A stretch of 40,189 nucleotides of DNA from assembly GCA_021779665.1 (NCBI GenBank), contig JAJYAG010000043.1:1-40189 (forward strand). Direction: 5' to 3'. This DNA is from Bacteroidota bacterium (GTDB lineage: Bacteria; Bacteroidota; Bacteroidia; Bacteroidales; JAAUTT01). The notes under the pieces are model-generated. The model ran no database searches. It had not been told where the DNA came from and saw only the letters and a program-made list of their open reading frames with translations. Numbering within the stretch: the first letter of the stretch is position 1; each line of letters opens with the position of its first letter. The translations under genes and the position numbers were made by a program. Shown piece after piece: positions 1 through 40,189 of this stretch.

Positions 1-70
1 TAAAATATTCAAGAATGCCTTTAGGCAAAAAAGCATTTAATAGATTCGATTCTTCTCTTTGATGTTCCAT
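1..70 (-). CDS. Start of an ISAon1-like transposase N-terminal gene, cut by the window edge
   Basis: An ATG at 70-68 on the minus strand opens 23 codons that run off the left edge. The peptide includes LLNAFLPKGILEYF, which resembles the conserved beginning of the short N-terminal region protein that accompanies ISAon1-family transposases in Bacteroidota. In that family a small protein of about 120 residues precedes the DDE transposase. Only the first 23 residues are visible, so the call rests on one motif. The gene points away from the rest of the window, so an IS end should lie between it and the gene starting at 165. No terminal repeat could be confirmed. Confidence 0.45.
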   Translation of the reverse strand, partial: MEHQREESNLLNAFLPKGILEYF

Positions 71-164
71 AGGAGTGCAAAGAAAATACTTTATTTATTC
101 TCCCCCAACTTTTCCGACTGATCCTAAAAAAGTCGTATTTTCACACCTGAAAAAAAAGAGTTTA

Positions 165-2369
165 ATGAATCTGAAGGTTTTATTCGTATACCTCTTCATT
201 CTTATCTCACTTAACCAGGCTTTTAGTCAGAACAGAAAGCTTGACAGTCTTAAAGCTGCATATAAATCTGAAATTAACGATTCCCTGAGGGTTCACCTGC
301 TCTTGAATATTGCCCGTTCTTCAGGAAAAATTACGCCCGAAGACGAAATAGCATACGCAAAACAAGCTCTTGATCTTGCCTTAAGCGCCAATTACAAGAA
401 AGGAGCAGCTATGGCTTACGATCATCTTGGCGTAATTGACCGCAACCGTTCCGATTATCATTCGGCACTTAACAACCATAACCTGGCATTACAATACATT
501 ACTCCTTATGGTATTTGTAAAGAAAAAGCAATAATCCTTAATAATATAGGTGTAGTTTACCGCCGGCTCGACGAACTGTCCAAAGCTGCCGATTATCATC
601 TTAGGGCACTCTCTATTGCAGAAGAACTCGACGATCAGCCAAGTGTCTGCATTTCAACAAACAGTTTGGGAAACATTTTTTTATCGCAAGGCAACTATTC
701 CGAGGCTCTGAAAAACTTCCAGAAAGCACTTGAAGGAGAAAAAAGGAATAAAAACCATCTAGGCGAGGCTATTAATCTCAATAATATTGGGTACGTGTAT
801 GCCGAACAAAACAATTTTAAAAAGGCTGTTGAATACTTTAACGAATCGCTCAAAGTCAATCAGTCGATTGATAACGAAAAAGGGGTTTCCATATGCTACA
901 ACAGTTTGGGCGAAATTTATTTTAAACAGAAAAACTATACAAGAGCTATCGAAATGTATAAAAAGTCGATGGCTATTAACCAGCGGTTGGGCGATAAGAT
1001 TTATACCGCCGCAAATTTTATCAATATTGGTGAAATACTGATAACCAGCGGTAATCTTATTGAGGCTGAAAAAAATATAAGATCGGGGTTAGATTTGGCT
1101 TTGAGTATTGGATCTAAAATTCAGATTGAGAGAGCTTATTCGGCATTATCGGACCTTTATACAAAAAAAGAAAACTTCGAAGAAGCGTTGGACGCATACC
1201 GGAAATCCAGACTATTTAAGGACAGCATACTGAACGAAAGCAGCAACAGCTCTATTGCAAGGCTAAAAACAATTTACGAAACCGAGAAAAAAGAAAAAGA
1301 AATTCAATCGCACAAATTGGAACTCGCCATTCAGAAAAAAGTACTGCTCAAGGAAAAAGCATTAAAGCTGTTTTTCATCAGCGGATTCAGCGCGATGATT
1401 GTTGTTTCTCTCCTTATTTTTTATTATTACCGTTTAAAACGGAAGGCCAATATTGTTCTGACTAATTATAACCGCGACATGGATGAGAAAAACCGGATCC
1501 TTACCATGCAAAAGGAGGAAATTCTCAGTCAGCGCGACCAGATTCAGGAAAAAAATAAAGTAGCAAACAAGGCTTATGATCTGATTAAGAACAAGAATAA
1601 AAGTATTATTGAAAATATCCGGTATGCTTTTCAGATACAAAATTCATTGTTACCCTCGTTGAAAATGGTAAAACAATACTTCCCGGAGGCTTTTGTGATC
1701 TATAAGCCCAGGGATATTGTAAGTGGCGATTTTTACTGGCTCACCAGAAAAGATAATAAAATGGTGATTGCTGCTGCCGACTGCACCGGACATGGTGTTT
1801 CGGGCGCATTCATGAGTATTTTGGGAATTTCGGCATTAACGGAAATTGTTAACGAAAGAGGAATTACAAAAACCAATATCATTATGGATCAGTTGCGCGA
1901 AAGAATTATCGACTCGTTGCAACAAAAGGACAAATTCTGGGAAGCCAAAGATGGGATTGACATGGCAATTATTACCATCGACTTTGAAAAACGAACCATG
2001 ATGTTTACCGGGGCAAATGCATCAGTAATTCTCATCCGCAACGAAAAGTTAACACAGATAAAGGGAGATAAAATGCCCGTTTCAATTTTCCCTGACATTA
2101 TCCCCTTTTCATCCGTTGAATATAACCTTGAGCCAAATGATGTTATTTATATGTATTCCGATGGATTTTACCATCAGTTTGGCGGACTTTACGGGAAAAA
2201 ATTCAGCATAAGACAATTTACAACTTTGCTTCAGAATATTCATCAACTTGAAGCAGGTGAACAGCATGCGAAGCTCGATGAAACTTTCCGTAAATGGAAA
2301 GGACGTAACGAACAGGTGGACGATATTCTGGTTTTGGGTTTTATATTAACACCTGAAATGTTCTCCTAA
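165..2369 (+). CDS. TPR-repeat membrane protein with SpoIIE-type (PP2C) phosphatase domain
   Basis: The start chosen is the ATG at 165, which opens a signal peptide (MNLKVLFVYLFILISLNQAFS). The frame is open from 75, but that extension hides the signal. The protein is 734 residues. Tandem TPR units fill about residues 60-350, with recurring motifs such as LNNIGVVYRR and YNSLGEIYFKQ. A single membrane helix lies at about 400-422, followed by a coiled coil and a SpoIIE/PP2C phosphatase domain at about 490-730. Metal-binding motifs SGDFYW, DCTGHGVSGAFM and DDILVLG are intact. This architecture (periplasmic TPR sensor, cytoplasmic serine phosphatase) is common in Bacteroidota. In related systems such phosphatases act on anti-sigma-factor antagonists, but no such partner is adjacent, so the substrate is unknown. 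It converges on the next gene with only 6 bases between. Confidence 0.85.
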   Translation: MNLKVLFVYLFILISLNQAFSQNRKLDSLKAAYKSEINDSLRVHLLLNIARSSGKITPEDEIAYAKQALDLALSANYKKGAAMAYDHLGVIDRNRSDYHSALNNHNLALQYITPYGICKEKAIILNNIGVVYRRLDELSKAADYHLRALSIAEELDDQPSVCISTNSLGNIFLSQGNYSEALKNFQKALEGEKRNKNHLGEAINLNNIGYVYAEQNNFKKAVEYFNESLKVNQSIDNEKGVSICYNSLGEIYFKQKNYTRAIEMYKKSMAINQRLGDKIYTAANFINIGEILITSGNLIEAEKNIRSGLDLALSIGSKIQIERAYSALSDLYTKKENFEEALDAYRKSRLFKDSILNESSNSSIARLKTIYETEKKEKEIQSHKLELAIQKKVLLKEKALKLFFISGFSAMIVVSLLIFYYYRLKRKANIVLTNYNRDMDEKNRILTMQKEEILSQRDQIQEKNKVANKAYDLIKNKNKSIIENIRYAFQIQNSLLPSLKMVKQYFPEAFVIYKPRDIVSGDFYWLTRKDNKMVIAAADCTGHGVSGAFMSILGISALTEIVNERGITKTNIIMDQLRERIIDSLQQKDKFWEAKDGIDMAIITIDFEKRTMMFTGANASVILIRNEKLTQIKGDKMPVSIFPDIIPFSSVEYNLEPNDVIYMYSDGFYHQFGGLYGKKFSIRQFTTLLQNIHQLEAGEQHAKLDETFRKWKGRNEQVDDILVLGFILTPEMFS

Positions 2370-2375
2370 CTGCGG

Positions 2376-3179
2376 CTAATCAAAAAGTATTGTCAGGGCA
2401 AAGCTCATTCCTTTATAGATTTCAGCATTCCGGCCCCACACATCCAAAGGAAGACCAACCACTACAATAAAATGATCGGAGGACTCCAAAGCAACACCAG
2501 GAGTTAGGGTAAAACGGTCGCTCCCCATTCTTTCTGCGTTTACACTTCCGTGAGAATAATTAAAGCTGTTGATGAGCTGAAGTGAAGGGATTGGCCTGTA
2601 GGAAACATCGAGATTGGCAAAAGTATTATTACACGAAGAATGAATGCCCTTCTTAATAAACATTTGATTTTGTATATCAAAGTCGGCCGACCATTTATCA
2701 TTCATTATAATATTACCAATCAATCCGCCAATGTAAGAGATCCCGTTTTCATTGTTACAAAGCTGACGGCTGTAGAGTCCATCCTGCGAAAAGATGGTCG
2801 TTCCCGCTAACCCAGCAAAGGATACTTTTGAGTTATCGAAGAATTTATGCTTCACGCTAAAAGCAATAGTGCCGGTATTAGAGGTAATATAGCTGCCTAC
2901 TTCAGTATTTTCGCCTACTCCATAAGTAAACCTGAATCCAAGCTCTTTTGCTATTTCAATACTGTCTTTGCTGTTGTAAAGTAATTCCCGTTCATGCGAA
3001 TTTGTCCAGCGGTGATGGGCACTGAAAAAAGAAAAAGAAGGTTCGAACTCAATTTTATGATATGGAACTGGTTGAGTAGTAAGCGAAACAAGTTTTGAAG
3101 CTGAAAGACCCTTTACCTGGGATTTGATTTGACTAAACGGGATAATAACCACCATCAGTAAAATAAAAAAGCAACGCAT
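2376..3179 (-). CDS. Predicted outer-membrane beta-barrel protein, function unknown
   Basis: This 267-residue protein begins with a signal peptide (MRCFFILLMVVIIPFSQIKSQ). The mature part is a run of alternating polar and hydrophobic strands (for example GLRFTYGVGENTEVGSYI-like patterns and FALTILFD at the C-terminus) ending in a hydrophobic residue plus D, as expected of a small outer-membrane barrel. A pair of cysteines (CNNENG and CNNTFAN) may form a disulfide in the periplasm or outside. No catalytic motif is seen, and the family was not recognised beyond a general transporter/porin-like barrel. It is transcribed divergently from fba and converges on the phosphatase gene. The shared theme with either neighbour is unclear. 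Confidence 0.65.
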   Translation of the reverse strand: MRCFFILLMVVIIPFSQIKSQVKGLSASKLVSLTTQPVPYHKIEFEPSFSFFSAHHRWTNSHERELLYNSKDSIEIAKELGFRFTYGVGENTEVGSYITSNTGTIAFSVKHKFFDNSKVSFAGLAGTTIFSQDGLYSRQLCNNENGISYIGGLIGNIIMNDKWSADFDIQNQMFIKKGIHSSCNNTFANLDVSYRPIPSLQLINSFNYSHGSVNAERMGSDRFTLTPGVALESSDHFIVVVGLPLDVWGRNAEIYKGMSFALTILFD

Positions 3180-3306
3180 TTTTGAAAAGTTAGAATTACG
3201 GAGTCAAAAGTAACTTTGGGTCGATGAATGAGCAATCCCAATAAATGGCTAAAAGTAGTAACCACTTTTAAAGCTGATAATTCTCAATGTTTTTCTGATT
3301 TTGGAC

Positions 3307-3342
3307 TTTGATGTATTAAGTTTTTAATTAATTTTACCTTCT
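3307..3342 (+). promoter_or_regulatory. Possible promoter of fba
   Basis: TTTG at 3307-3310 is followed after 24 bases by TACCTTCT at 3335-3342, a partial match to the Bacteroidota -33/-7 pattern (TTTG, TAnnTTTG). Transcription would begin about 30 bases before the ATG at 3379. The -7 match is imperfect and the spacing is slightly long. Confidence 0.25.
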
Positions 3343-3378
3343 TTTATAAAGCATAAATAACTAATATTTAATTAAAAG

Positions 3379-4350
3379 ATGATTCATTATAAAGAACTCG
3401 GTTTAGTTAATTCAAGAGAGTTATTTAAGAATGCTGTTAAGGGTGGCTATGCTATCCCGGCATTCAATTTTAACAATCTTGAACAATTGCAGGCTATTAT
3501 CAGCGCTTGTGTTGAGGCAAAGTCGCCTGTTATTTTACAGGTTTCGAAAGGTGCACGTAAATATGCAAACCAAACATTGCTTAAATTCCTTGCTCAGGGT
3601 GCTGTTGAATATGCTAAAGAATTAGGTACTCCAATTCCTATTGTTCTCCACCTCGACCATGGCGATAGCCTTGAAACTGTGAAATCTTGTATCGAAAGCG
3701 GTTTCTCGAGCGTAATGTTCGACGGATCTCATTTCCCATACGAAGAAAATATCCGCTTAACAAAAGAAGTTGTGGATTATGCACATCAGTTTGATGTAAC
3801 AGTTGAAGGTGAACTTGGTGTATTAGCCGGTATTGAAGATGACGTTGTAGCTGAACATTCTTCTTACACACGTCCTGAAGAAGTTGAAGATTTTGTTAAA
3901 CGTACCGGTGTTGATTCACTTGCTATTTCGATTGGTACTTCTCATGGTGCTTTCAAATTCAAGGTTAAGCCAGGCGAACTTCCTCCACCATTGAAATTCG
4001 ATATTCTCGAAGAGTGCGAAAAACGTATTCCTGGTTTCCCTATCGTATTACACGGTGCTTCTTCGGTTCCTCAGGATATCGTTGCTGAAATCAACAAATA
4101 TGGTGGCAAAATGGAAGGTACTGCAGGCGTTTCTGAAGATCAGCTCCGCAGAGCAGCAGGTTCAGCAGTTTGCAAAATCAACATCGACAGCGATGGCCGC
4201 TTAGCTATGACAGCTGCTATCCGCAAAGTATTTGTTGAAAAACCGGGCGAATTCGACCCAAGAAATTACCTTGGTCCCGCTCGCGAAAAACTGAAAGAAT
4301 TATACAAACACAAAATTGTTAACGTGTTAGGTAGTGCTAACAGAGTTTAA
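3379..4350 (+). CDS. fba: Class II fructose-bisphosphate aldolase
   Basis: This zinc enzyme reversibly cleaves fructose 1,6-bisphosphate to dihydroxyacetone phosphate and glyceraldehyde 3-phosphate in glycolysis and gluconeogenesis. At 323 residues it has the usual length. The HLDHG motif gives the catalytic Asp93 and zinc ligand His94. Further zinc histidines lie in TSHGAF (His189) and VLHGASS (His225), and the EGELG loop is at about 143-147. All key residues are present. The gene stands alone: a divergent barrel gene lies upstream and a strong hairpin follows directly. Codon use is even and biased towards well-used codons, as expected of a highly expressed enzyme. Related class II enzymes act on tagatose 1,6-bisphosphate; context does not favour that, but it cannot be excluded by eye. 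Confidence 0.95.
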   Translation: MIHYKELGLVNSRELFKNAVKGGYAIPAFNFNNLEQLQAIISACVEAKSPVILQVSKGARKYANQTLLKFLAQGAVEYAKELGTPIPIVLHLDHGDSLETVKSCIESGFSSVMFDGSHFPYEENIRLTKEVVDYAHQFDVTVEGELGVLAGIEDDVVAEHSSYTRPEEVEDFVKRTGVDSLAISIGTSHGAFKFKVKPGELPPPLKFDILEECEKRIPGFPIVLHGASSVPQDIVAEINKYGGKMEGTAGVSEDQLRRAAGSAVCKINIDSDGRLAMTAAIRKVFVEKPGEFDPRNYLGPAREKLKELYKHKIVNVLGSANRV

Positions 4351-4372
4351 TAGTTTTGACGCAATAACAATT

Positions 4373-4403
4373 AAAACCTCTTACTCCTGTAAGGGGTTTT
4401 TTT
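4373..4403 (+). terminator. Rho-independent terminator after fba
   Basis: An inverted repeat, CCTCTTAC / GTAAGGGG around a short TCCT loop, is followed by a run of seven T. It sits 23 bases after the fba stop, and on the other strand it precedes the end of the STN-domain gene. Confidence 0.8.
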
Positions 4404-4420
4404 GTGCCCAAATCTTTCCT

Positions 4421-5959
4421 TTAGTCCTTACGGTTTTCTCTTATGGCATTTTTGATTTTGCTGTAAGCTTCTTCAAGGGTTTCTTCAGGTGGAAGGAAAT
4501 TAAATTTACCCCAGAAACTCTCATCGTACGATTCGCTAACTTCAGCAAACACCTGATTTGGCTTAATCAGGTCGTAAGTGCGGAACCGGTTTACGGAAGT
4601 TGTATCAGAATCGGTAATTACAAGCTCTGATACAGAATGATATGTTGAATTAAAAAAGCTGAATTTCTTGCGAACGCGAATTTTTATCTCCTCACGGACA
4701 TGATGCAGTTTCCAAACATCCTCGAGATTTGAATAACTCACCAGATAATTAGCTCCCAGTACTTTGGCTTTTATCTTCGACGAGCTCTTTTTTACCAGAA
4801 TGCTGGTTGCATACTCGAGCCCCAAGGGACTTATGCCAAACTCGGCCTTTACAAAAGCAAGCGACTCCTTATCGATATATATCTTGCCTTTATATAGCGG
4901 GTAAGCAACGTTTGGTTTCTGGTCGAAAGCAATCACGTAAACCTGGCCTTTATCGTACTGCGCCAGCCCTTCAAACTTATAATCGTAGGTATCGAAGTAA
5001 TCTTCGGATATAAAACTGGCAGGATGCTTGGCAAGATCAATCATTAGGCTGTTGTAAATTCCTCCTTGGAGTTTATAGAGCACAGTGTCCATGGTTTTTA
5101 CAAAGGGACTTTTCCGGTTCTTATAAACCGATACCTGGTCATTACGAAAATTTTTATCGTATGGCGCCTTGAAAATCTTCAAAACAGCTTCGGAAATCAC
5201 AATATAATCGTTGTTCTGTTTTGATGTTTCGCGATAAAAACCTATATGCATTTCGGGTATTGAACTGTAATTATCAGGAACTTTCTGAAGTGCCATTTTA
5301 ATAAGCGCTGTTGGCTCAAAATGTTTCACCACAACTTCACTCAGCTCCACCGATACAGGTTCGATATAAATAGCCTCACCATTCGTGAGATTGGAAATGT
5401 TTTTAGAAACAGATTTATATCCGATAAACGACACAATAAGAGAGTCGTTTATACAGCCTGACGGGATTTTAAAAGAAAAGTTACCATCGATATTGGTAAT
5501 GGTTCCCAGATTCCGTCCTTTCAGAATTACATTGGCGTAAGGCACCGGCTTTTTGTCGCTTTTATCAAAAACCCGTGCTTGTATGTAATAGTATTCCGAA
5601 GAATCGATGTAGGTTGAAAATAAATCAGGAGTGTCATCCTCCGACAATTTCCTGGTTATCGCTATATAATTGCAAACTTCTTTGAAATTAAGCTCCTGAC
5701 CTTTAAAAAGATCTTTCAAAATACTTTGTAAAGGCTGATTTTGATAATCTCCGGTAATGAGTCGGACGCTTGGAATTAATGCAGAATTATAGGAAAAACT
5801 GTAGCCTGTTGCCTGGGTAATGGTATCGAGTGCGGCTTCGAGAGGCAGCTGCTTAAATTGAAATGAAAAATGCTGGGATAAAACTGAATGCTGGCCCGAG
5901 GCTTTAACAAGTCCCAGGAAAAGGATTATCAAAATCAAATTTTTCCTTATCCTGTCCAT
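4421..5959 (-). CDS. STN-domain and carboxypeptidase-regulatory-like protein, third gene of a sigma/anti-sigma operon
   Basis: This 512-residue secreted or outer-membrane-associated protein has a signal peptide at 1-22. An STN domain (secretin/TonB N-terminus; FSFQFKQLPLEAALDTI through CNYIAITRK) covers about 33-102. A CarboxypepD_reg-like beta-sandwich follows at about 126-212 (KPVPYANVILKGRNLGTITN, ending VELSEVVV). The last 300 residues are beta-rich and contain YKGKIYIDKESLAFVKAEFG, like LolA-fold outer-membrane proteins. There is no TonB-dependent plug or barrel, although STN plus regulatory domain normally precede one in SusC-type receptors. The start is 6 bases after the fecR stop, so co-transcription with the sigma and anti-sigma genes is very likely. 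The STN domain may contact the FecR C-terminal domain; that is inference from the family. Confidence 0.75.
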   Translation of the reverse strand: MDRIRKNLILIILFLGLVKASGQHSVLSQHFSFQFKQLPLEAALDTITQATGYSFSYNSALIPSVRLITGDYQNQPLQSILKDLFKGQELNFKEVCNYIAITRKLSEDDTPDLFSTYIDSSEYYYIQARVFDKSDKKPVPYANVILKGRNLGTITNIDGNFSFKIPSGCINDSLIVSFIGYKSVSKNISNLTNGEAIYIEPVSVELSEVVVKHFEPTALIKMALQKVPDNYSSIPEMHIGFYRETSKQNNDYIVISEAVLKIFKAPYDKNFRNDQVSVYKNRKSPFVKTMDTVLYKLQGGIYNSLMIDLAKHPASFISEDYFDTYDYKFEGLAQYDKGQVYVIAFDQKPNVAYPLYKGKIYIDKESLAFVKAEFGISPLGLEYATSILVKKSSSKIKAKVLGANYLVSYSNLEDVWKLHHVREEIKIRVRKKFSFFNSTYHSVSELVITDSDTTSVNRFRTYDLIKPNQVFAEVSESYDESFWGKFNFLPPEETLEEAYSKIKNAIRENRKD

Positions 5960-5965
5960 ACAATT

Positions 5966-6973
5966 TTAACATCCGGGACCGCTTAATATGTAAACATCGC
6001 CCTGGTTAGTATATTTAATGCCAAATGTTTCCTGAATAACTTTAAGAATAACATCGAGCGACTGATTATTGAAGTTGGCGGTTAACCTGCAGTTCTTAAA
6101 ATTGCCCGATTCAAACTGAAACTCCTTTCCAAAAGCATGACTCAAAGCTTTTGAAACGTATTCCATATTCGCATCCCTGAATTTAAGCTGATTGGTTCTC
6201 CAGGCCATAATATTCGAATCGAAAGTTTTGTTTGTCAGAAGTTTATTGGCCGATTTAACAAAGGTTCCTTCATTTCCTACTAACAAGCGTATTTTGGAAT
6301 CCTTATCCGATTTAGGATACATTTCAACAACACCCGACTGAACTGAAACCAGAACGCTGTCGCTTTCCAAATAAGCCATTACATTGAAAGAGGTTCCCAC
6401 AACCTTAATCTCAGTAGTGGCGGTTTTGATGATAAAAGGCCGGGAAGGATTTTTAGCTACATCAAAAAATGCCTCGCCTGTTAATGTTACAGTTCTTACT
6501 TTTTCATTGAAATCCTTACCATATGAGAGCGTGGTGTTGCGATTCAGATACACTTTGGTTCCATCGGGAAGAGTTACAGGTTTCTCAAGTTTCAGGTTTC
6601 CTGCAATATGCCTGTATGGATTACCAGAACTGCTTCCATGGAAAAAGAAATATGCAAGGCCCAGAATCAAAGCAAAAGAAGCAGCAACTGCATATTTTAA
6701 TATACTAAAATTGCGCTCTCGAACTTCTTTTTTATCATGAGCAGCCATTCTTTCCTGAAGGTTCGCCCAGTTTTTATCAGCGTGGAAGAGTTCAGCATCT
6801 TTAAGATTTGCTGTTCCATTCCAAAGTTGAGTTATTTTATCAAATTCGGTTCTATTTTCGGGAGTCTCAAGCCACAGCTCAACTTCTTTAACTTCAATAT
6901 CATCTAACTCTCCCGATAAATACTTTACCAGTTTAATTTCGTCCATCGTCTTATTCATTCTTTCATTCTCCAT
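5966..6973 (-). CDS. FecR-family anti-sigma factor
   Basis: The start chosen is the ATG at 6973, preceded by AAAGGG at a good ribosome-binding distance. A longer frame to 7018 would overlap the sigma gene. The 335-residue protein has a cytoplasmic N-terminal sigma-binding part, one membrane helix at about 91-111 (YAVAASFALILGLAYFFF), and a periplasmic FecR domain (LPDGTKVYLNRNTTLSYG, TGEAFFDVAKNPSRPF, VVGTSFNVMAY). A C-terminal DUF4974 domain with an STN-like fold (LKFRDANMEYVSKALSHAFG to GDVYILSG) follows. In this family the protein holds its ECF sigma inactive until a periplasmic signal arrives. It lies between the sigma gene and the STN-domain gene, the classic relay order. Confidence 0.92.
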   Translation of the reverse strand: MENERMNKTMDEIKLVKYLSGELDDIEVKEVELWLETPENRTEFDKITQLWNGTANLKDAELFHADKNWANLQERMAAHDKKEVRERNFSILKYAVAASFALILGLAYFFFHGSSSGNPYRHIAGNLKLEKPVTLPDGTKVYLNRNTTLSYGKDFNEKVRTVTLTGEAFFDVAKNPSRPFIIKTATTEIKVVGTSFNVMAYLESDSVLVSVQSGVVEMYPKSDKDSKIRLLVGNEGTFVKSANKLLTNKTFDSNIMAWRTNQLKFRDANMEYVSKALSHAFGKEFQFESGNFKNCRLTANFNNQSLDVILKVIQETFGIKYTNQGDVYILSGPGC

Positions 6974-7001
6974 AATAAAGAACCCTTTAATAAGAAGAAC
7001 C

Positions 7002-7583
7002 CTATATAAAATTTGCAATTAAGGCCGCAAAGATAAATGAGCCATAGTCCTTCAGCCTATTGCGTAAAATCTTTAAAACACTGCTCATGTGAGCCTCAAC
7101 AGTTTTTACCGATATTTGCAAGTAGTCGGCAATTTCCTGATATTTAAGTCCTTTAAACCTGTTGAGCTGGAAAATATCACGTGTACGCTCCGGCAGTTCG
7201 TCAATTACCCCATGCAGAATTTGATACACTTCAGCTTCTTCCAGAAAGTTCTGCCCGGTAACCCTTTCCGAACCCGAAAAGGTTGTACTATTTTCATAAG
7301 CCATCACAATCTTCTGGTGCCTTAAATGCTTCAGCGAATTGTTGTGTACCGACTTATACAGATACGATTTAAAAGATGTTGTTAACTCAAACTGGTTGCG
7401 CTTTTCCCATATATGAAAAAAGACATCCTGAACAATCTCTTCGGCAATTTCAACCTTTTTTACATACCTGTACGAAAACATGCAAAGCATAGAAAAAAAG
7501 CTTTTATAAAGTGCTTCGAACGCCTTTTCGTCGCCTTTTTTTATGCGGGTAAGAATTTCGTTATCCGACAGGTTAAGTGTCAT
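7002..7583 (-). CDS. ECF-type RNA polymerase sigma-70 factor, Bacteroidota family
   Basis: This 193-residue sigma factor contains only regions 2 and 4. Region 2 is at about 20-65 (ALYKSFFSMLCMFSYRYVKK, EIVQDVFFHIWEKR). The region 4 helix-turn-helix is at about 130-177 (LPERTRDIFQLNRFKGLKYQ, EIADYLQISVKTVEAHMSSV). A short hydrophobic tail (SFIFAALIANFI) ends the protein. It directs RNA polymerase to the promoters of a surface-signal regulon and is presumably held by the FecR protein encoded 28 bases downstream. It follows the ABC permease gene by 39 bases on the same strand, so read-through from that operon is possible. The target genes are not visible beyond its own operon. Confidence 0.93.
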   Translation of the reverse strand: MTLNLSDNEILTRIKKGDEKAFEALYKSFFSMLCMFSYRYVKKVEIAEEIVQDVFFHIWEKRNQFELTTSFKSYLYKSVHNNSLKHLRHQKIVMAYENSTTFSGSERVTGQNFLEEAEVYQILHGVIDELPERTRDIFQLNRFKGLKYQEIADYLQISVKTVEAHMSSVLKILRNRLKDYGSFIFAALIANFI

Positions 7584-7622
7584 CGTGGTCAGGTAGTTTA
7601 GTTAGTGAAGATACAAATAAAA

Positions 7623-8981
7623 TTAATGTTTGTATTTCAGCCACTTAAAAATCTCCTTGTATCCAACTTTCTTACCATAAATTAAAATGCCTGTGCGATA
7701 GATTTTACCTGCCATCCAGATTGCACCAATAAAAGTAAGGATAAGTATTACTGCTGAAAGGATTATCTCGCTGTTTGGCGCATCAAACGGGATACGCGCC
7801 ATCATTACAATGGGCGATGTTAGCGGGAATATCGAGAACCAGTAAGCAATGCTGCTGTCGTGATTATTTAAGGTGTAAAACATTATAAAAAGTCCCATAA
7901 TAAGCGGGATGGTAATTGGCAACATAAACTGCTGTGTATCCGTTTCGCTGTCGACAACAGAACCAATAGCGGCAAAAAAGGAACCATAAAGCAAGTACCC
8001 GCCAATAAAGAAAAAGATAAACCATCCGATAATCTTTACGAAAGGAATGGTATCAAATTTAGCAAAAGCTTTCTGAGCTTCACTCATATTCATTGCAGGA
8101 GCAGCACTCTGCATACCCGACATTGAGCCGGAAGAACTCATAATGCTTTGCGGAGCAGCCGACTGAAGCTGAGTCATATCTACATCAGGCAATAAAACAG
8201 CCTTGGCTATTATAACCAGGGTTGATGTCATAATAATCCAGAACGAAATTTGTGTTAGTACAACAAGTGCAATACCTATTACTTTCCCCATCATCAGCTG
8301 AAAGGGTTTGACTGATGAAATAATTACCTCGACAATACGATTCGTTTTTTCCTCGATAACACCTCTCATTACCTGGGCACCAAACATAAATATGAACATA
8401 TATATAAGCAGTCCCAGCAAATATCCAAGAATCATGTTGACCTCAACATTGCTCTTCTTTTCGCCTCGCGCTGAAACCGTAATAGTTTGAAGACTTATCT
8501 TGGTTTTGGCGCTTTCCATTATTTTCTCAAAATTGTCGATCCCCAAAGCACGCATTTTCTTTTCGGTGAGCAATGTCTCGAGCTTGGATGTAATATAGGA
8601 TGTAATACTAAAATTTATCTGACCGTGTGATACCAACTGTGCTGAATTGGGCGAATAGGGCAGTATTCTCGGGATGTAAAGAACTGCATCATATTCTTTG
8701 TTGTTTTTCATGTACTTTTTGTATTGATCCAACGTGAAATGGGGCTGGTATACAAAAATTAAGTTTTTCTGATGCTCACTTTCAAGCTGATTGATAAATT
8801 CCATTGTGCTGTCAATTACAGCAATTTTCTTTACTTCATCGCTCTCCCTTGTAGTCATCCATATGGGGATAACAAACATAGCCGCGAATAATAAGGGCCC
8901 CAGAATACTCATCACAATAAAGGATTTCTTTCTGATACGGGTAAGGTATTCGCGCGATATAATTAGAAATATTTTGTTCAT
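7623..8981 (-). CDS. ABC transporter permease, ABC-2/NatB type
   Basis: This 452-residue membrane protein has a first helix at about 22-44, a large extracytoplasmic domain, and a cluster of helices from about 185 to the end. The motif GVIEEKTNRIVEVIISSVKP is the cytoplasmic coupling segment typical of NatB-like ABC-2 permeases. A methionine- and serine-rich stretch (about 280-300; SSGSMSGMQSAAPAMNMSEA) is a low-complexity extracytoplasmic loop that could bind metal or simply be a linker. The gene starts 6 bases after the ATPase stop, so the two form one exporter. NatAB exports sodium in Bacillus, but homologs are diverse and the substrate here is unknown. Confidence 0.87.
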   Translation of the reverse strand: MNKIFLIISREYLTRIRKKSFIVMSILGPLLFAAMFVIPIWMTTRESDEVKKIAVIDSTMEFINQLESEHQKNLIFVYQPHFTLDQYKKYMKNNKEYDAVLYIPRILPYSPNSAQLVSHGQINFSITSYITSKLETLLTEKKMRALGIDNFEKIMESAKTKISLQTITVSARGEKKSNVEVNMILGYLLGLLIYMFIFMFGAQVMRGVIEEKTNRIVEVIISSVKPFQLMMGKVIGIALVVLTQISFWIIMTSTLVIIAKAVLLPDVDMTQLQSAAPQSIMSSSGSMSGMQSAAPAMNMSEAQKAFAKFDTIPFVKIIGWFIFFFIGGYLLYGSFFAAIGSVVDSETDTQQFMLPITIPLIMGLFIMFYTLNNHDSSIAYWFSIFPLTSPIVMMARIPFDAPNSEIILSAVILILTFIGAIWMAGKIYRTGILIYGKKVGYKEIFKWLKYKH

Positions 8982-8987
8982 GGCAGG

Positions 8988-9911
8988 TTAGTTCTTGTTC
9001 GACGATTCAACGGCTTTAATAAAAATATCGTTCATACTTGGGAGTATCTCTGTAAACGAGGTTACATGAACGTGAGGCAGAATTAAATTCAGCAGCTCAT
9101 TATCGCCCGAAGCATGAATATTCTTCACCTTGGCCGAATAAATCTCCTTGCGCCCGGTTTGTTCAAGCAGTTCAAACTTAGAGTTCAAACTTCTCTGAAA
9201 AATTTGAGGGTCGCCTTTATAACTTATCTCGAAAATATCGGGTTTATAACGATTCTGAATTTCTATCACTTCTCCTTCGAGTACAGCTTGTGCTTTGTTT
9301 ATAAGGGTAATGTTATCACAAAGCTCTTCAACCGAATTCATGTTATGAGTGGAAAGAATGATAGTTGCTCCCTGGGCTTTCAGGTTCAGCATTTCGTCAC
9401 GCATGAGCGTAGCGTTGATGGGGTCGAATCCGCTGAATGGCTCGTCGAAAATCAGAAACTTAGGCTCGTGCAGGATAGTGACAATAAATTGCAGCTTCTG
9501 GGCCATACCCTTCGAAAGCTCCTCTACCTTTTTGTCCCACCAGCTCTGGATTTCAAATTTCTCAAACCAGTATTTTAGTTTTTTGAGTGCATCGTTTTTC
9601 GACATTCCTTTAAGCCTGGCCAGATATAATGCCTGCTCACCAACTTTCATCTTTTTATAAAGACCTCTTTCTTCGGGAAGGTACCCCATAGCAAAGACAT
9701 CGTTGGGTTTAAGAGGACGGTTTTGAAAAAAAAGTTGCCCCTGATCGGGCATCAGAATCTGGTTCATGATTCGGATAAGGGTGGTTTTGCCAGCTCCGTT
9801 CGGGCCGAGTAACCCATAAATAGAGTTCTCGGGAATGCTAACCGTAACATTGTCGAGAGCAGTAAAATCCCCATAAGCTTTGACAATGTTCCGGGCTTCG
9901 AATATGTTCAT
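8988..9911 (-). CDS. ABC transporter ATP-binding protein, NatA type
   Basis: This 307-residue ATPase pairs with the downstream permease. Visible motifs are Walker A (GLLGPNGAGKTTLIR, about 33-47), Q-loop region, signature LSKGMAQKLQF and Walker B FLIFDEPFSGFDP, with the switch histidine in STHNM. The LSKGMxQK signature rather than LSGGQ is normal for this subfamily. The C-terminal 80 residues are an accessory domain found in NatA-like exporters. It lies 64 bases after dnaJ. That gap contains a perfect short palindrome (CTGTA, AA, TACAG at 9934-9945) and a weak -7-like element, so it may have its own promoter. Confidence 0.92.
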   Translation of the reverse strand: MNIFEARNIVKAYGDFTALDNVTVSIPENSIYGLLGPNGAGKTTLIRIMNQILMPDQGQLFFQNRPLKPNDVFAMGYLPEERGLYKKMKVGEQALYLARLKGMSKNDALKKLKYWFEKFEIQSWWDKKVEELSKGMAQKLQFIVTILHEPKFLIFDEPFSGFDPINATLMRDEMLNLKAQGATIILSTHNMNSVEELCDNITLINKAQAVLEGEVIEIQNRYKPDIFEISYKGDPQIFQRSLNSKFELLEQTGRKEIYSAKVKNIHASGDNELLNLILPHVHVTSFTEILPSMNDIFIKAVESSNKN

Positions 9912-9933
9912 AGAATTAGTTTCTTAATTAACG

Positions 9934-9945
9934 CTGTAAATACAG
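9934..9945. repeat. Small perfect inverted repeat upstream of the ABC exporter
   Basis: The sequence CTGTAAATACAG is a perfect 5-base inverted repeat around AA, located 23 bases before the ATPase start codon. A site of this size could bind a dimeric regulator, but it could also occur by chance. Confidence 0.3.
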
Positions 9946-9975
9946 TGCAAGGTATATAATTTGCCGATTACACAA

Positions 9976-11133
9976 TTATTGTTCAAAATAATTTCTCATG
10001 CGTTCGAAAAATCCTTTATCGGAGCTGTCAGGATTTGGCTTAAAAGCCGGAGATTCTGCAAATTTCTCAAAGACTTTCTTTTCTTCCTTACCAAGATTCT
10101 TAGGAATCCAGACATTTATATTTACAAGTAAATCGCCTTTGCCATAGCTGTTAACCTCGGGTAAGCCCTTTCCGCGTAAGCGTAGAATTTTGCCCGGCTG
10201 TGTCCCGGGATCGATTTTTATTTTGACTTTTCCGTCGATTGTGGGCACTTCGATGGTAGCGCCCAGGATTGCATCCGGAATGGTGAGATACAGATTATAT
10301 ATAAGATCGTTGCCGTCGCGAATCAGTTCCGGATGTTCTTCTTCCTCGATAAGCACCAGCAAATCGCCATTTACCCCGCCTCTGCGGGCAGCATTTCCTT
10401 TTCCTGAAACCGACATTTGCATGCCATTACCAACACCTGCAGGAATATTTATTGTAACAATCTCTGTATCCTTCACAATTCCTTCGCCGTAGCAATGGGT
10501 ACATTTCGATTTGATAATTTTACCATCCCCTTCGCAGGTTGGACAGGGTTGTGTGGTCTGCATCTGACCCAGGAAAGTCTGTGTTACGCGTGTAACCTGG
10601 CCGGTTCCGCGACAGGTATTACATTCAGTATAGGCATTTCCTCCCGATGCTCCGGTTCCTTTACAATGGGAGCAGGATACGTATTTATTAACCTTTAACT
10701 TTTTTTCAACGCCCTGGGCAATTTCCTGCATATTGAGCTTTACCTTCACGCGCAGATTCGATCCGCGGTTAACATTTCGCGAACGGCGTCCTCCACCGCT
10801 TCCGCCAAAACCACCAAAACCAAATCCTCCGAAAATATCGCCGAAATGCTCAAAAATGTCTTCAACAGTCATGCCGCCACCGCCGAATCCTCCACCACCA
10901 GCAGCGCCACCTACTCCGGCATGGCCAAACTGGTCGTAACGGGAGCGCTTTTCATCGTCGCCCAGCACCTCGTAAGCTTCGGCAGCTTCTTTAAACTTTT
11001 CCTCCGCTTCTTTATTTCCTGGGTTTTTGTCGGGATGAAACTTCAACGCCTGCTGACGGTAAGCTTTTTTAATTTCTTCTTTCGTCGCATTTCTGGAAAC
11101 TTCCAGTATTTCGTAATAATCTCTTTTTGCCAT
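9976..11133 (-). CDS. dnaJ: Chaperone protein DnaJ
   Basis: This Hsp40 co-chaperone delivers substrates to DnaK and stimulates its ATPase in the cytoplasm. The 385-residue protein has the full type I layout. The J domain (1-70) has the HPD motif in [12 protein letters not shown] Gly/Phe-rich linker (about 73-120) follows, then four CxxCxGxG zinc motifs ([32 protein letters not shown]) and the C-terminal substrate-binding domains. The third zinc motif ends GDG, a common variant. grpE lies 33 bases upstream on the same strand, so the two form one chaperone operon. dnaK is not in the window. Confidence 0.97.
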
Positions 11134-11166
11134 TGCCTATATTTTACCTCACAATATTACCAAAAA

Positions 11167-11799
11167 TTATTCGCCTACTACAACTTTAGCAAAACGTACT
11201 ACTTTATCATGCAGCATATATCCCTTTTGGATTACGTCAACTACTTTGCCCTTAAGGCTTTCGTCGGGTGCAGGAATTTTCGTAATAGCTTCGTGAAGAT
11301 CAGTATTAAATTCCTGGTTCTGTGCGTCGATAGATTTCAAGCCCTTCTGCGAAAGCGTTTCGTTAAACTTGTTATAGATCAGCACAACACCCTCTTTCAC
11401 AGGCACAACTTCGGTGACATTTTCCATGGCTTTGATGGCTCTTTCAAAATCGTCGATTACTGGAAGAATGCTCACCAGCGTATCTTCGCTTGCCGTTTTT
11501 ATAAGCTCCATTTTCTCGCGCATGGTCCGTTTGCGAAAATTATCAAAGTCGGCCGATAAACGAATGTATTTTTCCTGCCATTCCTTAACCTGAGCCATCA
11601 ATTGCTCTGTGGCATCTGCTCCCGAACGAGTATCCTGAGCTTCCGATTCAGCAGCAACGTCGGTGTCTGTCATATTTTCAGTTGCAGCAGATTCGTTAGC
11701 TGCATTATTGTCGGTATCAACTTTTGTCTCTTCATTCCTTTTTACATCATTCTCCGCCTTTCCTTCGTTCAAGGTCGATTTATTCTTGCTTTTGGTCAT
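11167..11799 (-). CDS. grpE: Nucleotide exchange factor GrpE
   Basis: GrpE releases ADP from DnaK. The protein has an acidic, disordered N-terminus, a long helix (about residues 60-110, VKEWQEKYIRLSADFDNFRK) and a beta-wing domain (EAITKIPAPDESLKGKVVDV, YMLHDKVVRFAKVVVGE). All are typical. The frame is open to 11901, but a predicted promoter at 11851-11882 lies inside that extension. The ATG at 11799, with an A-rich leader, is therefore preferred; the ATG at 11823 is the alternative and adds eight residues. It is followed by dnaJ. A DnaK-system role is certain from the family; heat-shock control is likely but no known operator was seen. Confidence 0.94.
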   Translation of the reverse strand: MTKSKNKSTLNEGKAENDVKRNEETKVDTDNNAANESAATENMTDTDVAAESEAQDTRSGADATEQLMAQVKEWQEKYIRLSADFDNFRKRTMREKMELIKTASEDTLVSILPVIDDFERAIKAMENVTEVVPVKEGVVLIYNKFNETLSQKGLKSIDAQNQEFNTDLHEAITKIPAPDESLKGKVVDVIQKGYMLHDKVVRFAKVVVGE

Positions 11800-11850
11800 A
11801 TTTATTTTCTTTATGAATTTCATAATTCTGAATTGTTCTTTGCCCCTGAA

Positions 11851-11882
11851 CAAATTTATTGCCAAATGAGAATGGCGCCAAA
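11851..11882 (-). promoter_or_regulatory. Promoter of grpE-dnaJ
   Basis: On the minus strand, TTTG (11882-11879) is followed after 20 bases by TAAATTTG (11858-11851). This matches the Bacteroidota housekeeping promoter pattern at both boxes with good spacing. Transcription would start near 11844, giving a leader of about 45 bases to the ATG at 11799. Confidence 0.55.
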
Positions 11883-11889
11883 TTGGCAC

Positions 11890-11921
11890 AAAAAAAGCCA
11901 ACCCTTTGGCGGATTGGCTTT
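11890..11921 (-). terminator. Terminator after the TlpA-like gene
   Basis: Read on the minus strand, AAGCCAA and TTGGCTT form a stem around a 12-base loop and are followed by a run of T. It lies 18 bases after the thioredoxin-like stop and just upstream of the grpE promoter, so it separates the murA operon from the chaperone operon. Confidence 0.75.
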
Positions 11922-11939
11922 CTTATATATTTACTCTTT

Positions 11940-12485
11940 TTATTTTTTAACGAGAGATTCCAGTTTTTTTGTAAGTTCCGCCCCCATCAGATCTTTGCCA
12001 ATTATCTTGCCATTTGCATCAATCAGAAAGTTGGATGGGATTTGACTTACGCCATATTTTGCAGCTCCTTCCGAGTCCCAGTATTTTAAATCGCTTACGT
12101 GATAAGGCCATTCCAAAGCATCGGCTTTGATAGCACTCATCCAGTTCGTTTTTGATTTATCGAGCGAAACACTGTATATTGTAAATCCGTTTCCAGCGCT
12201 GAAATTCTTATCCTTATAAGCCTTATATGTTTTGACCAGATTGGGATTTTCGGCCCGACAGGGAGGACACCAGGAAGCCCAGAAATCTACGAGAACCAGT
12301 TTCCCCTTCAAAGAAGATAAACTAATAGTCTTCCCTTCAGGACTTGAATATTTTAATTCGGGAGCAATAGTGCCCACTGCAGGTGTGGAATCCTGCGTCT
12401 TACCACCAACAAGGTAGTTGGTAAACTTTGTAAAACCGGCAAAAGCTGCCAGGATAATTACGGCTATGATTGCAGTTCGTGTCAT
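11940..12485 (-). CDS. TlpA/ResA-like membrane-anchored thioredoxin
   Basis: This 181-residue protein has an N-terminal membrane anchor (TAIIAVIILAAFAGFTKF) and a periplasmic thioredoxin fold. The redox centre is WASWCPPC, with Cys73 and Cys76. The peroxiredoxin-like opening GTIAPELKYSSPEGKTISLS and the cis-proline region GVSQIPSNFLIDANGKIIG are intact. Members of this family reduce periplasmic disulfides, often for cytochrome c maturation, or act in oxidative-stress defence; the partner here is unknown. It follows murA by 44 bases on the same strand and is closed by a terminator, so it is the last gene of the DUF4290-murA unit. Confidence 0.88.
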   Translation of the reverse strand: MTRTAIIAVIILAAFAGFTKFTNYLVGGKTQDSTPAVGTIAPELKYSSPEGKTISLSSLKGKLVLVDFWASWCPPCRAENPNLVKTYKAYKDKNFSAGNGFTIYSVSLDKSKTNWMSAIKADALEWPYHVSDLKYWDSEGAAKYGVSQIPSNFLIDANGKIIGKDLMGAELTKKLESLVKK

Positions 12486-12529
12486 ATTAATATTTTGCTG
12501 TAGAACATTTCTTTATGCTGAAAGTTCAA

Positions 12530-13837
12530 TTACTGAACTCTTTTTATCTGGGCTCCGAGTTTGTTGAGGCGTTCGTCAATCAACTCATAACCACGGTCAA
12601 TCTGCTCAATGTTATGGATTACACTTGTGCCTTCGGCTGAAAGAGCCGCAATAAGCAAAGCTACACCTGCACGAATATCGGGCGATGTCATAGTTGTAGC
12701 CCTTAACTTCATTTTGTTGGCTAACCCTATAACCGTAGCACGGTGCGGATCGCAAAGAATAATCTGTGCACCCATATCGATTAGCTTATCGACAAAGAAC
12801 AAGCGGCTTTCGAACATTTTCTGATGGATAAGCACGCTTCCTTTAGCTTGTGTTGCAACCACAAGAAAAACACTAAGAAGGTCGGGGGTTAATCCCGGCC
12901 AGGGAGCATCGGCAATGGTAAGTATGGAACCATCGATAAAAGTTTCGATTTCATAAAGATCCTGAGCAGGAATATGAATGTCGTCATTTACCCGTTCCAT
13001 GGCAATTCCCAAACGCTCGAACTGGGTTGGAATAATACCGAGGTTTTCGTACGAAACATTTTTGATGGTAATATCGGAATGCGTAAAAGCTGCCATTCCA
13101 ATAAAGCTGCCGACTTCAATCATATCGGGCAGCAAAGTATGTTCACAACCGCCCAAGGATTCAACGCCTTCGATGGTAAGCAGATTGGAGCCTACGCCCT
13201 TAATTTTTGCTCCCATCCGGACAAGCATTTTACAAAGCTGCTGAATGTAAGGTTCACAAGCGGCATTATAGAGGGTTGTGGTTCCTTTGGCAAGAACAGC
13301 GGCCATCAGAATATTGGCTGTTCCGGTAACCGAGGCCTCATCAAGTAAAATATAGTTCCCGGTAAGATTCTTAGCGTTTACCCTGTAATAATTGTCAACC
13401 GGATCGTAACTAAACTCAGCACCAAGCTTCTGAAATCCTATAAAATGAGTATCCAAACGTCGGCGTCCGATTTTGTCTCCTCCGGGACGTGGAATATAAC
13501 CCACCCCAAAACGAGACAAGAGCGGACCAATAATCATTATTGATCCTCTAAGGTTGGATGCCTTATTCTTCAGCGACTGCTCGTAAAGGTAACCGATGTT
13601 TATATCGTCGGCCTGAAAAGTATAATCGTTTGAATTGATTCTGTTCACTTTAACGCCAAGTTCCCGCAACACATCAATCAGAATGTTGACATCTTTAATA
13701 TCGGGGATGTTCCGTATTGTAACAGGTTCGGAAGTCAGCAAACAGGCGCAGATAACCTGAAGTGCTTCATTTTTTGCTCCCTGAGGAAAAATCTCACCAT
13801 TGAGTTGTTTACCTCCTTTTATTTCAAACGTAGCCAT
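12530..13837 (-). CDS. murA: UDP-N-acetylglucosamine 1-carboxyvinyltransferase with Asp in place of the active-site Cys
   Basis: MurA transfers enolpyruvate from phosphoenolpyruvate to UDP-GlcNAc, the first committed step of peptidoglycan synthesis. The 435-residue protein has the Lys22-Asn23 pair (GAKNEAL) and the catalytic aspartate region (WPGLTPDLLSV). The loop that carries Cys115 in E. coli reads RPGGDKIGRRRLDTH here, so position 121 is Asp. A Cys-to-Asp change at this site is known from other bacteria to keep activity and to prevent the covalent attack of fosfomycin, so natural resistance of this target is expected. The start ATG lies 29 bases after the DUF4290 stop, and the TlpA-like gene follows. 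Confidence 0.97.
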   Translation of the reverse strand: MATFEIKGGKQLNGEIFPQGAKNEALQVICACLLTSEPVTIRNIPDIKDVNILIDVLRELGVKVNRINSNDYTFQADDINIGYLYEQSLKNKASNLRGSIMIIGPLLSRFGVGYIPRPGGDKIGRRRLDTHFIGFQKLGAEFSYDPVDNYYRVNAKNLTGNYILLDEASVTGTANILMAAVLAKGTTTLYNAACEPYIQQLCKMLVRMGAKIKGVGSNLLTIEGVESLGGCEHTLLPDMIEVGSFIGMAAFTHSDITIKNVSYENLGIIPTQFERLGIAMERVNDDIHIPAQDLYEIETFIDGSILTIADAPWPGLTPDLLSVFLVVATQAKGSVLIHQKMFESRLFFVDKLIDMGAQIILCDPHRATVIGLANKMKLRATTMTSPDIRAGVALLIAALSAEGTSVIHNIEQIDRGYELIDERLNKLGAQIKRVQ

Positions 13838-13866
13838 GGGAAGTCGGATTAAGTCTAAGCCTGCAA

Positions 13867-14484
13867 CTATTTCTTTTTAGGATGATGACTCCTTTGTTGT
13901 TGCTGGGGCTGTTGCTGCTTTGCTTTATTAAGGATGTCGCGGGTTTCGTGAAGTTTCAATTCCTGACGGGGCTGAATCTGGCCATTGGAAAGGGTGTACA
14001 TATCTTTGAAGATCACATCGTCGCTCACGATTTCCTTATTCCAGGTGAGGTACGACTTTTTCATGTGATTGGCAATTGTATGCACGTACGAGTCTTTTTC
14101 GGGACCCGGAGGCATTTTGGCGGCGGCTTTCACAAAGTTTTCGAGCACCTTGCCGTAGTGTCTGAATTTCAGATTCGACTGGCTATAGGGAACCCTTCTG
14201 GGAGGTTCAAAGAGCACTTCGCGCTTTGGTATTTCGTAGGGAAAATCGATATCCAGTTCAAAATTGGCTATAATGGCCAGGTGATCCCATAATTTATGCT
14301 TGAAATCGATCACATCGCGGAGGTGAGGATTGAGGTTGCCCATAACATTTATAACAGCCTGCGCCATACGGTTTCTTTCGTCACGGTCCTGAATGGTCTT
14401 AAGATATTCCACCATTTTCTGTATGTTGCGGCCATATTCGGGAAGTATCATTCTACTTCTCGAAGAATTGTAATCGTAATCCAT
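13867..14484 (-). CDS. DUF4290 protein
   Basis: This 205-residue protein is recognised by its N-terminal region (SRMILPEYGRNIQKMVEYLK, NVMGNLNPHLRDVIDFKHKL, ELDIDFPYEIP), characteristic of the Bacteroidota-specific DUF4290 family. It has no signal peptide or membrane helix, so it is cytoplasmic. The C-terminus is a glutamine-rich basic tail (KQQQPQQQQRSHHPKKK), which looks disordered. It is the first gene of the unit that includes murA, and the pairing with murA hints at a cell-envelope role. No biochemical function is known to me. Confidence 0.85.
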   Translation of the reverse strand: MDYDYNSSRSRMILPEYGRNIQKMVEYLKTIQDRDERNRMAQAVINVMGNLNPHLRDVIDFKHKLWDHLAIIANFELDIDFPYEIPKREVLFEPPRRVPYSQSNLKFRHYGKVLENFVKAAAKMPPGPEKDSYVHTIANHMKKSYLTWNKEIVSDDVIFKDMYTLSNGQIQPRQELKLHETRDILNKAKQQQPQQQQRSHHPKKK

Positions 14485-14503
14485 AATTTAAATTGATTTT
14501 GTG

Positions 14504-14535
14504 CAAAGCTAAGGAAAAATATTAAAGTACTGAAA
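14504..14535 (-). promoter_or_regulatory. Promoter of the DUF4290-murA unit
   Basis: On the minus strand, TTTC (14535-14532) is followed after 20 bases by TAGCTTTG (14511-14504), a perfect TAnnTTTG box. The predicted start is about 14497, leaving a leader of roughly 13 bases before the ATG at 14484. The -33 box is one base off the pattern. Confidence 0.42.
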
Positions 14536-14646
14536 CTTGTAAATGTACAGCATGAAAATAAATACATGTAAATTTAATACATTTGGTTCATCTGATTACT
14601 AAAACAAGGCATCAGATTTTTGATTAACCTCAATAATCCCGTATTT

Positions 14647-16127
14647 ATGAAGAAATTAGTTTTTGTATTATCATTATTTTGCCTTTTTGCAAATCTTTCA
14701 GCTCAAAAGATAGAACGCAGATTTGTTAAGGATAGTCTGGATAATTATATAAATGACGCATTAAAGACCTGGAAAAACCCAGGAATTGCTGTTGCAATAG
14801 TAAAAGACGGAAAAGTTGTAGTCGCCAAAGGTTTTGGGGTTTGCGACCTTGAAAAGAAAGATGCTGTTAATGAGAACACAATTTTTATGATTGGTTCCAA
14901 CACCAAGGCTTTTACAGGTACTCTGATGGCCATGCTGGCCGATGAAAAGAAATGTTCCATGGATGATAAAGTTGTTAAATGGCTGCCTGGCTTTACCATG
15001 AAAGATCCATGGGTCGCCAAACAAATAAACCTTACTGACATTCTCTGCTGTACTGGGATTCCGATTTGAAAAATGAAGAAGTGATACAGAAATTTGGTCA
15101 ACTCACCCCAACGTACGACTTCAGGACCAAATGGGGCTATACCAATGCCGGATTCGCAATTGCCGCCGAATGTATGAAAAAAATCACCGGAGAAACCTGG
15201 GAGTCAAATCTGCAAAAAAGAATTCTCAATCCGCTGCAAATGAACAGAACCATTCCTCTCTCGGCCGATTTGCCAAAACAAAGCAATATTGCAACTCCTT
15301 ATACACTTGTTTTCGATACGATAAAAAAACTTCCCTTTCCTGTGATTGACAATCTGGCCGCGGCGGCTTCCATGGGTTCTTCAGTCCAGGATATGTCGAA
15401 CTGGCTTATTTGTCTGCTCGACAGCGGAAAATTCAGAAATAAAACAGTAATCCCCTACCCTGCCATAAAAACTACTCAAACGCCAAAATCAATCATTGGA
15501 AATGCCAGGCGTATATTCAATACAAGTAATTTTCTTCTCTACGGCCTTGGCTGGGAGCTTCAGGATTATGACGGGAAACAGATTGTGCATCACAATGGGG
15601 GTGTAAATGGCTTTGTTACATCGGTAACTTTGCTTCCATCCGAAAAACTTGGAATTGTAGTTCTCACAAACACCGATCAGAATTACTTTTATGAAGCGCT
15701 TCGCTGGGAAATTCTGGATGCCTGCCTCGGTTTGTCGTTCCGCAATTACAGCGCTTTTTATAATGGATACTATAAACGAGCTCTCAGCAGGGATATTTCA
15801 GAGTATAAAACCTGGAAAGATTCTGTGGCAAACAAACCCGCAAATGTGGATCTGAAAAAATACACCGGAAGGTATTCGCATCCTGTGTATGGTTGTTTAA
15901 ATATAAGTGAAACTGAGGGTAAGCTAAGGGTTAGTTTTGAGCACCATTCTAAAAAAACGGCAACACTGGAATATATGAGCCCAACCCGGTTTCTGTGCAG
16001 CTACAGCGATATCACTTATGGAATTAAGCCCTGGGATTTTAAAATTGAAGATAAAAAAGTTAATGCGCTAACCCTGAGAGTTGCAGACTTTCTTGAATAT
16101 ACAACATACGATTTTGTGAAGCAGTAG
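14647..16127 (+). pseudogene. Beta-lactamase-family serine hydrolase, broken by an internal out-of-frame deletion
   Basis: The first frame (14647-15069) starts with a signal peptide (MKKLVFVLSLFCLFANLSAQ) and carries the catalytic SxxK motif as SNTK (about residue 84). It stops soon after LTDILCCTGIPI. The second frame resumes as YWDSDLKNEEV from 15051 and runs to 16127, carrying the YxN motif (YTNAGF) and the HxG-like motif (HHNGGVNGF). Intact homologs read roughly ILCHRTG, then about a dozen residues, then a YW- or FW-containing segment, so about 12-13 codons plus a frame change have been lost near 15048-15050. Every other motif is preserved, so the lesion is recent or is a sequencing error. 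No slippery sequence supports programmed frameshifting. Homologs are class C-type beta-lactamases, esterases or D-peptidases of the periplasm. Confidence 0.8.
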
Positions 16128-16147
16128 CGTTTTTGAATAAAAAAAGA

Positions 16148-16155
16148 TAAATTTG
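16148..16155 (+). promoter_or_regulatory. Possible -7 box for larE
   Basis: TAAATTTG perfectly matches TAnnTTTG, 18 bases before the larE ATG. No TTTG lies at the ideal upstream distance (one occurs at 16132-16135, only 12 bases away). Confidence 0.3.
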
Positions 16156-16173
16156 TCCTTATTTTTTGAAGTT

Positions 16174-16995
16174 ATGGATACGATGCAGAAATATGAGAAT
16201 CTGAAAGCTATTCTCACCGAAATGAAAGAGGTTGTGGTTGCATACTCCGGCGGAGTAGACAGTGCCTTTCTATTAAAAGTAGCCCACGATGTGCTAGGCG
16301 ATAATGCCTATGGAGTTCTGGCTATTTCTCCAACTTACCCTTCACGGGAATTTGAAAGAGCCAAGGAAACTGCTGCAGTTATTGGTGCCCGTATCAAAAT
16401 CATTGAAACAAATGAGCTCGAAGACGAGAAATTTAAGAATAACCCGGTAAACCGCTGCTATTTTTGCAAAAGCGAACTTTTTACGCGTATTGTTGCCGAA
16501 AGTCGTCAGTTTAAGAATTTTGTGGATGGAAGCAATTTAGATGACAAAGGTGACTACCGCCCTGGGATGAAAGCCCTGGATGAAAAAGGCATCCGCAGCC
16601 CCCTGCAGGAAGCTCAGCTTACAAAGGCTGAAATCCGCGAACTTTCTAAAATGCTGGGATTACCAACATGGGACAAAGATGCACTTGCTTGTCTTTCGTC
16701 TCGTTTCCCTTATGGGGAAAATATTGATATTGAAAAGCTTCGCGTTGTGGACGAAATCGAAAATTTCCTTTACGATTTAGGTTTCCGTAACATCCGCGCA
16801 CGTCACCAGAAAAATACGCTTAAAATTGAAGTACAACCCTCGCATATCGCCAAGTTCTTCCAGGACGATGTTCGCACACAGGTGGTGAATAAAGCCAAAG
16901 GCTTGGGTTATAAATATGTAACTGTCGATCTCGAAGGTTATCGCCAGGGTAGCATGAATGAAGTGCTGGGTGAACAGTTGCGGGTGGCTAATTGA
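16174..16995 (+). CDS. larE: ATP-dependent sulfur transferase LarE-like (PP-loop)
   Basis: LarE adenylates and thiolates pyridinium bis-carboxylate in the synthesis of the nickel-pincer cofactor of lactate racemase. The PP-loop SGGVDS lies at about residues 25-30. CYFC (Cys95, Cys98) and CLSSRFPYG (Cys173) follow. The last matches the position of the sacrificial cysteine in the Lactobacillus enzyme, and three cysteines of this kind may instead hold an iron-sulfur cluster, as reported for some LarE proteins. At 273 residues the length fits. The ATG at 16174 is used because a -7 box covers the TTG at 16153; the ATG at 16183 is also possible. No larB, larC or larA is nearby, so the sulfur acceptor is uncertain. 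A hairpin pair follows the gene. Confidence 0.85.
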   Translation: MDTMQKYENLKAILTEMKEVVVAYSGGVDSAFLLKVAHDVLGDNAYGVLAISPTYPSREFERAKETAAVIGARIKIIETNELEDEKFKNNPVNRCYFCKSELFTRIVAESRQFKNFVDGSNLDDKGDYRPGMKALDEKGIRSPLQEAQLTKAEIRELSKMLGLPTWDKDALACLSSRFPYGENIDIEKLRVVDEIENFLYDLGFRNIRARHQKNTLKIEVQPSHIAKFFQDDVRTQVVNKAKGLGYKYVTVDLEGYRQGSMNEVLGEQLRVAN

Positions 16996-17022
16996 GGCCT
17001 CTGTGTGAAACTGCAGACTTTG

Positions 17023-17045
17023 AGGCTGAATTACAAATTCAGCCT
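17023..17045. repeat. Perfect hairpin after larE (first of two)
   Basis: AGGCTGAATT and AATTCAGCCT form a perfect 10-base stem around the loop ACA. There is no T run on either side, so it is not by itself a standard terminator. A second hairpin with the same core (AATT, three-base loop, AATT) lies 34 bases further on. Confidence 0.7.
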
Positions 17046-17079
17046 AGCATATAATATTGATTTATAAGAATTATGAGCT

Positions 17080-17102
17080 AAGCGGAATTTGCAATTCCGC
17101 TT
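17080..17102 (+). terminator. Terminator-like hairpin after larE (second of two)
   Basis: AAGCGGAATT and AATTCCGCTT form a perfect 10-base stem around the loop TGC, followed by TATTT. It can end transcription of larE. It also lies just past the stop of the oppositely oriented DUF4143 ATPase gene (17133), so it may serve both. Confidence 0.65.
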
Positions 17103-17132
17103 TATTTCTCTCCATCCCTTTTGGTAAAAGGT

Positions 17133-18254
17133 TTACAAAATAATCTCCTTGAAATTTTTGCGGGTAATGTGTTTGAGTTCGCTATCGGGATATGCTTCTG
17201 AAAACGACTTAGGGAACCGGACTTTATCATTGTTCCACTTGAACTCGTAAGCATGAAGTTTGCCCTCGTATTCTTCCACAAAATCAATCTCCTGCTGTGT
17301 AAGTGTTCGCCAAAACCACTTATTTGTGTATAACTCACGGTAATGATTGAATTTTATCCGCTCGGTAATAATAAAGTTTTCCCACAGGGCTCCAACGTCC
17401 TGACGTAAATTAACTGGATTGAAATTTTTAATGATTGCATTGCGAATGCCATTATCCCAAAAATAGATTTTTTTGGCTTTTTTCAGCTCATTGCGCATGT
17501 TCCGGTTAAGGCTTGGAAGGGTGAAGATAACGAATGACTTCTCAAGCAAATCTATATATTTCTCAACTGTTTCCTTGTCTGCCCCAACGAGCTGTCCAAG
17601 TTCATTATACGAAACCTCATTACCCATCTGAAAGGCCAGCGCCTGAAGCATTTTATCCACCAGAACAGGTTTCCTTATTTGCTCAAGAGCCAGTAAATCT
17701 TTGTAAAGATAACTGTTTGTTATAAGTTGTATCAACTTCTGTTCTTCACCAGGATTATTAACAACATCAGGATAGTAACCATAAACCAAACGATGTTCTA
17801 AAAGGCGGGTTTCCTCAATTTCGGAAGTATGGTTTACCATTTCTCCAAAGGATAATGGATAAAGGTTATACTCGAATTTTCGTCCGGTTAGGGGTTCGTT
17901 CAGGTGATTGGCAATATCCAGGGAAGATGATCCTGTAACGATCACTTGTATATCTTTCAGGTTATCGATGATTAGTTTTAAGGTAAGACCGATGTTGCTT
18001 ATTTTCTGGGCTTCGTCAATTACCAGATATTTATTGTTTCCAATCAGGGCTTTCAAACGTGTGGAGGTTGCATTGGCAAGTAAATCGTTTGTATCGGCTT
18101 CGTCTCCGTTTATCCATAACGTTCTTTCTCCAACCAAATCAATAAGACGATTCACAAGAGTTGTTTTACCAACCTGCCGTGGCCCGGTGATGATGACAGC
18201 TTTTCCACGGAAAAAGTGCTTTGCAATAACATTTTCTAAAATTCTGTGGATCAT
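17133..18254 (-). CDS. AAA-family ATPase with DUF4143 nuclease-like C-terminus
   Basis: This 373-residue protein belongs to the widespread AAA_14/DUF4143 ATPases of Bacteroidota and archaea, whose cellular role is unsettled. Walker A is GPRQVGKT (24-31), Walker B is KYLVIDEAQ (75-82) and a sensor-like TGSSS lies at 107-111. A winged-helix segment follows at about 195-240. The C-terminal part has a PD-(D/E)xK-like signature, with Asp324 in QEIDFV and Glu337/Lys339 in HAYEFKW, so a nuclease fold is probable. The gene sits between larE and parC, converging on larE. Its upstream region holds a predicted promoter overlapped by an interleaved palindrome (18289-18362). Such genes are often scattered and transferred between genomes. 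Confidence 0.85.
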   Translation of the reverse strand: MIHRILENVIAKHFFRGKAVIITGPRQVGKTTLVNRLIDLVGERTLWINGDEADTNDLLANATSTRLKALIGNNKYLVIDEAQKISNIGLTLKLIIDNLKDIQVIVTGSSSLDIANHLNEPLTGRKFEYNLYPLSFGEMVNHTSEIEETRLLEHRLVYGYYPDVVNNPGEEQKLIQLITNSYLYKDLLALEQIRKPVLVDKMLQALAFQMGNEVSYNELGQLVGADKETVEKYIDLLEKSFVIFTLPSLNRNMRNELKKAKKIYFWDNGIRNAIIKNFNPVNLRQDVGALWENFIITERIKFNHYRELYTNKWFWRTLTQQEIDFVEEYEGKLHAYEFKWNNDKVRFPKSFSEAYPDSELKHITRKNFKEIIL

Positions 18255-18275
18255 AATTGAAAATCTTTACGACCA

Positions 18276-18308
18276 CAAAATTATTATATTTTTCGATCGT
18301 AACCGAAA
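18276..18308 (-). promoter_or_regulatory. Predicted promoter of the DUF4143 ATPase, partly inside the palindrome
   Basis: On the minus strand, TTTC (18308-18305) is followed after 21 bases by TAATTTTG (18283-18276), a perfect TAnnTTTG box. Transcription would start about 15 bases before the ATG at 18254. The -33 element falls within the first arm of the interleaved repeats, so a protein bound there would block it. Confidence 0.42.
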
Positions 18309-18362
18309 AAATAGGTCGAATTTTTCGGTTACGATCGAAAAATTCGACCTATTTTTTCGGTT
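18289..18362. repeat. Interleaved perfect inverted repeats (a-b-a'-b' order)
   Basis: Arm a (18289-18310) and arm a' (18321-18342) are perfect 22-base reverse complements separated by 10 bases. Block b (18311-18320, ATAGGTCGAA) is the reverse complement of b' (18343-18352, TTCGACCTAT). A second frame of pairing joins 18301-18327 with 18336-18362, a perfect 27-base-pair stem with an 8-base loop. The two hairpins share bases and exclude each other. Each a arm also begins TTTTTCG and ends CGAAAAA, and a partial third copy (TTTTTCGGTT) closes the element at 18353-18362. It fills nearly all of the gap between the parC stop (18367) and the ATPase gene. Confidence 0.95.
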
Positions 18363-18366
18363 TAGG

Positions 18367-21006
18367 CTATAAATTCAAACTCATTTGAGAAGCGCTATCG
18401 TCTTCATCGGGATCGAAATCCGGACCTTCATCTGTAGGTTCAGGTTCTTCAGGCTCCGGCAGTTGAGGTGGTTCGAGCGGTTCAATTTCGGTTATTTTAC
18501 CAACTTCGTAAGTGGTTAATCGCTTGCCTTTGGCCTTGCAACCCTTAATAGCTATAAATTCATCGGCAACTATGATGTCTTTTGGTCGGGTTTTGTGCGG
18601 ACCGCTGTATTTAATTTCGAATCTTGGACGAGGTTCGCCCGAAATCAGCACCAGTCTTGATCCTGCCTCTTCAGCTGTGAAGTTGGTGAGTTTATCAGTC
18701 GCCTCGAAACTGAAACGTTTCAGATAATAGAATTTCTGCTCTCCGTCAAAGTATACAGCCGTGTATATCTTTCCCGAATTATATTTCTCAACAAACAGGA
18801 GATCGTCCTCGAAATGGTTCGAGAGTTCGAAGGTACTTAACCGGTATTGGCCGCCTTTTGTTACTACAAGCAATTTATCACCATTACGGAACTCGCCCAG
18901 ATAATTGCCTTTTCCGTCGATGTTCAAACGGCCAACGCTTTCGTCGAACCAGATTTTTGTTCCTCCAAGAGTTGAACTCCCCTTTTCCTTTAAAAGAATT
19001 TTATGGATAGCATATCTGGTAAGAATGTTCCCCATTGCATCGCGACCTTTGATGGCGAGATCGCCAAAATCTACGTCCATATCGAGGTTTTTCAGTCTTG
19101 GACGCGGACGCAGGATAATCCTTACAATTTCGGCCTCGCCGTTAGGATTGGCCGAGAAATATAACAGACGCGAATCAGGAGAACCCTTCGTAAGTGTATA
19201 TTCTTTATCGCGGGTAATCCCAGTAATGGCACAGCGCTTCATCATAATGGGACCATTTTTGCCATCGCGGTAAATCACATTATAAATGGTGCGGTTGTCG
19301 TTTTTCTTGAAAACATTTACATACTGCAGCTCTTTGCCAAGGAAAGCCTTTTCGGATACTTTGTTGATGATGTAAGTCCCGTCTTTACGAATGGCAATCA
19401 CATCGTCAATATCGGAGCAGTCGCAGATGTATTCGTCTTTTTTCAATCCTGTACCGGCAAATCCTTCTTCCCAGTTCACGTAAAGTTTTTCGTTTGCAAC
19501 CACTACCATGGTAGCCTCAATATTGTCGAAACTACGGATTTCGGTTTTACGGTCGCGGCCTTTGCCATATTTTCTGCGGATATCCTCAAAATACTTAATG
19601 GTGTAGGGAACGATATTCGCGAGGTTATGACGCACTTTTACAAGTTCGTCTTCAATGCCTTTGATAAGTTCATCGGCCTTTTTGATGTCGAACCGGGAGA
19701 TTTTTCTTACAGGCTTTTCGGTAAGCTTCAGAACATCATCACGTGTAATCTCGCGGCGGAAAAGCTTTCGGAATGGATCAAAACCTCTTTCAACTGCATC
19801 GATCACCTTCTCCCAGGTTTCAAGATCCTTTTCCAGTTCGCGGTAAATCTTTTCTTCGAAGAAGATTTTCTCAAGTGAAGCCATGTGCCAGTCTTCCTCC
19901 AGCTCGTTGATACGGATTTCGAGTTCTTTCTTAAGCAGATTAAGTGTGTTATCAGTCGAAATTTTCAGAATTTCGCTGACACCAAGAAACCTTGGCTTAT
20001 CGTTCTCAATAACGCACGCATTGGGCGAAACAGGGATTTCGCAATCGGTAAAAGCAAAAAGCGCATCGATTGTCTTATCAGGATCGATACCCGGAGCCAG
20101 ATGGACCAATATCTCCACATTGGCAGCAGTGTTGTCGTCGACCTTTCTGATTTTAATTTTGCCCTTTTCATTGGCTTTGAGGATGCTTTCGATCAACGAA
20201 GATGTGGTACGACCAAAAGGCACTTCGTTGATTACGAGTGTTTTCTTATCCAGCTTACTGATTTTGGCGCGAACTTTAACTGATCCGCCCCTTAACCCAT
20301 CGTTATACCTGGCAACATCGATAAGTCCTCCGGTTGGAAAATCGGGGTATAACTCAAAAGGCTGGTTTTTCAGATATAATATAGACGCTTCAATAAGCTC
20401 GTTGAAGTTATGCGGAAGTATTTTCGAAGCAAGACCAACAGCAATACCTTCCACACCCTGGGTGAGCAATAAAGGGAATTTAACCGGAAGAGTAACAGGC
20501 TCCTGATTACGTCCATCGTAAGATGGTTTCCATACCGTGGTTTTAGGATTGAAAATTACCTCGAGTGCAAATTTGGAAAGACGAGACTCGATGTAACGAG
20601 GTGCAGCAGCACTGTCGCCGGTAAGTATATTTCCCCAGTTACCCTGGCAATCAACTACCAGATCTTTCTGGCCTAATTGAACAAGGGCATCCCCAATGGA
20701 TGCATCACCATGCGGGTGGAACTGCATGGTATGCCCAATGATGTTTGCCACCTTGTTGTAGCGACCATCGTCCATACGGCGCATGGAGTGGAGAATACGA
20801 CGCTGAACGGGTTTCAGCCCGTCGTTGATATGCGGAACTGCACGTTCCAGGATTACATACGATGCATAATCCAGGAACCAGTCCTGATAAAGGCCTGTTA
20901 AAGGAATAATGTTGTGGATATCTTCGTGATGCTCATCAGGAACAATTTCTTTGGGATCCAGATGCTCATCATCTTCAGAAGGTATCTGTGTTGTTTCGTC
21001 GGACAT
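18367..21006 (-). CDS. parC: DNA topoisomerase IV subunit A
   Basis: This is the DNA-cutting subunit of the ATP-dependent type IIA enzyme that decatenates daughter chromosomes. The 879-residue protein has the catalytic Tyr138 in AAPRYIESRL, the quinolone-region motif HPHGDASIGDALVQL (97-111), a coiled-coil gate and a degenerate C-terminal beta-pinwheel. An acidic tail (EPEEPEPTDEGPDFDPDEDD) ends it. At the position equivalent to Ser83 of E. coli GyrA the residue is Ala102. The gene begins 24 bases after the parE stop, so both are in one operon. Assignment to ParC rather than GyrA follows from pairing with a ParE-like partner and from the Bacteroidota-type sequence. The interleaved palindrome begins 4 bases after the stop. 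Confidence 0.92.
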   Translation of the reverse strand: MSDETTQIPSEDDEHLDPKEIVPDEHHEDIHNIIPLTGLYQDWFLDYASYVILERAVPHINDGLKPVQRRILHSMRRMDDGRYNKVANIIGHTMQFHPHGDASIGDALVQLGQKDLVVDCQGNWGNILTGDSAAAPRYIESRLSKFALEVIFNPKTTVWKPSYDGRNQEPVTLPVKFPLLLTQGVEGIAVGLASKILPHNFNELIEASILYLKNQPFELYPDFPTGGLIDVARYNDGLRGGSVKVRAKISKLDKKTLVINEVPFGRTTSSLIESILKANEKGKIKIRKVDDNTAANVEILVHLAPGIDPDKTIDALFAFTDCEIPVSPNACVIENDKPRFLGVSEILKISTDNTLNLLKKELEIRINELEEDWHMASLEKIFFEEKIYRELEKDLETWEKVIDAVERGFDPFRKLFRREITRDDVLKLTEKPVRKISRFDIKKADELIKGIEDELVKVRHNLANIVPYTIKYFEDIRRKYGKGRDRKTEIRSFDNIEATMVVVANEKLYVNWEEGFAGTGLKKDEYICDCSDIDDVIAIRKDGTYIINKVSEKAFLGKELQYVNVFKKNDNRTIYNVIYRDGKNGPIMMKRCAITGITRDKEYTLTKGSPDSRLLYFSANPNGEAEIVRIILRPRPRLKNLDMDVDFGDLAIKGRDAMGNILTRYAIHKILLKEKGSSTLGGTKIWFDESVGRLNIDGKGNYLGEFRNGDKLLVVTKGGQYRLSTFELSNHFEDDLLFVEKYNSGKIYTAVYFDGEQKFYYLKRFSFEATDKLTNFTAEEAGSRLVLISGEPRPRFEIKYSGPHKTRPKDIIVADEFIAIKGCKAKGKRLTTYEVGKITEIEPLEPPQLPEPEEPEPTDEGPDFDPDEDDSASQMSLNL

Positions 21007-21030
21007 GCTTGTCTAAACTATTGTAAATCT

Positions 21031-22875
21031 TTAAATAAGTTCTTCTTCGTATTCTTCCTCTATACGCAGGTTTTCAATAATAAAATCCTGACGTTCCTGG
21101 GTGTTTTTGCCCATGTAGAATTCAAGCAAACCCGAAATACTATCGGCTTTCTTAATTCGCACAGGTTCCAGTCGTATGCTGGAGCCGATAAAGTTCTTGA
21201 ACTCATCGGGAGATATTTCACCAAGACCTTTAAACCGGGTGATTTCGGGGTTCGGCCCTAAGGACTTGATTGCCTGCTCCCGTTCCTGATCGGTATAGCA
21301 ATAAGAGGTTTTTTTCTTGTTACGAACCCTGAACAGTGGCGTTTGCAAAATATATAGGTGGCCGTTTTTGATAAGATCGGGGAAGAACTGCAGAAAGAAG
21401 GTGATCAAAAGCAAACGGATATGCATTCCGTCAACATCGGCATCTGTTGCGATGATTACCTGATTGTAGCGAAGGTTTTCAAGTCCATCCTCGATATTCA
21501 AGGCAGCCTGCAGGAGGTTGAACTCTTCGTTTTCGTAAACAATTTTTTTGGTAAGACCATAGGTATTGAGCGGCTTCCCTTTTAAGCTGAATACCGCCTG
21601 GGTGTTTACATCGCGCGATTTGGTGATGGAACCGCTGGCCGAATCCCCCTCGGTGATGAAGATGGACGAATCGTTCCGTCTTTCATCGTCGGTGTTGTAA
21701 TGGACACGGCAATCGCGCAGCTTACGGTTGTGAAGGCTTACTTTTTTGGCACGTTCCTTAGCCAGGGTTTTGATGCTGGCCATGGATTTGCGTTCTTTTT
21801 CGCTTTCGATGATCTTCCGGAGCAGCAGTTCAGCAGTATCGCTATTTCGGTGAAGGAAATTGTCGAGTTCCTTCTTAATGAAATCGCCAATAAATTTGCT
21901 TACCGACATTCCGCCCGGAGCGATATCTTTGGAACCTAGTTTGGTTTTAGTCTGCGACTCGAATACAGGTTCTTCCACTTTTATACTGATGGCTGCAATA
22001 ACCGAAGCCCTGATATCGGAAGCATCGAACTCTTTGCGGTAGAATTCGCGGATTGTCTTTACAAGTGCTTCGCGGAAAGCCTGCAGGTGAGTACCTCCTT
22101 GTGTAGTATTCTGTCCATTCACAAAGCTGTAATATTCTTCACCGTATTGATTGCCGTGACACATAGCAAGTTCAATATCCTCGCCCTTGAGGTGGATAAC
22201 AGGATATAACCCGGGGCTGCTCATATTTTCGTTGAGCAGATCGAGCAAACCATTCTGGGAGTAGAACTTATTTCCGTTGAAATTTATGGTAAGGCCGCTG
22301 TTCAGGAAAACATAGTTGCGGCACATGGTCTCGATGTATTCCGAAATAAAATGGAAGTTTCCGAAAAGCTTTTCGTCGGCAACGAAATTAATCAAAGTCC
22401 CATTCGGTTTATCGGTGGTGGTTTCCTCTTCCTCTTCAATAATATTTCCTTCGCTGAATGTAATGGCCCGGGTGCGGCGATCGCGGAAAGCCTGAATCAC
22501 AAAACTCGATGAGAGCGCATTAACGGCCTTGATACCAACCCCGTTCAAACCCACAGATTTCTTAAAAACCTTTGAGTCGTATTTGGCACCGGTGTTCATT
22601 TTAGAAGCAACATCCACCAGTTTCCCAAGAGGAATACCACGCCCATAATCGCGAATCTGGACTTTACGTTCGGTAATGGTAATATCTATTTGTTTTCCGA
22701 AACCCATCATATACTCGTCGATGGAGTTATCGAGCACTTCTTTTATAAGGATATAGATACCATCGTCGGGAGAAGTACCGTCGCCGAGCTTCCCGATATA
22801 CATCCCGGGTCGCTTGCGGATATGCTCCTTCCAGTCGAGGGTCCTGATACTATCTTCTGAATAATTTGCAGTCAT
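21031..22875 (-). CDS. parE: DNA topoisomerase IV subunit B
   Basis: This is the ATPase subunit of topoisomerase IV. The start is the ATG at 22875, because a promoter with both boxes lies at 22896-22930, inside the longer open frame. The 614-residue protein has a GHKL ATP-binding site ([10 protein letters not shown] at about 46-55; [15 protein letters not shown]), the catalytic lysine in QTKTKLGS, and the Toprim motifs EGDSASGS (409-416) and DADVDGMHI (478-486). EGDSASGS rather than EGDSAGGS separates it from typical GyrB and is normal for Bacteroidota ParE. parC follows after 24 bases. Confidence 0.94.
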
Positions 22876-22895
22876 AGTGGCGCCAAAAGTTTGGG

Positions 22896-22930
22896 CAAAT
22901 ATATACAAAGCAAAGGTTGGCTGTAACAAA
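22896..22930 (-). promoter_or_regulatory. Promoter of parE-parC
   Basis: On the minus strand, TTTG (22930-22927) is followed after 23 bases by TATATTTG (22903-22896). Both boxes match the Bacteroidota pattern exactly. A start near 22889 gives a leader of about 14 bases before the ATG at 22875. Confidence 0.5.
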
Positions 22931-23039
22931 GTTTATCAACAGTTAAAGAAAATATGTCGATTTTATTGGGGTTTTGGAAGGAATTCGGTTAATAAGTTGG
23001 TTGAAGGTATTTAACTCGGCCGGAAACAATAAAAAAGAC

Positions 23040-23684
23040 TTATTCCTTCACCTCACAATGCCCGCAACCACATTCCTTTCCCTTTGCTTTTTCAAAAGCC
23101 TCCCGGCCTTCATTAATTGAAAAGTAGATCAACCCGGCAGCACCGATGACATCGGCATAGGCAAAACCTGTTAATTCGTAAATCAAACTGGCGACGAGCA
23201 GCACAATTGACATGTACACGCACACTTTGGTACAGTTGGCATCGGCAATAATCGGATCGGAGTTGAGCTGACGGCCAACGCTTTTTTTGGCCCAAACGAG
23301 CCATAGCATTACAGCAATGGAAATGGCTGAAATAACAATTCCCCAGAAAGTGGTTTCAGGTTTATGCCCCTGAATTATGTTAACAACAATACCTGCCAAA
23401 AGCCCGAGAGAAAGCAGGTAAAATGCTGTGCCGGTAATTCTGAGGGCGGTAACTTCAAACTGACTTTTTGAGCTATTGGGATTCTGGCGTATACGAGTTA
23501 TCATCATTGCGATGCCAATACCTGAAATAACCTCAATAAAGCTGTCGACACCAAATCCAAATAAAGCAAGGGTCTCGTCTTCATATCCGAAGAACATGGA
23601 TACCAACCCTTCTATTATATTATAAAATATTGTAAACAAGCTAAGTGCATAAGCTTGTTTCATAAGTTTTTGTTCTTTCTCCAT
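23040..23684 (-). CDS. CDF-like cation transporter membrane protein with Cys-rich tail
   Basis: This 214-residue protein has five or six membrane helices in the pattern of the cation diffusion facilitator membrane domain. Acidic residues lie in helix 2 (FGFGVDSFIEVISG) and helix 5 (GFAYADVIGAAGL), where the transport site sits in this family. It lacks the usual cytoplasmic dimerisation domain and instead ends in KECGCGHCEVKE, a small Cys/His cluster that could bind a soft metal. The start is the ATG at 23684; an extension to 23714 is open but adds no known element. It is the last gene of the minus-strand accessory run, 60 bases after the BtrH-like gene. The ion is not predictable from sequence. 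Confidence 0.72.
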   Translation of the reverse strand: MEKEQKLMKQAYALSLFTIFYNIIEGLVSMFFGYEDETLALFGFGVDSFIEVISGIGIAMMITRIRQNPNSSKSQFEVTALRITGTAFYLLSLGLLAGIVVNIIQGHKPETTFWGIVISAISIAVMLWLVWAKKSVGRQLNSDPIIADANCTKVCVYMSIVLLVASLIYELTGFAYADVIGAAGLIYFSINEGREAFEKAKGKECGCGHCEVKE

Positions 23685-23744
23685 CGTTTCAACCAAATAA
23701 AAACAATAACGCAAGAAAGCAATTTTCGTTCATAATTTACAATA

Positions 23745-24728
23745 TTACTTTAACGAAACAAGCTGCTCCATAGCCGCTTTTTCAAGGTTTGAAACTTGTT
23801 TAAGCAGTTGAGATGCTTCTTTTATAAAATCAGGATTGTCTGCTCTCCCGGCTTTTTCAATTAATCCTGAGACCTCTGTCCACAAAGTTGCAGCTTCTTT
23901 AAAGTATTCATAAGCATTCTCAATATCTTTAATTTTAAGCAGCTGGTAACTTTCGTTCAGAAAGTCGCGGTAAAGATTTCGAAAGATGGCACCACCAGTT
24001 CCGGCTCGCTCCATCAATACAGCCATAAGCTGAAAATCTGCCGCTTTGTTTTTACTGGCGTGGAACCATTTTTCAAGTTCAGAAGCCATCTTGAGAATGC
24101 CTTTGTAAGAAATATTTTGAATGGGAGGATTCAGATACTCCGAAGCATTGTTTTTCAAAGCTTTCTTCACTGCTGTCGAAAGATCAACTGATGCATCCTT
24201 TTTTGCGATGGTATACCAAAGATTCTTTGATGACATAGGCCCTTTTTCGTTTCGGGCGAGTTCCAGACTTTTCAGAGATGTTTTTACCTGGGAGCCCTGC
24301 TGTGCAGTATCCACAAGGTATGCAGAACTGCTGTCGTATCCATACATGGCGACATAGTGACCGGCAAAGTGAATTTTAATGGTGAAATATTCGAGGTGAT
24401 AGCAGTCAAGCTTCAGTCCCACAGGGATATTCCTGTCGATTGCAGCCTGAACGTCTTTCCAGGCTTTGGCTACCGAGGATGTTTCGTTTATTGTAAGCTC
24501 CAGGTTGAGATTCCTGGCAATGTTGGCTGTAAGTGCATCTGACTTTATGCGACCGCCGATAAAAGGCAGCGGCATAGTTTTCATGTTCCACACAATGAAG
24601 CTCAAACCTTCGCCTAATCCAAAGAGCATTGGCTCCGACAGATCAACACCAATGTGTTTCAGGAGTGTACCCGTTGCAGTTGTTTCGCAGTGTTGCCCAA
24701 TGTATGGCGTCAAATCTTTGATGATCAT
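23745..24728 (-). CDS. BtrH N-terminal-like (papain-fold) protein with DUF4872-type C-terminus
   Basis: This 327-residue cytoplasmic protein opens with GQHCETTATGTLLKHIG, the nucleophile region of BtrH_N proteins. A Cys-His-Asp triad can be proposed: Cys14, His124 (FAGHYVAMYGYD) and Asp140 (AYLVDT). BtrH in butirosin synthesis uses this fold to move an acyl group from a carrier protein to an aminoglycoside. Here no carrier protein or sugar-cyclitol gene is near, so a peptidase, amidase or acyltransferase on another substrate is possible. The C-terminal 150 residues are helical, matching DUF4872. Its ATG overlaps the stop of the DUF3795 gene (ATGA), indicating translational coupling. Confidence 0.72.
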   Translation of the reverse strand: MIIKDLTPYIGQHCETTATGTLLKHIGVDLSEPMLFGLGEGLSFIVWNMKTMPLPFIGGRIKSDALTANIARNLNLELTINETSSVAKAWKDVQAAIDRNIPVGLKLDCYHLEYFTIKIHFAGHYVAMYGYDSSSAYLVDTAQQGSQVKTSLKSLELARNEKGPMSSKNLWYTIAKKDASVDLSTAVKKALKNNASEYLNPPIQNISYKGILKMASELEKWFHASKNKAADFQLMAVLMERAGTGGAIFRNLYRDFLNESYQLLKIKDIENAYEYFKEAATLWTEVSGLIEKAGRADNPDFIKEASQLLKQVSNLEKAAMEQLVSLK

Positions 24729-25087
24729 TTCCTTTTCTTTTTAATTACCTGAAGTTTGTTTTCTGTCATATAGGCAGCATAAGCATTGTAGCCGTTTTCT
24801 TTTATAAACCTCAAACTGGCAGGACGGTCGGATTTGAATACCAGTGCAAAAATTTTAGAAACAGGGTTGTTGAATTTTTTGCAATCCATTGGATCTGAAA
24901 ATTCTTTACAATCGGCACAACTGGCATACCCATGCTCCATGTTGCAGGTTCGTATTTTGCACCAGGCGGCCTTTTCGTTTTTCTGGCAACCCGTGCATTT
25001 CCCATTTGTAAATCTCTTACATGCAGCACAGTAAAGTCCGCAATAGGCAATTTGTTTGGGATTATTTGCAATTTCAGCGTTCATCAT
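24725..25087 (-). CDS. DUF3795 cysteine-rich protein
   Basis: This 120-residue protein has about eleven cysteines in its first 65 residues, arranged as YCGLYCAACKRF, KCTGCQKN, AWCKIRTC and YASCADC. The pattern fits DUF3795, a probable zinc- or iron-sulfur-binding family of unknown function. The C-terminus is a basic helix (RFIKENGYNAYAAYMTENKL, then IKKKRK). Two in-frame ATG codons (25087 and 25084) are possible starts. The stop overlaps the start of the BtrH-like gene by the ATGA arrangement, so the two proteins are probably made together and may interact. Confidence 0.8.
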   Translation of the reverse strand: MMNAEIANNPKQIAYCGLYCAACKRFTNGKCTGCQKNEKAAWCKIRTCNMEHGYASCADCKEFSDPMDCKKFNNPVSKIFALVFKSDRPASLRFIKENGYNAYAAYMTENKLQVIKKKRK

Positions 25088-25189
25088 GTTGTTTGTTTTA
25101 ATCAGGGGTTTATGATTTAGTTTAAAGTATAGGAAACGATGGAAGACAATGAACTTCTATGAGCTGCTAACTACCTCATTTCCACATTT

Positions 25190-25966
25190 CTATTTTATAT
25201 GAAATTCATTCTTCACTTTGTCAAAGCGACTTTCGAGGCAAACACTTACATCAGTGGTGATAAATTTACCATTGTAAAAAAGGCTGAAGACAGTGGCCGG
25301 TGAAGGCGCCTGCTGAGCTTGTTCCATGCTTTCCAATTTAACAACTTTCAATGGAATACCTCTTTTTGCTGCCGTTTCAGTCAAACTGTTCTTTACATGA
25401 AATTCCGAGAACGGGCAACGGTTTGAATAATAAACTACAAGGCCATTACTTTCGGGACAAACCCCATTGCGAGATAAAGGATTAAATGAAGGATTTTCAG
25501 CCTCAGATATTAATTTCAAAGCCAATAGGCTGAATCCTGCAGGGGTTTTCTCTATGGTTTCGAAACCATGCTTCAGGAGCCATTTGGTATCGCTCATAAA
25601 GTGAAACTTAATGGTTCCCACAACTGTAACCAGACCATTTTTGTGTTGTACTCTGGCATCGTCTAATGCCATGTTTAACAGTGCTTTTGCATATCCCTGA
25701 CCCTTGTATTGGCCCGATACCCAAAAACAATTGACCAACAAATAACCAGGAGCAAGAACAGGTGCCCAGCCTCTTTCAGCAGGTCCGTATTCGATAAAAA
25801 CTTTGGCTCTTGCATCAATACGACGAAAAACATACCCGCTTTCGAATTCCCTTTTGAGCCATTCCTTCTTTAGGTTGTAGCCTTCTGCACACTTTTTATC
25901 AGAAAAAGCGCAGCATATATGTTCTTTGCCAATATTTGACTGGTCAATTCGTATAATCTTTTCCAT
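25190..25966 (-). CDS. GNAT acetyltransferase fused to a YoaP thioredoxin-like domain
   Basis: This 258-residue protein joins a GNAT domain (about 1-170) to a YoaP-type domain (about 175-258). The acetyl-CoA loop is visible as SGQYKGQGYAKALLNMALDD. The C-terminal part, VVYYSNRCPFSEFHV onward, has a thioredoxin-like fold with a single-cysteine CPFS motif. YoaP-type fusions of this form are known in Firmicutes and Bacteroidota, but the substrate is not established. The start is 8 bases after the radical SAM stop, so the two are co-transcribed. A gap of 102 bases with no clear signal separates it from DUF3795. Confidence 0.82.
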   Translation of the reverse strand: MEKIIRIDQSNIGKEHICCAFSDKKCAEGYNLKKEWLKREFESGYVFRRIDARAKVFIEYGPAERGWAPVLAPGYLLVNCFWVSGQYKGQGYAKALLNMALDDARVQHKNGLVTVVGTIKFHFMSDTKWLLKHGFETIEKTPAGFSLLALKLISEAENPSFNPLSRNGVCPESNGLVVYYSNRCPFSEFHVKNSLTETAAKRGIPLKVVKLESMEQAQQAPSPATVFSLFYNGKFITTDVSVCLESRFDKVKNEFHIK

Positions 25967-25974
25967 AAAATAAA

Positions 25975-26847
25975 TCAGAATAACGATTGTTGAACCGGAT
26001 TTTTGGGAGTGTAAAATTTCATTGCATAAGGCAGTCCGACTTTCCGGCAGGTTTCCTGAAAAAGTCTTCGAAGATTATCGTGATCAGGAACATTACACGA
26101 GTAATCGTGACCATAACGAACCATGTAATTCTCTTTCATACCTGGAAATTTTTGGTCGAGTTGCTCGTAATAATATTCCCGCTGACCTTCACGCAGTGTC
26201 ATTCCCATCAACCCCAATATGTAGCCGGCTCCTGCATCTTTAGCTTTTACTATCAGTTGCTCAATGTTTTCAGGATTATCAGTAATGTAAGGTAAAACCG
26301 GCATCAGAGTAACGCCGCAGTAAATTCCGGCCGAGGAAAGAGTTCGAATTGTTTCGAACCTTACTGATGAAAGCGGAGCTCCAGGTTCAATTTGTCGCGA
26401 CATTACATCGTTGGCGGTAGTTATGGTAACCGAAACAGCTGCATAAACCTTGGAAATTTCCAGTAGAAGTTCAATATCCCGGCACACGAGATTACTTTTG
26501 GTAATCAGATGTACCGGGAACTTATGCCGGGCTAATATTTCAAGTGCTTTTCGAGAGAGCAGCAGTTCCTTTTCGATGGGCATGTAAGGATCGTTCATAC
26601 TTCCAAAACCAATGGTATCTTTCTCACGTTTGGAGCGAAGTTCCTTTTCGAGCAGTTCCAGAGCATTTTCCTTCACCTGGATATCAGTGAAATTATCAAT
26701 TCCATAACACTTGCTGCGCGAATCGCAATAAATGCAACCATGCTGGCATCCACGGTAAAGATTCATATTGTAACGAATGCCAAAATACGGGTCACTCCCT
26801 TTTTTAAGCGGCGAAAGTATGGTTTTAGCCTGGATGAAACGAGTCAT
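25975..26847 (-). CDS. Radical SAM protein of the spore-photoproduct-lyase-like (SPL) family
   Basis: This 290-residue protein has the iron-sulfur motif CxxxCxxC as CQHGCIYC (Cys34, Cys38, Cys41) within YNMNLYRGCQHGCIYCDSR. The glycine-rich SAM region and the GSMNDPYMPIEKELLLSR, VHLITKSNLV and SVTITTANDV motifs are typical of the SPL-like group often annotated as radical SAM mobile pair or DNA-repair proteins. True spore photoproduct lyase is unlikely because the organism is not a sporeformer. The substrate is unknown. It is followed after 8 bases by the GNAT-YoaP gene; the gap upstream (26848-26932) holds a degenerate repeat shared with 27385-27421. Confidence 0.8.
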   Translation of the reverse strand: MTRFIQAKTILSPLKKGSDPYFGIRYNMNLYRGCQHGCIYCDSRSKCYGIDNFTDIQVKENALELLEKELRSKREKDTIGFGSMNDPYMPIEKELLLSRKALEILARHKFPVHLITKSNLVCRDIELLLEISKVYAAVSVTITTANDVMSRQIEPGAPLSSVRFETIRTLSSAGIYCGVTLMPVLPYITDNPENIEQLIVKAKDAGAGYILGLMGMTLREGQREYYYEQLDQKFPGMKENYMVRYGHDYSCNVPDHDNLRRLFQETCRKVGLPYAMKFYTPKNPVQQSLF

Positions 26848-26885
26848 TGATAGATTTCAGATTTGAAAATAAAGTTAATTATTTT

Positions 26886-26921
26886 GTCGATTGTCCATAG
26901 CTGATAGTCGATAGCCAATAC
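26886..26921. repeat. Degenerate intergenic repeat, copy 1
   Basis: A GTC-rich stretch (GTCGATTGTCCATAGCTGAT, then AGTCGATAGCCAATAC) resembles the segment at 27385-27421, sharing GTCCA and a GTCnAnnGCCAATAC end. The two copies flank the small membrane protein gene. Such drifting GTCCATAG-type repeats occur between genes in many Bacteroidota. Confidence 0.4.
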
Positions 26922-26932
26922 CACTTAAAATT

Positions 26933-27352
26933 TCAAACCTTTTTATTCATTCTGATTATTATCACCATTGCCACCCATGCCTGGAAGAAAGCGCTCAGGG
27001 TCCAGGTAATTGCAAGCAACAAGGATACTTTAAAGGAGGAAAGCGTCATGATCATTCCGGGAATAATGGCTATAAACCAGTATATCAGAGAAAAATAAAA
27101 GGCAATTTTCCAGATACTTCCATTAAAAAACGATTTCGCACGATTCCATAACCATGCAAAAGCAAATGCCAGCAGAAATGGTTGAAGAAAATAAATGTAC
27201 ATCAATGGGTCGTCCCATGAACGAAATATCTGAAAATTCTCGTATTCGGCACTTACCGAAGGGAACATAAAATTAAATAGGTACCCGATAAGCATTCCGG
27301 CAGCAAATAATCCAAGGGCGGCAACAAGGCCGGGGATAAAAATCTTTTTCAT
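26933..27352 (-). CDS. Small four-helix membrane protein, unknown function
   Basis: The 139 residues contain about four membrane helices: FIPGLVAALGLFAAGMLIGY, PLMYIYFLQPFLLAFAFAWL, WKIAFYFSLIYWFIAIIPGM, and a last one near LLAITWTLSAFFQAWVAMVI. No conserved catalytic residue stands out and the family was not recognised. The gene is flanked by related degenerate intergenic repeats (26886-26921 and 27385-27421), so it may have moved as a unit or simply sits in a repeat-prone stretch. It is on the same strand as the GyrI-like gene 121 bases upstream. Confidence 0.6.
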   Translation of the reverse strand: MKKIFIPGLVAALGLFAAGMLIGYLFNFMFPSVSAEYENFQIFRSWDDPLMYIYFLQPFLLAFAFAWLWNRAKSFFNGSIWKIAFYFSLIYWFIAIIPGMIMTLSSFKVSLLLAITWTLSAFFQAWVAMVIIIRMNKKV

Positions 27353-27384
27353 TGTTTTGATGATTTAAGGTTAGAGAATATTGA

Positions 27385-27466
27385 AGTCCATGGTAGACAA
27401 ACGTCGGTCCACGGCCAATACAGAACAACCATCTGGACTGGGTTTGCTGTGGACTGGGTCTGCTGT
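27385..27466. repeat. Degenerate repeat copy 2 plus a 16-base tandem duplication
   Basis: The segment 27385-27421 resembles the repeat at 26886-26921. Next to it, GGACTGGGTTTGCTGT (27435-27450) is repeated directly at 27451-27466 with one base changed. Nothing else is recognisable in this gap. Confidence 0.5.
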
Positions 27467-27473
27467 CAGTCGA

Positions 27474-27926
27474 CTATTTTACACCCACCTGCACTTCGGT
27501 GAGGTTATTTTCGGGGTTATTAAAATCCATGTGTAGGTATACTTCCCGACAAACTCCGTTGGGAGTAAGGTTCTGCTTTCCGGTTTCCATAAAAAGTTTA
27601 TGGTATGTTTCAGGAAGTTTTTCCCAAGATCCAGAGTGGGTAATTGCCAGAGATCTTAACGCCGGAATGGTTTTGACTTCAAATTTTCCTTGATAGCTTG
27701 CAGGAGCAGTTACCGGAAGGGCAATGTCAAGAGTGAAAACTGTATCAGCATGACCGTCCATCCCGGTGTAGATCCAGTAAACAGGACCGGTTATTTCAAG
27801 GTTGTTTACCACAGCATCCTTATATAATTCAGCAGCCTTTACCCGGACATACTGAAATATTCCCGCGAAGTTAGTCTGAACTGAGAAGGTTAATGCTGTA
27901 AAGGCATTTTGAGATGTGATTTCCAT
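27474..27926 (-). CDS. GyrI-like small-molecule-binding (AraC effector-binding) protein
   Basis: This 150-residue protein matches the SOUL/GyrI effector-binding fold: two repeats of beta-strands and a helix, with FAGIFQYVRVKAAELYKDAV, VFTLDIALPV and the typical KTIPALRSLAITHSGSWEKL segment. The start chosen is the ATG at 27926. Stand-alone members bind hydrophobic cations or other small molecules and may act as sponges or hydrolases. It lies 70 bases after the YafY-type regulator on the same strand, a frequent pairing that suggests a regulator and a sensor or detoxifier of one ligand. Confidence 0.78.
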   Translation of the reverse strand: MEITSQNAFTALTFSVQTNFAGIFQYVRVKAAELYKDAVVNNLEITGPVYWIYTGMDGHADTVFTLDIALPVTAPASYQGKFEVKTIPALRSLAITHSGSWEKLPETYHKLFMETGKQNLTPNGVCREVYLHMDFNNPENNLTEVQVGVK

Positions 27927-27996
27927 AGGGGTTGATTTTAAATTTCTCTGCAAAGAAAAACAGCAGTTGTGTCAACCTTATGGCAACAGTATTTTT

Positions 27997-28947
27997 CTAA
28001 AAGCGATTTTTTACAGATTTTATAAAATCTGCAAAAGCATCTTTGAACTTTTGAGGCGTAACCACCTCAACAACATCCGAATACATCATCATCCATCGAA
28101 TAAAATAATCCTGATCGTTCACCACAAAATTGAGATCAACATAATTTTCCTTTTCTTCTTCTCCAATAAATCCGTAGTAATAACGTGTGGTTTGGATAAG
28201 TTTAGCCTCAACTTTCGGGAAGCGGACTGTGACTTGTTCCAGTTCATAGGAACTTTGCATCTGGCTGAAAAAATCCTTGACAGACTTTATTTCACGGGGA
28301 TTGTAGGTTTCGTCGGTTGCTGAAAGCTTATAAATACGGTCGAGCCTGAAATCGCGGTAATCGTTGCGATATCGGCAATATCCTATCAGATGCCAGCCCA
28401 TGCTGTAAAAACATAAACCAACAGGCTCAACCAGGCGGTCGCGCACAAGTTCCTCGTTATAGCCGGCACGGTAATCTATCTTCAAGACTTTTTTACTGAC
28501 GAGTGACTGCTGCACGTCCAGGATGTAGTTATTGGGAGCTTCGGGTGCAACTTTAGGTGCATAATGAAAAACTTCAATATTGGTATCGAGCCTGTCGAGG
28601 TAATGTTTTTCCTTTTCAGGAAGAACAGCTTTGATTTTGTACATGGCCGATTTATACTGCTCGTTTACTGATTTATCGGCAATTTTCTCAATAATTTTCT
28701 CGGCCGTAAGCAACGACGATGCTTCACTGGTTGTGAACATTACCGGAGGCAGATGATATCCGTCGATTAAAAAGTATCCTTTCCCCGGTTCGGCACCCAC
28801 GGGTACGCCGGCTTCTTCCAGGGCCTTCAGATCGCGGTAAGCGGTACGTTTACTGATTTCGAAACGGGCGGCAATTTCTTCGGCAGTGACAAACTTCTTA
28901 CTCTGAAGCTGAATAAGAATGGCAGATACGCGGTCGATACGGTTCAC
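27997..28947 (-). CDS. YafY-type transcriptional regulator (HTH plus WYL domain)
   Basis: This 316-residue regulator has an N-terminal winged helix-turn-helix (FVTAEEIAARFEISKRTAYR, DLKALEEAGVPV) and a central WYL domain (about 140-215; CFYSMGWHLIGYCRYRNDYR). A C-terminal WCX extension ends it. WYL domains sense ligands or nucleic acid, and such proteins commonly act as repressors of the adjacent genes. The start is GTG at 28947; no in-frame ATG is closer to the domain start. It heads the minus-strand run of accessory genes, so it is the natural candidate to control them, especially the GyrI-like gene. Confidence 0.88.
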   Translation of the reverse strand: MNRIDRVSAILIQLQSKKFVTAEEIAARFEISKRTAYRDLKALEEAGVPVGAEPGKGYFLIDGYHLPPVMFTTSEASSLLTAEKIIEKIADKSVNEQYKSAMYKIKAVLPEKEKHYLDRLDTNIEVFHYAPKVAPEAPNNYILDVQQSLVSKKVLKIDYRAGYNEELVRDRLVEPVGLCFYSMGWHLIGYCRYRNDYRDFRLDRIYKLSATDETYNPREIKSVKDFFSQMQSSYELEQVTVRFPKVEAKLIQTTRYYYGFIGEEEKENYVDLNFVVNDQDYFIRWMMMYSDVVEVVTPQKFKDAFADFIKSVKNRF

Positions 28948-29340
28948 AATTCAATGGATTAACTTTTCACGTTGAAAGATATGAAATTTAGACCGATAAA
29001 ACCCAAGATGCTATAAATGATAATATTAATTGGATTTCATCTTCTTCGCAAAGAAAACCTGAGGGTGCGCTCCCGAAAACCCATACGACAAAGTATTTAC
29101 TCACATTCCTAACACAAACAATTGCAACACTGCTTTTTGGCTATACAACATAACCGAGCCCAGGCAGCTTTTACCTGTTTTTCATATTCATTCTAAATTA
29201 ATAGCAATTCACCCTTCTCTCTGAAAAAAATCAACCAAAACTGATCAATGGCTTAAAAAAATCTTTTTCTTTGAAAGTTGTTATAAAACACATTTTCCAT
29301 TTTTGAAGATGTGGAAATTTTTAACCTTAAAAAACCTAAA
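28948..29340. other. 393-base divergent intergenic region
   Basis: This AT-rich gap lies between the YafY-type regulator (minus) and the acyl-CoA synthetase (plus). It must hold both promoters. Towards the synthetase, TTTG at 29270-29273 and CATTTTTG at 29298-29305 form a weak -33/-7 pair. Towards the regulator, TATCTTTC and TAAATTTC, each one base from the -7 pattern, occur within 60 bases. No RNA gene, repeat or convincing small reading frame was seen. Confidence 0.4.
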
Positions 29341-30981
29341 ATGACAAAGTTATCGTATAGCCATGGAGTTAGCGATATTCCGCTGAAAGGTGATACAATT
29401 GGAGAATCTCTGAGACAAACCGTTGAAAAGTATGGCGATTGTGAAGCCCTTGTTGTAGTAAGCCAGGGTTACCGTGCTACTTATAAAGAACTGTGGGATC
29501 AGGTGGGCGATGTTGCTAAGTCGCTAATGGCTTTTGGAATTAAGCGTGGCGACCGGGTAGGAATCTGGGCGGCAAACCGCTATGAGTGGGTGTTGGTTCA
29601 ATTCGCTACGGCCCGCATGGGAGCTATCATGGTGAATATTAATCCGGCGTTTAAAGCGCATAACTTAAAATATGTGCTGGAGCAATGTAAAATGGACTTC
29701 TTAATTGCTTCGCACTATTTCCGCAAAACAGATTATGTGGATATTCTCAATAAAGTTCGTCCCGAATGCCAATACCCCAAGCGTACCATTATTATGGAGC
29801 GCGACTGGGAAAAATTTATTGCTGCAGGAAAAAAAATCAGCGACAATGAATTAAGAGAACGCGAACTTTCGTTACAATTCGACGATCCAATCAACATTCA
29901 ATATACTTCGGGAACAACAGGCCATCCGAAAGGAGCCACTCTTTCGCACCACAATATTCTGAACAATGGATTTTTCATTGGAGAACGAATGTTTTATACT
30001 GAAAAAGACCGTGTTTGTATTCCGGTTCCTTTCTATCACTGCTTTGGGATGGTTCTGGCTAACCTGGCCTGTGTCACACACGGTTCGTGTATGGTGGTGC
30101 CGGGTGAAATTTTTGAACCTGAAAGTGTTATGCAGGCCGTACAGGACGAAAAATGCACGTCACTTTACGGAGTTCCAACCATGTTTATCGCCGAACTGGA
30201 ACATTCAAGTTTCTCTAAATTCGACTTTTCGACACTACGCACAGGTATTATGGCGGGTTCCCCCTGCCCCATCGAAACCATGAAACAAGTGCAGGCCAAA
30301 ATGAACATGACTGAAATTACTGTTTGCTACGGTATGACGGAGACTTCACCTGTATCGACCCAGAGCTTTGCCGACGACATTCTTGAAAAACGTGTAAGCA
30401 CCGTAGGTACTGTACATCCTCATGTCGAAATTAAAATTATCAACCCCGAAAACGGAGCCATTGTACCGCGCGGCGAACAAGGCGAAATTTGTACCCGTGG
30501 GTATTCTGTAATGATTGGCTATTGGGATGCACCCGAAGATACCGCCAAGGTTCTCGACCGCAATGGCTGGATGCACACCGGCGACCTCGGAACCATGGAC
30601 GAAGAAGGATATGTAAAGATAGTAGGCCGTATCAAGGACCTCATTATTCGTGGCGGCGAGAACATTGCACCTCTGGAAATTGAAGAATTCCTGATGATGC
30701 ACGAGGCTGTTGAAAACGTTCAGGTAATTGGTGTCCCCAGCTTAAAGTACGGCGAGGAAGTAATGGCCTGGATAAAAATGAAAGATGGCTACGATTTAAC
30801 AGAAGAAGACTTTGACGCTTATTGCCGTGGTCAGATTGCTACTTTTAAAATTCCGCGATACTGGAAATTTGTACAGGAGTTTCCGATGACGGTTTCCGGG
30901 AAAATCCGCAAAGTAGAAATGCGCGAAGTTTCCATCAAGGATCTGGGATTGGAAGATGTAGCAAAAATTAAAACTGCATAG
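29341..30981 (+). CDS. AMP-binding fatty acyl-CoA synthetase
   Basis: This 546-residue enzyme activates a carboxylic acid to its acyl-adenylate and then its CoA thioester in the cytoplasm. The signature P-loop [26 protein letters not shown], the hinge region [35 protein letters not shown] and the C-terminal catalytic lysine in SGKIRKVEM are all intact. The sequence fits medium/long-chain acyl-CoA synthetases. The ATG at 29341 is preferred over a GTG at 29311, which falls close to a predicted transcription start. It is followed by a large hairpin terminator, so it is a single-gene unit. Exact chain-length preference cannot be read. Confidence 0.9.
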
Positions 30982-30986
30982 GAGCT

Positions 30987-31070
30987 GTTTAGGGGTTTAG
31001 GCTTTAGAGATTAGAATGAAATTCTCTAAAGCCTGCAACCTAAACACCCAATCCCTATTTTATTTTTTTT
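30987..31070 (+). terminator. Large hairpin terminator after the acyl-CoA synthetase gene
   Basis: AGGCTTTAGAGA (30999-31010) pairs perfectly with TCTCTAAAGCCT (31023-31034), and outer arms GTTTAGG (30987-30993) and CCTAAAC (31039-31045) extend the stem. A T-rich run (TATTTTATTTTTTTT) follows, ending by 31070. Confidence 0.75.
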
Positions 31071-31095
31071 ACTCCCCCAACAATATCTAAATTTG
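31064..31095 (+). promoter_or_regulatory. Possible promoter of the flippase gene
   Basis: TAAATTTG at 31088-31095 is a perfect -7 box; the -33 region is a T run (31064-31070) rather than TTTG. The implied start near 31101 leaves about 27 bases before the TTG at 31128 and supports that start codon. Confidence 0.38.
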
Positions 31096-31127
31096 CTGAC
31101 CGTATTATTTCACAAAAACTTCGCATT

Positions 31128-32624
31128 TTGAAACCTGTAAAACAATTAGCCGGACAAACAGTAATTTACGGCCTTAGCACCATCGTTCCCCGATTCCTTT
31201 CTTTTTTGTTAGTTCCTCTTTATACATGGTTCTTTCCTGCTGAAGAATATGGAGTTGTGACGGAACTATATGCTTATGTGATTGTGCTAAACATTCTGCT
31301 CACCTATGGAATGGAGACAGCATTTTTTAAATTCAGTCAGGATAGCGGAAATGCCGATAAAGTTTACAGTACAATTCTCTCATCAATCCTTATCAGTTCG
31401 GGAATATTTGCATTAGCAACCATACTATTTGCACCCTCTGTAGCAGGAGCACTTGGTTACGAAAGTAACCCTGAATATGTGTGGATATTTGGCCTTATTA
31501 TTTCCATCGATGCGGTTTGTGCCATCCCGTTTGTAAAGTTAAGAAAGCAGAACAAAGCATTCAAATTTGCATCTATAAAGCTTGCCAATGTTGGTATAAG
31601 CGTTGTTTTGAATCTGCTGTTTATTGTTTTCTTTCCATGGCTCATTCATAAAGGACATCATTTGCCGGTTTGGTTGTATAATCCTTCCATTGGCCTTGGG
31701 TATATCTTTATTTCAAACCTGGTTGCAAGTTCAATCACACTATTGATATTGTCTCCACTAATTTCGTTTAAAGGAGGATTTGATTTCAAAATGCTGAAAA
31801 CCATATTGGCGTATTCCATCCCATTATTGGTGGCCGGTTTTGCAGGAAGCATCAATGAAGCTCTGGACCGTATCCTTATAAAGCATCTTCTGCCTGACAA
31901 CGTAAATGCGATGGAACAACTAGGTATTTATGGTGCCAATTTTAAACTGGCGGTGGTGCTTGTCCTTTTTATCCAGACTTTCAGGTTTGCAGCAGAACCC
32001 TTCTTCTTTAATTATGAAAAAGAGAAGGACTCGCGGGTTGTATTTTCCCGAATTCTCAATTATTTCACAGCTTTTATCCTCATCATATATTTAGGCTCGC
32101 TTGCCAATCTCGACATTCTGAAGTATTTCATCGGAAAAGAATACTGGAAAGGTTTATACATTGTACCTGTACTGCTTTTTGCAAACGTATTTCTGGGGAT
32201 ATACATTTATTTATCGGCCTGGTACAAACTGGCAGGAAAAACAATGTACGGAGCATACATTGTGGCAATTGGTGCTGCACTTACAATTGCTGCCAATGTA
32301 TTTTTTGTTCCTGCATTCGGGATTATTGCCGGTGCAGCAGGGCATCTCCTAAGTTACTTTGTAATGACGATCGTTTGCTACTTCTGGGGCAAAAAATATT
32401 ATCCAATACCATATGAAGTGGGCCGAATATTAAAATATATGGGATTGGCAGTTGTTTTTACAGTTGCTATATTGCTTTTGCCAATTCACTCTGTGATCCT
32501 CCGCCTGGTTGCCTTTAACTCCATTTTACTGGTTTTTGCCTTTATTCTTCTTAAAGATGTTGGCATGATCACTGCCCTTAAATCGTCTATAACACAGCTA
32601 AAAAGAAAAGTGAGCAAAGGTTGA
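31128..32624 (+). CDS. Polysaccharide flippase of the MOP superfamily (Wzx-like)
   Basis: This 498-residue protein has 12-14 membrane helices. The N-terminus KPVKQLAGQTVIYGLSTIVPRF matches the Bacteroidota oligosaccharide flippase group, which carries lipid-linked sugars across the inner membrane. The first codon appears to be TTG at 31128: no in-frame ATG lies nearby upstream, and the conserved KxLAGQT segment begins at once. No glycosyltransferase or sugar-nucleotide genes are in the window, so the transported glycan is unknown. The stop lies inside a hairpin shared with the convergent speA gene. Confidence 0.88.
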   Translation: MKPVKQLAGQTVIYGLSTIVPRFLSFLLVPLYTWFFPAEEYGVVTELYAYVIVLNILLTYGMETAFFKFSQDSGNADKVYSTILSSILISSGIFALATILFAPSVAGALGYESNPEYVWIFGLIISIDAVCAIPFVKLRKQNKAFKFASIKLANVGISVVLNLLFIVFFPWLIHKGHHLPVWLYNPSIGLGYIFISNLVASSITLLILSPLISFKGGFDFKMLKTILAYSIPLLVAGFAGSINEALDRILIKHLLPDNVNAMEQLGIYGANFKLAVVLVLFIQTFRFAAEPFFFNYEKEKDSRVVFSRILNYFTAFILIIYLGSLANLDILKYFIGKEYWKGLYIVPVLLFANVFLGIYIYLSAWYKLAGKTMYGAYIVAIGAALTIAANVFFVPAFGIIAGAAGHLLSYFVMTIVCYFWGKKYYPIPYEVGRILKYMGLAVVFTVAILLLPIHSVILRLVAFNSILLVFAFILLKDVGMITALKSSITQLKRKVSKG

Positions 32625-32639
32625 GATTTGCCCACTTTT
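32606..32639. terminator. Bidirectional terminator between the flippase gene and speA
   Basis: AAAAGTGAGCAAA (32606-32618) pairs with TTTGCCCACTTTT (32627-32639) with one mismatch. The stem overlaps the flippase stop codon. On the minus strand it is followed by CTTTTT, giving a good terminator for speA. Confidence 0.65.
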
Positions 32640-32661
32640 CAATATCAATTTCGTTATTATT

Positions 32662-34554
32662 CTATTCCAGGTAGGTATAGCCGTACAATCCGGAGCGATA
32701 GTTAGAAAGGAATTCCTTTCCTTCTTCGGCTGAGATGATCCCTGATTTAACTGAAGTAGTCACCCATGTTTCAACGGTACGAACCATTTTCTTGGAGTTA
32801 TACTGAACGTAATCCAACACTTCTGCAACGGTTTCGCCGTCGATAATCTGATCGATTTCATATCCTTTGTCGGTTACCGAGATATGCACCGCATTTGTAT
32901 CGCCAAACAAGTTGTGAAGGTCACCTAAAATTTCCTGGTAAGCACCCACTAAAAATACACCAATGTAATACGATTCCTTGCTCTTGAGAGTATGAACCGG
33001 GAGGTAATACGACAGATTCTTGGTTGAGATGAAGTTGTCGATTTTACCATCGGAATCGCAGGTAATATCCTGCAATGTAGCCGAACGTGTAGGTTTCTCG
33101 TCCAAACGCTGGATAGGCATGATGGGGAATATCTGATCGATAGCCCAAGAGTCGGGTAACGATTGGAACAGCGAGAAATTACAAAAATATTTATCCGACA
33201 GCAGCTTTGGCAGTGACCGGAATTCGTCGGGCACATGCTTTATTTCTGTGGTCATTAATTGTATATCGCGGGCTATGGACCAGAAAAGACGTTCAATCTG
33301 AGCACGGGTCTTCAGGTCGAGTAACCCGAGGCTGAAAAGGTCGAGCGCTTCCTCGCGGATCTGCTGGGCATCGTGCCATGTTTCGAACATTCGCGGCTGA
33401 TTCAGCTTATCCCACAACTGATAAAGGTCCTTCACTAGTTCGTGATCGTCAGGCTGAATTTCTTCTTCCTCTTCCCATGTGGGCAAGGATGTGGTTTCAA
33501 GAACTTCAAAAACCAGCACCGAATGATGCGCTGTAAGCGAACGACCCGATTCCGTAATGATGTTTGGATGAGGAATTCCATTCTTATCGCTCGCATCAAC
33601 AAGTGTAGAAATGGAGTCGTTCACATATTCCTGGATACTGTAATTGATGCTGCTTTCGCTGTCGGATGAACGGGAACCGTCGTAGTCTACACCAAGGCCG
33701 CCGCCAATATCAACAAAATCAAGCCCAAAGCCACGCTGATAAATCTGAATGTAGAATTGTGCAGCTTCGCGCAAAGCAATTTTAATACGGCGAATTTTTG
33801 TTACCTGACTTCCAATGTGAAAATGAACCAAGCGAAGGCAATCCTTCATTTTATTCTTTTCAAGAAAATCAAGCGCTTCGAGCAATTCGCTTGAGGTTAA
33901 TCCGAATTTACTTACGTCGCCACCGGAGTCTTCCCATTTACCGCTGCCGGAGCTTGCAAGTTTGATGCGCACTCCCAGATTGGGCTTAATCTTCAACCTG
34001 CGGGCAATGTTGGCGATTAGCTTTAACTCATTCAGTTTTTCGGCAACCAGGAAAATACGTTTTCCCATTTTCTGAGCCAGAAGAGCCAGTTCAATATAAT
34101 CCTCATCCTTGTAACCGTTGCAAATAATCAATGAATCGCTGTCGGTATTAATCGCAATAACTGCGTGCAATTCCGGTTTCGATCCGGCCTCAAGACCAAT
34201 GTTGAATTTTTTCCCGTGGCTTACAATTTCTTCCACCACAGGACGCATCTGGTTTACCTTAATAGGATAAATAATAAAATTCTGAGCCTTATAATTATAT
34301 TCTTCGGCAGCAATTTTAAAACAACTCGACATCTTCTCAATCCGATTGTCGAGAATATCTGGAAAACGAATCAGCATCGGAGCCGAAACATCCCGTAACT
34401 GTAACTCGTCCACCAATTCTCTCAGGTCGACTTCAACCCCATTCTTTTTGGGTGTTACAACTACATTTCCTTTTTCGTTTATCGAAAAATAATTAATACC
34501 CCACCCAACTGTGTTATAAAGTTCAGCCGAGTCTTCAACGCGCCATTTTCTCAT
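32662..34554 (-). CDS. speA: Biosynthetic arginine decarboxylase
   Basis: This PLP enzyme converts arginine to agmatine, the first step of polyamine synthesis. The 630-residue protein is the full length of the SpeA family. The PLP lysine is in IIYPIKVNQMRP (Lys99), with VHFHIGSQ, DIGGGLGVDYDG and the C-terminal helical domain present. No agmatinase or agmatine deiminase gene is in the window. It starts at ATG 34554 and is convergent with the flippase gene. The 161-base gap upstream is AT-rich; TATTTTCG with TTGG 21 bases before is a weak promoter candidate. Confidence 0.96.
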   Translation of the reverse strand: MRKWRVEDSAELYNTVGWGINYFSINEKGNVVVTPKKNGVEVDLRELVDELQLRDVSAPMLIRFPDILDNRIEKMSSCFKIAAEEYNYKAQNFIIYPIKVNQMRPVVEEIVSHGKKFNIGLEAGSKPELHAVIAINTDSDSLIICNGYKDEDYIELALLAQKMGKRIFLVAEKLNELKLIANIARRLKIKPNLGVRIKLASSGSGKWEDSGGDVSKFGLTSSELLEALDFLEKNKMKDCLRLVHFHIGSQVTKIRRIKIALREAAQFYIQIYQRGFGLDFVDIGGGLGVDYDGSRSSDSESSINYSIQEYVNDSISTLVDASDKNGIPHPNIITESGRSLTAHHSVLVFEVLETTSLPTWEEEEEIQPDDHELVKDLYQLWDKLNQPRMFETWHDAQQIREEALDLFSLGLLDLKTRAQIERLFWSIARDIQLMTTEIKHVPDEFRSLPKLLSDKYFCNFSLFQSLPDSWAIDQIFPIMPIQRLDEKPTRSATLQDITCDSDGKIDNFISTKNLSYYLPVHTLKSKESYYIGVFLVGAYQEILGDLHNLFGDTNAVHISVTDKGYEIDQIIDGETVAEVLDYVQYNSKKMVRTVETWVTTSVKSGIISAEEGKEFLSNYRSGLYGYTYLE

Positions 34555-34715
34555 CAGCGTAAAGTATTAAGCTTTAATTGTTAATGAATAATTTTTATAA
34601 ATTTTAAAAACGCAACGAAAATAATCAATGTATCAGACAAATAACCAATCGGACTTATAAATTTTAGCGATTGTTAAATATTTGTGCTACTGGATTAAAA
34701 TTCAGGTTTTCGATA

Positions 34716-35675
34716 TCAAAAAAAGGACCAGAATAAATCCTGATTTTCTGAGGTAATCAATTTGATATTTTTATTCCGGCTCAAGGCTGAAAAGGAATGC
34801 TCAATCCCTGGCAAAGACTTATTCAGTTCGGTAAGATCAGCGTTTTCAACGTTTCCATAAATATGAGAAGTTTTGATGATACCCTTTTCAATTTCGAGTT
34901 CGATGTTCAAGGATAAATTATCCGATGCGAAATTGTTTTTAAAAGTATAGTTTGGCGAATAACCAAAGTTCCAGTTCAAGTCGGTATATTTTGTGTTTGC
35001 TGAGTTTTGAATTTCGGCAATAGCCTCTTCCGAAAGAAAAAGAGGCGAAGCATTGTAATGATTCATTAAGTAATTGACAAGAGATTGGAAGAACTGATCT
35101 GTATCCATCTCCACAGTAATATTATCTTTTATGTTTGCAACTTTACTCCTGACAGATTTCACGGCCCTGTCGGTATATTTTCCTGCTTCCACATGTAAAG
35201 CATTGCGTAAGTGTGCTAATGCCGATGAATAAAGTAAGGTTCCATGATGCAATGTTCGTTTTCTGAAAATATGCTCTGCGTTGCCCGACACTTTCAAACC
35301 ATTGATGAGAATATCGTTGCGAGGTCCTATTTCTGCCGGAATATCCAATTGTTGAAGAAATTCGGCTACGGGTGATATAAACGCTCTGAAGTTCACCAGA
35401 TTCCCTTCTTCGCCATTTTGAAGAAAGGTAAAGTTGATATTTCCTTCGTCGTGAAAAACGGTTCCGCCACCCGATATCCTTCGAATCACAGGGATATTAT
35501 TCTCGTGAATAAATCTGTAGTTTATTTCGCCCATGGCATTCTGGTGCTTGCCAACAACAACACACGACTTATTCCTGTAAAGAAAAATGATGTTTTGTGA
35601 AGAATTTTTCAGCAGGTATTCTTCCGTCGCCAGGTTGATACGGGAGTCGAGAGAAGCGCTTATTAAAAGATGCAT
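34716..35675 (-). CDS. lplA: Lipoate-protein ligase
   Basis: LplA attaches scavenged lipoate to the E2 and H proteins of 2-oxoacid dehydrogenases and the glycine cleavage system, using ATP. The 319-residue protein has RRISGGGTVFHD (65-76), the catalytic lysine in NGLKVSGNA (Lys128) and the HHGTLLYSS strand. The C-terminal accessory domain is present but divergent. Its ATG shares one base with the stop of the upstream secreted-protein gene (TAATG), so translation is coupled. A lipoyl-acceptor gene is not adjacent, and the pairing with a T9SS cargo gene is unusual. Confidence 0.9.
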   Translation of the reverse strand: MHLLISASLDSRINLATEEYLLKNSSQNIIFLYRNKSCVVVGKHQNAMGEINYRFIHENNIPVIRRISGGGTVFHDEGNINFTFLQNGEEGNLVNFRAFISPVAEFLQQLDIPAEIGPRNDILINGLKVSGNAEHIFRKRTLHHGTLLYSSALAHLRNALHVEAGKYTDRAVKSVRSKVANIKDNITVEMDTDQFFQSLVNYLMNHYNASPLFLSEEAIAEIQNSANTKYTDLNWNFGYSPNYTFKNNFASDNLSLNIELEIEKGIIKTSHIYGNVENADLTELNKSLPGIEHSFSALSRNKNIKLITSENQDLFWSFF

Positions 35676-36967
35676 TATTTATTTCGGATCAGATATACAA
35701 ATTTAGACCATTCGACAGGCGGATATTTTTTCCCAGGCTGCTCCCAGCTTATAGCATGCAGAACATAGTAATAAATGCCTGCGGAGAGATCAGGACCGTT
35801 GCCATTCAATTGTCCGTTCCATCCTTCCCAACTGTTGATGTCGGGACCATGAAATTCGTAAACTTTACGACCACTCCGGGTAAAAATGGTAAGATGAAAC
35901 TCCCGCATCGATACATTCCTGATCACAAATTTTTCGTTAAAGGAATCGCTGCCCCCAGGGGTGAAAAAATTGGGAGCATCCAATTCAGGTTTATTTACCG
36001 TAATGGTTGCAGTATCTTCGCGAACACATTTTTCCTTACTCTCGGCAATCAATTTTATTTTGTAATCTTTACCGTCCTTAGCTGTAAAATAATAAATATG
36101 TGGTTCGGGCGTATTGCTGGGAGTTGAAAGAATTGTCGTATCCCCATCGCCAAAAATCCAGGTATATTTCACTGCATTTTTGGAGTTATTCGTAAAATTA
36201 ACGGTAACGGGGGCCGATGCAACCGAGTCGCTGTACTTCTTTTTATAATCAGTCTCAAAATCAGCCTTGGGAATAATAGAAATGTACTTTACCTTATCTT
36301 CTTTCGAAAGGTTGAAATTGTCGGTAGCCTGTGCCGTGTATTCGGTATCTTCTGTGGGCAGGTCGTCGCCTTCAATCCATATTTTGGCACCATCGCCTAA
36401 CTGAACATTATTCGACGGATTGGCTGTCCATTTAATGTTTACAGTATTATTGAGTGTATGCCTGGCTTTGTTTACCACATTAAAATAAGTAAATCCGGAA
36501 GGTACCGCATTTGCCTGTAGGTTGGTGTATTCGCAGGTGCGGCGGTAAAAGTGAACTTCCCCGGCATTGTTCTTTTCTACAGAAAAACTCATACTGTTAA
36601 GAAAAACCCATGCAAACATGGTTGTATCGAGCCCCGCACGGGTTACCTGAACCTTGTACCCACCCTGATTAAGATTTGTAGCAACAGACGAAAGTGCGTT
36701 TGCATCCGTTTGAAATGGTGCAGAAAAAACATGATTCACCGTATCGTAAGCACTCCAGGTGAAAGTAGCAGGAATTCCGCCCTTGGCAAAGGCCTTAAGT
36801 GTTCCCATTTTTGCTGTTGCTCCCTGGTTGAAAATAAAAATACTATCGTGAGGTGAATAGGCAGTAGATACTTTGAAATCAGACGTTGTAGAAGAAATTT
36901 GTGCACAAACGGATGCTGAAATAACCAAAAAAATTAAGAACAAGAATGGGTGAAAAATTTTCGACAT
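35675..36967 (-). CDS. T9SS type B cargo protein with PKD-like domain
   Basis: This 430-residue protein has a signal peptide (ending SASVCAQ), a beta-rich N-terminal half, a PKD-like domain (about 245-330; KNAVKYTWIFGDGDTT) and a C-terminal gliding-motility-type domain (about 333-430; PNFFTPGGSDSFNEKFVI through FHLTIFTRSGRKVYEF and GIYYYVLHA). The last is the type B sorting signal recognised by the type IX secretion system, so the protein is exported to the surface. The N-terminal part (about 20-240) matches no family I recognise. It is upstream of lplA with a TAATG overlap and is transcribed away from the helicase gene. Confidence 0.87.
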   Translation of the reverse strand: MSKIFHPFLFLIFLVISASVCAQISSTTSDFKVSTAYSPHDSIFIFNQGATAKMGTLKAFAKGGIPATFTWSAYDTVNHVFSAPFQTDANALSSVATNLNQGGYKVQVTRAGLDTTMFAWVFLNSMSFSVEKNNAGEVHFYRRTCEYTNLQANAVPSGFTYFNVVNKARHTLNNTVNIKWTANPSNNVQLGDGAKIWIEGDDLPTEDTEYTAQATDNFNLSKEDKVKYISIIPKADFETDYKKKYSDSVASAPVTVNFTNNSKNAVKYTWIFGDGDTTILSTPSNTPEPHIYYFTAKDGKDYKIKLIAESKEKCVREDTATITVNKPELDAPNFFTPGGSDSFNEKFVIRNVSMREFHLTIFTRSGRKVYEFHGPDINSWEGWNGQLNGNGPDLSAGIYYYVLHAISWEQPGKKYPPVEWSKFVYLIRNK

Positions 36968-37219
36968 CGTTTTAAATCACTTTTTCAGAAAAACGTTATG
37001 CAACTTTATTTATTATTTATTACCGAGGTGCAATTATAAACCAAATTAGTTAAAAAACCCGACATAATTAATTTAACCTTCAATTGTATTTATCAGAAAT
37101 ACGATGCTCTTTTATTTTCAAAAATGGGTGAACCTCTTTGTACAATGCTGAAGATATGGTTTTAACATTCCGTGTATAATTATTGAAAAATAATAATGAA
37201 GTTGCATATATTAAGTTAG

Positions 37220-37227
37220 TATTTTTG
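37220..37227 (+). promoter_or_regulatory. Possible -7 box for the helicase gene
   Basis: TATTTTTG matches TAnnTTTG. No TTTG lies at the proper distance upstream. If used, transcription would begin about 6 bases before the TTG at 37240. The last bases overlap a GGAG that could instead be a ribosome-binding site for that TTG; the two uses are not compatible. Confidence 0.25.
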
Positions 37228-37239
37228 GAGCAAAATTTT

Positions 37240-39555
37240 TTGAAGGTGATAGATTTTTTAAAAGAGTTAAATGAAGTTCAGAGCGATGCCGTTACAAATT
37301 ATCAGGGGCCATCGCTGGTGATTGCTGGTGCCGGATCGGGAAAAACAAGGGTACTTACCTATCGCATTGCTTATTTGCTTGCACAGGGAGTTCCGGCACG
37401 TAATATTCTTTCGCTCACCTTTACAAACAAAGCCGCCAAGGAAATGAAAGAGCGCATTGGCTCTCTTGTTGGCGAATCGAGTGCCCGCAGCTTATGGATG
37501 GGTACTTTCCACTCTATTTTTGCAAAAATTCTCAGGTTTGAAGCTTCAAGTCTTGGCTATCCGTCGAGCTTCACCATTTACGATACCCAGGATTCCCGGA
37601 ATCTGATCAAAACCATTATCAAGGATCTTAAACTCGACGACTCCGTTTATAAACCTGCTGATGTTCACTCCCGGATTTCGTCTGCCAAGAATGAACTCAT
37701 TACCCCGCATGCTTATTACAACGATCCGGTTATTGCCGAACGTAACCGTAATTCGCGTGTGCCGCTAGTGGGTGAAATCTATAAAATGTACGCCATACGT
37801 GCATACAAAGCCGGAGCAATGGATTTCGACGATTTGCTGCTGAATACCAATATTCTGTTCCGCGATTTTCCGGAGATCCTGGCAAAATATCAGAAATCGT
37901 TCGGCTACATTCTGGTGGACGAGTACCAGGATACAAACTATGCCCAGTATCTCATTATCAAAAAGCTGGCGCAGCATCATCATAATGTTACCGTTGTGGG
38001 CGACGATGCTCAGAGTATTTATTCGTTCCGGGGTGCCAAAATCGAGAATATTCTGAACTTCCGTAACGATTATCCAAATTACAAACTCTTTAAGCTGGAG
38101 CAAAATTATCGCTCAACACAAACCATTGTAAATGCGGCTAATAGTATTATTGCCCGTAACCAGAAGCAGATACAGAAACAGGTTTGGTCGTCGAACACCA
38201 TGGGCGACAAAATTCAGGTATTCCGCTCGGGAACCGATATCGAGGAGGGATTTGCGGTGGCAAATTCCATTCATGAAATAAAATATTCGGAAAGACTTAA
38301 GAACTCCGAGTTTGCTATCCTTTACCGTACCAACGCGCAATCGCGTATTTTTGAAGAATCGCTGCGCAAACGCAATATTCCTTACAAGGTTTACGGCGGT
38401 CTGTCATTCTATCAACGTAAGGAAATCAAGGACTTACTCGGTTATCTGCGGTTAATTGTAAATCCGCGCGACGACGAAGCTTTTAAACGCATTGTGAACT
38501 ATCCTGCCCGAGGAATTGGAGATACAACCGTAGCTAAAATCGAAGCTTTTGCCAACGCCAACAACAAACCTGTTTTTGAGGTTGCATGCAATGCTCCGGC
38601 ATTGGGACTGGATATTAACAAGGGCACCATGGGCAAACTCATGCAGTTTGTTTCGTTAATTCACGAATTTGCAGGTAAAATTGACAAGCTCGATGCCTAC
38701 GACATGGCTTACCAGGTTACCACCATGTCGGGAATCCTGAAAGATCTCCAGGCAGACAAAACACCAGAAAACGTGAGCCGTTACGAGAATATTCAGGAGT
38801 TATTGAATGGTATTAAGGATTTTACTTCCAACAACTCTACCGAAAACGGTCCGGTTAACCTGGTGCATTACCTCGAAAACGTGTCGTTACTCACTGATGC
38901 CGATAACGAGAAAGATGAGGACAACGACAAAGTAACCATTATGACCATCCACTCTTCCAAAGGTTTGGAGTTTGGGGTGGTTTATATTGTTGGACTGGAG
39001 GAAGGGCTTTTCCCATCTACTATGACAATGGTTGATCAACGTGAACTGGAAGAAGAACGCCGGTTATTTTATGTAGCTTTAACCCGGGCCAAAATACGTG
39101 CATTCCTTTCGTTTGCTCACAGCCGTTACAAATGGGGAACTCCCACCAATTGTACTCCAAGCAGGTTTATTCAGGAAATTGATCCGGCTTACCTCGATCT
39201 TCCGAGAGAAATCAGAGGAAACGAACCTGCACCTTCCTTTGGTGAGCCTAAAAGAAAATTCAATGAACAAACGCTATTCGATAAAGTGCCTGTAAAAATA
39301 ATACCTCCAAAACGGCCTTTCAATGGTGGCACAAACGGCTCGGGCTCTACTCCTGGCTCACAACCTTTCGTCGCTGATGACCCCTCGAAAATTCAGGTGG
39401 GAATGCAGGTTTTCCATGAACGCTTCGGACCCGGAAAAGTAATTCATCTGGAAGGCACGTTACCTGACTTAAAAGCTACTGTATTCTTTACCGATGCCGG
39501 TCAGAAAAGCCTTCTGCTTAAATTTGCCCGTTTAAAAATAATTAGCACTTCCTGA
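37240..39555 (+). CDS. pcrA: UvrD/PcrA-type ATP-dependent DNA helicase
   Basis: This superfamily 1A 3'-5' helicase acts in repair and in clearing proteins and R-loops from DNA. Walker A is GAGSGKT (about 30-36), followed by DEYQDTNYAQY, QSIYSFRGAKIENI, EQNYRST, TIHSSKGLEF and FYVALTRAK. The C-terminal Tudor-like motif VGMQVFHERFGPGKVIHLEG, typical of PcrA, is present. There is no in-frame ATG near the start. TTG at 37240 has GGAG 9 bases before it, and GTG at 37246 is another choice; an open frame reaches back to TTG at 37183. The length (about 771 residues) is normal. aroK begins one base after its stop. Confidence 0.93.
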   Translation: MKVIDFLKELNEVQSDAVTNYQGPSLVIAGAGSGKTRVLTYRIAYLLAQGVPARNILSLTFTNKAAKEMKERIGSLVGESSARSLWMGTFHSIFAKILRFEASSLGYPSSFTIYDTQDSRNLIKTIIKDLKLDDSVYKPADVHSRISSAKNELITPHAYYNDPVIAERNRNSRVPLVGEIYKMYAIRAYKAGAMDFDDLLLNTNILFRDFPEILAKYQKSFGYILVDEYQDTNYAQYLIIKKLAQHHHNVTVVGDDAQSIYSFRGAKIENILNFRNDYPNYKLFKLEQNYRSTQTIVNAANSIIARNQKQIQKQVWSSNTMGDKIQVFRSGTDIEEGFAVANSIHEIKYSERLKNSEFAILYRTNAQSRIFEESLRKRNIPYKVYGGLSFYQRKEIKDLLGYLRLIVNPRDDEAFKRIVNYPARGIGDTTVAKIEAFANANNKPVFEVACNAPALGLDINKGTMGKLMQFVSLIHEFAGKIDKLDAYDMAYQVTTMSGILKDLQADKTPENVSRYENIQELLNGIKDFTSNNSTENGPVNLVHYLENVSLLTDADNEKDEDNDKVTIMTIHSSKGLEFGVVYIVGLEEGLFPSTMTMVDQRELEEERRLFYVALTRAKIRAFLSFAHSRYKWGTPTNCTPSRFIQEIDPAYLDLPREIRGNEPAPSFGEPKRKFNEQTLFDKVPVKIIPPKRPFNGGTNGSGSTPGSQPFVADDPSKIQVGMQVFHERFGPGKVIHLEGTLPDLKATVFFTDAGQKSLLLKFARLKIISTS

Positions 39556-39556
39556 T

Positions 39557-40069
39557 ATGCGTATATTTCTGATAGGCTTTATGGGAAGCGGAAAAACCAC
39601 GCTCGGCAAACAACTGGCTCGTAAGCTGGGGTATAGTTTTATCGATCAGGATGATTTTATAGAGGAGACGTCGGGATTCACCATAGCCGAATATTTTTCA
39701 ACGTTTGGCGAGCAGGCTTTCAGGAAATATGAACACGAGATGCTTAAAAAACTTGTCGAATTCGATGATGCTGTAATTTCAACCGGAGGAGGAGCCCCCT
39801 GCTTTTTCAACAATATCGATATTATGAACGAAAACGGCCTGGCAATATACCTCAGAATGAAGCCCGAAGTACTAAAAAGCCGTTTAAAACATGCACAGGC
39901 TGAACGACCACTTATCAAGGGAAAAACCGAAGAAGAATTACTGGAGTTTATCAAATCCAAACTCACCGAAAGAGAACCTTTCTATATGAAAGCGAAACAT
40001 GTAATAGAATCAATGGATCTTAAATCGGACGATTTATACCAAATGGTAAGATATTACATGGAAAATTAA
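39557..40069 (+). CDS. aroK: Shikimate kinase
   Basis: This enzyme phosphorylates shikimate in the pathway to chorismate and aromatic amino acids. The 170-residue protein has Walker A GFMGSGKT (7-14), acidic residues Asp30/Asp32 in SFIDQDDFIEE, Arg56 in FRKYEHE, the GGG motif in ISTGGGAP (77-79) and the lid arginine in ERPLIKG. The length and all key residues are normal. It begins one base after the helicase stop, so it is probably coupled to it. A hairpin lies 22 bases after the stop. Confidence 0.96.
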   Translation: MRIFLIGFMGSGKTTLGKQLARKLGYSFIDQDDFIEETSGFTIAEYFSTFGEQAFRKYEHEMLKKLVEFDDAVISTGGGAPCFFNNIDIMNENGLAIYLRMKPEVLKSRLKHAQAERPLIKGKTEEELLEFIKSKLTEREPFYMKAKHVIESMDLKSDDLYQMVRYYMEN

Positions 40070-40091
40070 CTCAATAATTGCCTTCATTAGT

Positions 40092-40110
40092 GTCCCATTA
40101 AAATTGGGAC
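40092..40110. repeat. Hairpin after aroK (possible IS end or weak terminator)
   Basis: GTCCCA and TGGGAC form a 6-base stem around a 7-base loop. No T run follows on the plus strand. The surrounding TAGTGTCCCATT may be the end of an insertion sequence, since a reading frame running in from the right edge stops 4 bases beyond. Confidence 0.45.
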
Positions 40111-40113
40111 GTA

Positions 40114-40189
40114 TTAAAAATTAAACAAATTTGGCTCATTGAGCCTAAAACGTTCTTTGTCATTTTGAAATTTAGTTTTATCAAAGAGG
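40114..40189 (-). CDS. C-terminal end of a reading frame cut by the right edge, possibly a transposase
   Basis: On the minus strand an open frame enters from the right edge and ends with TAA at 40116-40114. The 24 visible residues (LFDKTKFQNDKERFRLNEPN, then LFNF) are charged, and no family can be named. The hairpin just past the stop and the lack of a gene-like gap make a transposase followed by an IS end plausible, but the fragment is too short to prove that it is coding. Confidence 0.3.
   Translation of the reverse strand, partial: LFDKTKFQNDKERFRLNEPNLFNF

What the first reader, a model, noticed from the sequence alone, without database searches (positions are those of the whole stretch)
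18289..18362. Interleaved perfect inverted repeats that form mutually exclusive hairpins
Arms a (18289-18310) and a' (18321-18342) are perfect 22-base complements, while 18301-18327 and 18336-18362 are perfect 27-base complements. The order a-b-a'-b' means only one stem can form at a time, in DNA or RNA. A perfect match at this length is very unlikely by chance and suggests selection or recent mobility. The element sits between the parC stop and a DUF4143 ATPase gene and covers the predicted -33 box of that ATPase. It could be an operator, an RNA switch that ends or allows transcription from parC into the ATPase gene, or a small mobile repeat processed by the nuclease-like ATPase.
Basis: partly seen in the sequence, partly recalled or inferred. 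Interest (0 to 1): 0.75.

Follow-up and report, generated by a model that had tools for sequence, protein, structure and literature searches.

The report
Self-recognition operator of an ATPase-nuclease
The overlapping palindromes are a string of binding sites in front of a gene for a suspected antiviral ATPase-nuclease, and comparison across many bacteria indicates that the protein itself reads these sites through one amino acid, which gives a handle on a common protein family of unknown mechanism.

Summary
The repeats are real: perfect 23-bp and 27-bp arms that cross. They are one instance of a promoter array carried by genes of the AAA_14/DUF4143 ATPase-nuclease family (PADLOC candidate PDC-S01), not a parC element. 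In 89 upstreams of such genes, quasi-palindromes recur at exactly 32 bp (53/89 above a cut-off passed by 3/445 shuffles and 0/176 control upstreams; ten other spacings 0-4/89). Dyad centres alternate every 16 bp, so crossing hairpins follow from the layout. A promoter -7 box sits in phase with the array. Half-site letters differ between homologues and covary with protein residue 228, at the start of the recognition helix of the ATPase's own winged helix (z 21.9; next column 8.9). A rule fixed on the first set (Lys/Arg/His-G, Asn/Val/Ile-T, Glu/Asp/Gln-C) predicted 44 of 48 bases in held-out loci (shuffled mean 20, maximum 33). The ATPase therefore very probably binds, and likely represses, its own promoter. 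An RNA switch is not supported. Second lead: in 23/105 loci direct repeats bracket the array-gene unit (9/267 control genes), as if it were mobile. Binding, repression and mobility are untested at the bench.

The parts
17133..18254 (-). AAA_14/DUF4143 ATPase-nuclease gene (373 aa), PADLOC candidate defence family PDC-S01
   Evidence: Pfam DUF4143 8.6e-40 and AAA_14 8.2e-31; PADLOC PDC-S01 1.5e-167
17511..17669 (-). codons 196-248: winged helix-turn-helix (helices 196-208, 216-223, 227-239; strand 243-248)
   Evidence: AlphaFold2 model, mean pLDDT 90.9
17571..17573 (-). codon 228 (Glu), first turn of the recognition helix; residue that covaries with half-site base k6
17238..17291 (-). codons 322-339: PD-(D/E)XK-like nuclease motif (E322, D324, E337, K339), each conserved in 165-168 of 169 homologues
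   Evidence: motif assignment from recall plus the published description of PDC-S01 (passage)
18276..18283 (-). -7-like promoter box TAATTTTG of the ATPase gene, 16 bp from the centre of O2
   Evidence: sequence; the modal distance in homologues
18311..18320 (-). spacer between O1 and O2; its centre (18315.5) is the second kind of dyad
18343..18352 (-). outer spacer, reverse complement of the O1-O2 spacer; with O1 it builds the 27-bp stem
   Evidence: sequence
18353..18362 (-). half-site of a third operator O0, one 32-bp period upstream of O1; its other half would run into the parC stop
   Evidence: sequence; inferred from the 32-bp period
18367..21006 (-). parC, upstream neighbour; no sign that the array belongs to it
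   Evidence: parC downstream regions of 29 relatives and matrix scan of the same loci

Best explanation
The interleaved repeats are the operator of the ATPase gene at 17133-18254. The array has quasi-palindromic sites O1 and O2, plus a third half-site, one every 32 bp (about three helical turns). Dyad centres alternate every 16 bp between site centres and mid-points, and this alone makes hairpins that cross. The winged helix of the ATPase (residues 196-248) binds the half-sites; the side chain of residue 228 reads base k6 (Glu with C in the window). By the spacing, the k6 positions of the four half-sites lie 11, 21 and 11 bp apart, so all on one face of the DNA. Binding would cover the -33 region and spacer of the ATPase promoter, so the protein most likely represses its own gene. 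Shown here by computation: the array, its phase with the -7 box, its tie to DUF4143 genes, and the residue-base code. Inferred: contact, dimeric or higher binding, repression, and that some trigger lifts it.
For: Exact 32-bp period: 53/89 v 3/445 shuffles and 0/176 control upstreams, ten other lags 0-4/89. Covariation of residue 228 with k6: top column in the first set of 74 (z 15.4, next 7.4), first of 372 columns in a non-redundant held-out set of 49 (z 13.6, next 4.9), z 21.9 v 8.9 in 114 non-redundant rows. Blind prediction 44/48 among placed held-out loci, 36/38 after removing rows over 80% identical to the first set or to each other. At least 34 changes of base on the tree; in independent pairs on supported branches residue and base went the same way in 4-8 pairs and the other way in 0-1. 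Residues 227-239 form the recognition helix in a confident model. -7 box near 106/135 placed arrays v 5/135 shuffled regions, 98 of the 106 in one phase modulo 32 bp. Sites of this sequence occur only at the gene's own promoter in the window genome; a GCG-type site searched in 5 further genomes was found in 3, each time at the coordinates of the gene's own promoter, the other 2 genes carrying other letters. No recurrent neighbour gene.
Against: No binding or expression data. 12 of 89 first-set upstreams score under 10, 16 of 90 miss the masked cut-off, 19 of 80 held-out loci miss it. Over all 80 held-out loci, placed or not, 55 calls were right and 10 wrong. A few held-out rows are identical or 90% identical to first-set rows, hence the stricter 36/38. 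Of 10 more distant or same-genus DUF4143 genes scored, 9 (47-346 bits) show no array by this matrix (start codon uncertain in at least L058 and L233), so it holds for one subfamily. First-set links of residues 226 (k5) and 227 (k7) did not return as top columns in the held-out set (ranks 13 and 21). Supported independent pairs are few: sign tests median p 0.06, 0.03 and 0.02, with 2-6 pairs that do not differ. Paralogues of one genome do not differ more than matched between-genome pairs (p 0.22). The window's spacer departs from the common AT-rich spacer.
Confidence: 0.85

Rival explanations
1. The array is (also) an end of a mobile unit made of array plus ATPase gene; the nuclease uses the sites for moving, and repression is secondary or shared. 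Not exclusive with the best explanation.
For: Direct repeats bracket the unit in 23/105 loci v 9/267 control ORFs, Fisher p 9e-8; 23/102 v 0/199 mismatched flank pairs. The downstream copy starts within 6 bp of the stop codon in 9 of the 23, in none of the 9 control cases. Some copies are a second array (L072, L085, L198, L202, L214, L216); in L078 the copy lies at the end of a neighbouring reading frame. Array without gene at the same locus in G003. Patchy presence: 93 of 198 genomes at E 1e-60. COG1373, which I recall as this family, stands in a published table of transferred genes (PMC10782964, passage).
Against: No bracket found at the window. 82 of 105 loci have none. A matrix scan finds a downstream array in only 4 of 166 loci. 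Repeat lengths run from 21 to 327 bp, unlike a transposase. Some brackets (L064, L179, L181, L182, L194) may be dispersed intergenic repeats; L181, L182 and L194 also appear among the control cases.
Confidence: 0.35
2. RNA switch or terminator between parC and the ATPase gene that works by alternative hairpins.
For: Read-through RNA folds at -48.7 kcal/mol, z -9.6; the 27-bp stem starts 4 bp after the parC stop; the simple scan lists a terminator-like hairpin here, though on the plus strand.
Against: Among 30 parC loci a matrix hit is found only in the window and, weakly, in G003; the array goes with DUF4143 genes. In 82 of 106 arrays with a -7 box the box lies downstream of the array (in 24 it overlaps O2). 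The letters covary with a protein residue. Median longest perfect arm in 135 arrays is 9 nt.
Confidence: 0.06
3. Operator read by another regulator, not by the ATPase.
For: Covariation alone cannot show contact.
Against: The gene is mostly solitary, the most frequent neighbour family in 6 of 80 loci; the covarying residue is at the start of the recognition helix of the ATPase's own winged helix.
Confidence: 0.03
4. Iterons of a replication initiator: AAA+ plus winged-helix protein binding repeats beside its own gene.
For: Repeats at about three turns; remote fold likeness to Cdc6/Orc1, Z about 12.
Against: Chromosomal setting beside parC; nuclease-like residues kept. No replicon search was run.
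Confidence: 0.02

Closest known systems
PDC-S01 (PADLOC candidate single-gene phage defence; ATPase plus PD-(D/E)XK)
   Same: The window protein matches the PADLOC model at 1.5e-167; same domains as named in PMC12988326 (passages).
   Different: No operator, recognition code or mobile-unit border is mentioned in the passages read, and the searches listed no paper on one.
SSO1545/PABY2304 archaeal ATPases and STAND/NLR-like ATPases (2fna, 2qen, CED-4)
   Same: AAA core plus winged helix; best fold matches Z 16.0 and about 14.
   Different: Here the winged helix is inferred to read DNA at the gene's own promoter and is followed by a nuclease-like domain that the fold matches barely cover.
IniR, mycobacterial SSO1545-like regulatory ATPase (PMC5760070, passages)
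   Same: AAA+ ATPase likened to SSO1545; reported to bind a promoter.
   Different: Its DNA-binding domain is a separate C-terminal one and it induces another operon.
Transcription factors with covarying binding sites (MerR family, PMC5045206, abstract)
   Same: Same kind of residue-base correlation between DNA-binding domain and site.
   Different: The protein here is an ATPase-nuclease and the site stands before its own single gene.

Membership tests
PDC-S01 | match to the PADLOC model | tested here: met
   E 1.5e-167, residues 1-372
PDC-S01 | ATPase fused to a PD-(D/E)XK-type domain, catalytic residues kept | tested here: met
   G24, G29, K30, D80, E81 in 168-169 of 169; E322, D324, E337, K339 in 165-168 of 169. 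By motif only: the fold matches mostly span residues 1-293
PDC-S01 | sits in defence loci | tested here: inconclusive
   no recurrent neighbour in 80 loci; window neighbours are parC and a PP-loop gene; no defence-island scan was run
PDC-S01 | protects against phage | not testable with these tools
   PMC12988326 (passage) says validation is pending for most such candidates
autoregulatory operator | sites overlap the gene's promoter | tested here: met
   phase with the TAnnTTTG box, 106 of 135
autoregulatory operator | sites specific for the gene's own product | tested here: met
   residue 228 x base k6 code with blind test; computational only
autoregulatory operator | product changes transcription of the gene | not testable with these tools
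   needs an experiment
alternative-hairpin RNA switch | element lies in the controlled transcript | tested here: inconclusive
   outside the ATPase gene's own predicted transcript, since the -7 box lies downstream; parC read-through not testable
STAND/SSO1545-like ATPase | AAA core with C-terminal winged helix of this fold | tested here: met
   2fna Z 16.0, 251 residues aligned, rmsd 3.4; Foldseek TM 0.49/0.51; model pLDDT 90.9
mobile element with target duplication | direct repeats flank the unit | tested here: inconclusive
   23/105 homologous loci v 9/267 controls; none at the window

The most novel reading that the evidence does not exclude
PDC-S01 genes of this subfamily are minimal selfish or immune mobile elements of one gene: the unit runs from the array to about the stop codon, inserts with duplication of some 20-330 bp of target, and the array is at once operator, self-tag and one end of the unit. 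An NLR-like ATPase-nuclease is held at its own array through a one-residue recognition code that has changed many times, so that lineages recognise their own copy.
Probability: 0.3. Interest if true: 0.88.

Novelty: new variant of a known kind. Interest (0 to 1): 0.72.

Why it matters
PDC-S01 is reported as the fourth most common defence annotation across prokaryotes, and validation of most such candidates is pending (PMC12988326, passages). Its DNA target is not described in what I could search. Here the target is read out from genome comparison down to one amino acid and one base, with a rule that predicted unseen cases. That makes binding, autoregulation and a possible tie between operator and mobility directly testable, and lets annotators predict each copy's site. 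It also shows how a striking pair of crossing hairpins can arise simply from binding sites with a dyad every half period.

Tried and rejected
Rfam: low-scoring hairpin models only, 24 matches, none at its gathering score. Sequence copies elsewhere in the genome: none convincing, so a dispersed repeat family of this sequence is rejected; the link to other DUF4143 genes appeared only when layout and not letters was compared. A first palindrome count with a fixed threshold was blunt: 33/89 upstreams v shuffle mean 7.8; pairs 4/89 v 0.05. Taking the best of lags 31-33 instead of 32 alone gives 35/89 v 2/445 and 0/176. parC-linked role: downstream regions of parC in relatives show other hairpins or none. 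PDB by sequence: no relative, best E 0.19. NCBIfam: only weak matches. The search for AAA_14 or 'inverted repeat' returned 10,175 papers and was of no use. Orthogonality of paralogues in one genome: 15 of 16 pairs differ, but not more than matched between-genome pairs, p 0.22. Distant DUF4143 genes: 13 loci tried; L229 and L231 gave no gene, L234 had 47 bp upstream, 9 of the other 10 show no array. Arrays away from DUF4143 genes: none in the 313-kb genome sample beyond the window's own. The wrong blind calls L163, L164 and L197 look like one-base slips of the placement when read by eye after the fact; they stay counted as wrong, as does L217. Left out: L126 (broken frame) from the protein alignments; L088 (short upstream); the 60 loci L089-L148 with short flanks from the bracket tests. 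Samples are the best matches, not all: 90 loci from the ranked list, and the best 80 of 550 relatives. The z for k9 is meaningless (invariant column).

Full report
What was checked. The window holds two perfect, crossing inverted repeats: 18288-18310/18321-18343 (23 nt) and 18301-18327/18336-18362 (27 nt). They lie between parC (18367-21006, minus) and an AAA_14/DUF4143 gene (17133-18254, minus). Read on the minus strand the element is: half-site, spacer of 10, O1 (18342-18321), spacer of 10, O2 (18310-18289), then a -7-like box TAATTTTG (18283-18276) and the start codon. The 22-mer is unique in the 6.9-Mb genome even with 3 mismatches, and a 313-kb sample has three other crossing pairs, all with one arm of only 10 nt.

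The element belongs to the ATPase gene. The parC loci of the window and 29 relatives were read; a later matrix scan of these 30 loci finds an array only in the window and, weakly, in G003, the relative with the most similar ParC. In G003 the DUF4143 gene is missing there; the array scores 18.6 against a maximum of 13.9 in 300 shuffles. Upstream of DUF4143 genes 43-61% identical to the window's, nearly all from other families of the order, similar pairs of quasi-palindromes stand just before the start codon with other letters. A score for two dyads plus their mutual identity exceeds the 99th percentile of shuffles at 32 bp in 53 of 89 upstreams (the window's included), against 3 of 445 shuffles and 0 of 176 upstreams of other reading frames of the window genome; at 28-31, 33-36, 40 and 45 bp it does so in 0-4 of 89. 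A matrix trained on clear cases scores over 10 in 77 of 89 (self-trained, so not a test). With its variable columns masked it places 61 of 80 held-out loci above the shuffle 99th percentile. The held-out loci are the best 80 of 550 found; their record titles name Bacteroidota, Spirochaetes, Calditrichaeota, KSB1, Neomarinimicrobiota and other groups. Many are metagenome bins, so single odd placements may be binning errors.

Why the hairpins cross. In 135 placed arrays both the site dyads and the dyads at the mid-points between sites (16 bp away) pair above the 0.30 background, and the two inner half-sites agree best. Crossing is therefore built into an array with a dyad every 16 bp. The window copy is unusually perfect: its longest arm, 27, is third of 135, after two of 28; the median is 9.

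Promoter. TAnnTTTG, the Bacteroidota -7 consensus (recalled), is found near 106 of 135 placed arrays against 5 of 135 shuffled regions. It lies 13-18 bp after the O2 centre in 57 cases and one 32-bp period away from that in 41 more. In 82 of 106 it lies after O2, so the array is upstream of the transcript; in 24 it overlaps O2.

Who reads it. The half-site is TTT-k8-k7-k6-k5-ATTA. A scan of protein columns against k6 put residue 228 first (z 15.4, next 7.4; 74 rows). In the first set Lys/Arg/His went with G in 20 of 20, Asn with T in 8 of 8, Val/Ile with T in 5 of 5, Glu/Asp/Gln with C in 23 of 25. This rule was then tested on the held-out loci: of 61 placed, 44 correct, 4 wrong, 5 with no clear base, 8 with a residue outside the rule; shuffled residues gave mean 20.3, maximum 33 of 48 in 10,000 trials. 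Over all 80, placed or not, 55 were correct and 10 wrong. A few held-out rows are 90-100% identical to first-set rows; after removing rows over 80% identical to the first set and to each other, 36 of 38 were correct and residue 228 was again first, of 372 columns, z 13.6 against 4.9. With inner half-sites only, z is 21.9 against 8.9 in 114 non-redundant rows; 51 of 53 first-set and 42 of 45 held-out calls agree. On a FastTree tree without the winged-helix columns k6 changed at least 34 times; on supported branches the residue class moved with the base in 4-8 independent pairs, against it in 0-1, and did not move in 2-6. Links of residue 226 with k5 and 227 with k7 were seen in the first set but not as top columns in the held-out set. 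The pairing is chemically plausible (basic side chain with G, acidic with C, aliphatic with T; recalled).

Structure. An AlphaFold2 model (pLDDT 90.9) shows helices 216-223 and 227-239 and a strand 243-248, a winged helix whose recognition helix starts at 227. Best fold matches are the archaeal ATPases 2fna and 2qen (Z 16.0), then CED-4 and plant NLR cores (about 14). G24, G29, K30, D80 and E81 are kept in 168-169 of 169 homologues, E322, D324, E337 and K339 in 165-168. The protein matches PADLOC PDC-S01 at 1.5e-167. PMC12988326 (passages) calls PDC-S01 the fourth most common defence across all prokaryotes and says validation of most such candidates is pending. In PMC4406477 (one passage) a Thermus gene with AAA 14 and DUF4143 is listed with the value 6.6 in the section on expression changes with plasmid DNA.

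Mechanism. Best reading: the ATPase binds its own promoter array through its winged helix and represses itself. Shown by computation: layout, promoter phase, tie to the gene, residue-base code. Inferred: contact, oligomeric binding on one DNA face (k6 spacings 11, 21, 11 bp), repression and its release.

A further lead. In some loci a second copy of the array, or of flanking sequence, lies on the far side of the gene. Comparing 450 bp on each side, 23 of 105 DUF4143 loci have a direct repeat against 9 of 267 control reading frames; in 9 of the 23 the downstream copy starts within 6 bp of the stop codon, in none of the 9 controls. Examples: L178 (31 bp, identical), L215 (21 bp, identical), L086 (59 bp; by my reading the end of the upstream gene), L078 (68 bp, from the end of the neighbouring reading frame), L210 (327 bp, 78%), and arrays on both sides in L072, L085, L198, L202, L214 and L216. 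A strict matrix scan finds a downstream array in only 4 of 166 loci. The window has no bracket, and some cases may be dispersed repeats. With the gene-less array in G003 this suggests that array plus gene can move as a unit; it is a lead, not a result.

Literature. Searches for DUF4143 (1 paper), DUF4143 with operator (0), COG1373 (7), PDC-S01 (3), SSO1545 (2) and combined terms listed no description of this operator or code; most subscription papers and preprints are not in the library, so prior description elsewhere is possible.

Noticed in passing
L072, L078, L085, L086, L157, L177, L178, L198, L202, L210, L214, L215, L216, L225 (flanks of the DUF4143 gene): Direct repeats bracket the array-gene unit, either a second array or other flanking sequence of 21-327 bp; suggests a one-gene mobile unit.
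   Followed up: partly
L011 (G003), about 80-140 bp after the parC stop: A decayed array without a DUF4143 gene at the position where the window carries array plus gene (matrix score 18.6, maximum of 300 shuffles 13.9).
   Followed up: partly
L058, L232, L235, L237, L239 (upstream of distant DUF4143 genes): Other palindromes or tandem repeats, by eye, with a different layout; other subfamilies may have their own arrays.
   Followed up: no
window 14620-16127: What looks by eye like one serine beta-lactamase-type hydrolase is split over two overlapping reading frames (14620-15069 and 15066-16127), perhaps a frameshift or an assembly error (no family search run).
   Followed up: no
L051 12107-12139 and 19122-19156: A near-identical short palindrome (AAACCTTTCAGGTTT type) occurs twice in one 20-kb stretch of the genome; probably a dispersed intergenic repeat.
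   Followed up: no
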